Of a DNA stretch of 64,000 nt, positions 1 through 64,000 are shown in pieces. Every line of letters starts with the position of its first letter. Within the stretch, counting starts at the first letter, position 1. The notes under the pieces are model-generated. The model saw only the letters and a list, made by a program, of their open reading frames with translations, had not been told where the DNA came from and made no database searches. The position numbers and the translations under genes were made by a program. Source of the DNA: Lachnospiraceae bacterium (GTDB taxonomy: Bacteria; Bacillota; Clostridia; Lachnospirales; Lachnospiraceae); assembly GCA_024403355.1 (NCBI GenBank), contig JAKSRW010000013.1:1-64000 (forward strand). Direction: 5' to 3'.

Positions 1-470
1 TCGGATGTTCAGGTATGACTCATTCAGCAGCTATGGCAGCTGAGATTCTTCCCGGCAAGACTGTTCTTGAGGCTATGAACAGTGACCTTGTTTGTGATGC
101 TATCAATACAGCTATGAGAGAGCTTGCTCTTCAGATTATCTACGGACGTACACAGTCTGCATTCTCAGATGACGGACTTGCTATCGGTGCCGGACTTGAG
201 GACCTTGGAAAGGGTCTCAGAAGCCAGGTTGGTACAATGTACGGTACTCTTGAGAAGGGACCTCGTTACCTTGAGATGGCAGAAGGCTATGTAACAGGTA
301 TCGCTCTTGATGCTGACAACCAGATTATCGGTTACCAGTTTGTAAGCCTTGGAAAGATGACAGACTTCATCAAGAAGGGTGATGATCCTAACACCGCTTG
401 GGAGAAGGCTAAGGGACAGTATGGTCGTGTTGCTGATGCAGTTAAGATTATCGACCCCAGAAAGGAATAA
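1..470 (+). CDS. NifU-like iron-sulfur cluster scaffold protein, 5' truncated
   Basis: The reading frame is open from the window edge (full codons from base 3) to TAA at 468-470, so the first ATG at 15 is internal and the start is lost upstream. The visible 155 codons begin with Gly-Cys-Ser-Gly-Met, a Cys context typical of NifU/IscU-like scaffolds, and end in an Asp-Pro-Arg-Lys-Glu tail. From memory of clostridial genomes, this protein type is annotated as an iron-sulfur cluster assembly scaffold and sits directly upstream of a GGGtGRT gene, as here (15-nt gap with the SD TGGAGGT). Such scaffolds hold nascent Fe-S clusters on Cys ligands in the cytosol. Only one Cys ligand is visible because the N-terminal half is missing. 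Codon use looks like that of a highly expressed gene. Confidence 0.75.
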   Translation, partial: GCSGMTHSAAMAAEILPGKTVLEAMNSDLVCDAINTAMRELALQIIYGRTQSAFSDDGLAIGAGLEDLGKGLRSQVGTMYGTLEKGPRYLEMAEGYVTGIALDADNQIIGYQFVSLGKMTDFIKKGDDPNTAWEKAKGQYGRVADAVKIIDPRKE

Positions 471-485
471 TGGAGGTAGCGAACA

Positions 486-1496
486 ATGGCATTATTTGAA
501 TCATATGAGAGAAGAATTAACCAGATTAACGCTGCAATCAGCCAGTACGGTATTTCTTCAGTTGAAGAGTGTGAGAAGATCTGTAAGGATGCAGGTCTTG
601 ATGTATATGAGATGGTAAAGAAGATTCAGCCTATCTGTTTCGAGAATGCTTGCTGGGCTTACACTGTAGGTGCTGCAATCGCAATCAAGAAGGGTGCTAA
701 GCGTGCTGCTGATGCAGCTGCAGCTATCGGCGAGGGTCTTCAGGCTTTCTGTATTCCCGGTTCAGTAGCTGATCACCGTAAGGTAGGTCTTGGCCATGGT
801 AACCTTGGCAAGATGCTCCTTGAAGAGGAGACAGACTGCTTCTGCTTCTTAGCAGGTCATGAGTCATTCGCAGCAGCTGAGGGTGCTATCGGTATCGCTG
901 AGAAGGCTAACCGTGTTCGTCAGAAGCCCCTTAGAGTTATCCTTAACGGTTTAGGAAAGGATGCAGCTCAGATTATTTCACGTATCAACGGTTTCACATT
1001 TGTTGAGACACAGATGAACTACTTCACAGGTAAGGTTGAGGAAGTTTCACGTACATCATATTCAGATGGCCCTCGTGCTAAGGTTAACTGCTACGGTGCA
1101 GATGACGTTACAGAAGGTGTTTCAATCATGTGGAAGGAGGGTGTTGACGTTTCTATCACAGGTAACTCAACTAACCCTACTCGTTTCCAGCATCCCGTTG
1201 CAGGTACATACAAGAAGGAGTGTAATGAGGCTGGTAAGAAGTACTTCTCAGTAGCTTCAGGCGGTGGTACAGGACGTACACTTCATCCCGATAACATGGC
1301 TGCAGGTCCTGCATCATACGGTATGACAGATACTATGGGTCGTATGCACTCAGATGCTCAGTTCGCTGGTTCTTCATCAGTTCCCGCTCACGTTGAGATG
1401 ATGGGTCTTATCGGTATGGGTAACAACCCCATGGTTGGTGCTACAGTATCAGTAGCAGTAGCTGTTCAGGAAGCTTTCGATAACGGCAAGTGCTAA
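486..1496 (+). CDS. GGGtGRT family protein
   Basis: This 336-residue protein carries the family-naming motif Gly-Gly-Gly-Thr-Gly-Arg-Thr at residues 259-265. It has no signal peptide or membrane segment, so it should be cytosolic. The ATG at 486 follows the SD GGAGGT at 473-478, and the gene is the second of a two-gene unit with the Fe-S scaffold. The N-terminal third has several Cys residues (for example in ECEKIC, PICFENAC and DCFCF) that could relate to a metal or cluster. The biochemical function of the family is not established to my knowledge, so a role with the scaffold is inference from adjacency. Heavy use of frequent codons suggests high expression. An intrinsic terminator follows. 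Confidence 0.85.
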   Translation: MALFESYERRINQINAAISQYGISSVEECEKICKDAGLDVYEMVKKIQPICFENACWAYTVGAAIAIKKGAKRAADAAAAIGEGLQAFCIPGSVADHRKVGLGHGNLGKMLLEEETDCFCFLAGHESFAAAEGAIGIAEKANRVRQKPLRVILNGLGKDAAQIISRINGFTFVETQMNYFTGKVEEVSRTSYSDGPRAKVNCYGADDVTEGVSIMWKEGVDVSITGNSTNPTRFQHPVAGTYKKECNEAGKKYFSVASGGGTGRTLHPDNMAAGPASYGMTDTMGRMHSDAQFAGSSSVPAHVEMMGLIGMGNNPMVGATVSVAVAVQEAFDNGKC

Positions 1497-1531
1497 TTAT
1501 CGATAGTCCGATATTTTCAATATGACTTATT

Positions 1532-1566
1532 TAAGGGTTATTGCCTTGCAATAGCCCTTATTTTTT
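1532..1566 (+). terminator. intrinsic terminator after the GGGtGRT gene
   Basis: A 13-bp stem (1532-1544 with 1548-1560, one G-U pair) closes a CTT loop and runs straight into TTTTTTATTAT. It separates the GGGtGRT unit from the signalling genes downstream. Confidence 0.85.
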
Positions 1567-1636
1567 ATTATAATTATGATATGTTTTTGGAAAATGTAAG
1601 CTTTTGCTAAGATCAGATTGGGAGAGAATACAGATT

Positions 1637-3484
1637 ATGGGTAAGCTCAGTTCAAATATATTTGTCAGAATAGGTGTTTCGCTGCTGGTCGCGGTCTGCG
1701 TTTTCCTGCTGTCATATAACGGTGCCTTCAGAACTGTGGATGACAGATTCTGTGATCTTATCTACCAGAAGAGTACCAATCCCATAGATGTCATTAAAAT
1801 AGTTGATATTGATGAAAAGACGATGAATGCCCTTGGTAATCCCTCGAGCTGGGACAGGCAGATTTATGCGGATTTTGTAAATAATCTGATGAATTCGGAA
1901 GCTGCTCCTTCGGTTATCGCATTCGATATTTTATTTACCGGTGAAAAGACTGCGGAGGGTGATGCGGCCTTTGTGGAAGCTGTTAAGTCAGCGGGGAATG
2001 TAGTTGTCGGAATAAACAGAGACAGTCGCGAAAAAATGTCTAAAGATGGTTCGGGACTGGAATATGATATTGTGTACCCCTATGAGGCTTTAAAAAATGT
2101 TTCCACCATGGGTATGGCGGATGTTGAAACCGAGAAGGACAATTATGTTCGAAAGGTTATTACAGGGGCAAGCTATAATAACAACTGGTATGACTGCTTT
2201 GCGATAGCGGCCCTCAGAAAATTCAATGAATATTTGAATACACATGATAGCTTTAAGGCTAATTTTGAAAGAAAATACGGTCCGCTTGTTATAAGTGATT
2301 ATTCAGCGAATGAGATTAAAGAGTACCGGTTTTCATACATTGCGGCGCAGGGCGATTTAGGTTCACATTTTTCATTCCTTGACATATATGAGGGCAGAAT
2401 TCCCGCCGATTTTAAAAACGGTATAGCCTTTGTCGGGGCATATGCACCGGGCCTTCAGGATTATTTCTCTGTTCCTCTTTCAAAGGAAGTCAGCGGCAGT
2501 GATATGTCTAACAATATGTACGGAGTGGAAATACATGCCAATATCATGCAGGCGCTTGCGGAAGGTAAGATTCAGACGGATGCGAACTTATTCCTTCTCT
2601 CATTTGTATATGCGCTGATTTCAGGACTTTTATGCTTTTTGATGTTTAAGCTCAGGCTCTTAAAGGGAGGAATTTGTGCTGCGGTTCTGCTGGTTGCTGC
2701 GTTTACTTTTGCAAAGCTCTTATACGGGGCCGGCATATATATTTATATTATTAATCTGATTTTTGCAGTTCTGGCGGTATATGTTGGATTTATTATTTTC
2801 AATTACTCTATAGCCAGAGCAGAGAAGCATAAGATTAATAAGGCCTTCAAAATGTATGTGGCTCCGGAAATAGTTGACGAAATGGCTCAAAACGGGGATT
2901 TTAAGCTGCAGCTGGGCGGAAGAAACAAGGATATAGCGGTTCTTTTTGTTGATATCAGAGGGTTTACCACAATGTCTGAAAAGCTGAGGCCCGAAGAGGT
3001 GGTAGAGGTTCTTAATGAGTATTTTACCCTGGTGACGGATGCTATTTTCAAAAACAAAGGTACTCTTGATAAATTTATCGGTGATGCGGCCATGGCGGTA
3101 TTTAATTCTCCTTTCGATTTGGATGATTATGTATACCGTGCGGTTTGCACTGCAAGAGATATTGCAAAGGGTTCGGAGATAATTAATAAAAATCTTATGG
3201 GGCGTTACGGAAGAAGCATCAGCTACGGTATAGGCGTAAACTGCGGTGAGGCCACAATTGGTAATATAGGCAGCCCCTTCAGAATGGATTATACCGCAAT
3301 AGGTGATACCGTAAATACTGCGGCAAGACTTGAAAGTAATGCTTCGGCAGGCACAATTCTTATCAGTGATGAGGTCAAAAAGCGCCTGGCTGACAGGATT
3401 ATTACCGAGGAGCAGGGCGAGATTCCCTTAAAGGGAAAGAGCGTAGGCATAATGGTGCATAAGCTTATAGATGTTGTTTGTTAA
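1637..3484 (+). CDS. CHASE2-domain class III adenylate cyclase
   Basis: The 615-residue protein has an N-terminal membrane helix (about residues 7-25), an extracytoplasmic CHASE2 sensor region (about 30-310), three closely spaced membrane helices (about 320-400) and a C-terminal class III cyclase domain (about 420-600). Catalytic features are visible: FVDIRGF with the first metal-binding Asp, KFIGDAAMAVF with the substrate Lys and second Asp, and GDTVNTAARLE with the transition-state Asn and Arg. It should therefore make cAMP from ATP. I chose ATG 1637, preceded by GGGAGAGAA, over an upstream TTG at 1604 that lacks an SD. CHASE2 cyclases often sit near FecR proteins, and one lies three genes downstream. 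The stop codon overlaps the next gene's possible ATG (TAATG). Confidence 0.9.
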   Translation: MGKLSSNIFVRIGVSLLVAVCVFLLSYNGAFRTVDDRFCDLIYQKSTNPIDVIKIVDIDEKTMNALGNPSSWDRQIYADFVNNLMNSEAAPSVIAFDILFTGEKTAEGDAAFVEAVKSAGNVVVGINRDSREKMSKDGSGLEYDIVYPYEALKNVSTMGMADVETEKDNYVRKVITGASYNNNWYDCFAIAALRKFNEYLNTHDSFKANFERKYGPLVISDYSANEIKEYRFSYIAAQGDLGSHFSFLDIYEGRIPADFKNGIAFVGAYAPGLQDYFSVPLSKEVSGSDMSNNMYGVEIHANIMQALAEGKIQTDANLFLLSFVYALISGLLCFLMFKLRLLKGGICAAVLLVAAFTFAKLLYGAGIYIYIINLIFAVLAVYVGFIIFNYSIARAEKHKINKAFKMYVAPEIVDEMAQNGDFKLQLGGRNKDIAVLFVDIRGFTTMSEKLRPEEVVEVLNEYFTLVTDAIFKNKGTLDKFIGDAAMAVFNSPFDLDDYVYRAVCTARDIAKGSEIINKNLMGRYGRSISYGIGVNCGEATIGNIGSPFRMDYTAIGDTVNTAARLESNASAGTILISDEVKKRLADRIITEEQGEIPLKGKSVGIMVHKLIDVVC

Positions 3485-4278
3485 TGTTTGAGGATATGGT
3501 GAAGAATATGTATTTAGAATGTATTCCGGATTATAAGGATATCGAAAAATGGGCAGAGCTGTCTGAAAAATATAATGCTTCTTTTGAATATAATGAGTTT
3601 TTCAGACCGGATTTTCTGGATGATAAAATGCTTACGGAAGAGATTATTAAGGTATACAGCTCTCTGGGCAGGAATATGAAGAATGACACGCTTCATGGCG
3701 CTTTTTTGGATATTTGCATAAACAGTTCTGATTCGATGATAAAAAAAGCTTCCGATTACAGAGTTGAGCAGGGACTTGATATAGCCGCAAGGCTTGGCGT
3801 GAAGGCTGTTGTATTTCATACAAACTATCTTACGGGCTTCAGTCTTAAGAGCTACCGGGATTCATGGGTTGAGAGAAATATCGAATACTGGTCAAAAAAG
3901 CTTGAGAAATATTTCATGCTGAATATCTATATTGAGAATATGTTTGATGAGAGTCCCGAGCTTTTGGCACGTCTTAGCCGCAAAATGGCAGAGCAGAAGC
4001 GCTTCGGAATCTGTTTTGATATAGCGCATGCCAATTTAACAAATATCGCCATTGAAGAGTGGGTTTTGGCCTTTTCTGAAGGAATCAGGCATCTTCACAT
4101 TAATGATAATGACGGAAAAGAAGACCTGCATATGGCAGTGGGCGAGGGCATAATTGACTGGGAAATTCTGAAAAATGAGACGCTTTTAAGGAATGATCCG
4201 TCGCTTCTGATAGAGGTTTCGGGTGCGGATAAATTTGAGAAGTCGATTGGTTATCTGAAGGATAAAGGCCTGATATAG
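3484..4278 (+). CDS. sugar phosphate isomerase/epimerase-like TIM-barrel protein
   Basis: About 264 residues with the pattern of the xylose isomerase-like TIM barrel (AP endonuclease family 2): LHGAFLDI, VFHTNY, IYIENMFDE, GICFDIAHAN, LHINDNDG and a closing LIEVSG. The His, Glu and Asp residues on these strands are the usual metal ligands of the family. Substrate is unknown; members act on sugars, inositols or abasic DNA. The start is ambiguous: ATG 3484 overlaps the preceding stop, while ATG 3496 and 3508 are in frame, and no site has a strong SD, so translational coupling to the cyclase gene is plausible. It sits inside the signalling block without an obvious metabolic partner. Confidence 0.75.
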   Translation: MFEDMVKNMYLECIPDYKDIEKWAELSEKYNASFEYNEFFRPDFLDDKMLTEEIIKVYSSLGRNMKNDTLHGAFLDICINSSDSMIKKASDYRVEQGLDIAARLGVKAVVFHTNYLTGFSLKSYRDSWVERNIEYWSKKLEKYFMLNIYIENMFDESPELLARLSRKMAEQKRFGICFDIAHANLTNIAIEEWVLAFSEGIRHLHINDNDGKEDLHMAVGEGIIDWEILKNETLLRNDPSLLIEVSGADKFEKSIGYLKDKGLI

Positions 4279-4313
4279 GCAGACTTTACAGAAAGGTTCG
4301 GATTTTTGAGTAA

Positions 4314-5780
4314 ATGAAGGTAACAGAAGATTTGAAAAGAATTCTTGATATTGCGATGAACCTTACCGTAGAGCAGAGCTACGAAAGGCTTTTGGACAGT
4401 ATTATAAGCGAATCAATGGAGATAGCCGACTGTGATGCCGGAACGCTTTACATTCTGGAGGATAATGCGCTCAGGTTTATGATTATGCGTAACAAGAGCA
4501 TGAATGTATACGAGGGCGGAAACGGTGAGCCGATAGCCTCGATGCCTCCTGTGGAAATGGACGGGAAATCAGTCAGCTCTTATGTAGCGCTCAATAAAAA
4601 GCCCATAAATATCAAGGATGTTTACGAGGATGAGAGCTTTGACTGGCAGGGCCCGAAGCGCTATGATTCGATTACAGGCTACAGAACGCGCTCAATGCTG
4701 GTTGTTCCTCTGATTAATCATGATAATAAGGTGATAGGTGTTCTTCAGCTGTTAAATGCCAAGGATGCAGACGGCAATCCGCATTATTTTGATGACGATG
4801 ATGAGCAGATAATCTTTGCGATTGCTTCGGAGGCGGCTGTATCATTATCAAATATGATGATGTATAAGCAGCTAAGTAACATGTTAAATTCCTTCGTGGC
4901 TTCAATGACAGCCGCAATCGATGCCAGAACCCCTTACAATGCGCATCATACGGTTAATGTAGCCCGTTACTGTGATATTTTCACGGATTACCTTAATGAA
5001 CAGTATAAGGCCGGTAAAACGGCTTACAGCGTTTCCGAGGAAATAAAGGAGCAGCTGATAATGGCCGCGATGCTTCACGATGTAGGTAAGCTCATTACAC
5101 CTGAGGACATAATGAATAAGCCTGACCGTCTGGACCGGAGACTTCCTTTGATGGAAGAGCGCTGGAGGCTTATGAGGCAGATTCTTCGCTGTGATATGCT
5201 TCTGGGGAAAATGACAAAAGAAGAGCATTCGGAGGCATTAAAAAGCTTTGAAGGCTACTGTGACAGGGTTCGTGAATACAACTGCGCAGGCTTTTTGTCT
5301 GAAGAAAAGCTGGATGATATCCGGCATATGAGTGAATTTGCATTAATGGATGATGCGGGAGACAGGGTCGAATTTATCAGTGCTGAAGAGCTTAATGAGC
5401 TTATGATAAGCAAAGGCACACTTACCGCAGAGGAACGCGGCATAATAGAAAAGCACGTGGTTTTCACTGACAGAATATTGTCTGAGATAAGCTTTGGTGA
5501 TAAATACAGCCATGTTCGATTTATCGCAGGTGCGCATCATGAGTTCCTGGACGGAAGCGGTTATCCCAACAGACTTAAGGAAGAGGAGCTGCCTGTTGAG
5601 GTCCGAATCCTTACCATTATGGATATATATGATTCACTGACTGCGGATGACAGACCCTACAAAAAGGCAGTACCAAAAGACCGGGCAGTTGGAATACTTG
5701 CGACCATGGCGGCCGAAGGGAAGCTTGATTCTGAGCTTGTCAGGCTGACTGCGGAATGTATGAATATCGAAGAAAAATAA
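4314..5780 (+). CDS. GAF-HD-GYP cyclic dinucleotide phosphodiesterase
   Basis: The 488-residue cytosolic protein has a GAF sensor domain (about residues 15-180) followed by an HD-GYP domain (about 195-480). Key motifs are LHDVGK near residue 255, HHEFLDGSGYP near 407 and the C-terminal MDIYDSLTADDRPYKKA. HD-GYP enzymes hydrolyse c-di-GMP (some act on cGAMP) using a metal centre built from these His and Asp residues. An insert of roughly 70 residues (MEERWRLMRQ through MISKGTLTAEE) separates the HD and GYP parts, longer than in minimal members. The gene follows the adenylate cyclase and isomerase closely and probably shares their transcript. The GAF ligand is unknown. Confidence 0.88.
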   Translation: MKVTEDLKRILDIAMNLTVEQSYERLLDSIISESMEIADCDAGTLYILEDNALRFMIMRNKSMNVYEGGNGEPIASMPPVEMDGKSVSSYVALNKKPINIKDVYEDESFDWQGPKRYDSITGYRTRSMLVVPLINHDNKVIGVLQLLNAKDADGNPHYFDDDDEQIIFAIASEAAVSLSNMMMYKQLSNMLNSFVASMTAAIDARTPYNAHHTVNVARYCDIFTDYLNEQYKAGKTAYSVSEEIKEQLIMAAMLHDVGKLITPEDIMNKPDRLDRRLPLMEERWRLMRQILRCDMLLGKMTKEEHSEALKSFEGYCDRVREYNCAGFLSEEKLDDIRHMSEFALMDDAGDRVEFISAEELNELMISKGTLTAEERGIIEKHVVFTDRILSEISFGDKYSHVRFIAGAHHEFLDGSGYPNRLKEEELPVEVRILTIMDIYDSLTADDRPYKKAVPKDRAVGILATMAAEGKLDSELVRLTAECMNIEEK

Positions 5781-5928
5781 CCCTTTTAGGTGTATACTGT
5801 GGGGAAAAAATAAATATAATCCTTTATTAGGGATATTATTGATATAAAAGACTTAGGATAGCCGTTGTTTTCTCGGACGTATATTCTAAGAAAATATTGT
5901 ATTAAATGTCAGGAAAGGCATGACAGTT

Positions 5929-8451
5929 ATGAACAGGAAATTATTATTCGGAGGAATCGGTGCGGCGATTGTAATAATTGCCGTTACACTGATTATTCTT
6001 CTCACAGGCGGAGATGACAAATACAGATCCATTATTGTATTTGAGGTATCGGGAAGCTCATCGGTTGAGCGTGACGGGGACAGTCTGGCTGCATATTCGC
6101 AGATGAAGCTGTATTCGGGTGACAGGGTTATAGTAAATCCTGACAGCTACGTTCGACTTAAGCTTGATGATGACAAGTATGTATACCTTGAAGAGGATAC
6201 AATCATTTCACTGAAGGCAGCGGGCAGCTCTGCTGACAGCAAGACTATAGTCTATGTTGAGCAGGGAGAAATGCTTACGGAGATTCAGTCAAAGCTTTCG
6301 ATGAAGTCATCATATGACATTGTAACTCCCAATACTACCATGGCTATCAGAGGAACCATCACATATACAAAGGTTGCCAGAGAGATGTCTGATGCCGACT
6401 CATATGTTGTAAAGTATGAGGGCGAGACTGCGCAGGAGTTCGAGGAGAATAAGGACAAATGTAAGCTTGTAGAATGCTACGTTACAGATAATTTTGTATA
6501 TGAGGGCAACACTGATATTTATTTCTACATGAAAAATGTAAACGGTGACTATGTATACAGCAAGGAGTCGCTTGCTGCAGGCCAGGGTGTTCATGTTATC
6601 AGCCCTGTAAATGATACCGCCGGCAATGCATTTGTTCGTGATAATGAGGTAACGGATGATACGGTAATCTGGAAGGATAAGTCGTCCGTTGACGGAAAGA
6701 AGATTTATTCTTTAGAGCCTTCGGAAGTAATTTTCAAAAATACTAACTGCATTTATATTATGCTTAATGAGGAAAACGGAGTAAAAATGTTCCCTGAGCA
6801 GCCTGCAGCGGATGCGCTTAAGGGTGCAGGGGGCGGAATTCCCGGTAATATGCTTGAGCGTATTATTAATAGGGCTGAGGCAGAGCTTTTACCCGAGGAT
6901 AATGAGCCGGGGGCTACGCTTATTCCTACAGATGAGCCTGAGCCTACAGAAGCAGTTGATACAGAGACCGGTTCGGAAACAGATGCGCCTACAGGGACAG
7001 AAGAGCCCGAGCCTACAGAAGCAGTTACTGATACAGAAACCGGTTCGGAAACAGATGCGCCTACAGTAACGGAAGAGCCAGAGCCTACAGAAGCAGTTAC
7101 TGATACAGAGACCGGTTCGGAAACAGATGCGCCTACAGGAACAGAAGAACCAGAGCCTACAGAAGCAGTTACTGATACAGAGACCGGTTCGGTAACTGAG
7201 GCACCAACAGCAACAGTAGCGCCGACAGCGATAGTAGCGCCAACAGCAACAGTAGCGCCGACAGCGACAGTAGCGCCAACAGCAACAGCAGCGCCTACAT
7301 CGACGCCACGCCCGACAGCGACAGCCACACCTACTGCAACGATAGCGCCGACAGCGACACCACGCCCTACGGCAACAGCAGCGCCTACAGCGACGCCACG
7401 CCCGACAGCGACAGCCGCACCTACTGCAACGATAGCGCCGACAGCGACAGCAACGCCACGCCCTACTGCAACAGCAGCGCCGACAGCGACACCACGCCCT
7501 ACTGCAACAGCAGCGCCGACAGCGACACCACGCCCGACAGCGACACCTACAGCAACACCGCGCCCGACAGCGACAGCGACGCCGCGTCCTACGGCGACAC
7601 CAACGGCAACACCGATGCCTACAGCAACAGCAGCACCGACAGCAACACCTACGCCTACATCGACGCCCACACCTACACCGCTGCCGAAATATACTATTAT
7701 CTATAACGGTAACGGCAGTACAGCAGGTAGTGTAGCGCACCAGGAAGCATATGCTGACGGTAATATTACCCTTAGAAACAATGGATTTTCAAGAAGCGGT
7801 TATGACTTTGAAGGCTGGGCGACATCCGCTTCAGCTCAGAAGCCCAGATATTCCGAGGGCAGTACGGTTGTTCTGTCAGAGCTTTTTGAGAATTCAACAG
7901 GTATGCTTACACTTTATGCAGTCTGGGCTTCTGATACATATACTATTGCCTTTAATGGCGGTAATGACGATGTTTCAGGCTCTATGAGTCCTGTCAGTGC
8001 ACAGATTGATCAGCACATAAGCCTTCCTGCTAATGGCTACAGCAGAAATGGTATGGTTTTTACGGGCTGGGCATTAACCCCCGGCGGAAATCCTGTTTAC
8101 TCTGACAGGGCTTCGGTAGTAAACCTTACGACAGTTAAGAATTCAGAGGTTACTCTTTATGCATGCTGGGAGGAAATGACTCATACTGTATACTTTGATA
8201 TAAACGGCGGTAACGGAAGAGTAACACCTCAGCTATTAAAATCAGGAGACTATATAGAATTCCCGACTGCTAACAATGGACTAACCGGACCTGACGGCTA
8301 TGAGTTTTTGGCAGGCTGGAGCAGCTCAAAGGAGTCCTACGGTAACAGAGGAAGCTACGGCGGAAGAGTTCCGATTGATGATTTTATTAAAAATACCAGT
8401 GGTCCGCAGGCATTAATATTCTATGCTTGCTGGATTAGTCCGGCAGGCTGA
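5929..8451 (+). CDS. FecR-domain surface protein with PT-repeat linker and InlB B-repeats
   Basis: Start ATG 5929 lies 10 nt after the SD AGGAAAGG; the in-frame ATG at 5920 is only 1 nt from it and is rejected. The 840-residue product has a membrane anchor (about residues 5-26), then a FecR-type region ending in the typical [11 protein letters not shown] stretch (about 40-145). Next come four acidic Thr/Glu/Pro repeats (about 337-426) and a long Ala-Thr-Pro linker with PRPTATA units (about 427-585). Three C-terminal InlB B-repeat modules (Flg_new type) follow, each with a GW...LYA(V/C)W pattern. No LPXTG signal is present, so the N-terminal helix probably holds it in the membrane with the linker spanning the wall. 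The ligand is unknown. Confidence 0.85.
6937..7206 (+). repeat. four tandem acidic Thr/Glu/Pro coding repeats
   Basis: Four in-frame copies of 66-69 bp, each encoding EPEPTEAV(T)[14 protein letters not shown] or a close variant. The first copy lacks one Thr codon, and the last changes to SVTEAP where it joins the Pro-Thr linker. They are nearly identical at DNA level, so copy number could vary by slippage or recombination. Confidence 0.85.
7207..7683 (+). repeat. Ala-Thr-Pro (PT) low-complexity linker repeats
   Basis: Interleaved short units encoding [12 protein letters not shown] and PTATAA, rich in GCGACA and CCGACA hexamers. The region keeps one frame throughout. It also leaves long open frames on the opposite strand, which are artefacts of the repeat. 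Such linkers commonly span the cell wall. Confidence 0.9.
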
Positions 8452-8488
8452 TAAGATCTTTGTTAAGACTAAGTAAAGGAGCAGGTAA

Positions 8489-8920
8489 ATGGCAGTTTCC
8501 GATAGAGAAAAGCTTATTGCTTCATTGAATGAGGCATTTAAGACAAATGCTGAAAAACAGGAAAAGGAACGTTACAGAATGGAGTCAATGCAGATAGACA
8601 ACCATACTGTGCAGCGCATGCTTGATATTGAAAATGATTCGGTTTTATCAGGCGAAAATTCTGTCGAGCAGGCCGTTATACAGGGCTGTATAAGGATGCT
8701 TGAATCGGAAAAGGATTATGATGTGAAAAAAGCAGCAAGACTTCTGTCGGATATAAATGCAGAGGCCTGCCACGCTAATGACCAGCAAAAACAGTCGGCC
8801 GTTTATAATTTTGCAAAGGAGGCCTCGCTCAAGCTGAATATGCTGGATAAAAATTCACCGACCCGTGCGGTTTACCTGATTTACATATGTAATGAAATTA
8901 ATAAGCTTCAAAACAGCTAA
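8489..8920 (+). CDS. small cytosolic protein of unknown function
   Basis: A 143-residue, charged, mostly helical protein with no signal peptide, membrane segment or motif that I recognise. The start is supported by the SD AAAGGAG at 8474-8480. It lies 37 nt after the FecR surface-protein gene, without a terminator between, so it is probably the last gene of the signalling unit. Codon use and composition match the neighbours, and the gene has normal coding character, so I consider it real. No function is proposed. Confidence 0.75.
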   Translation: MAVSDREKLIASLNEAFKTNAEKQEKERYRMESMQIDNHTVQRMLDIENDSVLSGENSVEQAVIQGCIRMLESEKDYDVKKAARLLSDINAEACHANDQQKQSAVYNFAKEASLKLNMLDKNSPTRAVYLIYICNEINKLQNS

Positions 8921-8990
8921 AATTCAAACCTGTGACCGCGTCGCATGTCGTTCGATATAATATCACTGCGACAGCAGCAATTTGAACTTT
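8921..8990 (+). other. nested inverted repeat in the 3' region
   Basis: TTCAAA at 8923-8928 pairs with TTTGAA at 8981-8986, and inside it GTCGCA at 8940-8945 pairs with TGCGAC at 8967-8972. The whole stretch sits between the stop codon and the intrinsic terminator, so it could be a 3' untranslated structure or a decayed repeat. Confidence 0.4.
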
Positions 8991-8999
8991 TACGGTTTT

Positions 9000-9044
9000 A
9001 ATCCCCTTTCTTTGGATGGTGAAGAAAGGGGATTTTTGTTTTTT
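9000..9044 (+). terminator. strong intrinsic terminator
   Basis: A perfect 13-bp stem (9000-9012 with 9022-9034) is followed by TTTTTGTTTTTTG. It ends the signalling unit and precedes the regulator promoter. Confidence 0.92.
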
Positions 9045-9048
9045 GCTA

Positions 9049-9100
9049 TTGACAAAGAATAATTAATGGAGTATAACTGTACTAACATAGCTAATACAGT
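9049..9100 (+). promoter_or_regulatory. promoter and operator of the YtrA-type regulator/ABC operon
   Basis: TTGACA at 9049-9054 and TATAAC at 9072-9077 are separated by 17 bp, a near-consensus vegetative promoter. A dyad overlaps the -10 box and start region: ACTGTACTAA (9076-9085) and CTAATACAGT (9091-9100), where the half-sites match as ACTGTA-TA. YtrA-family GntR proteins usually repress their own operon from such sites, so this is the likely autoregulatory operator. Confidence 0.75.
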
Positions 9101-9171
9101 TGTACAATATAAACAAATCAGCAGACAGATAACTCACTCAATTTGAGAATACATAGGAGAGGGGGAACGCA

Positions 9172-9537
9172 ATGATTAATGTAAACTACAGGGATTCCAG
9201 ACCAATATATGAGCAGATTAAGGACGGCTTTAAAAAGCAGATTCTCACAGGAATTATGAAAAAGGATGAGAAGCTGCCTTCGGTACGTGACGTGGCTTCT
9301 GAGCTGGCCATAAACCCCAATACCATACAGCGGGCCTACAGGGACCTGGAGGCAGAAGGATATATTTATTCCGTGGCAGGTAAAGGTTCTTTCGTTGAGG
9401 ATATCACAGAGGTTACGGGAAAGCGAAGGCTGGAGCTGACGGAGGCGCTTGAGAAGCTTCTGAACGAGCTGCAGACGGTAGGCGTATCTGAAGAAGAGTG
9501 TATGACGATTGTTCATGAAAGATATAAAGCTCAGTAA
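9172..9537 (+). CDS. YtrA-type GntR family transcriptional regulator
   Basis: The 121-residue protein has an N-terminal winged helix of GntR type (PIYEQIKDGFKKQIL, LPSVRDVASELAINPNTIQRAY, DLEAEGYIYSVAGKGSFV) and only a short helical tail. This is the hallmark of the YtrA subfamily, which lacks a large effector domain. Family members repress adjacent ABC transporter genes and respond to cell-wall antibiotics or related stress. That fits here, since an ABC ATPase and a permease follow directly and a dyad operator overlaps the promoter upstream. ATG 9172 has the SD GGAGAGGGGG at 9156-9165. The effector cannot be read from sequence. Confidence 0.92.
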   Translation: MINVNYRDSRPIYEQIKDGFKKQILTGIMKKDEKLPSVRDVASELAINPNTIQRAYRDLEAEGYIYSVAGKGSFVEDITEVTGKRRLELTEALEKLLNELQTVGVSEEECMTIVHERYKAQ

Positions 9538-9569
9538 AGAGATTATGGGAAGAAAGAGAGGTAACAGTT

Positions 9570-10538
9570 TTGATAAAGGTAGAAAATCTGAAAAAGGAAT
9601 TTGATGGTTTTTATGCTTTGGACGGTGTAAATCTGAATGTTGAAAAGGGTTCCGTATACGGACTTGTAGGCCCGAACGGTGCCGGAAAATCAACACTGAT
9701 CAGACATCTTACGGGCGTATATAAGCAGGATGAAGGAAGTATCCTGATTGACGGACAGCCGGTATTTGAAAATGATGAGATAAAGGGAAGAATAGCATAT
9801 ATTCCCGATGATGTATTCTTTTTCATGCAGGCGAATATAAATGACATGATGAAATTCTATAGGGGTATTTACAGGAATTTCAATACGGAACGTTACGAAA
9901 AGCTTCTGAATGTATTTGAGCTTGTGAACAGCAAAAGAACCATAAGAAAAATGTCAAAGGGTATGCAGAAGCAGGCAGCATTTCTGCTGGCTATTTCATC
10001 GATGGCGGATGTCATTATTCTGGATGAGCCAGTAGACGGACTTGACCCTGTTATGAGACGTCAGGTATGGAGTATTCTGCTTCAGGATGTGGCTGAAAGA
10101 GGGACCACGGTTCTTGTATCCTCGCATAACCTGCGTGAGCTCGAGGATGTGTGCGACACTGTGGGAATTATGAATAAGGGCAAGATAATGCTTGAAAAAT
10201 CTCTTGAATCCCTGCAGGGAAATATCCAGAAGCTTCAGATTGCTTTTGGAGAGGAGACGCCTTTGGAGCTTATGGCTTTAGCGAACAGCGAGGACCATAA
10301 GAATGCCGAGGAAGATAATTCTTCAAAAAATATGAATTTTGCCGGCTGTGAGCTGCTTCATATCCAGAAAAGCGGATCCGTATACAATATGATTCTTCGC
10401 GGAAGTCCCGAAGAGATTACAAAGAAAATGGAGGCTTACAAGCCTGTTCTTTGTGACATCATTCCTTTGACACTTGAAGAAATATTTATTTATGAGCTGG
10501 GAGGTGAGAATTATGCAGTCAAGGACATCATTGTTTGA
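9570..10538 (+). CDS. ABC transporter ATP-binding protein
   Basis: The 322-residue ATPase has Walker A (GPNGAGKST, about residues 36-44), the signature region MSKGMQKQ, Walker B VIILDEP and the switch His in VSSHNL. The signature has SKGM where SGGQ is canonical, common in antibiotic-export and bacitracin-type ATPases. The start is TTG 9570, supported by the SD AGAGAGGT at 9555-9562; no ATG fits better. A C-terminal extension of about 100 residues follows the ATPase core. The last 26 nt overlap the permease gene, indicating translational coupling. Expression is expected to be under the YtrA-type repressor. Confidence 0.92.
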   Translation: MIKVENLKKEFDGFYALDGVNLNVEKGSVYGLVGPNGAGKSTLIRHLTGVYKQDEGSILIDGQPVFENDEIKGRIAYIPDDVFFFMQANINDMMKFYRGIYRNFNTERYEKLLNVFELVNSKRTIRKMSKGMQKQAAFLLAISSMADVIILDEPVDGLDPVMRRQVWSILLQDVAERGTTVLVSSHNLRELEDVCDTVGIMNKGKIMLEKSLESLQGNIQKLQIAFGEETPLELMALANSEDHKNAEEDNSSKNMNFAGCELLHIQKSGSVYNMILRGSPEEITKKMEAYKPVLCDIIPLTLEEIFIYELGGENYAVKDIIV

Positions 10539-12405
10539 TAAGACCATATTGAAAAAGAATATATTAAAATCCTGGCCCTTATGGGCAGCTTACAGTCTTA
10601 TATTATTTTGTATAATCTCGGTTGGTTTGATGCTTGAATCATCGAGCTTTCTGACATCCTATGATTATCCGAAGGATATAAGAATTATTGAGTATATTTA
10701 TTCTGCCGCATCAGAGCTCAGACTATTGTCATTTGCCGTCTGTATAGTGGTTGCGCTGGTTCAGTTTTCCTATCTTCATAATTCAAGAGCGACAGTGTTT
10801 TTCCATTCGCTTCCGGTAAACAGAAAAAGGCTGTTTGCGACTAATTATCTTTCATCAGCCTTGATAGTTTTTGTTCCAAACCTTGTATTTTATTTTGTGG
10901 GAATCCTTCAGGCAATGGCAGAGGGGGCATCGGCAGTAAAGCCTATGTCAATCTGGTTACTCACAATATGCATCGAGGAGTTCATGTTCCTGGCACTGGC
11001 AATATTTATGATAATGCTTTCGGGACAGAGTATAACAGCGGCGGTAATGTATATTCTGGGCTCATTTATATTCTGGGCAATATACGCACTTGTTGATTTT
11101 ATTCTTGAATTTGTATGCTACGGTTATAAGGGTTCACAGATTCCTCAGATTATCGAGTGCCTTTCGCCTATGTTTATTCTTGACAGAATCAATGCTAACG
11201 TTATAGGCGCACTTGATAAGTTTTCTGCTGATTCCTCGATTTATTCGATGACAAAAGATATGCTGATGAATAATTATATAATACCTGTAAGCGTGGCATT
11301 TGCTACGGGAATCGTTCTTTCTGTTCTGGCCTATATTCTCTACAAAAAGAGAAGAAACGAGACAGTGGGGGATGTGATTTCCGGCAAACGGTTAAAGCAT
11401 GTATTTGCTTATCTTTTTGCGGTATTATTTACGATTTTTATGACTGCATTTGTTCTTGAGCTTTATTTTGAGCGTTTCAGAATGTCTTCAAAAATTGCGG
11501 TTGTAATCTGCGTGGCAGTCTTTGGTATAATCGGTTACTATATTGCCAGAATGATTCTTGAAAAGAGCTTCAGAGTTATTAAAAAGTATGCCGTAAGTGC
11601 TTTTGTCTACACCGGCGTAATGATTGTATTTGCCATAGTTCTGGTTACCTCAGGTTTTGGAATCAGAAACAGGATTCCCGATGCAGAGGATATCGAAAGG
11701 ATAAACTGTTATGCAAACGGAGAGAAGATTTCTTATGAAAACGAGAAATGCTTCGAGGGTATCAGAAAGATTCATCAGGCGATTCTGGAATGTGAAGAGG
11801 CCGGTGATGATGTTTATTATGACTATAATGTTGAATTATTCTATTTTCTGAAGGACGGAAGTCAAATCTCCAGATTTTACTATATGAAGCATGATACGGC
11901 AAATGATATGGCTGCCGAAAATTTACTGAGAGATTATTATAATAAAAACAGGGCCGATATTATTTTGGGCGGTAATCCCGATTATTATGAGATGGCGCAG
12001 GTAAATAACTGCAATTATGAACAGTTATTTACCGTCGATAAATCAGATATGCTCAGGCTTTATAATACTATTCATGAGGATATCGAATCAGGTGATGCCG
12101 TACTGCCTGCAGGTTTTGTTTTTAAGGATAATGAGCCCGGAATCGTTATAAACAGTGCGGATTTTGATTCGTCATCCTTACCTGCTGCGGAGTATGATAT
12201 GCCGGCTGCTGAATATGAGATACCCATTGAGACGGAGAATGTTTTTGTCAGTTCCTATAATCCGAACAGCCTGGTTATAGTTTTTTCACCGCAGTTTACG
12301 AACTATGAGGCAGGTCTGGAAAGCAGGGAGGTTGTAGTTGATGAAAGCTATAAACGAACACTGATGCTTCTGGAAGAGCTTATAATTAAATATTTACAAA
12401 AATAA
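10513..12405 (+). CDS. ABC transporter permease (ABC-2 type)
   Basis: The 630-residue protein has about eight predicted membrane segments: one near residues 20-40, a cluster up to about residue 210, and further helices around 260-285 and 305-410. A long soluble domain (about 415-615) lies at the C-terminus, probably extracytoplasmic. ATG 10513 follows the SD GGGAGGTGAG at 10499-10508; an upstream in-frame ATG at 10474 is inside the ATPase gene and lacks an SD. The architecture and context (YtrA regulator, ATPase with overlapping end) suggest an exporter for a toxic or envelope-active compound. Substrate is unknown. Confidence 0.85.
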   Translation: MQSRTSLFDKTILKKNILKSWPLWAAYSLILFCIISVGLMLESSSFLTSYDYPKDIRIIEYIYSAASELRLLSFAVCIVVALVQFSYLHNSRATVFFHSLPVNRKRLFATNYLSSALIVFVPNLVFYFVGILQAMAEGASAVKPMSIWLLTICIEEFMFLALAIFMIMLSGQSITAAVMYILGSFIFWAIYALVDFILEFVCYGYKGSQIPQIIECLSPMFILDRINANVIGALDKFSADSSIYSMTKDMLMNNYIIPVSVAFATGIVLSVLAYILYKKRRNETVGDVISGKRLKHVFAYLFAVLFTIFMTAFVLELYFERFRMSSKIAVVICVAVFGIIGYYIARMILEKSFRVIKKYAVSAFVYTGVMIVFAIVLVTSGFGIRNRIPDAEDIERINCYANGEKISYENEKCFEGIRKIHQAILECEEAGDDVYYDYNVELFYFLKDGSQISRFYYMKHDTANDMAAENLLRDYYNKNRADIILGGNPDYYEMAQVNNCNYEQLFTVDKSDMLRLYNTIHEDIESGDAVLPAGFVFKDNEPGIVINSADFDSSSLPAAEYDMPAAEYEIPIETENVFVSSYNPNSLVIVFSPQFTNYEAGLESREVVVDESYKRTLMLLEELIIKYLQK

Positions 12406-12406
12406 T

Positions 12407-12446
12407 AAAAAATATCCCGCAAGTGTCAGCCTGCGGGATATTTTTT
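12407..12446. terminator. bidirectional intrinsic terminator
   Basis: AAAAAATATCCCGCA (12407-12421) and TGCGGGATATTTTTT (12432-12446) form a 15-bp stem with A- and T-runs on either side. It serves both the permease gene (plus) and the convergent alpha-galactosidase gene (minus), whose stop codon it overlaps. Confidence 0.9.
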
Positions 12447-13710
12447 ATCTGCTGATTTTATAAATAACGGAAGCGTGTGCTTTAAGCTCTGCTTTGATTG
12501 AATCAGTAAAGCTGAGCTTTTCTTTTGTCCAGATGTCTGTGGCAGAAAGGTTAGTTGAAAGCTCAAAATCATCGACTGATACAGAAAGCTCGGTATCATT
12601 TTCACCGATATTAAAGAGTCCAACGTATTTTTCTGCGTTGTCATTTACGCCGATCCAGCCTGCAATTTCACTGCCGTTTATTTCCTTACGGAATACCTGA
12701 TGGCTGTGGCGGATATTTGTGAACATATCAATAAGCTCGCTGTTGGTGAGAAGCTTTAAGGTGAACTCATCGTTTTTGGTAAGCTCACCGCCCATCATGA
12801 GGGGAGAACGCATCATGCACCAGAGATTCATCATGGTAATCTGTTCGTCTTCGGTGAAGTTTGTCCGATTGTCAGGGTTATAGCACTGACGGATGGCACC
12901 TACGGGAAGCATGTCTGCATCGGGCCAGTGGTCGGCGCCGGTGTGGATGGACCACTTCTCGGCACGCTCGAACATATTGTAGAGAAGCCGCCATTCGTCC
13001 CAGAAATCATCGGTGATACGCCACATATTTGCGGTTGCCTTGTAGAGCTCTGACTTTTCCAAAAGAGCAGGTCCGGGTGAAAGACTGAAAATCATGTCAC
13101 GGCCGCAGTTGCGTAAGGAATCGCTCATCATAATGAGCTCGCTTTCCTCCTTTGGTAGCTCGCGGCAGATATCATCGCATTTAATGAAGTCAACATCCCA
13201 TGAGGCATAGAGTTCGAAGATGCTGTCATAGTATTCCTTGGCGCCCTCGTTTGCGGGATTTACGCCGTACATACAGGAATTCCATACGCAGATGCTGTCG
13301 GTTTTTGCAACGTCGCGGGCTCTTTTGTCCGTGCCTTTGATTTTAAGATTTTGGTGTACTGCCTGACGGGGAATGCCGCGCATAATATGTATACCGAATT
13401 TAAGGCCGAGACTGTGAATATAATCTGCGAGAGGCTTGAAGCCTGCACCGTTTGCGGCAGAAGGGAAACGGTTTACCGCAGGGATTACACGAGAGTATTC
13501 ATCAATGCATAAATCTGCGAAGGGATGGTATTCGTTCGACGAAGCGAGAGGCTCATACCATTCGATATCTACAACTATATATTCCCAACCGTACTGCTTA
13601 AGATTTTTAGCCATGTATTCGGCATTTTGTCTGACAATGTCCTCTGTTACTGCCGCACCGTAGCAGTCCCAGCTGTTCCAGCCCATAGGGGCATGTGCAT
13701 ATTTTTTCAA
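12445..13710 (-). CDS. alpha-galactosidase, glycoside hydrolase family 27
   Basis: The 421-residue protein begins with the GH27 signature APMGWNSWDCYG. It contains FIKCDD with the catalytic nucleophile Asp (KCD, where many relatives have KYD) and RITDDFW with the acid/base Asp. A small beta-rich C-terminal domain starts near residue 335. It should release alpha-1,6-linked galactose from raffinose-type or galactomannan sugars. No signal peptide is present, so it acts on imported oligosaccharides. The start is TTG 13710, with AAAGGAG nine nt upstream on the minus strand; no ATG fits. It is a single-gene unit with its own promoter and a candidate operator. Confidence 0.92.
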   Translation of the reverse strand: MKKYAHAPMGWNSWDCYGAAVTEDIVRQNAEYMAKNLKQYGWEYIVVDIEWYEPLASSNEYHPFADLCIDEYSRVIPAVNRFPSAANGAGFKPLADYIHSLGLKFGIHIMRGIPRQAVHQNLKIKGTDKRARDVAKTDSICVWNSCMYGVNPANEGAKEYYDSIFELYASWDVDFIKCDDICRELPKEESELIMMSDSLRNCGRDMIFSLSPGPALLEKSELYKATANMWRITDDFWDEWRLLYNMFERAEKWSIHTGADHWPDADMLPVGAIRQCYNPDNRTNFTEDEQITMMNLWCMMRSPLMMGGELTKNDEFTLKLLTNSELIDMFTNIRHSHQVFRKEINGSEIAGWIGVNDNAEKYVGLFNIGENDTELSVSVDDFELSTNLSATDIWTKEKLSFTDSIKAELKAHASVIYKISR

Positions 13711-13749
13711 GAAGAATGGCTCCTTTCATTTATAGTTTTTATAATATTT

Positions 13750-13777
13750 ATACTATCACAGATAGTGTGAATTGCAA
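13750..13777 (-). promoter_or_regulatory. alpha-galactosidase promoter with overlapping palindromic operator
   Basis: On the minus strand TTGCAA (13772-13777) and TAGTAT (13750-13755) are spaced by 16 bp. The perfect dyad ACTATC-ACA-GATAGT (13752-13766) covers the -10 box and spacer. A sugar-responsive repressor is the natural reading, but no regulator gene is in the window. Confidence 0.6.
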
Positions 13778-13792
13778 GGGAATTAATCGTGC

Positions 13793-13835
13793 CATAGTGT
13801 GAAAATAATTGGAAGGGCATGGTTATTTTTATTAT
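13793..13835 (+). repeat. probable internally deleted copy of the 39.6/44.4-kb RNA element
   Basis: ATAGTGTGAAAAT (13794-13806) matches the 5' end of the full elements. It is followed almost at once by GGAAGGGCATGGTTATT (13811-13827), which matches their 3' SD region. The middle of the element is missing. No gene start follows, apart from an 11-codon frame at 13819 that I do not call. Confidence 0.4.
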
Positions 13836-13859
13836 AAACGACTTATCGGTATAAAGTGC

Positions 13860-13888
13860 TTGACATAAAATGCTGCTTATGATAGTAT
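13860..13888 (+). promoter_or_regulatory. promoter of the polyamine operon leader
   Basis: TTGACA (13860-13865), a 17-bp spacer and TAGTAT (13883-13888) predict a start near 13895. This leaves about 470 nt of untranslated leader before the first polyamine gene. Confidence 0.7.
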
Positions 13889-14362
13889 CATTTTTGCAAG
13901 CGAACACTATGTTCTTATGCAAAAATCGACTCATTTTGAATGGCCCATACGGACAGGCCGAGTCAGTTGCCGAAGTGGATAATATCCACATTATTGATTG
14001 AGTTAGAAGCTCAAATTTTATAAGTTGATTACTTTATAATCATAGCATTGGAAAGGCAATGCGATCATCTTGTGAAACGGTCAATAAGAGTACGTGACGG
14101 TATATTTTGCATAAAGCATACGTAGATATACGCTGCTTGCAGTAAGTACAGTTATATATTTATGATTATTTACGGATGACGTTATGCGCCATCCGTTTTC
14201 TTTTTGGAAATTAACTGCAGGACATAAGATTGACGAAAAGAGCGACACCGGCTGAATGCAGGTGAACTGCTTAGTGCTTAGCGCGAGGAGAAAGTTTGGT
14301 GAAAAAACTGCACCAATCAGCTCCATGAGCAACTCATTTCATTCGTTGCATTAGGAGGAAAA
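13889..14362 (+). ncRNA. long structured 5' leader of the polyamine operon (candidate riboswitch/attenuator)
   Basis: This 474-nt stretch has no credible gene but many helices. TTTTTGCA/TGCAAAAA (around 13890-13925) encloses GAAC/GTTC. GACTC/GAGTC (around 13930-13966) encloses GGCC/GGCC. GTGGAT/ATCCAC follows. A long-range stem TTATTGAT/GTCAATAA closes a multibranch region with TGAG/CTCA and GCATTG/CAATGC hairpins. An intrinsic terminator lies at 14172-14205, inside the leader. Downstream of it are TTGGTG/CACCAA and GCAAC/GTTGC hairpins, the last just before the SD TTAGGAGG. A terminator between promoter and gene implies conditional read-through, or a separate small RNA. A published RNA motif called ldcC lies upstream of lysine decarboxylase genes in Firmicutes; whether this is an instance cannot be told here. 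Confidence 0.65.
14172..14205 (+). terminator. leader-internal intrinsic terminator
   Basis: ACGGATGACG and GCGCCATCCGT form a nine-pair stem with one A-C mismatch and a small loop, followed by TTTCTTTTT. It is 157 nt upstream of the decarboxylase start, consistent with attenuation. Confidence 0.8.
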
Positions 14363-15820
14363 ATGGAAAACGAAACCTTAGAGCAGATGAGGGCTCCGGT
14401 ATATGAGGCATTGGAGGCTTTTAAGAAAAAAAGAGTAGTACCCTTTGACGTACCGGGTCATAAAAGAGGCAGAGGAAACCCTGAGCTGGTGCAGCTTTTG
14501 GGAGAAAAGTGTGTAGGACTTGATGTAAATTCAATGAAGCCGCTGGATAATCTGGGACATCCTATTTCGGTTATCAGAGAGGCGGAGGAGCTGACTGCGA
14601 AGGCCTTTGGTGCAAGTCATGCATTTTTGATGGTAAACGGTACAACGAGTGCCGTTCAGAGCATGGTGCTTGCCGTTTGTAAGGCCGGAGACAAAATCAT
14701 TCTTCCCAGAAATGTGCATAAGAGCGTAATTAACGCCCTGGTACTGTGCGGAGGAATCCCTGTTTATGTTCAGGCTAAGGTAAATTCCAAAATAGGTATT
14801 GCGCTCGGCGTAGAGGTTGAGGAAATAAAGCGTGTAATGAATGAAAATCCCGATGCGGTGGCTGTATTTATCAATAATCCCACTTATTACGGAATCTGTT
14901 CAAACGTTAAGGAGATAACAAGACTCGCGCATGAACGCGGCATGAAGGTGCTGGTGGACGAGGCTCACGGAACTCACCTTTATTTCGGTGATGAGCTGCC
15001 TGTTTCGGGTATTGCCGCAGGTGCGGACCTTGCAGCCATTTCGATGCATAAGTCGGGCGGAAGTCTTACTCAGAGCTCGATTTTACTCTGCGGTGAGAAT
15101 TTTGATGCTGAATATATGAGACAGATAATTAATCTTACCCAGACTACCAGTGCATCATATCTGCTTCTTTCAAGCCTTGATATTTCCAGAAGAAATCTGG
15201 CGCTCAGAGGCAGAGAGTCCTTTAACAAGGTGAGCAGAATGGCAGAATATGCCAGAAATGAGATTAATGCCATCGGCGGATATTATGCCTACGGAAGAGA
15301 TTTAATTGACGGTGACAGTGTATATGATTTTGATGTTACTAAGCTGTCGGTTTATACAAGAGGTATAGGACTTACCGGTATCGAGGTATATGACCTTCTC
15401 AGAGATGAGTACGATATTCAGATAGAATTCGGCGATATCGGAAACATTCTTGCATATATTTCAATCGGCGACAGAATGCAGGAAATAGAGCGTCTTGTAG
15501 GTGCTCTCGAGGATATAAAGCGCGTATACGGCAAGGAGGACAAGGACCAGTTTTGCGGTGACTTTATACAGCCGGAGGTCGTTCTTTCGCCCCAGAAGGC
15601 CTTTTATTCTCAGAAAAAGCAGGTGTCTTTAGAAGAGGCCGACGGATTTATCTGCGGAGAGCTTGTAATGTGTTATCCTCCCGGAATTCCGATTCTGACT
15701 CCCGGCGAAAGAATAACAAAGGAGATTATTGAATACATTTGCTACGCAAAGGAGAAGGGCTGCTCGCTGCAGGGTACGCTCGACCCGGAGGTTGAGAAGC
15801 TGAATGTAATCATTGAATAA
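14363..15820 (+). CDS. speA: Orn/Lys/Arg decarboxylase family protein, probable arginine decarboxylase
   Basis: The 485-residue PLP enzyme has the fold-I Orn/Lys/Arg decarboxylase core: PFDVPGHKRGRGNP near residue 25, DEAHGTHLYF, and SMHKSGGSLTQSS with the PLP-binding Lys. It is the short Gram-positive form without the N-terminal wing domain. Decarboxylation of arginine to agmatine is inferred from the operon, which also encodes agmatine deiminase and N-carbamoylputrescine amidase; lysine or ornithine cannot be excluded by sequence. ATG 14363 has the SD AGGAGG at 14352-14357, set just after a hairpin. It is the first gene of a six-gene unit and lies behind a long leader with an internal terminator, so RNA-level control is likely. 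Confidence 0.85.
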   Translation: MENETLEQMRAPVYEALEAFKKKRVVPFDVPGHKRGRGNPELVQLLGEKCVGLDVNSMKPLDNLGHPISVIREAEELTAKAFGASHAFLMVNGTTSAVQSMVLAVCKAGDKIILPRNVHKSVINALVLCGGIPVYVQAKVNSKIGIALGVEVEEIKRVMNENPDAVAVFINNPTYYGICSNVKEITRLAHERGMKVLVDEAHGTHLYFGDELPVSGIAAGADLAAISMHKSGGSLTQSSILLCGENFDAEYMRQIINLTQTTSASYLLLSSLDISRRNLALRGRESFNKVSRMAEYARNEINAIGGYYAYGRDLIDGDSVYDFDVTKLSVYTRGIGLTGIEVYDLLRDEYDIQIEFGDIGNILAYISIGDRMQEIERLVGALEDIKRVYGKEDKDQFCGDFIQPEVVLSPQKAFYSQKKQVSLEEADGFICGELVMCYPPGIPILTPGERITKEIIEYICYAKEKGCSLQGTLDPEVEKLNVIIE

Positions 15821-15843
15821 ATCTGAAGGGCAGGTAATTTGCT

Positions 15844-16716
15844 ATGAATATGGATATCTGGTTTTCACAGATGGATACGGATAATGTAAAGACAAGTATC
15901 CGTGTCGATAAGCAGCTTTTCAGCCAGGAAAGCGAGTATCAGAGAATAGACGTGTTCCAGTCAAAGGAATTCGGTAAAATGATTGTTCTGGACGGTGAAA
16001 TCATATTCTCAGAGGCTGACGAATTTATTTATAACGAAATGGTTGTACATGTACCGATGGCGGTTCATCCGAACGTAAAGGATGTTCTGATAATCGGTGG
16101 CGGCGACGGAGGCGTTGCGAAGCTTTTTACAATGTATCCCGAAATCGAGCATATAGATGTCGTAGAGCCTGATGAGCTCTTTGTAAAGGTAAGCCGTGAG
16201 TTTTTCCCTGAAACGGCAAAGGGCTTCGATGATCCGAGAGTTCAGATTATTAATATGGACGGTCTCAGATATCTCAGAAGATGTACGGATAAATATGATG
16301 TAATCATTAATGATTCCACAGATCCCTTCGGTCACGCTGAAGGTCTTTTTACAAAGGAATTCTACGGTAACTGCTTCAGAGCACTTCATGAGGACGGAAT
16401 CATGGTATACCAGCACGGAAGCCCCTTCTATGACGAGGATGAGGCGGCGTTCCGTTCAATGCACAAGAAGGTTTACAGCTGTTTCCCGATAAGCCGTGTA
16501 TATCAGGCAAGTATTCCTACCTGTGCGGCAGGCTACTGGATGTTCGGTTTTGCATCAAAGAAGTATCATCCCCTGATTGATTTTAATCCGGTCAGATGGA
16601 AGGCGAGAAATCTTAAAACCTGGTATTATACAACAAATCTTCATCAGGGTGCGTTTATGCTTCCCCGTTATGTTGAGGACCTTCTGGAAGAGGAAGAGAA
16701 TAAGAAAGTTAAATAA
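15844..16716 (+). CDS. speE: spermidine synthase family aminopropyltransferase
   Basis: The 290-residue protein shows the spermidine synthase fold: an N-terminal beta domain, then IIGGGDGGVAKL (about residues 80-91, nucleoside binding), VVEPDE (ribose-binding loop, usually VEID) and NDSTDPFG. It should transfer an aminopropyl group from decarboxylated SAM to putrescine or another amine. No SAM decarboxylase (speD) lies in this operon, while the following two genes encode a dcSAM-independent route to spermidine, so its true acceptor and donor are open. It follows the decarboxylase by 23 nt. The start ATG 15844 has a weak GGGCAGGT SD. Confidence 0.88.
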   Translation: MNMDIWFSQMDTDNVKTSIRVDKQLFSQESEYQRIDVFQSKEFGKMIVLDGEIIFSEADEFIYNEMVVHVPMAVHPNVKDVLIIGGGDGGVAKLFTMYPEIEHIDVVEPDELFVKVSREFFPETAKGFDDPRVQIINMDGLRYLRRCTDKYDVIINDSTDPFGHAEGLFTKEFYGNCFRALHEDGIMVYQHGSPFYDEDEAAFRSMHKKVYSCFPISRVYQASIPTCAAGYWMFGFASKKYHPLIDFNPVRWKARNLKTWYYTTNLHQGAFMLPRYVEDLLEEEENKKVK

Positions 16717-16753
16717 TATTTTATGTACTCGGATGAGTAAGAAAGGATAGAAA

Positions 16754-18013
16754 ATGAGCAGATTATTAATTATCGGATGCGGCGGCGTTGCTTCCGTTGC
16801 TATTAACAAGTGCTGTCAGAACAGCGAGGTTTTTGATGAGATTATGATTGCCAGCCGTACTGTTTCAAAGTGCGATGCATTAAAGGCAAAGCTTGAGGGT
16901 AAGACAAATACAAAGATTACTACGGCAAAGGTGGATGCCGACAATGTTGCTGAGCTTGTGGCTCTTATTAATTCATATAAGCCCGATGCGGTGCTTAATG
17001 TGGCACTTCCTTATCAGGACCTTACAATCATGGATGCTTGTCTTGAGTGCGGCGTAGATTACATTGATACCGCAAATTACGAGCCTGAGGATACTGATGA
17101 TCCAAACTGGCGTGCAATTTATGAAAAACGCTGCAAGGAGCTTGGTTTTTCAGCATATTTTGATTACAGCTGGCAGTGGGCTTATCAGGAGAAGTTTGAA
17201 AAGGCCGGTCTTACAGGTCTTCTCGGAACAGGCTTTGACCCCGGTGTAACAAGCGTATTTGCCGCATATGCTAAAAAGCATTATTATGATGAGATTCATA
17301 CAATTGATATTCTTGACTGCAACGGCGGCGACCACGGATATCCCTTCGCGACCAATTTCAATCCCGAGATTAATCTTCGTGAGGTTTCAGCTCCCGGTTC
17401 ATATATGGAGAACGGAAAGTGGGTTGAAATTCCGGCCATGAGCATCAAGAGAGAATATGATTTTGAGGGCGTAGGCATGAAGGATATGTATCTTCTTCAC
17501 CATGAGGAGATTGAGGCTCTCGGCAGAAATATGCCTGAGGTTAAGAGAATCCGTTTCTTTATGACCTTCGGACAGAGCTACCTTACACACATGAAGTGTC
17601 TGGAGAATGTCGGTATGCTTTCAACCACACCTGTTAAGTTCAACGGTGTGGATATTGTACCTATCCAGTTTTTAAAGGAGCTGCTTCCCGACCCTGCATC
17701 ACTCGGCCCCAGAACAGTTGGTAAGACAAACATCGGCTGTATCTTTACCGGTATCAAGGACGGCAAGGAAAGAAGCATCTATATTTACAATATCTGCGAT
17801 CACCAGGAGTGCTACAAAGAGGTTGAATCACAGGCTATTTCATATACTACAGGTGTGCCTGCCATGATTGGTGCAATGATGGTTGTATCGGGTCAGTGGA
17901 AGAAGGCCGGAGTATATACAACTGATGAGTTTGATCCCGATCCTTACATGGAGGCTCTTAATAAATGGGGACTTCCCTGGAAGGTTCAGGAGAATCCTGT
18001 ACTTGTTCCCTGA
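16754..18013 (+). CDS. saccharopine dehydrogenase family carboxy(nor)spermidine synthase
   Basis: The 419-residue protein starts with a Rossmann nucleotide-binding motif (LIIGCGGVASVAINKC) and has the saccharopine dehydrogenase-like layout. Mid-protein family patterns include GFDPGVTSVFA and CNGGDHGYPFATNFNPE. In polyamine operons this enzyme (CASDH) condenses L-aspartate semialdehyde with putrescine or diaminopropane and reduces the imine with NADPH, giving carboxyspermidine or carboxynorspermidine. A variant pathway known in some bacteria uses agmatine instead. The adjacent decarboxylase supports the role. ATG 16754 has the SD GAAAGG 7 nt upstream. Confidence 0.9.
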   Translation: MSRLLIIGCGGVASVAINKCCQNSEVFDEIMIASRTVSKCDALKAKLEGKTNTKITTAKVDADNVAELVALINSYKPDAVLNVALPYQDLTIMDACLECGVDYIDTANYEPEDTDDPNWRAIYEKRCKELGFSAYFDYSWQWAYQEKFEKAGLTGLLGTGFDPGVTSVFAAYAKKHYYDEIHTIDILDCNGGDHGYPFATNFNPEINLREVSAPGSYMENGKWVEIPAMSIKREYDFEGVGMKDMYLLHHEEIEALGRNMPEVKRIRFFMTFGQSYLTHMKCLENVGMLSTTPVKFNGVDIVPIQFLKELLPDPASLGPRTVGKTNIGCIFTGIKDGKERSIYIYNICDHQECYKEVESQAISYTTGVPAMIGAMMVVSGQWKKAGVYTTDEFDPDPYMEALNKWGLPWKVQENPVLVP

Positions 18014-18044
18014 TAAAGGATTATAAAAGGATACTTTATAAAGA

Positions 18045-18090
18045 AGCAGACAGCTACCGCCGGCACAAGTGTGCAGGTGGCTGCTGTATT
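18045..18090 (+). other. intra-operon RNA hairpin
   Basis: CAGCTACC (18051-18058) pairs with GGTGGCTG (18076-18083), with an inner GCAC/GTGC stem closing an AAGT tetraloop, then TGTATTTT. It lies between the dehydrogenase and decarboxylase genes and ends near the SD TAGGAGAA. It may be a partial terminator or an RNA-processing or stability element. Confidence 0.5.
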
Positions 18091-18107
18091 TTAGGAGAAA
18101 ATAACGA

Positions 18108-19256
18108 ATGAGATTAGATGAAGTTCCTACACCGGCATATCTGGCTGATGAGAAGAAATTGAAGGAAAATCTTGAAATATTAAAGCAGGTTCAGGAGCAG
18201 GCGGGCTGTAAAATCCTGCTTGCCCAGAAGGCTTTTTCGATGTTCGCGGAGTATCCTCTGATAGGAAAATACCTGGCAGGTACCACAGCCAGCGGTATTT
18301 ATGAGGCTCGGCTCGGTGCTGAGGAGATGGGGAAGGAAAATCATGTATTTGCCCCTGCCTACAAGGAAAAGGACCTTAAAGAGCTTGTAAAGATATGCGA
18401 TCATATTATATTTAATTCTTTTTCGCAGCTTGAAAAATACGGGGAGCTGATAAGGGCTGAGCATCCTTTCGGAATCGGAATAAGGCTGAATCCCGAATGC
18501 TCGACCCAGGGTGATCATGCGATATATGATCCCTGTGCGCCGGGTTCTCGTTTAGGCGTGACTTTGGCTAATTTTGAAAAAGCAGTTTCAGAAAAGCCGG
18601 AGCTTTTGACTTTGATTGACGGACTTCATTTTCATACTCTTTGCGAGCAGAATTCAGATGACCTGGAGACTACGCTGGCTGCCTTTGAGGAAAAATTCGG
18701 CAAATACCTTCATGGTATGAAATGGCTGAACATGGGCGGCGGTCATCATATAACCAGAGATAATTACGACAGGGAAAGACTTATCAGGCTTATAAAGCAT
18801 GTGAAGGAGACATACGGAGTGGAGGTATACCTGGAGCCGGGCGAGGCAGTTGCACTTAATGCAGGTTATCTTGTGACAGAGGTAATGGATATCGTCGATA
18901 ATGACATCAAAACGCTGATTCTCGATGCTTCGGCGGCCTGTCATATGCCTGATGTGCTGGAAATGCCTTATCGTCCGCCTCTTAGGGACAGCGGCGAAAA
19001 GGGGGAGAAGGCCTACGACTACAGGCTTTCTTCATATACCTGTCTGGCGGGGGATATTATCGGAGATTATTCCTTCGACCATGAAATAAAGGTCGGGGAC
19101 AGACTGATTTTTGAGGATATGGCCATTTATTCGATGGTTAAAAATAATACCTTCAACGGTATCGGCCTGCCTGCGATTATGGCGATGGACGAAAACGGAG
19201 ACTGCAGACTGATAAAAAGCTTCGGTTATGAAGATTTTAAATGCAGACTTTCCTGA
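18108..19256 (+). CDS. nspC: carboxynorspermidine/carboxyspermidine decarboxylase
   Basis: The 382-residue enzyme belongs to the alanine-racemase-fold (fold III) decarboxylases. It has a PLP Lys in ILLAQKAFSMF (about residue 40), GIRLNPECS, GLHFHTLCEQ, a glycine-rich phosphate loop in NMGGGHH and a C-terminal LEPGEAV region. It removes the carboxyl group from carboxyspermidine or carboxynorspermidine to give spermidine or norspermidine. It pairs with the preceding dehydrogenase; together they need no decarboxylated SAM. ATG 18108 has the SD TAGGAG 11 nt upstream. Preference for the spermidine product is inferred because the operon makes putrescine. Confidence 0.92.
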   Translation: MRLDEVPTPAYLADEKKLKENLEILKQVQEQAGCKILLAQKAFSMFAEYPLIGKYLAGTTASGIYEARLGAEEMGKENHVFAPAYKEKDLKELVKICDHIIFNSFSQLEKYGELIRAEHPFGIGIRLNPECSTQGDHAIYDPCAPGSRLGVTLANFEKAVSEKPELLTLIDGLHFHTLCEQNSDDLETTLAAFEEKFGKYLHGMKWLNMGGGHHITRDNYDRERLIRLIKHVKETYGVEVYLEPGEAVALNAGYLVTEVMDIVDNDIKTLILDASAACHMPDVLEMPYRPPLRDSGEKGEKAYDYRLSSYTCLAGDIIGDYSFDHEIKVGDRLIFEDMAIYSMVKNNTFNGIGLPAIMAMDENGDCRLIKSFGYEDFKCRLS

Positions 19257-19286
19257 AAATTTTTAAAGAGAAAGGCTGGGTAACCT

Positions 19287-20444
19287 TTGATTTACGATAC
19301 AACACCTAAGGCCGACGGCTTCAGAATGCCGGGCGAATTTGAAAAGCAGCGGGGCTGCATAATGATATGGCCGGAACGTCCCGGTTCATGGCCGTTTGGG
19401 GCAAAGAAGGCACGCGAAGCCTTTGCGAATGTAATAAAAGCGATAGCGAAAAGCGAGAAGGTATTTCTGGCTGTAAATGAGCGCACAAGAGCATCGGCAG
19501 AGGCGATGCTTGCGGGAAATTCAAATGTTATTTTATTTGATGCGGAGACAGACGATGCCTGGGCACGGGATGTCGGACCGACCTTTCTGGTAAATGATAA
19601 GTCTGAGCTTCGTGCGGTTAACTGGGAATTTAATGCCTGGGGCGGAGCTTATAACGGCCTGTATGCTTCCTGGGATAAGGACAATGCCTTTGCTATGAAC
19701 TTTATTTCTTCGGTAACGGGAGATAATTCAGACAGCGCTGCGGCTGAGGCCTTCGGGAAAAAGAAATGTGATATCTACGACGCTGCGCCTTTTGTGCTTG
19801 AGGGCGGTTCGATTCATACTGACGGCGAAGGTACCGTGATTGTGACGGAAAGCTGTCTGCTCAGTAAGGGCCGAAATCCTTCCATGACAAAGTCTGAAAT
19901 AGAGGATAAGCTGAAGGAATACCTGGGTGCAGAGAAGGTTATCTGGCTTCCGTATGGCATCTATAACGATGAAACCGATGAGCATGTAGACAATGTATGT
20001 GCCTTTGCAGGACCTGCAGAGCTGCTGCTTGCATGGACTGACAATGAGGACGATCCTCAGTACGAAATGTCCTTGGCGGATTTAAAGCTGCTTGAGGCTG
20101 AAACAGATGCTAAGGGCAGGAAATTTACAGTGCATAAGCTTCCCATACCGGATAATTGCATATCTATCCGTGAGGAGGATCTTGAGGGCTACGAATTCGA
20201 AGAGGGTGAGGACACCCGTGAGGTCGGAGAGCGACTTGCGGCTTCATATGTGAATTTTTATATTTCAAACGGTGCGGTTATTATGCCTGCTTTTGGCGGA
20301 AGCAACAGTGAAAGCGATAAAAGAGCGGCTAATATAGTTAAGGAAATCTTTACGGACCGTGAGATAATTATGGTTGATGCGCTTGATATTCTTTTGGGCG
20401 GAGGAAATATTCACTGTATTACGCAGCAGATTCCTTTTGCATAA
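19287..20444 (+). CDS. aguA: agmatine deiminase
   Basis: The 385-residue protein matches the peptidylarginine-deiminase-like agmatine deiminase family: an N-terminal [54 protein letters not shown] and a C-terminal [13 protein letters not shown] with the nucleophilic Cys. It converts agmatine to N-carbamoylputrescine and ammonia. The start is TTG 19287, with GAGAAAGG upstream, because the next ATG (19326) would cut into the conserved N-terminal segment. It follows the decarboxylase by 30 nt and precedes AguB, completing the agmatine-to-putrescine branch. Confidence 0.95.
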
Positions 20445-20545
20445 GAGCATTTACCAGGGTGTGCGGAATCTGTCTATCGAGTCAGGAGCAAATGTTTTTG
20501 AAAATGACATCATAAAATGATATATAGCGGAGGTAATAATACTGT

Positions 20546-21421
20546 ATGAAAAATCTGACAGTTGCAGCAATTCAGATGCAGTGCAGCACTGTAGTGGAGG
20601 AAAGTCTTAAAAAGGCTGAGAAAATGGTCAGGGAGGCAGCGGCAAAGGGTGCACAGCTGATTCTTTTACCTGAGCTTTTTGAGCGTGAATATTTCTGCCA
20701 GCAGAGGCGTTATGATTTTTACAAATATGCTCTTCCTACAGAGGAAAATCCTGCTGTTCAGATGGGTATGAGGCTGGCAAAGGAGCTTTCTGTAGTGCTT
20801 CCGATAAGCTTTTACGAGCGTGACGGAAATGTACTTTACAATAGCATAGCGTGTATCGATGCGGACGGAAGAAATCTTGGCGTTTACAGAAAAACTCATA
20901 TTCCGGATGATCATTTTTATCAGGAAAAGTTCTATTTTACACCCGGAAATACAGGCTTTAAGGTATTTAATACAAAATACGGCAGAGTAGGAATAGGTAT
21001 CTGCTGGGACCAGTGGTTCCCTGAAACAGCACGTTCACTGGCTGTACTTGGCGCTGAGATAATTCTTTACCCTACGGCTATCGGTTCAGAACCCATTCTT
21101 AACTGTGACAGTATGCCTCACTGGCGCCGAACCATGCAGGGACATTCTGCGGCAAATATAATTCCTGTGGTTGCGGCTAACCGCATAGGCCTTGAGACTG
21201 TGGAAGCGAGCGAAGAAAACGGCGGACAGAAGTCTTCACTTTTGTTCTACGGTTCTTCATTTATGACCGATGAAACAGGAGATATTCTTGAAAATGCATC
21301 CAGAGACAAGGAAGAGATTTTACTTCACAGCTATGACCTTGACACAATAGAGGAGAACAGGCTTTCATGGGGACTTTTCAGGGACAGAAGACCGGACTGC
21401 TACAAAATTATAAGTGAATAA
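20546..21421 (+). CDS. aguB: N-carbamoylputrescine amidase
   Basis: The 291-residue nitrilase-superfamily protein shows the catalytic triad: Glu in LPELFEREYF, Lys in RKTHIPDD and Cys in GICWDQWFPE. The YFCQ and FYQEKFYF segments are typical of AguB. It hydrolyses N-carbamoylputrescine to putrescine, CO2 and ammonia in the cytosol. The SD GGAGGT (20530-20535) lies 10 nt before ATG 20546. A 101-nt gap from aguA holds no gene and no clear terminator, so this is taken as the last gene of the polyamine operon; A/T-rich repeats and a terminator follow. Confidence 0.95.
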   Translation: MKNLTVAAIQMQCSTVVEESLKKAEKMVREAAAKGAQLILLPELFEREYFCQQRRYDFYKYALPTEENPAVQMGMRLAKELSVVLPISFYERDGNVLYNSIACIDADGRNLGVYRKTHIPDDHFYQEKFYFTPGNTGFKVFNTKYGRVGIGICWDQWFPETARSLAVLGAEIILYPTAIGSEPILNCDSMPHWRRTMQGHSAANIIPVVAANRIGLETVEASEENGGQKSSLLFYGSSFMTDETGDILENASRDKEEILLHSYDLDTIEENRLSWGLFRDRRPDCYKIISE

Positions 21422-21520
21422 GCGTTTGTAAAAAATTATTTGTAAAAATTATTTGTAAAAAAAGCGTTTGTAAAAAGAAGTAAAAAAAACATTTAAAAAA
21501 CATTTAAAAAACATTTAAAA
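21422..21520 (+). repeat. short tandem A/T-rich repeats downstream of aguB
   Basis: Four spaced copies of TTTGTAAAAA (two preceded by GCG) are followed by three tandem copies of ACATTTAAAAA. The stretch has no coding potential and abuts the operon terminator. It looks like a slippage-prone tract. Confidence 0.8.
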
Positions 21521-21580
21521 AAAGCTGCCCTTACATATTTGATAAATTAATCAAATATAGTATTAGGCAGCTTTATTATT
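21521..21580. terminator. convergent terminator hairpin
   Basis: AAAGCTGCC (21521-21529) pairs with GGCAGCTTT (21566-21574). Inside, ATATTTGAT pairs with ATCAAATAT. A T-rich tract follows on the plus strand, and the A-run upstream gives U's on the minus strand. It sits between convergent aguB and the acyl-CoA synthetase gene. Confidence 0.8.
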
Positions 21581-21590
21581 TATTTAGTCT

Positions 21591-23228
21591 TTATGCCTTA
21601 TTCTGTGCATCTACGAGGCTGTCGCCGTGGAAAAGCTTACGAAGCTTCGGCTTCTCAATTTTTCCTGTAGGATTTCTGGGAATGTCCATAAATACGATAC
21701 GGTGAGGTCTCTTATAACGGGGAAGCTTGAGACAGAACTCATTAACCTCTTCTTCTGTAAGAGTAAAGCCTTCCTTGACCTCAATGGCAGCAAGAGTGGT
21801 CTCGCCGAGACGCTTGTCGGGAATACCGATAACTGCGACATCCTTAACAGCCTCATGTGTTCTGATGAAGTCCTCAATCTGAACGGGGTAGATATTTTCA
21901 CCACCGCTGATTACGACATCCTTCTTACGGTCAACAAGGAAAATAAAGCCGTCCTCATCCTCCATAGCCATATCGCCTGTATAAAGCCAGCCCTCGGAAT
22001 CAAGTACCTCTGCGGTAGACTTGGGATCATTATAGTAGCAGGTCATAACACCGGGTCCCTTAAGAGCAAGCTCACCTACATCGCCGCGCTTAACGGTCTG
22101 ATGCTTTTCATCAACAATCTTAATCTCCCAGCCGTAGCCTGCGATACCGATTGCACCAACCTTATGTGTATTGCCCACGCCGAGATGAACGGCACCGGGT
22201 CCGATGGATTCTGAAAGACCGTAGTTTGTATCGTAGTCGTGATGAGGGAAAATCTTCAGCCAGCGGTTGATAAGACTCTGGGGAACGGGCTGAGCGCCGA
22301 TATGCATGAGTCTCCACTGGGCGAGCTCGTAATCCTCAAGCTTTATGTCGCCTCTGTCGATTGCATCCAGGATATCCTGTGCCCACGGAACAAGCAGCCA
22401 TACGATGGTACATTTTTCCTGTGATACGGCCTTGATGATTGTCTGAGGCTTTGTACCCTTGAGGAGTACCGACTTTGCACCAACGAGGAAGCTTCCGAAC
22501 CAGTGCATCTTGGCGCCTGTATGATAGAGGGGCGGGATGCAGAGGAATACATCATCATGGGTCTGGCCGTGGTGATTCTGTTCAACCGCACAGCTGTGCA
22601 TAAGGCTTCTGTGCTTATGAAGAATAGCCTTGGGGAAGCCTGTTGTACCGGATGAGAAATAAATAGCTGCATTATCGTCATCCGTTAAAGGTATTTTTGT
22701 AAATGAACTTGAACAATTTGCCGTCAAAGTGTTATAATCTTCTGCAAAGGAAGGACAATTCTGTCCGACGAAGAAGAGAAGACGCTTCTGACTGATAACA
22801 TCGGCGATTTCTTCCACGCGGCCGATGAATTCGGGGCCGAATACGAGAATATCTGCCTCTGCAAGATCGAGACAATATTTAATCTCGTCGGAAGCATAAC
22901 GGAAGTTAAGCGGAACTGCGATAGCACCGGTTTTAAGAATACCGAAGTAAATGGGCAGCCACTCGATACTGTTCATCAGAAGAATGGCAACCTTGTCGTC
23001 CTTTTTGATGCCGCGCTCGAGAAGCAGATTGGCAAAACGGTTTGCCTTCTCGTTAAATATATTCCAGGTAATCTCGCGACGGTAATGGGTTGTCGGATTT
23101 GCTTCGATAAGATTATATTCCTTCCAGGTAACACGACGGTTGTCTGTTACTTCGGGATTAATTTCGATAAGAGCTGTCTCGTTTCCGTAGAGCTCACAGT
23201 TTTTATCAAGTATGTCTGTAATGGGCAT
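21591..23228 (-). CDS. class I adenylate-forming acyl-CoA synthetase
   Basis: The 545-residue enzyme has the ANL superfamily motifs: the phosphate loop YFSSGTTGFPKAILHKH, NYGLSESIGPG, the hinge region GWLYTGDMAMEDEDGFI with DRKKDVVISGGENIYP, and a C-terminal NPTGKIEKPKLR with the catalytic Lys. It activates a carboxylic acid to an acyl-AMP and then to the CoA thioester. The acid is unknown; medium- or long-chain fatty acids or other carboxylates are possible. The N-terminus holds two similar segments (INPEVTDNRRVTW and ANPTTHYRREITW), a small internal duplication. ATG 23228 has GGAGG upstream on the minus strand. It is monocistronic. Confidence 0.88.
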   Translation of the reverse strand: MPITDILDKNCELYGNETALIEINPEVTDNRRVTWKEYNLIEANPTTHYRREITWNIFNEKANRFANLLLERGIKKDDKVAILLMNSIEWLPIYFGILKTGAIAVPLNFRYASDEIKYCLDLAEADILVFGPEFIGRVEEIADVISQKRLLFFVGQNCPSFAEDYNTLTANCSSSFTKIPLTDDDNAAIYFSSGTTGFPKAILHKHRSLMHSCAVEQNHHGQTHDDVFLCIPPLYHTGAKMHWFGSFLVGAKSVLLKGTKPQTIIKAVSQEKCTIVWLLVPWAQDILDAIDRGDIKLEDYELAQWRLMHIGAQPVPQSLINRWLKIFPHHDYDTNYGLSESIGPGAVHLGVGNTHKVGAIGIAGYGWEIKIVDEKHQTVKRGDVGELALKGPGVMTCYYNDPKSTAEVLDSEGWLYTGDMAMEDEDGFIFLVDRKKDVVISGGENIYPVQIEDFIRTHEAVKDVAVIGIPDKRLGETTLAAIEVKEGFTLTEEEVNEFCLKLPRYKRPHRIVFMDIPRNPTGKIEKPKLRKLFHGDSLVDAQNKA

Positions 23229-23388
23229 TGCTTTGTTTTCCTCCGCATAATTATAGTAAAAGTATGAAAATCCCTTGTATTGTCATACAATAATACTATA
23301 GCACTTTAAAGCATAAAAATAAAGTATTAATTTAGTTAATCGTAACCTTTTGTATCGGAAAAAGTTTATAGAAAGGCATAGAAAAAAT

Positions 23389-24564
23389 ATGGAATTATTA
23401 TATAACAAGGATTCATACCTCACTGAGTTTCTGGCCGATGTTGTTTCAATAGAGCCTGTCGAACTGAACGGAAAGCCTGTATGGGATATTGTATTAAACA
23501 GAAGCTGCTTTTTCCCGGAAGAGGGCGGACAGGACTGTGACCACGGAAGTATTTTTGATGTAAACAGCGAAAATTTTTACAGGGTTATTTATGTGGCGCT
23601 GAAGGACGGAGTGATTCATCATTATGTGGAGAGTGAAGGCAGACCCGTAATTGCGCGTGCGCACGGCTTAATTGACTGGGACGAGCGATTCGACAAGATG
23701 CAGCAGCATTCGGGTGAGCATCTGGTTTCGGGTACGGTTTACAGATATTTTGGCTTTAATAACACTGGCTTTCATCTCGGAGATGTGGATGTTACACTTG
23801 ATTTTAACGGCTTCTTTACTGAGGATGAACTGATTTTTATCGAAAAAACCGTAAATCGTGCGGTGCTTGAAAATTTCGAATCGAAAATCTATGTTCCCTC
23901 AAAAGAAGAGCTTAAGAAAATTAATTACAGAAGTAAAAAGGAAATAGACGGGGATGTCCGTATTGTAGAGTTTCCGGGCTATGATGTCTGCGCCTGCTGT
24001 GCACCGCATGTCAAAACTACCGGAGAAATCGGTATGATTAAGATTATTTCGTCGGAGCATTTCAAGGGCGGAACACGAATGATGATAAAATGCGGCTGGC
24101 GTGCGCTCAGTGATTATAATGAGCGTCTTAAGTCCTGCAGGGCGGTATCGCACCTTCTTTCGGCAAAGGCTGAGGAGATTGCCCCTGCGGTAGAGAAGCT
24201 GAGTAAGGATTATCGTGACCTGAAGTATTCCTACACGGAGCTTCAGGGTGATTATCTTGACAGCCTTGTAAGAACTGCCGTGCAGAATCCCAATCCTGTA
24301 ATCTTTATTGAAAATGCGGACACATCGGTTGCCCGCGATGCGGTAAACAATATGGTGGAGAAATCGGACGGCTACTGCGGTTGCTTTATCGGAAGCGATA
24401 ATCAGGGCTACAGCTTTATAGTCAGCAGCAGAAGCAAAAACTGTCCCGAGCTTTTAAACAGACTTAAGGAATGCTTTGAGGCAAAGGGCGGCGGAAAAAA
24501 CAGAATGATTCAGGGCAGCTGCAAGGGCTCAAGAAAGGCCATTATGGAGCTTATAAACGCATAA
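23389..24564 (+). CDS. AlaX-like alanyl-tRNA editing protein with DHHA1 domain
   Basis: The 391-residue protein matches the editing half of alanyl-tRNA synthetase: an N-terminal beta-barrel (NRSCFFPEEGGQDCD), then the zinc-binding HSGEH (about residues 107-111) and CCAPH (about 203-207) motifs, and GGTRMMIKCG. The C-terminal third is a DHHA1-type region with a glycine-rich KGGGKNRMIQGS. It should deacylate Ser-tRNA(Ala) or Gly-tRNA(Ala) in trans. ATG 23389 lies 12 nt after GAAAGG; the upstream in-frame ATG at 23350 has no SD. The gene begins a run with maf and recG on the same strand. Confidence 0.9.
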   Translation: MELLYNKDSYLTEFLADVVSIEPVELNGKPVWDIVLNRSCFFPEEGGQDCDHGSIFDVNSENFYRVIYVALKDGVIHHYVESEGRPVIARAHGLIDWDERFDKMQQHSGEHLVSGTVYRYFGFNNTGFHLGDVDVTLDFNGFFTEDELIFIEKTVNRAVLENFESKIYVPSKEELKKINYRSKKEIDGDVRIVEFPGYDVCACCAPHVKTTGEIGMIKIISSEHFKGGTRMMIKCGWRALSDYNERLKSCRAVSHLLSAKAEEIAPAVEKLSKDYRDLKYSYTELQGDYLDSLVRTAVQNPNPVIFIENADTSVARDAVNNMVEKSDGYCGCFIGSDNQGYSFIVSSRSKNCPELLNRLKECFEAKGGGKNRMIQGSCKGSRKAIMELINA

Positions 24565-24602
24565 AAGCTCTGTGATCTATAAATTATCGGAAAGGCAATA
24601 GA

Positions 24603-25199
24603 ATGAATTATAGAATTGTACTTGCTTCGGCGTCTCCGAGGCGAAAAGAAATCCTTTCAAAGCTTGGGGTTCAGTTTGAAGTAATTCCGAGCGACTGTGA
24701 GGAAGTATACACTGCGACTGAGCCTGCACAAATAGTTAAGGAGCTGGCAATACTAAAGGCGGGAGATGTATACAAAAAGCTGATAAATGAAAGAACCGCT
24801 TCGGATAATAATGGTTCACTCGTAGTTATCGGTTCGGACACAATCGTAGCGCATAAGGGTCGTGTCATGGGAAAGCCTCATTCAAAGGAGGAGGCCTTTG
24901 AAATGATAAAAAGCTACGCCGGAGATACACATCAGGTTCATACCGGTGTCTGCATTATGATTGAAAACGGTCAAAATCACAGCTTTACCGTAAGCTCATC
25001 GGTAAATGTGGTTCCGATGACTGATGAAGAGATCTGGGCATACGTTGAAAGCGGAGAACCCATGGATAAGGCAGGCGCGTATGCGCTTCAGGGACTGTTT
25101 GCACCCTTTGTCAGCGGTATTGAGGGTGATTATTATAATATTGTCGGCTTCCCTATATGCAGGGTTTACCATATTCTGAAGGATGAAGGAATTATCTGA
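24603..25199 (+). CDS. maf: Maf family nucleotide pyrophosphatase
   Basis: The 198-residue protein begins with the Maf signature LASASPRRKEILSKLG and contains SDTIVAHKGRVMGKP (the catalytic Asp region) and a C-terminal GDYYNIVGFPI. Maf proteins hydrolyse non-canonical nucleoside triphosphates such as dTTP/UTP or modified nucleotides, and were named for an effect on septum formation. ATG 24603 lies 7 nt after GGAAAGG. It is followed by recG with a 2-nt gap, so the two are probably co-transcribed. The exact substrate subgroup is not assigned. Confidence 0.93.
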   Translation: MNYRIVLASASPRRKEILSKLGVQFEVIPSDCEEVYTATEPAQIVKELAILKAGDVYKKLINERTASDNNGSLVVIGSDTIVAHKGRVMGKPHSKEEAFEMIKSYAGDTHQVHTGVCIMIENGQNHSFTVSSSVNVVPMTDEEIWAYVESGEPMDKAGAYALQGLFAPFVSGIEGDYYNIVGFPICRVYHILKDEGII

Positions 25200-25201
25200 T
25201 T

Positions 25202-27190
25202 ATGCTTCTTGGCGATAGTGTGAAAAATATAAAGGGAGTAGGCGAGAAGAGCGCCAAGCTCCTTGAAAAGCTTGATATAAATACAGTACATGACCTCATT
25301 ACCCATTTTCCAAGGGACTATGAGGTTTTTTCGATGCCTGAGAGAATAGATGATGCCAAAGAGGGTGAAACAATCACTATCGAAGGTATGATATCGAGGC
25401 TGACTGCGAAGGCAGGCAGAAAGCATCTGGTTACCTGCTTTTGTTCGGACCCCAGCGGAGCAATTAAGCTTAAATGGTTTAATCAGCCTTATATGACAAA
25501 GCTTTTGAAGCCGGGTACCCGCTATCTTTTCCGAGGTACGGTAAAGTCTGACGGGGCTGAGTATTTTATTCAGCAGCCAAAGCTTTACGGAAGGGATGAA
25601 TACAGAAGCCTGATGGCAAGTCTTCAGCCGCGTTACGATCTCACAAAGGGACTTACTCATAATTTCATTCTGAAGGCGGCAAGGACCGTTCTTGAAAATG
25701 TTGATTTTGAGGAGACTTTACCTGCGAAATTCCGTAAGGAAAATAATCTGATGAAATATGAGGATGCTCTGCAGAGTATCCATTTCCCGGATTCCATGGA
25801 GGATGCACTTTTAGCCAGACGCCGCCTTGTATTTGATGAGTTTGTGGAGTTTTTCACGGCGCTTCATGCCCTTAAAGAGGGACGAAGCGAGGAGAAAAAC
25901 GGCTATCCCGTTACGGACTATACTGATTGTGACAGACTGCTTTTGGAGCTTCCGTTTAAGCTTACCGGAGCCCAGCTTAAGGTTTTTGAGGATGTTAAAA
26001 GGGATATGTCGTCAGAGAAGCTTATGTGCAGGATGATTGAAGGAGATGTAGGCTCAGGAAAAACCATTATGGCTATGCTCGCCATGCTGGCAGCGGTCAG
26101 AGCAGGCTATCAGGCCGCACTTATGGTACCGACCGAGGTGCTTGCCACGCAGCACTACAATGAATTCTGTGAAAGACTTGCATCCTATAATATCCGCTGC
26201 AGGCTTTTGGTGGGTTCAATGACCGCTTCAGAAAAGAAGAAGGCCTATGCGGAAATAAAGGCGGGAGAATGCGATATAATCATCGGTACGCATGCATTAA
26301 TTCAGGATAAGCTGGAATTTGCCGCTTTGGGACTTGCGGTAATCGATGAACAGCACAGATTTGGTGTAAAGCAGCGCGAGTGCCTTAAGAACAAGGGCTT
26401 AAAGCCGCATATTCTCTGCATGAGCGCAACCCCCATTCCGCGTTCGCTCAGTCTGATTTTATATGGGGATATGGATCTGTCGGTCATTGATGAGATGCCT
26501 GCGGAACGATTACCCATTAAAAACTGCATAATTGATTCCGCATCAAGAATGACGGCGGTCAATTTCCTTCGAAAAGAGGTGGCGGCAGGTCATCAGGCCT
26601 ACTGCATATGTCCCATGGTCGAGGAAAGTGAAATGATGGACGGAGAAAATGTCATAGATTATTCAGAGACCTTATCGGAGACTCTTGATACGATTGAAGA
26701 GATGGATTCAAAGCTTAAGGTAAACAGAAGAATAGTTGTCGAATACCTTCACGGAAAAATGACGCCTTCGGCAAAAAATGAAGTGATGGAGCGTTTTGCA
26801 TCCGGTAAAACAGATATTCTGGTAAGTACAACCGTAGTCGAGGTTGGCGTAAATGTTAAAAACGCTACCGTAATGCTTATAGAAAATTCCGAGCGCTTCG
26901 GTCTTGCACAGCTTCATCAGCTGCGAGGCCGTGTCGGACGAGGCAAATGGCAGTCCTACTGTATATTTGTTAAAGGCAAATCAGGCAAGGAGATTGATGA
27001 GCGTCTGGGAATCCTTCGTGACAATAATAACGGATTCAAGGTGGCGGAAGAGGATTTGAAGCTGCGCGGTCCGGGAGATTTGTTCGGTGTTCGTCAGGCA
27101 GGAGAGCTTTCCTGGAAGCTGGCAGATATTTATAGCGATGCGGCGCTTTTAGCCCTTGCCAAGGATTACTGTCATGAAAATGAAATCTGA
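25202..27190 (+). CDS. recG: ATP-dependent DNA helicase RecG
   Basis: The 662-residue protein has the RecG layout: an N-terminal helix-hairpin-helix-like start (VKNIKGVGEKSAKLL), a wedge OB domain (about residues 60-150), helicase motif I EGDVGSGKT (about 280-288), motif II DEQH in VIDEQHRFG, motif III MSATPIPRS, and motif VI QLRGRVGRG. It remodels stalled replication forks and Holliday junctions. The length is close to the usual 670-690 residues. It starts 2 nt after the maf stop, with AAGGAA as SD. The C-terminal TRG-like region (LKLRGPGDLFGVRQAG) is intact. Confidence 0.97.
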   Translation: MLLGDSVKNIKGVGEKSAKLLEKLDINTVHDLITHFPRDYEVFSMPERIDDAKEGETITIEGMISRLTAKAGRKHLVTCFCSDPSGAIKLKWFNQPYMTKLLKPGTRYLFRGTVKSDGAEYFIQQPKLYGRDEYRSLMASLQPRYDLTKGLTHNFILKAARTVLENVDFEETLPAKFRKENNLMKYEDALQSIHFPDSMEDALLARRRLVFDEFVEFFTALHALKEGRSEEKNGYPVTDYTDCDRLLLELPFKLTGAQLKVFEDVKRDMSSEKLMCRMIEGDVGSGKTIMAMLAMLAAVRAGYQAALMVPTEVLATQHYNEFCERLASYNIRCRLLVGSMTASEKKKAYAEIKAGECDIIIGTHALIQDKLEFAALGLAVIDEQHRFGVKQRECLKNKGLKPHILCMSATPIPRSLSLILYGDMDLSVIDEMPAERLPIKNCIIDSASRMTAVNFLRKEVAAGHQAYCICPMVEESEMMDGENVIDYSETLSETLDTIEEMDSKLKVNRRIVVEYLHGKMTPSAKNEVMERFASGKTDILVSTTVVEVGVNVKNATVMLIENSERFGLAQLHQLRGRVGRGKWQSYCIFVKGKSGKEIDERLGILRDNNNGFKVAEEDLKLRGPGDLFGVRQAGELSWKLADIYSDAALLALAKDYCHENEI

Positions 27191-27245
27191 GCCTGAGCCG
27201 GGGATAATATACACCTGTGCGCCAATCTGGCGAATAACAAATATC

Positions 27246-27273
27246 TTGCTATAATTACCCATTGTGATATAAT
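27246..27273 (+). promoter_or_regulatory. promoter upstream of the glycan membrane-protein cluster
   Basis: TTGCTA (27246-27251), a 16-bp spacer and a perfect TATAAT (27268-27273). It lies 35 nt before the TTG start of the next gene, marking a new unit after recG. Confidence 0.65.
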
Positions 27274-27307
27274 AAACTATATATGTCTATTTTTAGGGGA
27301 TTTTATT

Positions 27308-29350
27308 TTGTTAGCAGTTCTTTATATACTTTTGAGCTTTGCGACAGGCTTTTGTCTGATTGAGACACAGCTTCCGAAGCTTTCGTTAATAAGTGAAAAA
27401 ACCTTTACGGGCAGGCAGATATCGCTTTCAAAGCTCTTTGTTCTGATTCCGGCCTGGTATTGTTCGGGTACACTTGCGATGACATGGCCTGTATATATTC
27501 TGGCCTGTTTATTTAATAAAAACGATAATAATCTGATGATAGCGAATACGATAGTAATGTCCGCAGCGGCAGTATACATTGTAATTTCGCTTTTTCTGCT
27601 GTTAAAAAAGAGACAGAGAAGGTTTTTGGCGGATATTAAAAAGCTTACGCTATCGGAGCTTATAATACTTGCTTTGATCTGTGTACTTATCTGTGTGCTT
27701 ATGTTCAGAACTCTGAGCAATAAGGATGGGCAGCTTTATGTAGGTCTGTCCGTTTTCAGCGATTTCAGCACGCATCTGAGTATGATAAGGTCATTTTCGC
27801 ACGGTTCAAATTATCCTACCTGGTACTCTTTTTTTGCGGGGCAGGATGTAAAGTATCATTTTATGTTCCAGTTTTTGTGCGGAAATCTGGAGTTTTTGGG
27901 ATTAAGACTTGATCTGGCCTTTAATATTCCGAGTATTTTGAGCCTTATATCCGCATATATGATGCTTTATGCATTTGCGGTGAAGCTTACCGGAAGCAAG
28001 CTCATAGGAAAGCTTACCTGGGCGTTTTTCACCTTCAGAAGCTCATGGGCTCTTTTTGAATATATAAAAAATATCGATAACGGTCACATTCTGAAGACCC
28101 TTGCCGAGAACACGGAATTTATAGGTGCCACTAATCACGAGGACTGGGGCTTATGGAATCTGAATGTTTACTGCAACCAGCGTCATCTGGCCTTCAGCCT
28201 TACGGTAATGATACTTGTAATCATGCTGATGCTTCCGCCTCTTTATAAGATGGCAGAACGCCTGAAGGGTGAGGCTTCTGTAAAGAGCTTCTTTATGAAT
28301 TCGCTTTTGGCGCGTGAGGGCTGGGCCGTTAAGGATTTAAGAACCTGTATTTTTGCCGGACTTATTCTGGGAGGAATAGGCTTCTTTAACGGTGCGGTGC
28401 TTATCGGAACGGTAATGATTCTTTTCTTTATTGCCGCAGGAAGTGACCAAAGACTGGAATTTGTGATTACGGCAGCCATTGCGGGCGGGCTCAGTATGCT
28501 TCAGAGCAAGACCTTTATCGATGGCAGTCTGTTTGAGCCGCAGTTTTTCTACGGATTTTTGAGCGAACCGAGAACCCTGTTTTCGAGCATAGATTTTATC
28601 TGGAAAATGATGGGTATAGTATCTCTTGTGCTTATCGCTGAATTTGTTATTGTTAAGGGTGTTAAGAGATATTTAATGATATGCTTCTCGATTCCGATTC
28701 TGTTCTCGTTTTATGTTTCGCTTACGCCCGATATTGCCGTAAATCATAAATATATTATGATGGCAATTATGTTTCTTGATATATTTGCGGCGGAGCTGGT
28801 TGTCAGACTCTGGAGAATAAAGTCTCTTATGGTGAAGGCAGTGACCGTAATTATTATCGCCTGCCTGACCTTAAGCGGTGTATACGAAACGGAGATTGTC
28901 ATTAAGAAAAACAATGACGAGTCGGCCTTTAAATTTGATAATGAGGACCCTCTTACCGAATGGATATGGGAGAATACGGATGCTCATGATATTTTCCTTA
29001 CCGGAAATTATTACCTGACACCTGGAGGCTACGGCAGCAAAATCCTGCTTTCCGGAGCCATGATTTACTACGGCTGGGAATATTTTACATGGTCTGCGGG
29101 CTATGATACGGATGCAAGAGGCTACCTTGTTCACAATATTTATTCCTGCAGCGACCCTGATTTGTTATATGATATGGTGGACGAAACAGGGGTAAAATAT
29201 ATAGTTGTTGATGAAAGAAACCGCGGGGCGGAGGAATATGAGCTTTGCGAGTGGATATTTGATTTATGTTATAAAAAGGTATATAGCGACGGGGAAGGCT
29301 ATGACCAGATTTCAATTTATGATGCGTCAGAAAAGCTTTTGATGCGCTGA
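27308..29350 (+). CDS. polytopic membrane protein, GT-C/DUF2298-like
   Basis: The 680-residue protein has about 12 membrane helices through residue 545 and a soluble C-terminal domain of about 120 residues. The loop segment FSDFSTHLSMIRSF with YPTWYSFFAGQDVKYHFMF resembles the luminal acidic/His motifs of GT-C glycosyltransferases and the DUF2298 family, to which the gene two downstream clearly belongs. GT-C enzymes use polyprenyl-phosphate sugars on the outer membrane face. The DPM1-like GT2 that follows could supply that donor. The start is TTG 27308, with AGGGG upstream; the first helix begins at once. Acceptor and sugar are unknown. Confidence 0.7.
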   Translation: MLAVLYILLSFATGFCLIETQLPKLSLISEKTFTGRQISLSKLFVLIPAWYCSGTLAMTWPVYILACLFNKNDNNLMIANTIVMSAAAVYIVISLFLLLKKRQRRFLADIKKLTLSELIILALICVLICVLMFRTLSNKDGQLYVGLSVFSDFSTHLSMIRSFSHGSNYPTWYSFFAGQDVKYHFMFQFLCGNLEFLGLRLDLAFNIPSILSLISAYMMLYAFAVKLTGSKLIGKLTWAFFTFRSSWALFEYIKNIDNGHILKTLAENTEFIGATNHEDWGLWNLNVYCNQRHLAFSLTVMILVIMLMLPPLYKMAERLKGEASVKSFFMNSLLAREGWAVKDLRTCIFAGLILGGIGFFNGAVLIGTVMILFFIAAGSDQRLEFVITAAIAGGLSMLQSKTFIDGSLFEPQFFYGFLSEPRTLFSSIDFIWKMMGIVSLVLIAEFVIVKGVKRYLMICFSIPILFSFYVSLTPDIAVNHKYIMMAIMFLDIFAAELVVRLWRIKSLMVKAVTVIIIACLTLSGVYETEIVIKKNNDESAFKFDNEDPLTEWIWENTDAHDIFLTGNYYLTPGGYGSKILLSGAMIYYGWEYFTWSAGYDTDARGYLVHNIYSCSDPDLLYDMVDETGVKYIVVDERNRGAEEYELCEWIFDLCYKKVYSDGEGYDQISIYDASEKLLMR

Positions 29351-29366
29351 TGCGAAGGGAGAAGAG

Positions 29367-30086
29367 ATGGATAAACTTTATATTGTAATTCCCGCCTACA
29401 ACGAGGAAGAGAACATCAAGGATGTTGTAAATGACTGGTATCCCGTAGTGGATAAAATCGGCAACGATTCAAAGCTGGTTATTATAGATGACGGTAGTAA
29501 GGATTCCACCTACAGTATTTTACAGGAAATGGCAAAGGAAAAGCCGGCGCTTTTACCTGTAACAAAGCCTAACGGCGGACACGGAGCCACAGTGCTTTAT
29601 GGATACAATTTTGCTCTGGAAAACGGTGCTGATTATGTATTCCAGACAGATTCCGACGGGCAGACCCTTGTGGAGGAATTCTGGCCCTTCTGGGAAAAGA
29701 GGGAGCAGTTCGATATGGTAATCGGACACAGAGCGGGCAGACAGGACGGCTTTTCGAGAAAATTCGTTACAAAGACCTTAAAGCTTGTATGCAGAATCTG
29801 TTTCCATGTAAAGGTTACCGATGCAAATACGCCCTTCAGACTTATGGAGGCTAAGGTTCTTAAGGATAATCTCAAATATGTTCCCGAGAACTTTAATCTT
29901 TCAAATGTTATTCTTTCTGTAATTTACGCAAAGCGCAAGCAGAAGGTTCAGTACATGCCGATTACCTTCAGACCCAGACAGGGCGGAGTTAATTCCATTA
30001 ACATGAAGAAAATCTTCAAAATCGGTAAGCAGGCCTGGAAGGATTTCAGACAGATTAATAAATCATTAAAACAGATAGAGGAATAA
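29367..30086 (+). CDS. glycosyltransferase family 2, DPM1/polyprenyl-phosphate type
   Basis: The 239-residue cytosolic enzyme has the GT-A fold signature: YIVIPAYNEEENI, VIIDDGSKDST, KPNGGHGATVLYGYNFAL, DSDGQ for the DXD-like metal site, and IGHRAGRQDGFSRK. This combination is typical of dolichyl/polyprenyl-phosphate mannosyl- or glucosyltransferases without membrane helices. It should load a sugar from a nucleotide donor onto a lipid phosphate. Flanking genes are large GT-C-like membrane proteins that could use the product outside the cell. ATG 29367 has the SD AAGGGAGAAGAG. It ends 3 nt before the next gene. Confidence 0.88.
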   Translation: MDKLYIVIPAYNEEENIKDVVNDWYPVVDKIGNDSKLVIIDDGSKDSTYSILQEMAKEKPALLPVTKPNGGHGATVLYGYNFALENGADYVFQTDSDGQTLVEEFWPFWEKREQFDMVIGHRAGRQDGFSRKFVTKTLKLVCRICFHVKVTDANTPFRLMEAKVLKDNLKYVPENFNLSNVILSVIYAKRKQKVQYMPITFRPRQGGVNSINMKKIFKIGKQAWKDFRQINKSLKQIEE

Positions 30087-30089
30087 ATT

Positions 30090-32753
30090 ATGTCTAACAG
30101 CTCTCGTGCGGAGAATGCAAAGAGGAAAGAGGCCGAAAGGAATTTTATCCTTACTGCAGACAATGTTATAAAATATAGTGTTCTGATTGTTTCACTGATA
30201 TTTCTTGCACTGACCGCCTATGCGCTTTTCGGTGAGGAATTCGGTGTGTTCTTTAAATGGTATCTTGTGGTATTTGCCGGCGGTGTGGCTTTTATGCCGC
30301 TGTCGATGCTTCTTATGGGCAGATTCAGAGATTCGGGCTGGATAGTTTCCAAGGTTATGGCTATAGCTGTAAGCGGCTGGTTAAGCTGGTTTCTGGCTTC
30401 GATAAAGCTTGTGAAATTTACCGAAGCATCCTGCTGGATATGCCTGATTATCTGCTTTTTGGCAAATCTGGCGCTTTATATTTTCTATGAGCGCAGGCAT
30501 AAGGAGAAAATCAGACTATTTACCGACACCGATAAAACAGTTACGGCCATTCTGCTGGCTGAGATCATATTTTTTGCGGTATTTATTTTCTGGATGTATT
30601 TAAAGGGCTTCAAGCCCGAAGCTTACGGAAATACCGAAAAGCTTATGGATTTCGGCTTTATGCAGGCCCTTTACAGATCGGATTATATGCCGGCTGAGGA
30701 TATCTGGCTTTCGGGTAATCCGATAAACTATTATTATGTCGGCCAGTTTATGGCTACATATATTACAAAGCTTGCCGGCACTACGGTAGGCTACGGCTAC
30801 AACCTGATGCTGATGCTCATTGCCGCCTTCAGCTTTTCAATGCCCTGTTCAATAGTGGCTACAGCCGCAGAGGCCTTTGCGGAAAAATTCGAAGCAGGAA
30901 AATATGAGTTAAGAAGACGAATTTTCCCTTATCTTGCCGGCGGAGCGGCAGGTGTGACCGTTTCCTTTGCGGGAAATATGCATTATCCGATATTTAACGA
31001 CATGGTTCCCGTGGCAAGAACAATACTCGGACTTGACAGGCTGGCTGAGGATGCAGGTGTGGCATTTGACAATTACTGGTTCCCCAATGCCACCAGATAC
31101 ATCGGATATTTCCCTGAGACAACGGATAAAACTATTCATGAATTCCCGCTTTATTCCTTTGTGCTCGGAGACCTTCATGCTCACGTAATTAATATTATAT
31201 TTGTGCTTTGCGTGCTTGCGGTGCTTCTCGGCTTTATACTGAATAAGAGAGAAGCGATAAACAATGCAAAGAATTCGGCACAGTTTTACAGCGGCAGCGG
31301 TAAGAGCTTCTGGGGACTTTCACTCAGTGAGATTTTAGACCCTTCGGTAATTGTAATCGGATTCTTCATCGGACTTTTCCATACCACGAACTTCTGGGAT
31401 TATCCGATATATTTCGTTGTGTCGGGTGCGATTATTCTCTTTATTAACTGCATTCTGCATAATTTTTCGAAGGCAACCGTTAAGCTTACGTTTTTACATG
31501 CGGTAATAGTTCTGGCAGTTTCCACTATTGTCTGTCTGCCCTTTACACTGAGCTTTGACCAGATTTCAAATTCGGTACGTCTTTGCGACCAGCATACCCC
31601 CTTGTTCCAGCTCTTTATTCTCTGGGGTCTGCCTGTAATAATTGTACTGGTATTTCTTGCAAATCTTATAAAGGAACAGAAGGAAGCAGCTGTATTTACC
31701 GATGAAGGCAACAGCTTTGCAAAGAAAAACGGACTTTTTAAATTCATTGCAAATATGGACAGTTCGGATCTTTTTATGATCACACTCGGCTTATGTGCCA
31801 TCGGACTGGTTATTTTGCCTGAAATTATTTACATTAAGGATATTTATTCGGGTGACTACAAGCGTGCAAATACAATGTTTAAGTTGACCTATCAGGCATT
31901 TATCATGTTCGGTATGGTTATGGCCTATGTTGTTACAAAATTTCTGCTTTTCAAAGAGAAGAGAACCAGAGTATTTGCTCTTGTGACAGGTATTTTTCTT
32001 ATTTGGACCACAGGATACTTCGGAAATTCGACAAAGGCATGGTTCGGTGATTATTCAATCGGAAATACCTTCGGTGAAGAGCTTTCGGCCAATGAAGGCT
32101 TCATGGGTATTATGTTCCTGATAATGGCGATAATCATCCTTATCGGAGTATTTTCATACGGATATCTGCTTCTTACAAAAAAGAAGAGCTTTGTCGGACT
32201 CACTGTTTCTTCGGTGGGATGTCTGGTTGTTCTTTGCTCTTCGATGATTATGTGGTTTGTGATTTTCAAGCCCTCGGACCTTTATGAGGGACTTGATTCG
32301 GGAGAGTTCCTTAAGTCGGAAAACTATGCGGATTATAAGGCCGCACAGTGGATAGAAGATAATATCGAGGGGCGTCCGGTAATCCTTGAAGCAAACGGAC
32401 TCAGCTATACGCTCTATAACCGTATTTCCGGTCGAACAGGTCTTCCTACCGTACTCGGCTGGCGTACTCACGAATGGCTCTGGCGTTCGGATGCCTCGGG
32501 CGGTGTTCCGAAGATTATCGAGGAGAGAGAGGAAGATGTTGAAAAGCTTTTCCTTTCCGAGGATATGGGCGTAACAAGAGGCCTGATTGAGAAGTACAAT
32601 ATTGAATACATTTATATAGGTGACTGTGAGCGTGAGAAGTTCGAGGCCATGGACTACGGCAAGCTCTTATCGCTCGGACAGGTTATTTATCCTGCAGATT
32701 TCAATTCAGCGGATGTCAGCAGCAAAACCTTTATTATAAAGGTTAATAAATAA
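30090..32753 (+). CDS. DUF2298 (YYY-type) polytopic membrane protein, putative GT-C glycosyltransferase
   Basis: The 887-residue protein has about 14-16 membrane helices and carries the family's Tyr-rich motif NPINYYYVGQFM (about residues 210-221) and an acidic FMQALYRSDYMPAEDIW loop before it. A second conserved part is LGDLHAHVIN, and the C-terminal 140 residues form a soluble domain (VILEANGLSYTLYNRIS, GWRTHEWLWR). DUF2298 proteins are predicted lipid-phosphate-sugar-dependent glycosyltransferases. It follows the DPM1-like enzyme by 3 nt, implying a shared pathway for surface glycan or protein glycosylation. The acceptor cannot be read from sequence. Confidence 0.82.
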   Translation: MSNSSRAENAKRKEAERNFILTADNVIKYSVLIVSLIFLALTAYALFGEEFGVFFKWYLVVFAGGVAFMPLSMLLMGRFRDSGWIVSKVMAIAVSGWLSWFLASIKLVKFTEASCWICLIICFLANLALYIFYERRHKEKIRLFTDTDKTVTAILLAEIIFFAVFIFWMYLKGFKPEAYGNTEKLMDFGFMQALYRSDYMPAEDIWLSGNPINYYYVGQFMATYITKLAGTTVGYGYNLMLMLIAAFSFSMPCSIVATAAEAFAEKFEAGKYELRRRIFPYLAGGAAGVTVSFAGNMHYPIFNDMVPVARTILGLDRLAEDAGVAFDNYWFPNATRYIGYFPETTDKTIHEFPLYSFVLGDLHAHVINIIFVLCVLAVLLGFILNKREAINNAKNSAQFYSGSGKSFWGLSLSEILDPSVIVIGFFIGLFHTTNFWDYPIYFVVSGAIILFINCILHNFSKATVKLTFLHAVIVLAVSTIVCLPFTLSFDQISNSVRLCDQHTPLFQLFILWGLPVIIVLVFLANLIKEQKEAAVFTDEGNSFAKKNGLFKFIANMDSSDLFMITLGLCAIGLVILPEIIYIKDIYSGDYKRANTMFKLTYQAFIMFGMVMAYVVTKFLLFKEKRTRVFALVTGIFLIWTTGYFGNSTKAWFGDYSIGNTFGEELSANEGFMGIMFLIMAIIILIGVFSYGYLLLTKKKSFVGLTVSSVGCLVVLCSSMIMWFVIFKPSDLYEGLDSGEFLKSENYADYKAAQWIEDNIEGRPVILEANGLSYTLYNRISGRTGLPTVLGWRTHEWLWRSDASGGVPKIIEEREEDVEKLFLSEDMGVTRGLIEKYNIEYIYIGDCEREKFEAMDYGKLLSLGQVIYPADFNSADVSSKTFIIKVNK

Positions 32754-32787
32754 TTGATTAGGGAAGCTTTAGTATTAGAGGTGACAT

Positions 32788-34620
32788 ATGGAAGAAATCC
32801 GTAATTCGGATTATCAGCTTATAGAGCGTGTTTCGAAAATCGTTAACGACAATATGCCCGTTAACGAATCCATAGAGCATATTCTTGCGGAGCTGGGCAC
32901 GAACCTGGGGCTGTATTATATTACAATTAAAGAGGTTTCACCTGATGAGCATATCGTAAAATGTACCTACGAATGGTCAGCTGACAATGTTAAGGAGCTT
33001 ATCAACTGCGAGTCGCGATATGTATATTCGGGTCCCTGGGATGAATGGATAAAAAGCTATGAGAATGAAGCCCACATCTGGACCTGGGACAAAGATAGGG
33101 GAGAGGAATGCCCTGTAAGAATTATTCGTCCCGAGGTGGCAGGCTCCATTATTCAGGTGCCCATTTACCGTTATGAGGTTTTTGCGGGCTGTGTTGAATG
33201 CGTAGACAGCCGTAGCGGACGTGAGTGGAGTGAGAATGAAATTGCTCTTATTAAGCAGTTTGGAACAATTCTTGTAAAGTATCTTTTTAAGATTCGTGAA
33301 ATATCTGATACCTCATCGGACGTACTTACCGAGCTTTATGACAGGACAACAAGACTGCCCAAGTACGAGTATTTCTGCAAGGAAATCGAAAGCAATTTAA
33401 GCCAGCTCGATAATTGTCAGCTGGTAATTCTCAGTATCGATTTTTCGAATTTTAAATATGTTAATGAAAAATACGGTCATCAGGAGGGTAATTACTGTCT
33501 TGAGATGATAGCGAAGGATATTTACAGACATTCGAAGTGGCTGATTTCCTGCTGTCGTTCCCACAGTGATAATTTCCTGATTCTGGGAAAATGCGATAAA
33601 CTCATTACGAAGACCAGAATTCGTCTGGCGGTTGAGGGCTTTGCCGAGGAAGAGGAAAGAAAGCTTGCGGAGCGCTATTTTGACTGTAATCTTACCATTA
33701 ATCTCGGTATTCACATCATCCGTTCCGATAATGAGAATATAGAACAGGCAATTTCAAATGCAAATCTTGCCAGAAAATTTGCAAAAAAGGAAAAGGTTCG
33801 CTCGGGTCATACCTGCCTGCTTTATGAGCCCATGATGTCCTATAAGATTAAGCAGGACGCGGATTATATTTCGACCATGTCTAAAGGCATCGAGAACGGA
33901 GAGTTCTTCGTGGAATATCAGCCGCTTACTACCACCGATACCCTCGAGGTGGTGAGCTGCGAGGCAGTGGTACGCTGGCGCAGAGAGAATTTTTATAAGC
34001 TTATGCCTGCGGATTTTGTTCCGATTTTTGAAAAGGACGGCTGTATAATCAAGGTGGACTACTTTGTTTACGATGATGTATTCAAAAGCATCCGTAATCG
34101 TCTTGACAACGGTCAGAATGTGGTCCCGGTTGCGCTTAATGTAAATATAGTTCATTTTTACGAGAACAGGCTGCTTGAATACATTGACTCGATTCAGGAA
34201 AAATACCAAATTCCTCCCGAGCTTATATCATTTGAAATGGATGAGCGTGTATTTGTAAAAATGTATGATAATGTGACGGTATTTATCGACCAGCTTCATG
34301 AAAGAGGCTATTCGGTATATATTGATAATTTCGGTAACGGTTATTCCTCACTCAATATTCTTACAAGCTTCAAGATTGACGGTATTAAAATTGACCGTGC
34401 ATTTCTCAGAAGCAATCTGGAGCCAAACAACAAGATTATTATTTCATGTGTTGTTGAGATGGCGGGAAAGCTCGGACTTAAGGTAGTAACCGAGGGCGTT
34501 GAAAATGAGGAACAAAGGCAGTTTATCGAGAATACGGGCTGTAAGCTGATTCAGGGCAATCTCTACAGCTGCCCTGTAAATATCGATAAGCTCGGAACAA
34601 TGATAGGTGATAAGGTTTGA
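32788..34620 (+). CDS. GAF-GGDEF-EAL signalling protein with degenerate GGDEF
   Basis: The 610-residue soluble protein has a GAF-like N-terminal domain (about residues 1-170), a GGDEF fold (175-330) and an EAL domain (345-605). The GGDEF active-site loop is replaced by SHSDNF near residue 258, so cyclase activity is unlikely. In the EAL part, EAV, LNVN, EMDE, KIDRAF and EGVEN are present, but the DDFG motif reads IDNFGNG, with Asn for the second Asp. Phosphodiesterase activity may be reduced or the protein may be a c-di-GMP sensor. ATG 32788 has the SD AGAGGTGA. It lies 34 nt after the DUF2298 gene. Confidence 0.88.
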   Translation: MEEIRNSDYQLIERVSKIVNDNMPVNESIEHILAELGTNLGLYYITIKEVSPDEHIVKCTYEWSADNVKELINCESRYVYSGPWDEWIKSYENEAHIWTWDKDRGEECPVRIIRPEVAGSIIQVPIYRYEVFAGCVECVDSRSGREWSENEIALIKQFGTILVKYLFKIREISDTSSDVLTELYDRTTRLPKYEYFCKEIESNLSQLDNCQLVILSIDFSNFKYVNEKYGHQEGNYCLEMIAKDIYRHSKWLISCCRSHSDNFLILGKCDKLITKTRIRLAVEGFAEEEERKLAERYFDCNLTINLGIHIIRSDNENIEQAISNANLARKFAKKEKVRSGHTCLLYEPMMSYKIKQDADYISTMSKGIENGEFFVEYQPLTTTDTLEVVSCEAVVRWRRENFYKLMPADFVPIFEKDGCIIKVDYFVYDDVFKSIRNRLDNGQNVVPVALNVNIVHFYENRLLEYIDSIQEKYQIPPELISFEMDERVFVKMYDNVTVFIDQLHERGYSVYIDNFGNGYSSLNILTSFKIDGIKIDRAFLRSNLEPNNKIIISCVVEMAGKLGLKVVTEGVENEEQRQFIENTGCKLIQGNLYSCPVNIDKLGTMIGDKV

Positions 34621-34653
34621 AAAGTTGTTAGATTCATTGCATTAGGAGGAAGA

Positions 34654-35208
34654 ATGCGAGTAATTTCAGGAAAGGCCGGAAGACTTCTGCTTGTCACACC
34701 AAAGGGACTGGCGGTAAGACCGACCACGGACAGAATAAAGGAAACACTTTTTAATATAATAAATCCATATCTGTTTGAATGTGAGTTTTTGGACCTCTTT
34801 GCGGGTTCGGGTGCCATTGGAATAGAAGCACTCAGCCGCGGCGCCGCAAAATGTGTATTTGTGGAAAACAGCCGCGAGTCAAAGGACTGCATTGAGAAGA
34901 ATCTGAAAAGCACAAGGCTTGAGGAGAATGCAGAGCTTTTGTTCAGAGATGCGGTCATGGCAATTCCGGTGCTTTACAATCAGGGAAAGCGCTTTGATAT
35001 CATTTTCATGGACCCGCCCTATAATATGGAGCATGAAAAAAAGGTGCTTGAGCAGCTTGAAAAGACACGTATTCTTAAGGAAGACGGAATGATTATCGTA
35101 GAGGCTTCTGCCGATACTGATTTCTCTTATATTGAGGACAGCTGCTTTACGATTACCCGTGAAAAAAAATATGGCTCAAATAAGCATATTTTTATTGCAT
35201 ACAAATAA
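34654..35208 (+). CDS. rsmD: 16S rRNA (guanine(966)-N(2))-methyltransferase RsmD
   Basis: The 184-residue protein begins MRVISGKAGRLLL, with the RsmD pattern VRPTTDRIKETLFNII, the SAM-binding LDLFAGSGAIGIEALSRGA and the catalytic MDPPY motif for exocyclic amine methylation. It methylates G966 of 16S rRNA in the small subunit. ATG 34654 follows the strong SD TTAGGAGGAAG. The 18 nt before and over the start (TTGCATTAGGAGGAA...) also occur before the polyamine decarboxylase gene. It precedes coaD, a gene order common in Firmicutes. Confidence 0.95.
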   Translation: MRVISGKAGRLLLVTPKGLAVRPTTDRIKETLFNIINPYLFECEFLDLFAGSGAIGIEALSRGAAKCVFVENSRESKDCIEKNLKSTRLEENAELLFRDAVMAIPVLYNQGKRFDIIFMDPPYNMEHEKKVLEQLEKTRILKEDGMIIVEASADTDFSYIEDSCFTITREKKYGSNKHIFIAYK

Positions 35209-35287
35209 AAAATACTTATAATTATATAATAGATAATAATGTGAACAGATAATTCACATATATTGGAAGGAGAATGGTTATAAGGTC

Positions 35288-35782
35288 ATGAAAATAGGAC
35301 TTTATCCGGGAACCTTTGATCCCGTAACACTAGGTCATCTTGATATTATTAAGAGGTCTGCAAGGGTAGTAGATAAGCTGGTAATCGGTGTATTGCCGAA
35401 TCAGGCGAAGCGTCCCTGGTTCACTGTTGAGGAACGAATGGAGCTTATCAGAAAGGTAACGGCAGATATTCCCAATGTTGTTGTAGATTGTTTTGACGGA
35501 CTTACCGTGGATTTCGGCAGACAGATTGGTGCGGCAACCATAGTTCGAGGCTTAAGAGCCATTACGGACTTTGAGTATGAGCTTCAGATTGCACAGATAA
35601 ATCATAAGCTGAATCCTGATATTGACACAATATTCTTCACCACGAGCGTTGAGTATTCCTATGTCAGCTCCAGCATCGTAAAGGAAGTTACAACATACGG
35701 CGGAGACATCAGCAGCTTTGTACCGGCAGAGATTATCGACGACATTTTCGAAAAATATAAGAGCAGAATCGCAAACAAATAA
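35288..35782 (+). CDS. coaD: phosphopantetheine adenylyltransferase
   Basis: The 164-residue protein has [18 protein letters not shown] with the T/HXGH nucleotide-binding motif, [16 protein letters not shown], and the C-terminal [12 protein letters not shown] motif. It makes dephospho-CoA from phosphopantetheine and ATP. Length and order (rsmD-coaD) match the family. ATG 35288 follows GGAAGGAG by about 15 nt; an ATG at 35275 right after that SD is out of frame with coaD. An A/T-rich TATAAT-containing stretch upstream could hold a promoter, but no clear -35 is visible. Confidence 0.95.
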
Positions 35783-35793
35783 GGAGGCACATA

Positions 35794-36528
35794 ATGGCAC
35801 AGACAAGAATTGAGCAGATAGTTGAGGAAATTTACGCATATATTGAGGGCTGCAAGCTTTCACCCCTTTCACAGTCAAAGGTAATTGTACAGAAGGATGA
35901 GCTTTACGAGATGCTTGATGAGCTTCGTCTTCGTACACCTGATGAGGTAAAGCGTTGCCAGAAGATTATCGGTCAGCGTGAGGCTATCATTGCAAAGGCA
36001 AACAGCGATGCGGGTGATATTATCAAGGAGGCTGAAGAGAAGGCTGCCCAGATTGAGGCTGATGCCATGGAGCATGCCCAGCAGCTTGTTGAGGAGAACG
36101 AAATCATGCAGAAGGCCTTCGCACAGGCCAACACCATGATTCAGGGTGCCAAGGATCAGGCAGAGAAGATTATGGCTGATGCGGATAATTATTCAAAGCA
36201 GGTAAGAGACGGTGCACTCGGATATACAAATGATGTTCTTACTACAGTAGGCAAGGTTCTTTCAGATGCATACAGAGAGGCAAAGGACAATTCTGACAGA
36301 CTGATTAATTCACTTCGTGATAATCTTGCAACACTTCAGCAGAATCAGGAAGAGCTTCAGGAAGCAATTGACAATCCCGACGGTATTCCTGAGGAGGAGC
36401 CCGTAAAGGAGAGCTTCAGTCCCGCTCCTTCATACAGTGAGCCTGCAGATGAAGCAGCCGCTGCAGATGATGCTGCAGATGATGATTTTGATTTCCCTGA
36501 GGGAACCTTCCTTAACGAGGATATGTAA
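35794..36528 (+). CDS. coiled-coil protein of the DivIVA/ATP-synthase-H-like type
   Basis: A 244-residue acidic protein with a long heptad-rich central region (about residues 50-195: AKANSDAGDIIKEAEEKAAQ, MADADNYSKQVRDGALGY) and a disordered, Ala/Asp/Glu-rich tail. In Clostridia a protein of this type follows coaD and is annotated variously as an ATPase or V-type ATPase subunit H-like. No nucleotide-binding motif is visible, so that name is not supported here. The SD AAGGAGGC is strong, and the gene starts 12 nt after coaD. It may be a cell-division or scaffolding protein by shape alone. Confidence 0.8.
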   Translation: MAQTRIEQIVEEIYAYIEGCKLSPLSQSKVIVQKDELYEMLDELRLRTPDEVKRCQKIIGQREAIIAKANSDAGDIIKEAEEKAAQIEADAMEHAQQLVEENEIMQKAFAQANTMIQGAKDQAEKIMADADNYSKQVRDGALGYTNDVLTTVGKVLSDAYREAKDNSDRLINSLRDNLATLQQNQEELQEAIDNPDGIPEEEPVKESFSPAPSYSEPADEAAAADDAADDDFDFPEGTFLNEDM

Positions 36529-36555
36529 TTAATTATAATAAAACTTTAAGATTTA

Positions 36556-36604
36556 CGGGCCGCGGATGAGCTCGAACAATCCGTGGTCCGTTTCGGTATT
36601 TTTG
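36556..36604 (+). terminator. intrinsic terminator after the coaD unit
   Basis: CGGGCCGCGGAT (36556-36567) pairs over 12 positions (two G-U) with ATCCGTGGTCCG (36579-36590), followed by TTTCGGTATTTTT. Confidence 0.8.
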
Positions 36605-36623
36605 AGGAAGATTGATTAAAAAT

Positions 36624-37523
36624 ATGAGAGTAAATGTTGCAATACCCGTATATCAGCCGGATAAAAAGCTTTTTACCGCACTTAAGAGACTCTTCGGACA
36701 GACTATGAAGCCCGAAAAGATTTATTTATATCTGACCGTAACGGAAAAATACGGATTAGAGGAGCTCAAAAAGGATTTAAAAAACAGTGCTGAATTATGC
36801 GGGAAAACCATTGTTATAAAAACTTTATTGCCGGAAGAATTTAATCACGGCGGAACCAGACAACAGGCTGCGGAGCAGTGTGACGCGGATTATCTGTTAT
36901 TTATGACGCAGGATGCGGTGCCAAAGGACAGGCAGCTTATTAAAAATCTTGTAAATGCTTTTGAAGAAGAAAAGGAAAACGGAATTCAGCTCGCGGTAGC
37001 ATTCGGCCGTCAGCTGGCCAATAAGAATGCCATGCTTTGCGAGCAGTTTTCAAGAATATTTAATTATCCCGTGTGGTCACGCGTAAAGACCGCGGAGGAC
37101 TTAAAGAGCGGAAGCGTTAAATCAATATTCTGTTCGGATGTCTGCGCCATGTATGATATGAAAATATTTGATAAGCTTGGCGGTTTCGAGAGAAATGTAG
37201 ATTTTAACGAGGATATGCTTTATGCCTATAAGGCTCTCAGTAATGATTATGCCGTAAAATATGCGGCGGATGCGCTTGTGTATCATTCGCACAATCTAAG
37301 CTTCAGGGAGCAGTTTTGGCGCAATTTTGAGATTGCAAAGTCACAGAAGCAGCATCCGGAGGTCTTTAAGAAGCTTAAATCAGAGGGCGAGGGACTTAAC
37401 TATGTTAAGGAAGGCCTTGGCTATATCTCTGAGAACGGCAATGTATTCGAGGCCATTCATTTTGTATTTTACTGCGGTGTAAGATATATGGGCTTCCTTT
37501 GCGGAAAGTTTTTTGGAAAATAA
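36624..37523 (+). CDS. glycosyltransferase family 2 (rhamnosyltransferase-like)
   Basis: The 299-residue enzyme has a GT-A core: VNVAIPVYQPDKKL, the acceptor-side LPEEFNHGGTRQQAAE, a metal-site region FMTQDAVP, and FNEDMLYAYKAL with the ED catalytic pair. FNHGGTR is characteristic of rhamnosyltransferase-like GT2 proteins. I chose ATG 36624; a TTG at 36612 lies 1 nt after GAGGAAG and is too close. Sugar and acceptor are unknown. It opens a short cluster with a second GT2, consistent with surface polysaccharide assembly. Confidence 0.82.
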   Translation: MRVNVAIPVYQPDKKLFTALKRLFGQTMKPEKIYLYLTVTEKYGLEELKKDLKNSAELCGKTIVIKTLLPEEFNHGGTRQQAAEQCDADYLLFMTQDAVPKDRQLIKNLVNAFEEEKENGIQLAVAFGRQLANKNAMLCEQFSRIFNYPVWSRVKTAEDLKSGSVKSIFCSDVCAMYDMKIFDKLGGFERNVDFNEDMLYAYKALSNDYAVKYAADALVYHSHNLSFREQFWRNFEIAKSQKQHPEVFKKLKSEGEGLNYVKEGLGYISENGNVFEAIHFVFYCGVRYMGFLCGKFFGK

Positions 37524-37571
37524 GGGGAATTACATACGCCTATTTTGCATAAAGAGGGTTTGGAGACTGAT

Positions 37572-38714
37572 ATGATTAATGTTAATATAATAATGTCTGT
37601 ATATAACGGTGAGGAATATCTGGCTGCACAGATTGATTCAATTCTGAATTCAACGGTGGATAACTGGCGGCTTTTTATTTTTGATGACTGTTCAACAGAC
37701 TCGTCTTTTGAAATTGCAAATAATTATGCAAAAGAACACAAGCATAAAATATATGCCTTCAAAAATCACGAAAACATGGGCTCGACGAAGAGCTTTCTTT
37801 ACAATCTGAGCCGTGTTTCCGAGAAAAACATCCATAATGATAAGCTGAAAATTGTAAACAGTTATGTAAAACGCGTACCCAAGAAGCTCACGAAGCGTAT
37901 TGTCGATACCGCGATTTCGCTGAAAAAAACTGCGGTTACCTTTTACAGAAAGCCTCATTTGCCGTCAGGCAAAAATCGTCGCTACGAGTACTATATGTTC
38001 GCGGATCAGGACGATTTCTGGCTGATGGATAAGATTGCACTTACCACAAAGAAAATGCGTAAAACAGAGCATCGTTACGGCAGACATAAGCCTGCCCTGG
38101 TATTTACCGATGCTGTTCTGGTTGATGAGAATCTGAAATTTACCGACAAATCCTTCTTTAAGACGAATCATATGAAGCCGAAAAAGAAGAATCTGGCGCA
38201 TATTCTTATGGAGAACAAGTGCATAGGCTGTACAACCATGGTAAATCAGGCAGCTGCGGATTTACTGAGAAAAACCTTCCCCATGGACGAAAATCCTGTG
38301 ACTGAGGGTGAAAATATAAATCCTGCTGCTGAGTACGATTATGTACGTTACCATGACTGGTGGATGGCAATTATCTGTGCTGCATTCGGCCACATCAGAT
38401 ATCTCGATGTTCCGACGATTATGTATCGTCAGCATCAGAATAATCAGGTGGGTCAGACTTCCTTCATGGAGTATGTAAGAAGACGTGTTGATGAAATGCA
38501 GAATATCAGTAAGAGACTTGAAAGCACCAGAAGACAGGCTCTTGCCTTTTATCGCTGCTACGGAAGCGAAATGAGGAAGGGTAAGCGCAGGGTTCTTAAG
38601 AATTTTATCAGGCTTGGCAGCTACGGACCCATCAGAAAGCGTGTCTGCATTCTGCGATACGGCTTCTTTAAGTCAGGCTTTATCAGAAATGCCGGACTGA
38701 TGCTTTACATTTAA
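37572..38714 (+). CDS. glycosyltransferase family 2 with internal insertion
   Basis: The 380-residue protein begins VNIIMSVYNGEEYLAAQIDS and has IFDDCSTDSS, FADQDDFW with the metal-binding Asp cluster, and YRQHQNNQVG, as in rhamnosyl/galactosyl GT2 enzymes. A basic insert of about 60 residues (KLKIVNSYVKRVPKKL through RKPHLPSGKNRRYE) separates the nucleotide-binding and DXD parts, absent from short homologues. ATG 37572 is preceded by TTGGAG at 37560-37565; the upstream ATG at 37545 lacks an SD. It follows the first GT2 by 48 nt and probably works on the same glycan. Confidence 0.85.
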   Translation: MINVNIIMSVYNGEEYLAAQIDSILNSTVDNWRLFIFDDCSTDSSFEIANNYAKEHKHKIYAFKNHENMGSTKSFLYNLSRVSEKNIHNDKLKIVNSYVKRVPKKLTKRIVDTAISLKKTAVTFYRKPHLPSGKNRRYEYYMFADQDDFWLMDKIALTTKKMRKTEHRYGRHKPALVFTDAVLVDENLKFTDKSFFKTNHMKPKKKNLAHILMENKCIGCTTMVNQAAADLLRKTFPMDENPVTEGENINPAAEYDYVRYHDWWMAIICAAFGHIRYLDVPTIMYRQHQNNQVGQTSFMEYVRRRVDEMQNISKRLESTRRQALAFYRCYGSEMRKGKRRVLKNFIRLGSYGPIRKRVCILRYGFFKSGFIRNAGLMLYI

Positions 38715-38743
38715 TCTTAACTATTGGAAGGCTTGACTGAGAT

Positions 38744-39574
38744 ATGTTTGGATATGTTGTAATTAATAAAGGCGAGATGCGTTTTAAGGACTTTGATATA
38801 TACAGGGCCTATTACTGCGGTCTTTGCCGTGATTTAAAGGAAGAATTCGGAGCAAGAGGTCAGATTACGCTGAATTATGACCTGACCTTTCTGGCTATTC
38901 TTCTTGACGGACTTTATGAGACCGAAACAGAGGTTTCAGAGTGTAAGTGTATAGTTCATCCCTTAAAAAAGCATCCTACACTGCGTAATGAATTTACAAA
39001 GTATGCTGCTGAAATGAATGTTCTTCTCACTTATTATAAGTGCATGGACGATTGGAACGATGAGAAAAGCAGAAAGCAGAAGATGTTTGCAAATGCACTT
39101 AAAAAAAGAGCCATGAAGGTTCAGGAAAAGTATCCCGAAAAGTGTAAGAAGATTAAAGAGCTTTTAGATGAGCAGACAAGCTTAGAAAATGGCGGCTGCT
39201 ATGATATAGACCAGGTAAGCGGCTGCTTCGGCAGACTGATGGCCGAGCTTTTCTTATATAAAAAGGATGAGTGGAAGCAGTATCTGGAAAATACCGGTTT
39301 TTACCTTGGAAAATTCATTTATATACTTGATTCATATTGTGACTACGAGGAAGATGAGAAAAAGGGACGATATAATGCATTGAAGGAATTCGGTGCTGAG
39401 CCGGAAAAGGTTCATCAGCTTCTTACCCTTATGGTCGCAGAGTGTACCAGAAATTACGAAATGCTTCCGATTGTTGAAAATGTTGAAATACTTCAGAATA
39501 TTCTCTATTCCGGAATATGGACCGGCTTTGATCTTAAGCGTGTACCCAAGCGCGAAAAGGAAGCAATCGGATGA
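38744..39574 (+). CDS. DUF5685 family protein
   Basis: The 276-residue protein begins MFGYVVINKGEMRFKDFD and contains YYCGLCRDLKEEFG, YDLTFLAILLDGLYE and a C-terminal FYLGKFIYILDSYCDYEED, the pattern of DUF5685. Conserved Cys and Asp residues (CGLC, NYDLTF, DSYCDYEED) resemble an all-helical, possibly metal-binding fold, but no activity is established. The SD GGAAGG lies 13 nt before ATG 38744. The next gene encodes a J-domain protein; DUF5685 next to DnaJ-like genes is, from memory, a recurrent arrangement, which suggests a shared but unknown role. Confidence 0.8.
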   Translation: MFGYVVINKGEMRFKDFDIYRAYYCGLCRDLKEEFGARGQITLNYDLTFLAILLDGLYETETEVSECKCIVHPLKKHPTLRNEFTKYAAEMNVLLTYYKCMDDWNDEKSRKQKMFANALKKRAMKVQEKYPEKCKKIKELLDEQTSLENGGCYDIDQVSGCFGRLMAELFLYKKDEWKQYLENTGFYLGKFIYILDSYCDYEEDEKKGRYNALKEFGAEPEKVHQLLTLMVAECTRNYEMLPIVENVEILQNILYSGIWTGFDLKRVPKREKEAIG

Positions 39575-39591
39575 TACGGTATTTAAAGCGG

Positions 39592-39690
39592 TAGTGTGAA
39601 ATTTAGTTTTTACACGCAAATTTGTGCCTGCAGAATGTGAATACCTTGTATTCGCATGAAAGTATGCGGTACAGATGGGAAGGCATGGTT
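39592..39690 (+). promoter_or_regulatory. structured RNA element, copy 1 (upstream of the J-domain gene)
   Basis: From 5' to 3': hairpin 1 GTGTGAAA (39594-39601) with TTTTACAC (39608-39615). Then stem A, TTTGTGCC (39621-39628) with GGTACAGA (39668-39675). Stem A encloses hairpin 2, ATGTGAATA (39635-39643) with TATTCGCAT (39649-39657), and a conserved GAAAG-TGC. The element ends in GGGAAGGCATGG (39677-39688), the SD of the next gene. TGCCT (39625-39629) can instead pair with AGGCA (39681-39685), so stem A and SD masking are mutually exclusive. A second copy at 44444-44545 supports all helices by covariation. Confidence 0.65.
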
Positions 39691-39696
39691 ATTAAT

Positions 39697-40938
39697 ATGG
39701 TAGATCCTTATGAAGTTCTGGGAATTAACAAAAATGTCAGTGACCAGGAATTGAAAAAAGAATACAGAAGACTCAGTAAGCAGTTTCATCCGGATAATAA
39801 TCAGGACAATCCGAACCGTGAGTATGCGGAGGAACGATTTAAGGATATTCAGGCTGCATATGAGCAGATTATGCGCGAGCGAAGCGGTGATTACAGCGGT
39901 AATTACTACAGTACCCATGAGAATTCCACCACAGCAAGAGATGACCGCAACTACTCGTCGAATAAATCCGCCGACAGCAGCTATTACGATAAATGGAATA
40001 ATTCCTTTAACAGTGACGAACGTCGAAACGGCAACACCTATTACGGAAGAAAAAATGCCAACAGAAACGATTTCCATGATGCGGGAAGGAGTTACAATAA
40101 CAACACGGCCGGTTCAGCAGGCAGCTATGGTAACGGCTATTCGAATAATTCGAATGCAGGCTCGAACTATAACGGGAATAATTACTATGGCAGCGGAAGT
40201 TCAAATTCCGGCAACAGTTCCTATTACGGTAATAACGGCAGTGGCAGCTACTACGGCAGTAATAATTCCTCTGCAGGAAATAACACTTACTACGGAAGCG
40301 GCGATAACGGAAGCTATTACGGCAATAATAACGCTTATAATAACTATTACGGCAATGATAATTCCGCTGCCGGAAACGGTAATTACTACGGAAGCGGCAA
40401 TTCATATACGGAAAATAATAATTATAATTACTACGGCAATAACGGCACTAATTCCTATCATGGCAATAACGGCTATTATTCAGGCAGCGGATATGGTTTC
40501 AGAGGCACAAATAACGGCTCGGGCTACGGCTACAGGGAGCCTGCAAAAACCACCAGCCAGTTTATGGGAAAAATCGCTGATTATTTAAATACCGGACGCT
40601 ATTATCAGGCAGTAGAAGTATTAAATACAATCGAGAAAAAGGATGACCTCTGGTATTATTATTCTGCGGTGGCAAATATCGGTCTGGGCAACAATGCAAA
40701 GGCTCTTTCGCAGGCAAGGATTGCCTGTTCGATGAAGCCGCAGGAGCCCGCATATGCTGAACTGGTCCAGAATATTGAGGGTACCTCGGTACGCTACCGC
40801 GAAATGAACAGTATATTCAATCCCGGAAGCGAAAACCGTTCAAAGGCAAAGCTGGGACTTCTGATTGCGGCAGGTATTGCATGTACCTCCTGCGGCGGAG
40901 GAGGCTTCAGTATCGGAAGATTTTTCCTTTGCTGCTAA
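39697..40938 (+). CDS. J-domain protein with Asn/Gly/Tyr-rich low-complexity region
   Basis: The 413-residue protein has an N-terminal J domain (about residues 1-70) with the canonical HPD motif in KQFHPDNN, so it should stimulate an Hsp70 (DnaK). Residues about 75-285 are extremely rich in Asn, Gly, Tyr and Ser (repeating [14 protein letters not shown]), a prion-like composition. A TPR-like helical part (about 288-370) and a hydrophobic, Cys-containing tail follow. ATG 39697 is chosen; ATG 39685 lies 1 nt from the GGGAAGG SD. A structured RNA element covers the leader. Its client is unknown. Confidence 0.85.
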
Positions 40939-40950
40939 AATAAATACATT

Positions 40951-40996
40951 CAGTCGTATTACGTTATTCGTGATACGGCTGTTTTTCTTTTTTTAT
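40951..40996 (+). terminator. intrinsic terminator after the J-domain gene
   Basis: A 12-bp stem, CAGTCGTATTAC with GTGATACGGCTG, is followed by TTTTTCTTTTTTT. Confidence 0.9.
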
Positions 40997-41019
40997 TGAC
41001 TATGAATATACATTATAAT

Positions 41020-41050
41020 GAATAATATACATAATTTATGCATATTATTC
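41020..41050. other. 31-bp palindrome in the argC upstream region
   Basis: GAATAATATACATAA and TTATGCATATTATTC form a 15-position inverted repeat around one central T, with a single mismatch. It lies about 100 bp upstream of the argC promoter in a 322-bp gap otherwise without genes. It could be an operator or an A/T-rich cruciform. Confidence 0.6.
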
Positions 41051-41145
41051 TTATGAAACGGACCGGAAAATCAAGGGGAAAATCACCCGATTAATATCTC
41101 TGCAGGCTTAGAGTAACGAAAAAACCTATATTTATTAAAAAATAC

Positions 41146-41199
41146 TTGACATATCTTTTATTAGGCGTATAATCCTTTGTATACTTGTATAAAATTACA
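41146..41199 (+). promoter_or_regulatory. argCJBDF promoter with candidate ARG box
   Basis: TTGACA (41146-41151), a 16-bp spacer and TATAAT (41168-41173) form a strong promoter. TGTATAAAATTACA (41186-41199) overlaps the predicted start region and resembles an ArgR/AhrC operator half-dyad (an A/T core flanked by TGTA and TACA). Arginine repression is the expected control. No argR gene is in the window. Confidence 0.6.
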
Positions 41200-41223
41200 T
41201 AAATAATCACGTAAAGAAAGGGT

Positions 41224-41260
41224 GATAGTGTGAAAATATCATTTTCACACGGGTATTTTT
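41224..41260 (+). promoter_or_regulatory. leader hairpin between SD and argC start
   Basis: A perfect 10-bp hairpin, GTGTGAAAAT (41228-41237), loop ATC, ATTTTCACAC (41241-41250), lies between AAAGAAAGGG (41213-41222) and ATG 41261. It matches the first hairpin of the 39.6/44.4-kb elements, preceded by the same ATAG. No SD lies between hairpin and start. Confidence 0.6.
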
Positions 41261-42217
41261 ATGAAGAAGATTTTTATTGACGGTGCCGAGGGCACAACAG
41301 GACTTAAGATATTTGAGAGATTTAAAGACAGACATGATATAGAGATTTTAAAGATTGATCCCGAGCTCAGAAAGGATGAGAACGAGAGAAAGAAGCTGAT
41401 TAATGAATCGGATATTACTTTCCTTTGTCTTCCTGATGCGGCTGCCATTGAGGCGGTAAAGCTTGTGGAGAATCCCAATACGGTTATTATTGATACTTCT
41501 ACCGCACACAGAACAGCAGAAGGCTGGGCTTACGGCTTTGCGGAGCTTGACGAATCATTCAGAAAGAATATTGAAAGCTCGAAGAGAATTGCCAATCCCG
41601 GCTGTCATGCAAGCGGATTTATAAGCATCGCATATCCCCTTGTAAAGAGCGGAATTATTAAAAAGGATTCACGTTTATGCTGCTTTTCACTGACAGGCTA
41701 CAGCGGAGGCGGTAAGAAGATGATAGCAGAATACGAGGGCGAGGACAGACTTCCTGAGCTTGATTCTCCCAGACAGTACGGACTTTCACAGACCCATAAG
41801 CATATGAAGGAAATGCAGAAAATATGCGGTCTCGAGAAGGCACCCATGTTCAGTCCCATCGTTGACGATTATTACAGCGGAATGGAAGTTACAGTTTATA
41901 TTTATCCCGAGCTTCTTCAGAATCCCGGCGATTTTAAAAATATCAGCGAGGGTCTTTACGAATTCTACAAAAAGTATTATAATAATTGTTCACTGATTAA
42001 AGTCAGAGAGCCCGGCTATGAGCAGGAGACCAGAGGTTTTTACGGTGCAAATACACTTTCAGGCTATGATTATATGGAAATTATGGTCAACGGAAATGAG
42101 GAAAGAGCTATTGTTACCGCACGTTTCGACAACCTTGGTAAGGGTGCTTCGGGTGCGGCAATTCAGAATATGAATATAGTAATGGGTATAGAGGAGGTAA
42201 CCGGTCTTGTCATTTAA
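41261..42217 (+). CDS. argC: N-acetyl-gamma-glutamyl-phosphate reductase, short (type 2) form
   Basis: The 318-residue enzyme begins KKIFIDGAEGTTGLKI, a nucleotide-binding loop, and has the catalytic Cys in IANPGCHASGF, plus SLTGYSGGGKKMI. It reduces N-acetylglutamyl phosphate to the semialdehyde with NADPH, the third step of arginine synthesis. The length matches the shorter ArgC type rather than the 345-residue one. The start ATG 41261 has no SD directly upstream; AAAGAAAGGG sits 38 nt away, behind a hairpin. The end overlaps argJ by 11 nt. It is the first gene of argCJBDF. Confidence 0.95.
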   Translation: MKKIFIDGAEGTTGLKIFERFKDRHDIEILKIDPELRKDENERKKLINESDITFLCLPDAAAIEAVKLVENPNTVIIDTSTAHRTAEGWAYGFAELDESFRKNIESSKRIANPGCHASGFISIAYPLVKSGIIKKDSRLCCFSLTGYSGGGKKMIAEYEGEDRLPELDSPRQYGLSQTHKHMKEMQKICGLEKAPMFSPIVDDYYSGMEVTVYIYPELLQNPGDFKNISEGLYEFYKKYYNNCSLIKVREPGYEQETRGFYGANTLSGYDYMEIMVNGNEERAIVTARFDNLGKGASGAAIQNMNIVMGIEEVTGLVI

Positions 42218-43493
42218 TTTATCAGATGAAAACGGAAATATTAAGTTTGTAAATAATACAAATTTTGACATTACACTTGTTGAAGGTGGTGTATGTGCAC
42301 CCCATGGCTTTAAGGCTTCAGGTATCCACTGCGGTATCAGAGCATCACGTACAAAGAGAGATTTTGCACTTATCGTAAGTGATGTTGACTGTTCTGCGGC
42401 AGGTGCTTTTACAAAGAATGTGGTTAAGGGCGCACCTGTTGTGCTTTCACAGAAGAATGTTTCGGACGGACATGCAAGGGCAATTATCTGCAACAGCGGT
42501 AATGCAAATACCTGTGCGCCCAACGGTATGGAAATCGCACACGGTATGTGTAGGCTTGCAGCTGACAAGCTCGGAATCTCCGAGGATGACGTACTTGTTG
42601 CATCAACAGGCGTTATCGGTCAGCCTATGTCGATGGAGCCCATGGAAAAGGGCATGGATGAACTCGTATCCAATCTTTTTGATGACGCAATGGCCAGCAA
42701 ATATGCGGCTGAGGCTATTATGACCACCGATACAAGACTTAAGGAAATAGCAATCGAGTTCGAGCTCGGCGGAAAGAACTGCCGTATCGGTGCTATCGCA
42801 AAGGGTTCAGGAATGATCAACCCTAACATGGCAACTATGCTTTGCTTCATTACAACGGATGTAAATATCGCGCCCGAGATTCTTCAGAGAATTCTTTCAA
42901 ACGATATTCTGGATTCCTTCAACATGGTCTGTGTAGACGGTGATACTTCTACAAACGACACTGTTCTTGTACTGGCTAACGGCCTGGCAAAGAATGACAG
43001 AATTACAGATGAGAAGAGCTATGATTTCGAGGTTTTCAGCGAAGCACTTCGTTCTGTTACAACATATATCAGCAAAAATCTTGCGGCTGACGGCGAGGGT
43101 GCCACAAAGCTTATCGAGTGCAACATCAGAGGCTCAATCAGCATCGAGAATGCTAGAAAGGCCGCTTCATCGGTTATCGCATCAAGTCTTGTAAAGGCTG
43201 CAATGTTCGGTGCGGACGCTAACTGGGGAAGAATCCTCTGCGCACTCGGATACGGCGGAGCTTATATCGATGTAAACAAGGTAAGCGTTGATTTTGCTTC
43301 GGCTAAGGGCGTAATCAATGTATGCAAGAACGGCGGCGCAGTTGATTTCTCAGAGGAGAAGGCAAAGGAAATTCTTCTTGAGAACTACATCGCAATCAAT
43401 GTTTCTATCGGTAACGGTAAGTACGGTGCTACAGCATGGGGCTGCGACCTTACCTACGATTATGTAAAGATTAACGGTGACTACAGAACCTGA
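42207..43493 (+). CDS. argJ: bifunctional glutamate N-acetyltransferase/amino-acid acetyltransferase
   Basis: The 428-residue protein has the ArgJ pattern: GVCAPHGFKASGIHCGIR, NSGNANTC, TGVIGQPM and the self-cleavage site NMATML, where the Thr (about residue 209) becomes the N-terminal nucleophile of the beta chain. It transfers acetyl groups from N-acetylornithine to glutamate, allowing the cyclic pathway. The start is TTG 42207, with GAGGAGG 9 nt upstream, and overlaps argC by 11 nt, indicating coupling. The carboxyl end GATAWGCDLTYDYVKIN is complete. Whether it is bi- or monofunctional cannot be told from sequence. Confidence 0.95.
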   Translation: MSFNLSDENGNIKFVNNTNFDITLVEGGVCAPHGFKASGIHCGIRASRTKRDFALIVSDVDCSAAGAFTKNVVKGAPVVLSQKNVSDGHARAIICNSGNANTCAPNGMEIAHGMCRLAADKLGISEDDVLVASTGVIGQPMSMEPMEKGMDELVSNLFDDAMASKYAAEAIMTTDTRLKEIAIEFELGGKNCRIGAIAKGSGMINPNMATMLCFITTDVNIAPEILQRILSNDILDSFNMVCVDGDTSTNDTVLVLANGLAKNDRITDEKSYDFEVFSEALRSVTTYISKNLAADGEGATKLIECNIRGSISIENARKAASSVIASSLVKAAMFGADANWGRILCALGYGGAYIDVNKVSVDFASAKGVINVCKNGGAVDFSEEKAKEILLENYIAINVSIGNGKYGATAWGCDLTYDYVKINGDYRT

Positions 43494-43575
43494 TGAGGCA
43501 GCCGCTGTATTCGGTAAAATAAGTCATTCGGTATTTATTAATTATAAACAGGAATAAAGGAAAGGTTATTTAATC

Positions 43576-44427
43576 ATGGAAATTTCTAATGCAGAGCGTA
43601 CGGAAGTACTTGTACATGCGCTTCCTTATATCAAGGAATATAACAATAAAATCGTAGTTGTTAAGTATGGCGGAAATGCCATGATTAACGAAGAGCTTAA
43701 GAATGCGGTAATGAACGATATCGTACTTCTTTCACTTATCGGTATCAAGGTTGTGCTCGTTCATGGCGGTGGCCCCGAGATTACCGAGACCTTAAAGGCA
43801 GTGGGCAAGGAGACAAAGTTCGTTGACGGCCTTCGTGTAACAGATGAGGAGACTGCTCAGATTGCACTTATGGTACTTGCCGGAAAGATTAACAAGAACC
43901 TTGTAAATCTTATCTGTCAGACTGGCGGAAAGGCACTCGGTCTCTGTGGTCTTGATGCTCAGCTTATCAGAGCAAAGATGAAGGATGAGAGACTTGGCTA
44001 TGTAGGTGATATCACTCATATTAATGAGTATCCCATTCTTGATATTCTTGAGAAGGGCTATATTCCCGTTATTTCAACAGTAGGCTATGGTGAGGACGGT
44101 AAGGTTTACAATATCAATGCGGATACAGCCGCAGCCAGAATTGCCGGAAAGCTCAGAGCAGAGGCACTTATTTCAATGACTGATATTGACGGTATCCTTC
44201 GTGATAAGGATGATCCTTCAACTCTTATCAGAGAAATTAATGCGAGTGAGGCACCCGAGCTTATGCGTGAGGGCATTATCTCAGGCGGTATGATTCCCAA
44301 GGTTGAGTGCTGTATTGATGCTATCAGACGTGGCGTTAAGAAGGTATTCATCATTAACGGAACAATTCCTCATTCAATCCTCATTGAAACAATGACTGAT
44401 GAAGGTATCGGAACTATGTTCTTATAA
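43576..44427 (+). CDS. argB: acetylglutamate kinase
   Basis: The 283-residue kinase has the amino-acid-kinase motifs VVKYGGNAM, VHGGGPEI, LRVTDEETAQIALMVLAGKINK and INADTAAARIAGKL. It phosphorylates N-acetylglutamate. The N-terminal extension (MEISNAERTEVLVHALPYI) is of the kind found in arginine-sensitive, hexameric NAGK enzymes, so feedback inhibition by arginine is plausible. ATG 43576 lies 10 nt after GGAAAGG. The 82-nt gap from argJ has no clear terminator. Confidence 0.96.
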   Translation: MEISNAERTEVLVHALPYIKEYNNKIVVVKYGGNAMINEELKNAVMNDIVLLSLIGIKVVLVHGGGPEITETLKAVGKETKFVDGLRVTDEETAQIALMVLAGKINKNLVNLICQTGGKALGLCGLDAQLIRAKMKDERLGYVGDITHINEYPILDILEKGYIPVISTVGYGEDGKVYNINADTAAARIAGKLRAEALISMTDIDGILRDKDDPSTLIREINASEAPELMREGIISGGMIPKVECCIDAIRRGVKKVFIINGTIPHSILIETMTDEGIGTMFL

Positions 44428-44443
44428 TTCGAAAAGTACATAG

Positions 44444-44545
44444 TAGTATGAAAATAAATTTTTCATACGCAGATTTGTGCCTAAAGGTAATTCAAATATA
44501 AGTATTTGAATGAAAGCTTGCGGTACAGGTGGAAAGGTATGGTAA
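44444..44545 (+). promoter_or_regulatory. structured RNA element, copy 2 (upstream of argD)
   Basis: Hairpin 1: GTATGAAA (44446-44453) with TTTCATAC (44461-44468). Stem A: TTTGTGCC (44474-44481) with GGTACAGG (44522-44529). Hairpin 2: ATTCAAATA (44490-44498) with TATTTGAAT (44503-44511), then GAAAG-TGC. The end is GGAAAGGTATGG (44531-44542), the argD SD. TGCCT (44478-44482) can alternatively pair with AGGTA (44535-44539). Relative to copy 1, hairpin 2 changes bases on both sides at two positions and keeps pairing. Confidence 0.65.
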
Positions 44546-44548
44546 AAT

Positions 44549-45829
44549 ATGGATAATTTAAAAGCACTTGATAAAGAATTCATCGCCAATACCTATGGAC
44601 GTTTTGATCTTGCACTCGTAAAGGGCAAGGGTTCACTGGTTTATGACGAGAATGGTAAAGAATATATTGATTTATCAACAGGTATCGCGGTAAATGCCTT
44701 CGGTATCGCGGATGATGAGTGGAAGCAGGCTGTAATCGATCAGCTTGACTGCATCCAGCATACATCCAATCTCTATTACAGCATTCCTCAGGTTAAGCTT
44801 GCGAAGCTTCTCTGCGAGCGTACAGGCATGAAGAAGGTCTTCTTCGCTAATTCCGGTGCTGAAGCAAATGAATGTGCGATTAAGGTCGCAAGAAAGTATT
44901 CTTCGGATAAATACGGCGATGACAGGAATGTAATCGTGACTCTGGTAAACAGCTTCCACGGAAGAACAATTACCACACTGGCTGCTACCGGCCAGGATGT
45001 ATTCCATAAGAGCTTTGGACCCTTTACGGGCGGCTTTGTATATTGTCCCGCAAATGATTTCGAGACAATGAAGAAGCTCTGTGAGGAGAACAATGTCTGC
45101 GGTATTATGATGGAGCTCGTTCAGGGCGAGGGCGGTGTTATTGCCCTTGATAAGGAGTTTGTAAAGAATGTGGAAGCCCTTTGTAAGGAAAAGGACTACT
45201 GCATGATTATAGATGAGGTACAGACCGGTAACGGACGTTCAGGTAACTTATATGCCTTCCTTGAGTACGGCATCAAGCCTGATGTGGTAAGTACCGCAAA
45301 GGGTCTTGCGGGCGGACTTCCCATGGGTGCCTGCCTTATCGGTGAAAAGTGTGAGAACACTATGGGTACTTCATCACATGGTTCAACCTTCGGCGGAAAT
45401 CCCATTTCGGCAGCCGCAGCATGCAGCATCATTTCACGTATCGATGACGAAATGCTCGCAGGAGTAAAGAAAAAGTCAAAGCTGGTTATCGAAAAGCTTT
45501 CAGGACTTGTTCTTGATGATAATTTTGTTCCTACGGGAATTGCAGGAAATGATGATAAAGCAGCCTTTGATGAGCTTATGAAGTCATATAAGCCCGGTAT
45601 CTGGCCTTCTGTTAAGCCCGGTATCAAGTGTGTATCAGGTATGGGTCTTATGCTTGGTATACTTCCTGACGCAGCGGCAAAGGATGTAGTTATTAAGTGT
45701 ATCGAAAACGGAGTTATCCCTCTTACAGCGCATGAGAAGGTTCGTCTTTTACCTGCACTTAATATTCCGGATGAGCTTCTTGTGAAGGGACTTGATATTC
45801 TTGCAAAGGTTTGCGGGGAACTTGCTTAA
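44549..45829 (+). CDS. argD: acetylornithine aminotransferase
   Basis: The 426-residue class III PLP aminotransferase has YIDLSTGIAVNAFG, FFANSGAEANECAIKVARKY, IIDEVQTGNGRSG and the PLP Lys in STAKGLAGGLP. It converts N-acetylglutamate semialdehyde to N-acetylornithine. An insert near residues 320-355 (DNFVPTGIAGNDDKAAFDEL) makes it longer than the typical 400 residues. ATG 44549 lies 11 nt after GGAAAGG, which is the 3' end of the structured RNA element. Regulation separate from the rest of the operon at the translational level is therefore possible. Confidence 0.93.
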   Translation: MDNLKALDKEFIANTYGRFDLALVKGKGSLVYDENGKEYIDLSTGIAVNAFGIADDEWKQAVIDQLDCIQHTSNLYYSIPQVKLAKLLCERTGMKKVFFANSGAEANECAIKVARKYSSDKYGDDRNVIVTLVNSFHGRTITTLAATGQDVFHKSFGPFTGGFVYCPANDFETMKKLCEENNVCGIMMELVQGEGGVIALDKEFVKNVEALCKEKDYCMIIDEVQTGNGRSGNLYAFLEYGIKPDVVSTAKGLAGGLPMGACLIGEKCENTMGTSSHGSTFGGNPISAAAACSIISRIDDEMLAGVKKKSKLVIEKLSGLVLDDNFVPTGIAGNDDKAAFDELMKSYKPGIWPSVKPGIKCVSGMGLMLGILPDAAAKDVVIKCIENGVIPLTAHEKVRLLPALNIPDELLVKGLDILAKVCGELA

Positions 45830-45840
45830 ATTAAAAGTTA

Positions 45841-45869
45841 TTACAGGCAGCCGCGAGGTGTCTGTAATC
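45841..45869 (+). other. argD-argF intergenic hairpin
   Basis: TTACAGGCA (45841-45849) pairs with TGTCTGTAA (45859-45867), nine pairs with one G-U. No T-run follows, so it is more likely an RNA stability or processing element than a terminator. The argF SD lies 19 nt downstream. Confidence 0.5.
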
Positions 45870-45903
45870 AAAATATAATAATTGCGGAAAGGTAGAAAAG
45901 ATT

Positions 45904-46806
45904 ATGGAGCATTTACTTAGATTACAGGATTTAACATCGGATGAGCTTACAGGCATCTTAAATTTAGCCGATCAGTTAAAATACGAGAAGAAGCACAATA
46001 TCCCTCATGAGCATCTCAAGGGACAGACTCTCGGTATGATTTTCACAAAGTCATCAACACGTACCCGTGTATCATTTGAGGTTGGTATGTACCAGCTTGG
46101 CGGTAGTGCGCTTTTCCTCAGCAACAATGATATTCAGCTTGGCCGCGGCGAGCCCATTAAGGATACGGCACGCGTTCTTTCAAGAATGGTAGACGGTATC
46201 ATGATTCGTACCTTTGCACAGCAGGATGTAGAGGATCTGGCAAAGTACGGTTCAATCCCGATTATCAACGGTCTTACAGATTACTGTCATCCCTGCCAGG
46301 TTCTTGCGGACCTTATGACTATCAGAGAGCACAAGAAGAGCCTTAAGGGTCTCAAGTTCGCATTCATCGGTGATGGCAACAATATGGCTAACTCTATTAT
46401 CGCAGGCGGTATCCTTACAGGCATGAAGGTAGCTATCGGATGTCCCGATGACTATCGTCCCGATGCACAGCTCTGTGAGTGGGCTAAGCAGAACGGTGAG
46501 CTTCAGGTTACCAGCGATATCTATGCTGCCGCAGCAGATGCAGATGTAATCTATACCGATGTATGGGCTTCAATGGGTCAGGAAAGCGAGCGTGAGAAGA
46601 GAAATAAGGACTTCGCAGGCTACCAGATTAATTCAGACCTTATGAAGGTTACAAACAATGCCATGGTTCTTCACTGCCTTCCCGCACATCGCGGAGAGGA
46701 GATTACCGAGGAAGTATTCGAGGCTCATGCAAATGAAATCTTTGATGAGGCTGAGAACAGACTTCATGCTCAGAAGGCTGTTATGGTTAAGCTCATGAAG
46801 AAATGA
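45904..46806 (+). CDS. argF: ornithine carbamoyltransferase
   Basis: The 300-residue enzyme has the carbamoyl-phosphate motif KSSTRTRVSFEVG, the HPCQVLADLMT motif and the ornithine-binding HCLPAHRGEEI. It makes citrulline from ornithine and carbamoyl phosphate. It could in principle be a related carbamoyltransferase, but the operon position after argD and HCLPAHRG argue for OTC. ATG 45904 lies 11 nt after GGAAAGG. argG and argH are not in the window. It is the last gene of argCJBDF, and a hairpin follows. Confidence 0.95.
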   Translation: MEHLLRLQDLTSDELTGILNLADQLKYEKKHNIPHEHLKGQTLGMIFTKSSTRTRVSFEVGMYQLGGSALFLSNNDIQLGRGEPIKDTARVLSRMVDGIMIRTFAQQDVEDLAKYGSIPIINGLTDYCHPCQVLADLMTIREHKKSLKGLKFAFIGDGNNMANSIIAGGILTGMKVAIGCPDDYRPDAQLCEWAKQNGELQVTSDIYAAAADADVIYTDVWASMGQESEREKRNKDFAGYQINSDLMKVTNNAMVLHCLPAHRGEEITEEVFEAHANEIFDEAENRLHAQKAVMVKLMKK

Positions 46807-46847
46807 AAATGAGTTTTGTTTTTGATTAAGCGAAATATGACTTACAG

Positions 46848-46878
46848 ACTGTCTAAGCGTAACTGCTTAGACAGTTTT
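46848..46878 (+). terminator. hairpin after argF, weak terminator
   Basis: A perfect 11-bp stem, ACTGTCTAAGC with GCTTAGACAGT and loop GTAACT, is followed only by TTTT-AC. Partial read-through into the AEC transporter gene is possible. Confidence 0.6.
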
Positions 46879-46924
46879 ACTGTGTGAAAGGAAAGGCGCT
46901 TTTGGCGGAAAGGAGGTTCAGGAA

Positions 46925-47845
46925 ATGAATACAGATGTTTTGACCTGTGTAATGACAATGCTGATTTATATGATTTTGGGTTATATATTATGTAAATCAA
47001 AGAAGGGTTCCGCATTGCATATTAAGACTGTTTCGGGTCTGTTGATATATATTCTGAATCCGGCCATGATACTGAACGCCTTTTTGAAAACAGAGTATAC
47101 TCCGGAGACCGCAATTAATATTCTGAAATTCTTTGTTGTAACTTTTATACTGCAGTTTCTTTTCTTTGCACTGCTTTACTTATTGCTTCATAAGAAATTT
47201 GAAAATGCGGCCTACAGACTGATGTCAATAGGCGCATCCTTCGGAAATGTGGGTTTTCTGGGTCTGCCGCTCGTTACAAGCTTTTTCCCCGATAAGCCCA
47301 TTGTGGCCTGCTACAGTACGGTTTACGTGCTTAGTATGAACCTGCTGGTATTTACCGTGGGAATATTTATGATAACAAATGACAGAAAGTTCATGTCCTT
47401 AAAGAGTGCGATAGTGAATCCTACTTCGCTAAGTATATTCGTGGCGCTTCCGCTCTTTCTTTTCAGGGTGGAGCTTCCGGCTATCATAGGGAATCCGATC
47501 GATTTGCTGGCGAAGATGGTAACGCCCATGTGCATGATAATGCTTGGCATGCGTCTTTCAACTGTTAAGCTCATAAAGCTTTTTACAAGGCCCTTTGTAT
47601 ATGCGACCTGTGCGCTGAAGCTGATAGCATATCCTCTTTTTGCATATGCCTGCGTGTATTTTCTGCCGTTCCTTGACGACAGCTTCAAAATATCCATTCT
47701 GATTTTGTCCTCGGTACCGACAGGCGCGGTAATCAGTTCGCTTTCGGAGCTGCATGAATGTGAGCAGGAGTTCTCAGCGAATATAGTGCTGCTGACCACG
47801 ATTCTCAGCAATCTGACAATTCCGCTGGTATTGCTTATTGCATAA
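46925..47845 (+). CDS. AEC (auxin efflux carrier) family transporter
   Basis: The 306-residue protein has about ten membrane helices with the AEC pattern: an N-terminal YILCKSKKGSALHIKTVSGLLIYILNPAMIL, SFGNVGFLGLPLV, and a C-terminal SSVPTGAVISSLSELH. Family members move small organic acids, for example malate or malonate. The strong SD AAAGGAGG precedes ATG 46925. It lies after argF beyond a weak hairpin, so it may be partly expressed with the arg operon, but it has no known arginine link. Substrate is unknown. Confidence 0.88.
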   Translation: MNTDVLTCVMTMLIYMILGYILCKSKKGSALHIKTVSGLLIYILNPAMILNAFLKTEYTPETAINILKFFVVTFILQFLFFALLYLLLHKKFENAAYRLMSIGASFGNVGFLGLPLVTSFFPDKPIVACYSTVYVLSMNLLVFTVGIFMITNDRKFMSLKSAIVNPTSLSIFVALPLFLFRVELPAIIGNPIDLLAKMVTPMCMIMLGMRLSTVKLIKLFTRPFVYATCALKLIAYPLFAYACVYFLPFLDDSFKISILILSSVPTGAVISSLSELHECEQEFSANIVLLTTILSNLTIPLVLLIA

Positions 47846-47878
47846 GCTATAAACGGGATTGACTAATCATAAGTTTTC

Positions 47879-47907
47879 TTTACATAAAATGAATATAATG
47901 ATATAGT
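47879..47907 (+). promoter_or_regulatory. promoter of the Dabb gene
   Basis: TTTACA (47879-47884), a 17-bp spacer and TATAGT (47902-47907), 52 bp before ATG 47960. Confidence 0.55.
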
Positions 47908-47959
47908 AAATACAGTATTTTGATAAGATAATCATAATCGTAAGAAAGGAATAAAAAAT

Positions 47960-48262
47960 ATGGTAAAGCACGTTATTTTATGGCAACTTAAAGAGGAGTT
48001 TACAGACGCACAGAAGGCAGAGATTAAGGCCGGTATCAAGGCAGGTCTTGAGGGACTTGCGGGACAGATTCCCGGACTTATTGACATTAAGGTTATTGTT
48101 GACGGACTTGCATCGTCAAATGCTGATGTAATGCTTGATTCATCCTTCGAGGATGCGGCTTCACTTAAGGGCTACTCCGTACATCCTTCACATGTGGCAG
48201 TGGCAGATTCAAAGGTAAGACCTTATACCGCAAAGCGTGTATGCATGGACTACGAGGTCTGA
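47960..48262 (+). CDS. Dabb (stress-responsive A/B barrel) domain protein
   Basis: A 100-residue cytosolic protein with the Dabb pattern: MVKHVILWQLKEEFTDAQK, a central PGLIDIKV strand, FEDAASLKGYSVHPSHVAV and a final strand. These proteins form dimeric alpha-beta barrels and are found in stress responses or as small enzymes. Function in this organism is unknown. The SD AAGAAAGG lies 10 nt before ATG 47960, and it has its own promoter, so it is probably monocistronic; another promoter follows before the Mrp gene. Confidence 0.9.
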   Translation: MVKHVILWQLKEEFTDAQKAEIKAGIKAGLEGLAGQIPGLIDIKVIVDGLASSNADVMLDSSFEDAASLKGYSVHPSHVAVADSKVRPYTAKRVCMDYEV

Positions 48263-48270
48263 TTTGCCGC

Positions 48271-48299
48271 TTGAAACGATATAGCCGATATGGTATACT
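48271..48299 (+). promoter_or_regulatory. promoter of the Mrp ATPase gene
   Basis: TTGAAA (48271-48276), a 17-bp spacer and TATACT (48294-48299). A wider inverted repeat, ATATGGTAT with ATACCATAT, spans 48289-48353, beginning in the spacer. Confidence 0.6.
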
Positions 48300-48379
48300 T
48301 TTATAGATTATTTACCCTGCAAAGGGCAAAGAGAAGCGATAGATACCATATTATCAGATAGAAATAAGAGGTGACAAAG

Positions 48380-49222
48380 ATGAGCGAGTGTACACATGAC
48401 TGCTCAAGCTGTTCAACAGAATGCAGCTCAAGAAAAAAAGAAGACTTCAGAGCAAAGCTTAATGAGCATAGTTCTGTTAAGAAGGTTATCGGCGTAGTAA
48501 GCGGAAAGGGTGGCGTAGGCAAGAGCTTCGTTACATCCTTTTTGTCGGTACTTATGAAGAGAAAGGGCTATAATGTCGGCATTCTCGATGCAGATATTAC
48601 AGGTCCTTCAATCCCTGCGTCATTCGGCGTACATCAGAAGGTTTTTGCCAATGAGGTAGGCGTGTTCCCCGCAAGCACCAAGTCGGGAATCAGTTTGATT
48701 TCAATCAATATGATGCTTGATAATGAGGAGACCCCGGTTATCTGGCGAGGACCCGTTATCGCAGGTGTGGTAAAGCAGTTCTGGACCGATATTGTATGGG
48801 ACTGCGTGGATGTAATGTTTGTGGATATGCCTCCCGGAACAGGAGATGTTCCCCTCACTGTATTCCAGAGTCTTCCCGTGGACGGACTGATTGTAGTTAC
48901 AAGCCCTCAGGAGCTTGTTTCGACAATTGTGGCTAAGGCTGTAAATATGGCAAATGCCATGAATATCCCGATTCTCGGACTTGTAGAAAACTACAGCTAT
49001 GTAGAGTGTCCCGACTGCGGCAAGAAGCTCTATGTATTCGGAGAGAGCCATGTAGAGGAGACTGCAGAGAAGTTCGGACTTGAGGTTCTTGCAAAGCTTC
49101 CATTAAATCCCGAAATTGCTGAGCGTGTAGACAAGGGTGAAATCGAGGACCTTGAGGGCGAGTGGCTTGATAAGGCTGCCGACTATATTGAGGAGAAGGT
49201 ACTTGCAGATATTAATGCATAA
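48380..49222 (+). CDS. Mrp/NBP35 family P-loop ATPase (Fe-S carrier)
   Basis: The 280-residue protein has an N-terminal Cys cluster (CTHDCSSCSTEC), the deviant Walker A GKGGVGKS, VDMPPGTGDVPLT and a C-terminal CPDCGKKLYVFGE with the paired Cys that bind a bridging [4Fe-4S] cluster in ApbC/Nbp35 dimers. It should carry or insert Fe-S clusters in the cytosol. The N-terminal four-Cys motif is an extra of NBP35-like members. ATG 48380 has the SD GAGGTGA; a GTG at 48371 inside that SD is rejected. Confidence 0.93.
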   Translation: MSECTHDCSSCSTECSSRKKEDFRAKLNEHSSVKKVIGVVSGKGGVGKSFVTSFLSVLMKRKGYNVGILDADITGPSIPASFGVHQKVFANEVGVFPASTKSGISLISINMMLDNEETPVIWRGPVIAGVVKQFWTDIVWDCVDVMFVDMPPGTGDVPLTVFQSLPVDGLIVVTSPQELVSTIVAKAVNMANAMNIPILGLVENYSYVECPDCGKKLYVFGESHVEETAEKFGLEVLAKLPLNPEIAERVDKGEIEDLEGEWLDKAADYIEEKVLADINA

Positions 49223-49240
49223 GTCTTAAAAGAACTATTA

Positions 49241-49262
49241 AAACGACAAAAGCTGCCTGTAA
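49241..49262 (+). other. hairpin upstream of lepA
   Basis: AGCTGCC and GGGCAGCT pair around TGTAAC, just before the SD GGAAAGG (49276-49282). No T-run follows, so it is an in-operon or leader structure rather than a terminator. Confidence 0.45.
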
Positions 49263-49294
49263 CGGGCAGCTGTCTGGAAAGGTAATATAAAAGA

Positions 49295-51106
49295 ATGCCC
49301 ATTGATCAGAGCAAAATTAGAAATTTTTGTATAATTGCACATATTGACCATGGTAAATCAACTTTGGCAGACCGTATCATTGAAAAGACCGGTCTGCTTA
49401 CTTTGCGTGAAATGAGTGATCAGGTCCTTGACAATATGGACCTTGAACGTGAGCGTGGTATTACTATTAAGGCACAGACCATCCGTACCGTCTATAAGGC
49501 AAAGGACGGAGAAGAGTATATTTTTAATCTCATTGATACTCCCGGCCATGTAGACTTTAACTATGAGGTATCACGAAGCCTTGCGGCCTGCGAGGGAGCC
49601 GTACTTGTAGTTGATGCGGCGCAGGGTATTGAGGCACAGACACTTGCCAATGTATATCTGGCGCTTGATCATGACCTTGATGTATTTCCGGTAATCAACA
49701 AAATTGACCTGCCCAGTGCCGACCCGGAGAGAGTAATCAACGAAATCGAGGATGTCATAGGTATTGAGGCCCAGGACGCGCCGCTTATTTCCGCAAAAAA
49801 CGGTATAAATATTGAGGATGTGCTTGAAAGTATTGTTCATAAGATTCCTGCACCTACGGGTGATCCCAATGCACCTTTTAAAGCACTGATTTTTGATTCA
49901 ATATATGATTCATATAAGGGTGTAATCATTTTCGTACGCGTAAAAGAGGGCACTATTAAGAAGGGTGACCGTATCCGTATGATGGCTACCGAGGCTGAGG
50001 CGGACGTAGTGGAAATCGGTATATTCGGACCGGGACGTTTTATTCCCTGTGAAGAGCTTACCGCAGGTATGGTAGGCTATATCACAGGCTCTCTTAAGAA
50101 TGTTCACGATACCCGTGTGGGTGATACGGTAACTACTGCGGCTAATCCCTGCGCAGAAGCGCTTCCCGGTTATAAGAAGGTGCTTCCCATGGTTTACTGC
50201 GGTATGTATCCTGCTGACGGAGCAAAGTATCCGGACCTTCGTGATGCTCTTGAGAAGCTTCAGCTCAACGATGCCTCGCTGCAGTTTGAGCCCGAGACAT
50301 CCGTAGCCCTTGGTTTTGGCTTCAGATGCGGATTTTTGGGACTTTTGCATCTTGAAATCATTCAGGAAAGACTCGAAAGAGAGTATAATCTTGACCTCGT
50401 TACAACTGCACCCAGTGTTATTTATAAGGTATATAAGACAAACGGTGATATGTTTGACCTGACAAATCCTACCAATATGCCCGACCCTTCGGAGATAGAG
50501 CATATGGAGGAGCCTATGGTAAATGCAGAAATCATGGTTACCACCGAATTCGTCGGTTCGATTATGACACTCTGTCAGGAACGACGCGGTATCTATAAGG
50601 GTATGGAATACATCGAGGGTACAAGAGCCCTGCTAAAGTACGAGCTTCCCTTAAACGAAATCATTTACGATTTCTTTGATGCTCTTAAATCGCGTTCTAA
50701 GGGCTATGCTTCGTTTGATTATGAACTGAAGGGTTATGTACCGTCTAAGCTTTGTAAGCTCGATATTCTGGTAAATAAAGAGGAGGTTGATGCGCTTTCA
50801 TTCATTATCCATGCGGACAATGCATATGAGCGCGCAAGAAAGATGTGTGAGAAGCTGAAGGACAACATTCCGAGACAGCTTTTTGAAATACCCATCCAGG
50901 CTGCAATCGGCAGCAAAATCATTGCACGTGAGACTGTAAAGGCTATGCGTAAGGATGTTCTTGCGAAGTGTTACGGCGGTGATATTTCACGTAAGAAGAA
51001 GCTTCTTGAGAAGCAGAAGGAAGGCAAGAAGCGTATGAGGACCTTCGGTAATGTAGAGATTCCTCAGGCTGCCTTCATGAGCGTACTTAAGCTTGAAGAA
51101 GAATAA
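49295..51106 (+). CDS. lepA: elongation factor 4 (LepA)
   Basis: The 603-residue GTPase has G1 AHIDHGKST, the switch region [12 protein letters not shown]3 DTPGHVDF, G4 NKIDLP and the LepA C-terminal domain ([22 protein letters not shown]). It acts on ribosomes, with roles proposed in back-translocation and 30S maturation. The length matches the family exactly. ATG 49295 lies 12 nt after GGAAAGG. An intrinsic terminator follows at 51118. Confidence 0.98.
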
Positions 51107-51117
51107 AGAATTAATGT

Positions 51118-51151
51118 CATCTGCATCTGTAATGGTGCAGATGATTTTTTT
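51118..51151 (+). terminator. intrinsic terminator after lepA
   Basis: CATCTGCA (51118-51125) with TGCAGATG (51136-51143), followed by a run of eight T. Confidence 0.88.
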
Positions 51152-51325
51152 AGGATACTGAACGTGCTCAGATTTACGCTGCAGGGAATGGGATTTACGG
51201 GTATTCAGTTTGCACATCCGCTTGCGTGGCTGTTCGGTGATATTCTGCTGATTCCCGCATTTTTCTATTGTATGAAAAAGGTGAGTGCCAAAACACGGGA
51301 TATGGATTTATTTAATAATAAATGA
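51152..51325 (+). pseudogene. C-terminal remnant of a MATE family efflux transporter
   Basis: One frame directly after the lepA terminator reads RILNVLRFTLQGMGFTGIQF, continues through AHPLAWLFGDILLIPAFFYC and ends at TGA 51323-51325. This is the last helix pair of MATE-type drug/sodium antiporters, about 50 residues out of the usual 450. No start codon with an SD exists (GTG 51164 has none) and nothing upstream encodes the missing part; the frame runs into the lepA terminator. The rest has been deleted, leaving a fossil tail. Confidence 0.7.
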
Positions 51326-51436
51326 TAAATTTCACTATGAAAAATATTAGACATATGATATTATAGGTATATGGGTAAAATGCTGATTTGTATACAGACT
51401 ATATATAATCAGTAAATTTACTACCGAAAAGGATTA

Positions 51437-51465
51437 TTTACTTTACATTTTATATATGTTAATAT
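51437..51465 (+). promoter_or_regulatory. promoter of the 154-residue unknown gene
   Basis: TTTACT (51437-51442), a 17-bp spacer and TAATAT (51460-51465). A/T-rich sequence surrounds it and a second TATAAT lies near 51405, so the exact start is uncertain. Confidence 0.4.
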
Positions 51466-51511
51466 TTATTTGAGCAAAGCTCAGAATATATGAAGAAAGA
51501 AGGAAAAAATA

Positions 51512-51976
51512 ATGGGTATCATAGGTAAGTATCGTCCTTGTTCATTTGCTATTTTTACAGAGGCAGGACTTAAGATGGGAACAGCAGAGGAGTATATTGA
51601 GAATGTTAAAAAGCATGCTTCTCCGGATGAAGTAGATCATGAGGTTCAGCAGACCATGATGTTAATCAATGCTATTGTAGATGTGGCTGAGGATGGTAAG
51701 ATTTATACATATTTCCAAATTCCGGAGAATATTCCCCAGGACGTTATTGATAAGGAGATTGCTGCGGGAAGAGCTAAGCTTGCACCCGTTGACGGCTATA
51801 TGTGTGTAGATAAGCCCTTCGATTGGAAGGAAGAGGACGGAGTATACAAGTATGATACACGCCAGACACGTGAGGTTCTCGGTGAGCAGCTTTCTTCATG
51901 GGATGACCTCAAGTTTGACGGTAAGACTATCACTATGTCAAGCGGTTTGGCAGTGTACGAGAAGATTGAGGATTAA
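51512..51976 (+). CDS. conserved-looking cytosolic protein of unknown function
   Basis: A 154-residue acidic protein without signal peptide or membrane helix. I do not recognise a family. Visible features are a charged helical first half (TAEEYIENVKKHASPDEVDH), a Pro-containing middle (FQIPENIPQDVID) and a C-terminal part rich in Asp and Trp. The SD AAGAAGG lies before ATG 51512, and coding character is clear. It has its own A/T-rich promoter region and a hairpin terminator after it, so it is probably monocistronic. The preceding MATE remnant suggests the locus has been rearranged. Confidence 0.75.
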   Translation: MGIIGKYRPCSFAIFTEAGLKMGTAEEYIENVKKHASPDEVDHEVQQTMMLINAIVDVAEDGKIYTYFQIPENIPQDVIDKEIAAGRAKLAPVDGYMCVDKPFDWKEEDGVYKYDTRQTREVLGEQLSSWDDLKFDGKTITMSSGLAVYEKIED

Positions 51977-51986
51977 TTGACCTTAA

Positions 51987-52015
51987 AAACGTCCGTAATG
52001 GGCGTTTTTATTATA
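51987..52015. terminator. intrinsic terminator before the GGDEF gene
   Basis: AAAAACG (51987-51993) with CGTTTTT (52005-52011). The inner CC/GG pairs are possible, followed by ATTATAG. The short stem makes it moderate. Confidence 0.65.
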
Positions 52016-52029
52016 GTAAGAGGGTTGTT

Positions 52030-53985
52030 ATGGCATATTCAATAATTGGTATTATTGCAATTTTGATTCATTTTATTATTAATAAAAACGATCTTTTTGA
52101 AATCCGCAGAAAAGATGCAAGCAGGACTAAGCGCTATTATTCTGTATTTTTGCTCGGTATTTTACTGTATTACATCACTGATTCTCTTTGGGGAATTCTG
52201 GATGAACTTAAATTGACCGGACTTTTGTATGCGGATACTGTCGTTTATTATCTGGCGATGTCGCTTGCGGTAGTATTATGGAGTGAATATGCTGCAGTTT
52301 ATTTGCATCAGAACAATGTTTACGGAAAAATCCTGCGTTATGTCGGACGTGGATTTATGATGCTGGTTGTTTTGGCCCTGCTGGTAAACCTGCATTTCCC
52401 GATATTTTTCTATTTTGATTCTGACGGCAATTATCATGCTGAAATTATACGTTATATAGGTCTGTATGTTCAGATTGTTCTCTTTATGGTTACATCTATA
52501 CAGACCTTCTATGTCGCAATTAAGCTTAAAGGCTCGACTCATAAGCGTTATATGACAATGTCAATCTTCGGTATTGCCATGACGGTAGCAATTGTGGCTC
52601 AGATTGAGTATCCTCTTTTACCGATTTATTCCATCGGATATATGCTTGGCAGCTGTGTGCTTCATATTTATGTCGTGGAGGATGAAAAGGAAGAGGATTT
52701 TGCAAAGCTTAAGCATCAGATGGATATCGTTTCTTCGATGTCAAATATGTTTTTCTGCTCATATTATGTAGATGTTAAGAATAACAGCTTTATAGAGCTT
52801 GGTAACAGTATCGACGGTGTGAAGTTTCTCATCGGAAAAGAGGGGGTTGCCTCTGATAAATTCCTTGAAATGAGTAAAATGCTGGTACTTCCGCAGTATG
52901 CTTCAGAGTGCAGGGAATTTACCGATATGTCTACACTTGATTACCGAATGAAGAATAAAATCTATCTTTCGATGCAGTTTGAGGGCGTTCATACAGGCTG
53001 GGCTGAGGGATGTTTTATTGCAGGTGACCGTGATGAAGAGGGACATCTTAATCATGTAATCTGGGCAATTCGTACTATTAAGGATGAAAAGGAGAAGGAA
53101 AACCAGCTTCGTTATAATTCTTATGTAGATGAATTGACAGGGCTTTACAACAGAAAAATGTTTGCCGAGGATATTGCTGAAATTGAAAAGCAGCCTATAA
53201 AGGATGATTTCGCTTTTATTTCGATGGATGTAAACGGTCTGAAGAACCTGAATGATTCAAAGGGCCATGCTGCGGGCGATGACCTCTTAAAGGGTGCGGC
53301 GAAGTGTATGAAGGAATGTCTCGAGCCTTACGGCCGCGTATACCGTACAGGCGGAGATGAGTTTTGTGCCATTTTATATGCTACACCGGCTTTTATCAAT
53401 AAGATCAAGGAAGAATTTGATGAAAGAACCTATGCCTGCGCCGGAAGATTCTTTGAGCATATTTCGGTATCCTGCGGAATCGTATTTGGCAGAGACTGCA
53501 AGGATATGCCTATGAATGAAATAGTTAAGGCCGCAGACAAAAATATGTATGTCGCAAAGCAGAACTATTATCAGGCGAAGGGCGTGGACCGAAGAGGTCA
53601 GCGTAATGCATACAATGCTCTTTGTGCATTATATACCAAGATTTTAAAGATTAATCTTGATACCGATACCTACAGTATCGTCCTTATGGATATTAAGGAG
53701 AGATCTTCCGAGAAGGGCTTTGAGGAAATCAGCATTTTTTCATGGCTTGAGAGCTTCGCAAAATCCGGACAGGTGCATGAGGATGACAAAGAAGAGTATT
53801 TGAAGAAAACCTCGAAGGAATATCTTCGTAAATATTTTGCAGAAGGAAAAACTTCGATTGATATTCAGTACAGAAGAAAAATTGGCGATGAGTTTAAGAC
53901 CGTTATTATGGAGATTATTCCCGCTGAGGATTATGATGTTGAATCAAAGAGTATGTACCTCTATGTAAAGGCGATTGATAAGTAA
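52030..53985 (+). CDS. membrane-anchored diguanylate cyclase
   Basis: The 651-residue protein has about seven membrane helices in the first 215 residues, a soluble linker region (about 230-350) and a GGDEF domain (about 360-515) with intact YRTGGDEFCAIL near residue 440 and the substrate region DELTGLYNRKMF. It should make c-di-GMP. A further domain of about 120 residues (530-651) follows the GGDEF, which is unusual for this layout and looks like a PAS-like or regulatory fold (YSIVLMDIKERSS, SIDIQYRRKIGDEFKTV). No RXXD inhibitory site is obvious. The SD AAGAGGG precedes ATG 52030. Confidence 0.9.
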   Translation: MAYSIIGIIAILIHFIINKNDLFEIRRKDASRTKRYYSVFLLGILLYYITDSLWGILDELKLTGLLYADTVVYYLAMSLAVVLWSEYAAVYLHQNNVYGKILRYVGRGFMMLVVLALLVNLHFPIFFYFDSDGNYHAEIIRYIGLYVQIVLFMVTSIQTFYVAIKLKGSTHKRYMTMSIFGIAMTVAIVAQIEYPLLPIYSIGYMLGSCVLHIYVVEDEKEEDFAKLKHQMDIVSSMSNMFFCSYYVDVKNNSFIELGNSIDGVKFLIGKEGVASDKFLEMSKMLVLPQYASECREFTDMSTLDYRMKNKIYLSMQFEGVHTGWAEGCFIAGDRDEEGHLNHVIWAIRTIKDEKEKENQLRYNSYVDELTGLYNRKMFAEDIAEIEKQPIKDDFAFISMDVNGLKNLNDSKGHAAGDDLLKGAAKCMKECLEPYGRVYRTGGDEFCAILYATPAFINKIKEEFDERTYACAGRFFEHISVSCGIVFGRDCKDMPMNEIVKAADKNMYVAKQNYYQAKGVDRRGQRNAYNALCALYTKILKINLDTDTYSIVLMDIKERSSEKGFEEISIFSWLESFAKSGQVHEDDKEEYLKKTSKEYLRKYFAEGKTSIDIQYRRKIGDEFKTVIMEIIPAEDYDVESKSMYLYVKAIDK

Positions 53986-54001
53986 TTAATTCAAAAGATA
54001 G

Positions 54002-54040
54002 AAAAAAATAAGACTGCACATCATGTGCAGTCTATTTTTA
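54002..54040. terminator. bidirectional intrinsic terminator
   Basis: AGACTGCACA and TGTGCAGTCT form a perfect 10-bp stem with loop TCA, flanked by an A-run (54002-54010) and a T-run (54035-54039). It serves both the GGDEF gene and convergent rpsT. Confidence 0.92.
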
Positions 54041-54047
54041 ACTGTAA

Positions 54048-54311
54048 TTAGTTGAGTGAATTAACAGCCTTCTGTAAGTTTGAAATCTTACGGGCAACTG
54101 TGTTCTTATGGTAAACACCCTTAGCAGCTGACTTATCAAGATAAGCAGCAGCCTCCTTGAAGTTAGCAGCAGCAAGAGCCTTGTCGCCGGCAGCCACAGC
54201 AGCAAGAACCTTCTTTGATAATGTCTTAGCCTTAGATTTGATCATCTTATTCTGTAAGGTCTTTGTCTCGATAACCTTAATTCTCTTCTTTGCAGATTTG
54301 ATATTAGCCAA
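54048..54311 (-). CDS. rpsT: 30S ribosomal protein S20
   Basis: The 87-residue basic helical protein reads (M)[17 protein letters not shown] with an Ala-rich end ([20 protein letters not shown]). It binds 16S rRNA in the 30S body. The start is TTG 54311, which gives the conserved MANIKSA N-terminus and sits 6 nt after GGAGGTG. A GTG at 54320 would overlap the SD and add three residues. Translation from TTG is typical of this gene in some bacteria and may take part in S20 autoregulation. A strong promoter and structured leader lie upstream. Confidence 0.95.
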
Positions 54312-54428
54312 TGTTTTCACCTCCTATAAAGTTATATAGTCTTTGATGACTTTATGTGATGAATCCGGACACGGACGTTTCATCACACACATACTCTATA
54401 ATTATATAAAATGAATTTGAAATGTCAA
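54312..54428 (-). promoter_or_regulatory. rpsT promoter and structured leader
   Basis: On the minus strand TTGACA (54423-54428), a 16-bp spacer and TATAAT (54401-54406) form a near-perfect promoter. The leader then forms GTGATGAA with TTCATCAC, with an inner TCCG-rich stem. A second stem, ATAAAGT with ACTTTAT, ends right at the GGAGGTG SD, suitable for translational feedback control. Confidence 0.7.
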
Positions 54429-54465
54429 TAACTTTTTGGAAATTTTTTGATAAATTTGGTTTTGC

Positions 54466-54494
54466 TTGTAACATATGAAACTATGTGGTATTAT
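54466..54494 (+). promoter_or_regulatory. promoter of folC
   Basis: TTGTAA (54466-54471), a 17-bp spacer and TATTAT (54489-54494), about 90 bp before ATG 54586. The leader contains GTTACAT with ATGTAAC around 54553-54571, a small hairpin before the SD. Confidence 0.5.
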
Positions 54495-54585
54495 CAAGAA
54501 TAATAACTGTTAGACCATTATACTATTGCGGATGCAAGTTTTAGCGACTCGTGGTTACATTCGTTATGTAACAGAAGGAGGGTGT

Positions 54586-55917
54586 ATGGATTATAAGACA
54601 GCTATAAAATTTATTTCAGAGATTCCCTGGACGAAACGCGCAAAGGGTCTGGGAAGAATGGAAAGGCTTCTGGACTTGCTGGGTAATCCGCAGGATATGC
54701 TCAGATTTGTTCATATCGCGGGTACAAACGGCAAGGGCTCGACAGCAGCTATGCTTGCCTCTATTTTCAAGGCGGCAGGTATGAAAACAGGTCTGTTTAC
54801 TTCACCTCACCTTATTAAATATAATGAACGAATTAAAATTGACGGTGAGGATATCAGTAATGATAATCTGGCCGAGATTATTACGATTATTGAGACAAAA
54901 ACGGCTCAGATGGAGGAGACACCTACCGAATTTGAGATACTCACTGCGGCAGGCTTTATCTGGTTTGCAAAGAACAATTGTGATATAGTGGTGCTCGAGG
55001 TCGGGCTTGGCGGTGAATTTGACAGTACTAACGTAATAGGAAGTAAAGAGCTTGCGATTATTACTGCCATTGGATTTGACCATACCGCTATACTTGGTGA
55101 CAGTATTGAAGAGATTGCTGAAGCAAAGGCAGGAATTATAAGTGACTTCTCGGATGTAATCCTTTACCGGCAGGGTGAGAAGGTTACCTCTGTTATTCGT
55201 GAACGCTGTGAGGAAAAGCATGCCCGACTTCATATTCCTGATACTGACAGTCTGGAGCTTTTGGAGTCAAATACGGCCTACCAGTGCTTTAAGACGAATT
55301 ATCTGGAATATCCGACGGTACTGACACTTACCGGAAGATACCAGCTTCAGAATGCGCTTGTGGTGCTTGAAGCCTGCAGGGTGCTTCGCGAACGTGGAAT
55401 AAATATTTCTGATAAAGCTATATTACAGGGACTTAAAACCGTTAAATGGGCTTCGAGATTCGAGCTTCTTTCGGATAATCCGAAATTCATTCTGGACGGT
55501 GCGCACAATGACCACGGAATCAGTGCTGTGGTGGACAGTCTTACGGATTTATTCCCCGATAAAAAAATAATTTATATTCTGGGCGTTTTATCGGATAAAA
55601 ATGTTGATAAAATGCTGGACAAACTATATACTAACGCTGAGTGCTTCATAACCCTTACACCGGAGTCTGAAAGAGCGCTTACCGCAGACCTTCTCGCGGA
55701 GAAGATAAAGGCTGCGGGCTTTGATGCCTGGAATTATATTAATATCGAAGAAGCGGTAAAGGCAGCCTTTAAGATGGCAGGTGAGGATAAAATAATATGT
55801 TCGCTCGGATCATTGTATCTGGCGGGACCTGTGAAGGCTGCGGTGCAGGCAGTGCACGGAAGCCCGGAACAGCAACCGGAAGAACAACAAACAGAAGAAC
55901 AGCAACCGGAAGAATAA
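54586..55917 (+). CDS. folC: folylpolyglutamate synthase/dihydrofolate synthase
   Basis: The 443-residue Mur-ligase-type enzyme has the ATP loop HIAGTNGKGSTAAM, the omega loop TGLFTSPHLIKYNERI, EVGLGGEFDSTN, FDHTAILGDS and FILDGAHNDHG. It adds glutamates to folates, and may act as dihydrofolate synthase. The C-terminus has an added tail of about 20 residues with repeated Glu/Gln/Pro (EQQPEE). ATG 54586 has GGAGGG 4 nt upstream; an earlier ATG at 54526 lacks an SD. It heads a run of folate C1 genes that continues with fhs. Confidence 0.93.
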   Translation: MDYKTAIKFISEIPWTKRAKGLGRMERLLDLLGNPQDMLRFVHIAGTNGKGSTAAMLASIFKAAGMKTGLFTSPHLIKYNERIKIDGEDISNDNLAEIITIIETKTAQMEETPTEFEILTAAGFIWFAKNNCDIVVLEVGLGGEFDSTNVIGSKELAIITAIGFDHTAILGDSIEEIAEAKAGIISDFSDVILYRQGEKVTSVIRERCEEKHARLHIPDTDSLELLESNTAYQCFKTNYLEYPTVLTLTGRYQLQNALVVLEACRVLRERGINISDKAILQGLKTVKWASRFELLSDNPKFILDGAHNDHGISAVVDSLTDLFPDKKIIYILGVLSDKNVDKMLDKLYTNAECFITLTPESERALTADLLAEKIKAAGFDAWNYINIEEAVKAAFKMAGEDKIICSLGSLYLAGPVKAAVQAVHGSPEQQPEEQQTEEQQPEE

Positions 55918-55976
55918 TTGATTGAAGTTTTTTTTGAAATAACATAGAAAACAATCGCAAAGGAAGATGAATTATT

Positions 55977-57671
55977 ATGTACAAGTCAGATATTGAAATT
56001 GCTCAGGAAAATGTAATGCTTCCCATAAAAGAGGTTGCCGCAAGGGCAGGAATTGATGAGAAGTATATCGAATACTACGGTAATTATAAGGCGAAGATTG
56101 ACCTTTCTATTTTAAAGGAAAATGAAAAGCCTGACGGTAAGCTGATTCTTGTTACAGCCATTACCCCTACTGCAGCGGGTGAGGGCAAGACAACCACTAC
56201 GGTAGGTCTGGCAGACGGTATGCAGAAGCTCGGCAAGAAGGTAATTGTGGCCCTTCGTGAGCCGTCGCTCGGACCGGTATTTGGCCTTAAGGGCGGCGCG
56301 GCAGGCGGCGGATATGCTCAGGTTGTACCTATGGAGGATATTAACCTTCATTTCACAGGTGATATGCATGCAATAGGTGCAGCAAACAATCTGCTTGCGG
56401 CTATGCTTGACAATCATATTCATCAGGGCAATGCGCTTAATATTGACCCCAGAAGAATTACCTGGAAGCGCTGCGTTGATATGAATGACAGACAGCTTCG
56501 TTTCATTATTGACGGACTGGGCGGTAAAGTAAACGGCGTGCCCCGTGAGGATGGCTATGATATTACCGTGGCTTCTGAGATTATGGCGATTCTCTGTCTT
56601 GCGACCAGTATTTCAGACCTTAAGGAAAGAATTTCGAAGATTGTAGTAGGATACACATATACAGGCGAGCCTGTTACCGCAGGTCAGCTTAAGGCTCAGG
56701 GCGCCATGACAGCGCTTTTAAAGGATGCTCTTAAGCCTAATCTGGTTCAGACTCTGGAGCATTGTCCTTCATTTGTACATGGCGGACCTTTTGCCAATAT
56801 TGCACACGGCTGTAATTCCATTATGGCTACAAAGATGGCTCTTAAGCTGGGGGATTATGTAATTACTGAGGCCGGCTTTGGTGCGGATTTAGGTGCTGAG
56901 AAGTTCCTTGATATTAAGTGCCGTTTTGCAGGTCTTAAGCCTTCGGTGGTAGTTATGGTTGCGACCGTGCGTGCCCTTAAGAACCACGGCGGTGTGGCAA
57001 AGGCTGATTTAAATATTGAAAATCTTGAGGCTCTGGAGAAGGGTATTCCCAACCTTCTGCAGCATGTAGCCACAATTACTCAGGTATATAAGCTTCCCTG
57101 TATTGTTGCTATCAATGCATTCCCTACCGATACGGAGGCCGAGCTTAATCTTGTCAGAAAAAAGTGTCGTGAGGTCGGCTGTAATGTAACCCTTTCAAAG
57201 GTTTGGGAGAAGGGCGGCGAAGGCGGAATCGACCTTGCTGAGGGAGTTATTAATCTCTGTAATGCCCTTGATTCGGACGGTAATCCTCTTAATAAGGACT
57301 TTGAGTATTGTTATGAGCTTGATTCTTCAATCGAGGAAAAGCTTGAGGCTATTGCGAAAAAGGTATACCATGCAGACGGTGTTTTCCTTACCGCACAGGC
57401 CAAGAAGGATATTGATGAGCTTAATAAAAACGGCTTCGATAAGGTGCCTATCTGTGTGGCAAAGACCCAGTACAGCTTTTCGGACGATCCCAAGCTGCTC
57501 GGTGCACCCAGAGGCTTTGAAATTACTATTCGTTCACTTAAGATTTCGGCAGGTGCAGGCTTTATCGTGGCATATACCGGCGATATTATGACGATGCCCG
57601 GACTTCCCAAGGTTCCTGCGGCTGAGAAGATTGATGTAGATGAGAACGGAGTTATTTCCGGACTTTTCTAA
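55977..57671 (+). CDS. fhs: formate-tetrahydrofolate ligase
   Basis: The 564-residue enzyme has [16 protein letters not shown] (the ATP-binding P-loop), [22 protein letters not shown] cut here to its core [31 protein letters not shown] and [13 protein letters not shown]. It makes 10-formyl-THF from formate and ATP, the entry of formate into the C1 pool and the methyl branch of the Wood-Ljungdahl pathway. The length fits the family. ATG 55977 follows AAAGGAAG. It lies 59 nt after folC, and a C1 cyclodeaminase-like gene follows. Confidence 0.97.
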
Positions 57672-57716
57672 TGAAGAATATAGAAATTTACAGATTTTGA
57701 AAGGAAATTGTCGGCT

Positions 57717-58355
57717 ATGGAATACATATTAAACGGCGGTCTTACAATTGATGAATTTATTGAAAAGCTTGGCAGTAAGGAGCCCGTACCCGGTGGCGGA
57801 GGAGCGGCAGCGCTTTCTGCGGCTATCGGAATTAACCTTTGTAAAATGGCTGTAAACTATACTGTAGGCAAGAAGAAATATGCAGACGTGGAAGAGCAGA
57901 TGCAGGAGATACTTGTAAAATGCGACGCTCTGACCGCTGATTTTATAGGACTCATCCAGAAGGATGCAGACGCTTTTCTGCCTCTTTCGAGAGCCTATTC
58001 ATTGCCGGCAGATACCGAGCTTGAAAAAGCACAGAAGGATGCCGTTCTGGAGGTTGAGTTAGAAAATGCCACAAGAGTACCTTTGGAAATGATGGGTAAA
58101 ATCTGTGAAGCAATCGAGCTGGCTGTGACAGCCGCTGAAAAAGGCAGCAAGCTTATGGTAAGTGATTCTGCCTGCGCTGTATCAACTCTTGAATCAGCCC
58201 TCAGATGCGCTTCATTAAATGTATTTATAAATACTAAGCTTATGAAGAATAAAGAGCGCGCTATGGCCATTAATGACAAGGCCTTTAAGATGCTTGACAG
58301 CTATTGCAAAAGGTCGGATGAAACCTTTAAGTCAGTTTACGAAAATATGATTTAA
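57717..58355 (+). CDS. cyclodeaminase/cyclohydrolase family protein (FchA-like)
   Basis: The 212-residue helical protein begins EYILNGGLTIDEFIEKLGSK and has PVPGGGGAAALSAAIG, the folate-binding signature of formiminotransferase-cyclodeaminase C-terminal domains and of methenyl-THF cyclohydrolase FchA. It most likely interconverts 10-formyl-, methenyl- or formimino-THF. FolD, encoded 3 kb downstream, may supply the same cyclohydrolase step. ATG 57717 lies 11 nt after AAGGA; the TTG at 57708 is too close. Context between fhs and MTHFS supports the C1 role. Confidence 0.9.
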   Translation: MEYILNGGLTIDEFIEKLGSKEPVPGGGGAAALSAAIGINLCKMAVNYTVGKKKYADVEEQMQEILVKCDALTADFIGLIQKDADAFLPLSRAYSLPADTELEKAQKDAVLEVELENATRVPLEMMGKICEAIELAVTAAEKGSKLMVSDSACAVSTLESALRCASLNVFINTKLMKNKERAMAINDKAFKMLDSYCKRSDETFKSVYENMI

Positions 58356-58436
58356 TATTTTGAGTGTAGAAAGTGCGTATAAATGTGTCTAAAGCGTTAG
58401 ATAAACGCTAAACTCTTAATGAGGTGAAAATTTGAA

Positions 58437-58994
58437 ATGAATAAGCAGGAAATCAGAAAAGAAATAAAAGCCAAGCGTTCAATGATGGGTGAACTCGAGG
58501 TCGTGGCCTACTCAAAGATTATTGAAAACCGTCTGCTTGCGGAAAAGGTATTTCAGGATGCGGAATGTATATTTGCATATATAGACTGTAAGAATGAGGT
58601 CAGCACCCGTAATATTATCAGTGCCGCATTAAAGCAGGGTAAGAGAGTAGCCGTTCCGAAGGTTATGGGCGCAGATATGGGCTTTTATTATATTAAGTCA
58701 TTCGGAGATCTCAAGAAGGGTTATGCGGGCATCTATGAGCCCGAGGTTGCAAATGAAAGCAATTATGCGAAGGATACAAAGGGTCTCTGCATCGTGCCCG
58801 GTGTTGCGTTCGACAAGGATATGAACCGTATAGGCTACGGCGGTGGCTTTTACGATAAATTCTTTGATGCTTATCCTGAGATGTATCGATGTGCACTTGG
58901 CTTCGATTTCCAGATAGTAGATAAAATAGATACTGAGTCCTTCGATCAGAAGATGGACATGATAGTAACGCCCAGCGGAATCCTAAAATCATAA
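58437..58994 (+). CDS. 5-formyltetrahydrofolate cyclo-ligase
   Basis: The 185-residue protein starts NKQEIRKEIKAKRSMM and has VPKVMGADMGFY and the C-terminal loop IVPGVAFDKDMNRIGYGGGFYDKF, the signature of MTHFS. It uses ATP to turn 5-formyl-THF into methenyl-THF, recycling an inhibitory folate. ATG 58437 has the SD GAGGTGA. It follows the cyclodeaminase by 81 nt, which contains an AGCGTT/AACGCT hairpin. Its stop codon is 1 nt from the large inverted repeat. Confidence 0.95.
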   Translation: MNKQEIRKEIKAKRSMMGELEVVAYSKIIENRLLAEKVFQDAECIFAYIDCKNEVSTRNIISAALKQGKRVAVPKVMGADMGFYYIKSFGDLKKGYAGIYEPEVANESNYAKDTKGLCIVPGVAFDKDMNRIGYGGGFYDKFFDAYPEMYRCALGFDFQIVDKIDTESFDQKMDMIVTPSGILKS

Positions 58995-58995
58995 T

Positions 58996-59371
58996 TCCCG
59001 GACCAAAATCAGCCGTGTCGTGGTTATCACCATGATGCGGTTTTTTATTTGCGGCTGCCCGATATCCTGGCTATAATGATATTTCCTTCGAGAACCGGTC
59101 TCGCCTTTTCATTTTCTAACTGCCGCAGCCTCGCGTATCTATGCTCTGCGCCGCCAGTCGGACATCCTTGTCCTCCCGTGCGGCGCGCCGTCCGTCCATG
59201 GACGGCGTGACGAGCATAGTTCTTTATTGCAAAGCTGCGGCAGTAAGAAAATGTAGCAAGGCTCGAAGGCTCTCGAAGAAAACACACATTACAGTCGGGA
59301 TAGTGAAGCACCCGGTTAAAATAAAAAGTCGCATCATGGCTTAGCATAATGCGACTGATTTTGGTCCGGGA
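58996..59371. repeat. 376-bp nested inverted repeat filling the convergent intergenic gap
   Basis: The outer arms are a perfect 17-bp inverted repeat, TCCCGGACCAAAATCAG (58996-59012) and its complement (59355-59371). Inside, CATTTTCTAACTGCCGCAGC (59110-59129) complements 59234-59253 with one mismatch, and CTTCGAGA.. around 59089 complements ..TCTCGAAG around 59271. CTATGCTC near 59139 complements GAGCATAG near 59212. The GC-rich centre holds GCCGTCC/GGACGGC and GGAC/GTCC hairpins. Each end also holds a terminator-like hairpin with a T-run: 59014-59049 (plus) and 59319-59352 (minus). No protein is encoded. It could be a MITE-like element, a long-hairpin RNA, or an elaborated bidirectional terminator. 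Confidence 0.85.
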
Positions 59372-59375
59372 GTGA

Positions 59376-61118
59376 TTAATATTTGAAACGCTTTACGATT
59401 TCACGAAGCTTCATTGCATCGCTCTTGTTTTCCTCAAGCATTTCCTTTGAACGGTTAGCTGATACCACAACCTCGTTTGTCTTGTCTGAAATCTCTGAAA
59501 TACCGATTGCGGCTTCACCGATTGTTTTATTGATTCCGTCGATGGAAACTGCGATATCATCGATAGAGCGGTTAAGTGCAGAAACAAGACGATTAATATC
59601 TGTAATGTTCTTTTCGAAGGTAGCGGCATCGTTGGCATAAGTTTCGCCGACCTCTGCAAATTCCGCAAAGTCCTTAATGATGTTTTCTTCCATGTAGCTT
59701 ACCATATAGTTCAAACATTCGGTCATGCTTCCGAAAGCATCGCTGACCTGCTTAACCATGGATTCGATACCATTAACGGTTGAGGTTGACTGAGAAGCAA
59801 GAATTCCGATTTCATCGGCAACTACGGCGAAGCCGCGTCCCTGCTCGCCTGCACGGGCTGCCTCGATAGAAGCGTTTAATGCAAGCATAGATGTCTGGGA
59901 GCTAATTACTCGGATGGCATCGGTGAGCTCGTTAATCTGGTCAACACACTTGGATTTCTCAAGAGCAACAGCGGTTTTCTTCTGGATATCATTGAATACA
60001 TCCTTTGTTTTGGAAACTGATGTAGCTGATTTTTTCTTGACCTTTGAAGCTCGTGAAATAATCTGCTCGGAAAGAAGACTTCCCTGTTTTGCCTGACTCT
60101 CGATTTCTCTGGTTTTGTTCTGTATGTTATTAATATTACTGTCGATTGAATCTGTTTTAGCAAAGGTAAGCTGCATATCTGATGAAAGAGCTTCGGTAGT
60201 GGTGGAGTTTTCACCGGATTCAGCTGTAATACTTGTTGAAAGTATATGAATGTTATTGGCATTCTGCAGAAGAGTGTTCGAAAGCTCTGAAAGTCGGTAG
60301 ATAATTCCTACGACCTCTGTTCGGATACTCTTAATAGCTCTGGCGACATCACCGCATTCATCGGTTCGGTTTTCAAGCTTCTCGGCAAGCGGATCGCTTG
60401 TCATTTCGAGACGGCTGATTTTCTTTGAAACATTAACCAGCTGTCTGTAGGGCCTGGTAAGGAAGTAGGTTGCAATGCTGCCGAGAACCAGAATAAGAAG
60501 GATAACCATTACGGTAATCATGTAATAGGTCTTCTTTACTGAAGCAATATTGTCTAAAATATCGCTTTCGTCAAGCGTTACAACAAGAATCGAATGGTCA
60601 ATAGCGGATACATGGTAGGCTGCAAATTTGTTCGCGCCCTTGAAGAGGTACTTGATTACTTCGGGCTGGGGAATTGAGTGAGCCTTATCTGCGGTATCGC
60701 GAATGTCGGAAATCTGTGTTACAAGCTTCTGAACCACTGAATTTTCTACAGGCTTGCCGATTTTGTTGGCTGTTTTGTGGTAGAGCATGGTTCCGTCGGA
60801 AGAAACTAGGTATGCATATCCTGAGGGGAAACCGCTTATCGTAATACCGCTAAGGAGATCTGCATATTTTTCTTCACTGAGGGGTTCACGGTTATTCTGC
60901 TCGAGTGCCATATCCACAAGCTGTCCGTAGGATATTGCGAGATTCAGCATGTTATTTGAGATGGCATCGGTCTCCAGCTCGGTGAACTGGGGAAGAACCG
61001 TTTTTGCTTCGGCGAAGCACATCACAAGCGTAGATGCAATGATGAAGCATAGAATTTTAATGCCGAGGTTGAAGCGAAATTTCTTTTTTGAAGGAATATT
61101 AGATTTGTTTGTAGCCAT
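59376..61118 (-). CDS. methyl-accepting chemotaxis protein
   Basis: The 580-residue receptor has a first membrane helix (about residues 17-37), an extracytoplasmic sensor (about 40-195, with a Cache-like [17 protein letters not shown]), a second helix (about 197-220), a HAMP linker and a cytoplasmic signalling domain with the conserved tip [17 protein letters not shown]. It should control CheA and flagellar rotation. The start is ATG 61118, 13 nt after GGAAAGG; the ATG at 61130 is 1 nt from that SD. It is monocistronic and interrupts the folate genes. The ligand is unknown. Confidence 0.93.
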
Positions 61119-61167
61119 AGAATCATCCATACCTTTCCATAAATCTATTATTATCTATAAAAATTGC

Positions 61168-61206
61168 ATTATATAAATTTTAACGGGTAACAGGCAAAGC
61201 TGTTAC
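61168..61206 (-). promoter_or_regulatory. chemoreceptor promoter with overlapping dyad
   Basis: On the minus strand TTGCCT (61192-61197), an 18-bp spacer and TATAAT (61168-61173). The inverted repeat GTAACAG-GCAAAG-CTGTTAC (61187-61206) covers the -35 region and could be a regulator site. No sigma-28 type motif is evident. Confidence 0.5.
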
Positions 61207-61301
61207 GAGTTTTGAATTCAACACTCTTATTTTACCATATTTCCAAATTATAAACAAGAAAAATATACAAAATATGAGGAGATATCTTCGATATTTTTGG
61301 G

Positions 61302-61330
61302 TTGAATAAATAAACATATTTTGCTATAAT
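61302..61330 (+). promoter_or_regulatory. promoter of folD
   Basis: TTGAAT (61302-61307), a 17-bp spacer and TATAAT (61325-61330), about 100 bp before ATG 61431. Confidence 0.65.
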
Positions 61331-61430
61331 GCTTTCTATCTATATTATGATGCGGATATTGTTAGTTTTAATAATTATGCGTCAGTTAAGAAGTATTATT
61401 TATTCAGATGCTTCGGAAAGGGTAAAACAG

Positions 61431-62288
61431 ATGGCATCAGTAGTTAAAGGTGTTGAGGTTGCTCAGAGAATTAAGGATGATATCAGAAAGAGACTTGCTG
61501 CTTTAAAGGAGAAGGCTGTTTCACCAAAGCTTGTTATGCTGGCTGTGGGTGACGACCCCGCAAATATTTCCTATGAGCGCGGCATTGTTAAGGTTTTTGA
61601 TGAGCTCGAAATTGCGCATGAGAAGGTTATGGCGGCCGAGGATATTTTACAGGAGGATTTTGACAGACTTTTTGACAAAATTAATCAGGACCCCGCTGTG
61701 AACGGTATTCTTGTATTCAGACCGCTTCCGAAGAGTCTGAGCATTGAGTATATTGCAAATAATATTGATCCCGGGAAGGATATCGACTGTATCGGCTATT
61801 ATAACCAGGCATGTCTCAGCATGGGCCGTTCGGATATGTTTTATCCCTGTACCGCAGAGGCTGTAGTTAAGTTTATCGAGCATGAGAATATTGACCTTGC
61901 TTATAAGAATGTGGTTGTTATCGGCCGCAGTCTTGTTGTGGGACGTCCTCTGGTTTCGATGCTTATTTCAAAGAATGCTACCGTTACCTGCTGCCATACC
62001 AAAACTGCAGATATGACGGATCGTATCAGCAATGCCGATATTGTGGTTACTGCCGCAGGTAAGGCCGGCCTTTTGAAGGGTGATATGATGAAGAATGCAA
62101 AGCCTGACTGCTTCTGCATAGATGTTGGTATAAATATGCGTCCCGACGGACAGAAGGGTATATGCGGAGATATAGATTTTGAAAGCGTTGAGCCTCTGGC
62201 AGGTAAGATTACCACAGTGCCCGGAGGTGTCGGTTCTGTTACAAGCACACTGCTTGCAGAGCATGTGGTCAGATCCGCAGAAATGTAA
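61431..62288 (+). CDS. folD: bifunctional methylenetetrahydrofolate dehydrogenase/cyclohydrolase
   Basis: The 285-residue protein has the FolD features: a substrate region with SYERGIVKVFDEL (catalytic Tyr and Lys), RPLPKSLS, DIDCIGYYNQ, the NADP loop VVIGRSLVVGRPL and the end PGGVGSVTSTLLAEH. It links methylene-THF, methenyl-THF and 10-formyl-THF. RPLPKSLS differs from the usual QLPLP form. ATG 61431 lies 9 nt after GGAAAGG; an upstream in-frame ATG at 61329 overlaps the -10 box and is rejected. It closes the C1 set begun by folC and fhs. Confidence 0.93.
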   Translation: MASVVKGVEVAQRIKDDIRKRLAALKEKAVSPKLVMLAVGDDPANISYERGIVKVFDELEIAHEKVMAAEDILQEDFDRLFDKINQDPAVNGILVFRPLPKSLSIEYIANNIDPGKDIDCIGYYNQACLSMGRSDMFYPCTAEAVVKFIEHENIDLAYKNVVVIGRSLVVGRPLVSMLISKNATVTCCHTKTADMTDRISNADIVVTAAGKAGLLKGDMMKNAKPDCFCIDVGINMRPDGQKGICGDIDFESVEPLAGKITTVPGGVGSVTSTLLAEHVVRSAEM

Positions 62289-62339
62289 TTAAGAAAATAA
62301 CAGAGGTATTGTACCTGATCATTTTTTGAGGAAAGGATA

Positions 62340-62375
62340 ATGCGGCTGCTTTTTAACCGCCGGTATACAATATGA
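62340..62375 (+). CDS. possible 11-codon upstream ORF coupled to the DUF5662 gene
   Basis: ATG 62340 follows GAGGAAAGG (62329-62337) by 2 nt. The frame reads MRLLFNRRYTI and stops at TGA 62373-62375, overlapping the ATG of the next gene (ATGA). That next gene has no SD of its own, so ribosomes finishing here may restart on it. A GCGG/ACCGC hairpin lies inside. The short SD spacing is a weakness. Whether the peptide matters, or only the coupling, is unknown. Confidence 0.4.
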   Translation: MRLLFNRRYTI

Positions 62376-63922
62376 ATCTGGATGATTTGAAGAAAAAAGC
62401 AGGGGAACTGACAAAGGATTTTCAGGAGAATGTTCTTCCGGAGATTAAGGAAAAGACAAAGAAGGCAAAGGATAATGTCGTGGAATTCGTAGGCGATAAA
62501 TTCGGACATAAGGACGAGGCTTCCGATGCCGATAATATTGTAAATACAGAGACCGATATTGCTGAACGTGTAGAGGCCGATATTGTAGAGGTAAATGCTG
62601 CGGCAACTGAGGCCGCAAAAAATACCGAAGCTGAGAAGGAAGCTTTAGACCGCGTAGAGAAATCTGCTAAGTCTGATAGTGAAGCTGCTGAGGCATCGGA
62701 TAAGTCTGAAGATAGCAAAAAGTGTGAAACGGAGGTCGGTGCTAAGACAGCAGATAAGCCCGATGAAGGTCCTAAGACTGAAAAAGAAGCAGGCGCAGAA
62801 GTATCAGATGAGTCTGAAGAAAGCACGAAGACCGAAAATATAACAGGCACAGAGGCAGCGGATACGGATATCGGGGAAGTGGAGCATGTCAGCGGTACTG
62901 TTGATGCTGTCACATTAAAGGATAAATATGCTGCGGCGAAGGCAGAGCTTCTTCCGAAGGTTAAGAAGACCACCGGCAGTGTGGTTGATACACTTTCACC
63001 TAAGGTTAAGAGTGCGGCTGCGGTGGTAGGAGAAACAGCAAAGAATGTGGCTTCCACTGTCGGAGAAAAAATTAAGACAACCGCATCGGAGCTGGCGCCG
63101 AAGATAAAGGAGAGCTTTGAGGAGACTGCCCCAAAGGTAAAAAAGACAATTAAAGAGGCAGGACCGAAGCTTAAGAAAACAGTAAAGAACGCGGCCGAGG
63201 ATATCAGCTTTCAGGGCTACAGAGTAAGAAAAACGGCCAAGAAGAAAACCGGTGATGCCATTAAGAATTCCATAAGAAATGCGGTATTTCCCAATGGGGA
63301 CAAAGCTTCCGCAAGTGATAAAAAAACAGTAAAGAACGATGCCGGGGACAGCGGTAAAAAGAAGCCTTTTAAGGAGATAACCGATTCCTCCGCATACAAG
63401 CATGCTAAAACAGTTATCAGTCACAGGCATCTTGTGCTTGAGCACTGTATCAAGGCAGGTATTCCGCTTCAGGGATTAACACATGATTTATCAAAGTTCT
63501 CACCCTCGGAATTTTTCTACGGAATTAAATTTTTCAGCGGTGACAGAAGCCCCAATGAGGGAGAGCGTGAGGACCATGGCTATTCAAATGCCTGGATGCA
63601 TCACAAGGGAAGAAACAAGCATCATTTTGAGTATTGGATTGACTATAATATTGAGGCAAACAAGGCTATGCCTGTAAAGATGCCGCTGAAATATCTTATT
63701 GAAATGTTCTGCGACAGAGTGGCGGCAAGCAAGGTTTATCTTAAAGACAAATATACGGATCAGTGCCCGCTCCAGTATTTTGAGAAGGGCAGAACAAGAA
63801 GGAATATTCATCCTGAAACAAGTGATTTTCTTGAAAAATTGCTTAAAATGCTTGCAAAAAAGGGTGAGGATTATACCTTCATGTATATAAAGTGGTTTAT
63901 GAAGCATCACGATGATTATTGA
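62372..63922 (+). CDS. DUF5662 family protein with long repetitive N-terminal region
   Basis: The C-terminal part of this 516-residue protein (about residues 345-516) matches DUF5662: HRHLVLEHCIKAGIPLQGLTHDLSKFSP, cut here to GIPLQGLTHDLSKFSP, then SPNEGERED and WMHHKGRNKHHFEYW. The many His and Asp residues resemble a metal-binding HD-like site, but no activity is established. Residues 1-340 are Lys/Glu/Ala/Thr-rich, with repeats such as VKKT, PKVK and AETEK-like blocks, probably helical or disordered. ATG 62372 lacks an SD and overlaps the stop of an 11-codon upstream frame. Neighbouring folD is 83 nt upstream. Confidence 0.78.
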   Translation: MNLDDLKKKAGELTKDFQENVLPEIKEKTKKAKDNVVEFVGDKFGHKDEASDADNIVNTETDIAERVEADIVEVNAAATEAAKNTEAEKEALDRVEKSAKSDSEAAEASDKSEDSKKCETEVGAKTADKPDEGPKTEKEAGAEVSDESEESTKTENITGTEAADTDIGEVEHVSGTVDAVTLKDKYAAAKAELLPKVKKTTGSVVDTLSPKVKSAAAVVGETAKNVASTVGEKIKTTASELAPKIKESFEETAPKVKKTIKEAGPKLKKTVKNAAEDISFQGYRVRKTAKKKTGDAIKNSIRNAVFPNGDKASASDKKTVKNDAGDSGKKKPFKEITDSSAYKHAKTVISHRHLVLEHCIKAGIPLQGLTHDLSKFSPSEFFYGIKFFSGDRSPNEGEREDHGYSNAWMHHKGRNKHHFEYWIDYNIEANKAMPVKMPLKYLIEMFCDRVAASKVYLKDKYTDQCPLQYFEKGRTRRNIHPETSDFLEKLLKMLAKKGEDYTFMYIKWFMKHHDDY

Positions 63923-63996
63923 TTTACCTTCAGATGCTTTAATTAAGGGAATAAAAGAAATAATAATATAATGCGTAATGCAGGAAAGGTCAACAA

Positions 63997-64000
63997 ATGG
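63997..64000 (+). CDS. start of the next gene, cut by the window end
   Basis: ATG 63997-63999 lies 7 nt after AGGAAAGG (63982-63989), the SD type used throughout the window. Only the first codon is visible, so nothing can be said about the product. Confidence 0.5.

Follow-up and report, generated by a model that had tools for sequence, protein, structure and literature searches.

What decides whether RNA polymerase passes a terminator that lies inside the leader of a polyamine operon? This question is raised by a 64,000-nt stretch of DNA from a Lachnospiraceae bacterium (hereafter the window), in which an operon with the gene order speA-speE-CASDH-nspC-aguA-aguB starts on the + strand at the speA ATG at 14363. 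The first controlled gene, speA (14363–15820), matches Pfam OKR_DC_1, and from the operon context we take it to be an arginine decarboxylase within the Orn/Lys/Arg decarboxylase family. NCBIfam and ORF analyses assigned the genes behind it, on the same strand, as speE (15844–16716), a carboxynorspermidine/carboxyspermidine synthase-like gene (CASDH; 16754–18013), nspC (18108–19256), aguA (19287–20444) and aguB (20546–21421); the route inferred from this gene content leads from arginine through agmatine and putrescine to spermidine. The answer to which we incline, by a modest margin and by inference from the sequences, is that the leader is a riboswitch-type OFF transcription attenuator sensing spermidine or a close polyamine.

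The leader and its internal terminator

The initial annotation of this locus had placed a promoter at 13860, about 310 nt of structured leader behind it, an intrinsic terminator at 14172–14205, and a further 157 nt of hairpins before the decarboxylase gene; the first three of these claims held, and the last held in part. The promoter-like site (13860–13888, + strand; -35 TTGACA at 13860–13865 and -10 TAGTAT at 13883–13888) has a 17-nt spacer and an extended TG, agrees with the consensus at 10 of 12 positions, and was the sole + strand site found by a pattern scan within 13–15 kb. Promoter scans are weak evidence on their own; in relatives, too, a promoter-like site occupies the equivalent position, just 5' of the helix P1 described below. 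Folding of 13903–14215 gave z = -3.66, with none of 100 dinucleotide shuffles equally stable, and folding of 13895–14380 gave z = -3.59, again with 0/100 shuffles equally stable. The terminator, also on the + strand, is composed of the hairpin ACGGATGACG-TTATG-CGCCATCCGT (14172–14196) and a T-rich tail reaching to 14205, and was overlooked by a simple pattern scanner, for which its bulged stem is the apparent cause. The predicted start and the terminator are ~310 nt apart, giving a predicted terminated RNA of ~311 nt. Between the terminator end and the speA ATG are 157 nt, the final 77 nt of which belong to a dispersed repeat that is treated separately below.

A conserved RNA larger than its Rfam match

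No Rfam family matched anywhere in the 64-kb window at the gathering threshold. A relaxed-threshold search assigned 13927–13973 (+ strand) to RF02440 (SpF59_sRNA, ldcC RNA) with 30.3 bits (E 0.0021), which is under the gathering cut-off of 37.2 bits. The earlier suggestion that the leader might be an ldcC RNA was still right in essence: the match is sub-threshold in the window, relatives exceed the cut-off in the corresponding position with as much as 71.9 bits, and a larger core lies outside Rfam. The hallmarks of RF02440, namely a conserved CGGACAG loop, a closing helix and UGCCGA, are present in the window, where P2 (GACUC/GAGUC, 13928–13932 with 13960–13964) closes a loop with AUACGGACAG and is followed by UGCCGA; the arm also fulfils the location criterion of the family by sitting upstream of a decarboxylase gene, speA. 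P2 covaries in relatives (GACC/GGUC, GCCC/GGGC, GGACC/GGUCC and GAUCC/GGAUC, beside GACUC/GAGUC in the window). Above-threshold RF02440 matches occur in 10 of 61 genomes of relatives and in 47 of 299 same-family genomes, and in nearly all loci with a recognisable gene, what comes immediately downstream is either speA or a speD ORF with speA behind it. The statement that T-box, lysine, guanidine-I, TPP and SAM signatures are not seen held as well: T-box, lysine, guanidine and TPP riboswitches had no Rfam match in the window, nor in the leader at the relaxed threshold, and the SAM clan had none in the window at gathering, nor in the leader up to E 10. Weak leader matches to sRNA71, STnc390, the L20 leader and snoRNAs were rejected; they were far under their gathering scores and fell on the terminator or on AT-rich sequence.

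The RF02440 model has 54 positions and covers this arm only. In an alignment of the leaders, conservation does not stop at the RF02440 hairpin but runs on for ~120 nt on its 3' side, where TATTGA, TTTT.TA, TTGT.AAA and TCAATA are invariant; this core, the helix P1 and the expression platform are all outside the model. In the window the conserved 3' core, defined by our model R1 and by covariation, occupies 13968–14091 of the + strand and comprises P3 (13975–13989), P4 (13991–13997 with 14081–14087), P5 (13998–14014), P8 (14022–14028 with 14065–14071), P6 (14027–14041) and P7 (14045–14062). The whole candidate aptamer, from P1 to P8, is ~200 nt long (13915–14114, + strand) and is closed by P1, in which UUAUGCAAAA (13915–13924) pairs with UUUUGCAUAA (14105–14114). 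The sequence of P1 varies among relatives with its pairing kept, as in GCAAAUAU/AUAUUUGC and AGCAAUUAU/AUGAUUGCU.

Model R1, made from the 3' domain only of 34 relatives with the window excluded, finds the window with 106.4 bits (E 1e-20) as its single match in 64 kb. Big inserts occur in variable loops among the 51 long-form leaders, and the covariation analysis therefore relied on members free of inserts and on an alignment fitted with the CM. Across the 55 sequences of a structural alignment, pairing holds in 90% of cells, both sides have changed in 18 of 31 pairs versus 11.1 in shuffles, and double-change cells number 149 versus 51 in shuffles; when the alignment was slid as a control, pairing dropped to 27–43%. 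This alignment is fitted to the structure; an unfitted alignment gave 85.9% pairing, versus 82.0% when shuffled and 27–45% when slid. These comparisons show a conserved, covarying, aptamer-like structure in the 5' leader.

The ldcC/SpF59 arm is an optional part of this RNA. Among 67 loci with sufficient upstream sequence, taken from the 3'-core pattern scan described below, the CGGACAG arm was found in 41 and was wholly missing in at least 15, where P3 comes directly after P1; other arm variants were found in 11, including several from Bacillaceae whose apical loop differs. Eleven apparently armless loci had no Rfam match within the RNA at the gathering score, and a permissive Rfam search of one armless locus gave no meaningful match. 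Because the armless RNAs match nothing there, we regard the ldcC hairpin as an accessory arm of a universal core that is absent from Rfam 15.

Two structural variations may be recorded here. In the genus of the window, a shortened RNA (loci L057–L064, L073 and L080) has lost P5–P8 and retains a 7-nt complementarity between core and terminator arm (UAACAUC with GAUGUUA). In most leaders of the series L084–L149, a conserved UAUAUAGACUCU is present just 3' of P1, much less clearly so in the window, and it could possibly pair with AGAGU after P4.

Terminator and antiterminator

In 69 of 76 leaders, automatic calling placed a strong intrinsic terminator after the RNA and ahead of the first gene; seven leaders were missed. 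The calls for L093, L099 and L133 were incorrect or questionable, and these three were excluded from the swap test below together with the near-duplicates L142 and L144. The 5' arm of the terminator (14172–14181 in the window, + strand) is complementary to the 3' strand of P8 plus the conserved UUGUG of the core, so that the strand UCAUCUUGUGAA (14065–14076, + strand) has this arm as its alternative partner, forming an antiterminator. The core strand varies by group, for example CAUCAACUU, CAGACUU, CAUCAUCUU, UAUCACUU and CGACAUUU, and the terminator arm varies alongside.

We examined this concerted variation by swapping partners among leaders. Own partners paired at -13.8 kcal/mol versus -9.7 kcal/mol for swapped partners in 64 leaders (0/20,000), and at -13.3 versus -9.1 kcal/mol when 41 distinct strands were used. 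With one leader per cluster, at less than 60% identity, 18 leaders gave -12.8 versus -8.9 kcal/mol (sd 0.57, 0/20,000), and a control strand of the same RNA showed no effect in this test (-8.0 versus -8.2). An independent set of loci gave -14.3 for own versus -12.3 for swapped partners (0/20,000). Such tests are partly inflated by shared ancestry, an effect that the use of dissimilar leaders reduces but does not remove. In the window itself the antiterminator pairing is bulged, at -11 to -13 kcal/mol, and is weaker than that of many relatives. The terminator and the covarying antiterminator are mutually exclusive structures and make up a riboswitch-like platform, which is shown at the sequence level only; their covariation supports a switch between termination and antitermination. 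P8 excludes the antiterminator and the antiterminator excludes the terminator, and therefore stabilisation of the aptamer should favour termination.

Distribution and associated genes

The pattern TTGTGAAACNNTCAATAAGAGTNGTAAAAGTA, which describes the 3' core only, was scanned over 84,980 GTDB species genomes and found at least 120 stretches, 80 of which were analysed. The RNA occurs in Paenibacillus, Bacillus, Neobacillus, Heyndrickxia, Acetobacterium, Oscillospiraceae, Lachnospiraceae and further groups. When 398 Bacillota genomes were sampled, RF02440 was found in 19 and R1 in 20, largely the same genomes. The first recognised gene behind the RNA in a first set of 78 loci was speA in 47, speD in 23, CASDH in 7 and speE in 1. 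In the independent set of 80 loci it was speA in 27, speD in 26, CASDH in 22 and potABCD-like in 2; three loci were cut off too early, and all 77 scorable ones precede polyamine genes, 75 for synthesis and 2 for potABCD uptake. At these last two (L184 and L246, RNA on the - strand), the RNA is upstream of potA, potB and genes resembling potC/potD, a spermidine/putrescine ABC transporter.

The operons are of the types speD-speA-speE-x-CASDH-nspC, speA-speE-CASDH-nspC-aguA-aguB, and CASDH-nspC alone, and the gene sets include two routes to spermidine. In one genome (G007, locus L159) the operon is split into speA and speE-CASDH, each with its own RNA (at ~3560 and 11336). In the gene neighbourhoods examined, we saw no regulator gene that recurs beside the RNA. 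These gene arrangements share a single end product, spermidine; arginine, agmatine and SAM are not common to them. Because the RNA is found only before genes for polyamine synthesis or uptake across Bacillota, we infer that it senses a polyamine such as spermidine.

A species-specific repeat before the start codon

The last 77 nt before the speA ATG (14286–14362, + strand) are a copy, with the first palindrome missing, of a repeat dispersed in this genome, and at its end this copy carries a Shine-Dalgarno of its own, separated from the ATG by 5 nt. The genome gave 44 matches in a first search and 56 by pattern (0 with the reversed pattern as control), and 57 copies were analysed (that of the window and ~56 elsewhere, L009–L047 and L161–L173); tandem copies exist. 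A full copy is ~93 nt long with a mean column identity of 93%, and consists of a 24-nt palindrome, a second hairpin, and a hairpin in which CUCC pairs with GGAG, part of a Shine-Dalgarno; copies have two or three hairpins. When counting was restricted to ORFs that span 50 codons or more, or that run off the end of the locus, a start codon followed within 13 nt in 43 of the 57 copies, mostly exactly 5 nt after GGAG, versus a background of ~1% of window strand positions with a start at +5. The repeat adjoins the start codons of many unrelated genes, and because many of its left flanks resemble the gene's own Shine-Dalgarno, it was apparently inserted between that element and the start codon. No copy was found among 40 relatives, of which 23 belong to the same genus, and its exact core had no match in the GTDB species scan. 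As shown in the relatives examined, the repeat is species-specific and is neither part of the RNA switch nor shared leader sequence; possibly it sets speA translation. A coding reading, with two chained mini-ORFs, was rejected; indels among copies break the first frame, and structure is the likelier constraint. A small element has put its own ribosome-binding site before dozens of genes in one genome. At 34632–34656, a short sequence (TCATTGCATTAGGAGGAAGAATG) partly matches the repeat at its 3' end, and here too a start codon follows directly.

Proposed mechanism and alternative explanations

In the mechanism that we propose, the ~200-nt candidate aptamer (P1–P8, with the ldcC/SpF59 arm optional) would fold first. 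Without ligand, the 3' strand of P8 (UCAUCUU) would pair with the terminator 5' arm as the antiterminator, and polymerase would read into the operon. Spermidine or a close polyamine would stabilise the aptamer, P8 would keep its 3' strand, and the terminator would form and release the ~311-nt RNA, so that polyamine synthesis and, in relatives, polyamine uptake as well would be switched OFF. The identity of the ligand, its direct binding and effect on expression, and the OFF direction are all inferred, without binding or expression data, and another metabolite or a protein remains possible as ligand. Polyamines, arginine, lysine and agmatine had been named as natural candidate signals at the outset; a polyamine is now favoured and the other three are unlikely, given that the RNA also stands before CASDH-nspC on its own and before potABCD.

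The same attenuator might possibly respond to another molecule of the pathway, such as putrescine, agmatine, carboxyspermidine, or S-adenosylmethionine or a derivative; the operons encode enzymes that make or use each of these, and the first gene is frequently speD. However, enzymes of agmatine, arginine or SAM are missing at the loci with CASDH-nspC alone or with potABCD only, and putrescine as an OFF ligand would make little sense, repressing its own consumption by CASDH-nspC. It is less likely that a protein, polyamine-responsive or another antiterminator or terminator protein, binds the conserved RNA in place of a metabolite. Protein-bound leaders such as those of PyrR are known in Bacillota, and the present sequence tests cannot tell a protein from a metabolite; yet ~200 nt with several helices and many invariant unpaired positions look more like an aptamer than a short protein site, and no regulator gene was seen to accompany the RNA regularly.

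We consider two further explanations very unlikely. The ~310-nt terminated RNA could be mainly a trans-acting small RNA, since the pneumococcal F59/srn235 is listed among sRNAs, with a lung phenotype (PMC4387999), but both the strict placement immediately 5' of polyamine genes throughout Bacillota and the antiterminator/terminator covariation are features of cis action. Attenuation could also depend on translation of a leader peptide, and several short ORFs do lie within the leader; all of them, however, lack stretches of diagnostic codons such as those for arginine or lysine. What is conserved in the core is structure, with hairpins whose differing lengths disrupt reading frames, and RNAs without the arm cannot retain the overlapping 5' ORFs. 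Attenuation by a polyamine-sensing RNA remains our preferred reading.

Comparison with known systems

The odc1, potE and speF RNA motifs are likewise conserved leader RNAs before polyamine genes, but they differ from the present RNA in their described structures and host groups and had no Rfam match in the window. The leader resembles RF02440 itself, with the window hairpin carrying CCAUACGGACAG and UGCCGA directly upstream of a polyamine decarboxylase gene. The namesake of this family, F59 of Streptococcus pneumoniae (also named SN20), is located at 869510–869591 between SP0915 and SP0916 (PMC3395615), and srn235/F59/Spd_sr49 is given as 869478–869804, 327 nt (PMC12323649). SP_0916 heads the pneumococcal polyamine operon. 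F59 starts 32 nt into the 327-nt transcript, and the corresponding values in the window are similar, at about 32 and 311 nt. The difference is that F59 is catalogued as a trans sRNA; by analogy alone, it may possibly be mainly a terminated leader, in which case this pneumococcal "virulence sRNA" would act in cis.

No description of the present RNA as a riboswitch was found in the literature searched, which excluded the 2017 paper on the ldcC motif, and the published motif may already include part of the core. A bolder reading, which we could as readily defend as doubt, is that this RNA is a second widespread class of spermidine riboswitch, unrelated to the SAM-I variants, with a core not in Rfam, an optional ldcC/SpF59 hairpin, and F59 as a terminated leader. 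If this is true, direct sensing of polyamines by RNA would be common in Bacillota, and an orphan RNA gains a testable list of ligands and an expression platform. The sole class of spermidine riboswitch in the literature searched is a rare SAM-I variant, for which spermidine-triggered termination is established, with 13 examples (PMC10853860). The present RNA resembles it in the polyamine genes downstream and in the terminator-based OFF platform proposed here, but has another aptamer and is found in more than 120 stretches as compared with those 13 examples.
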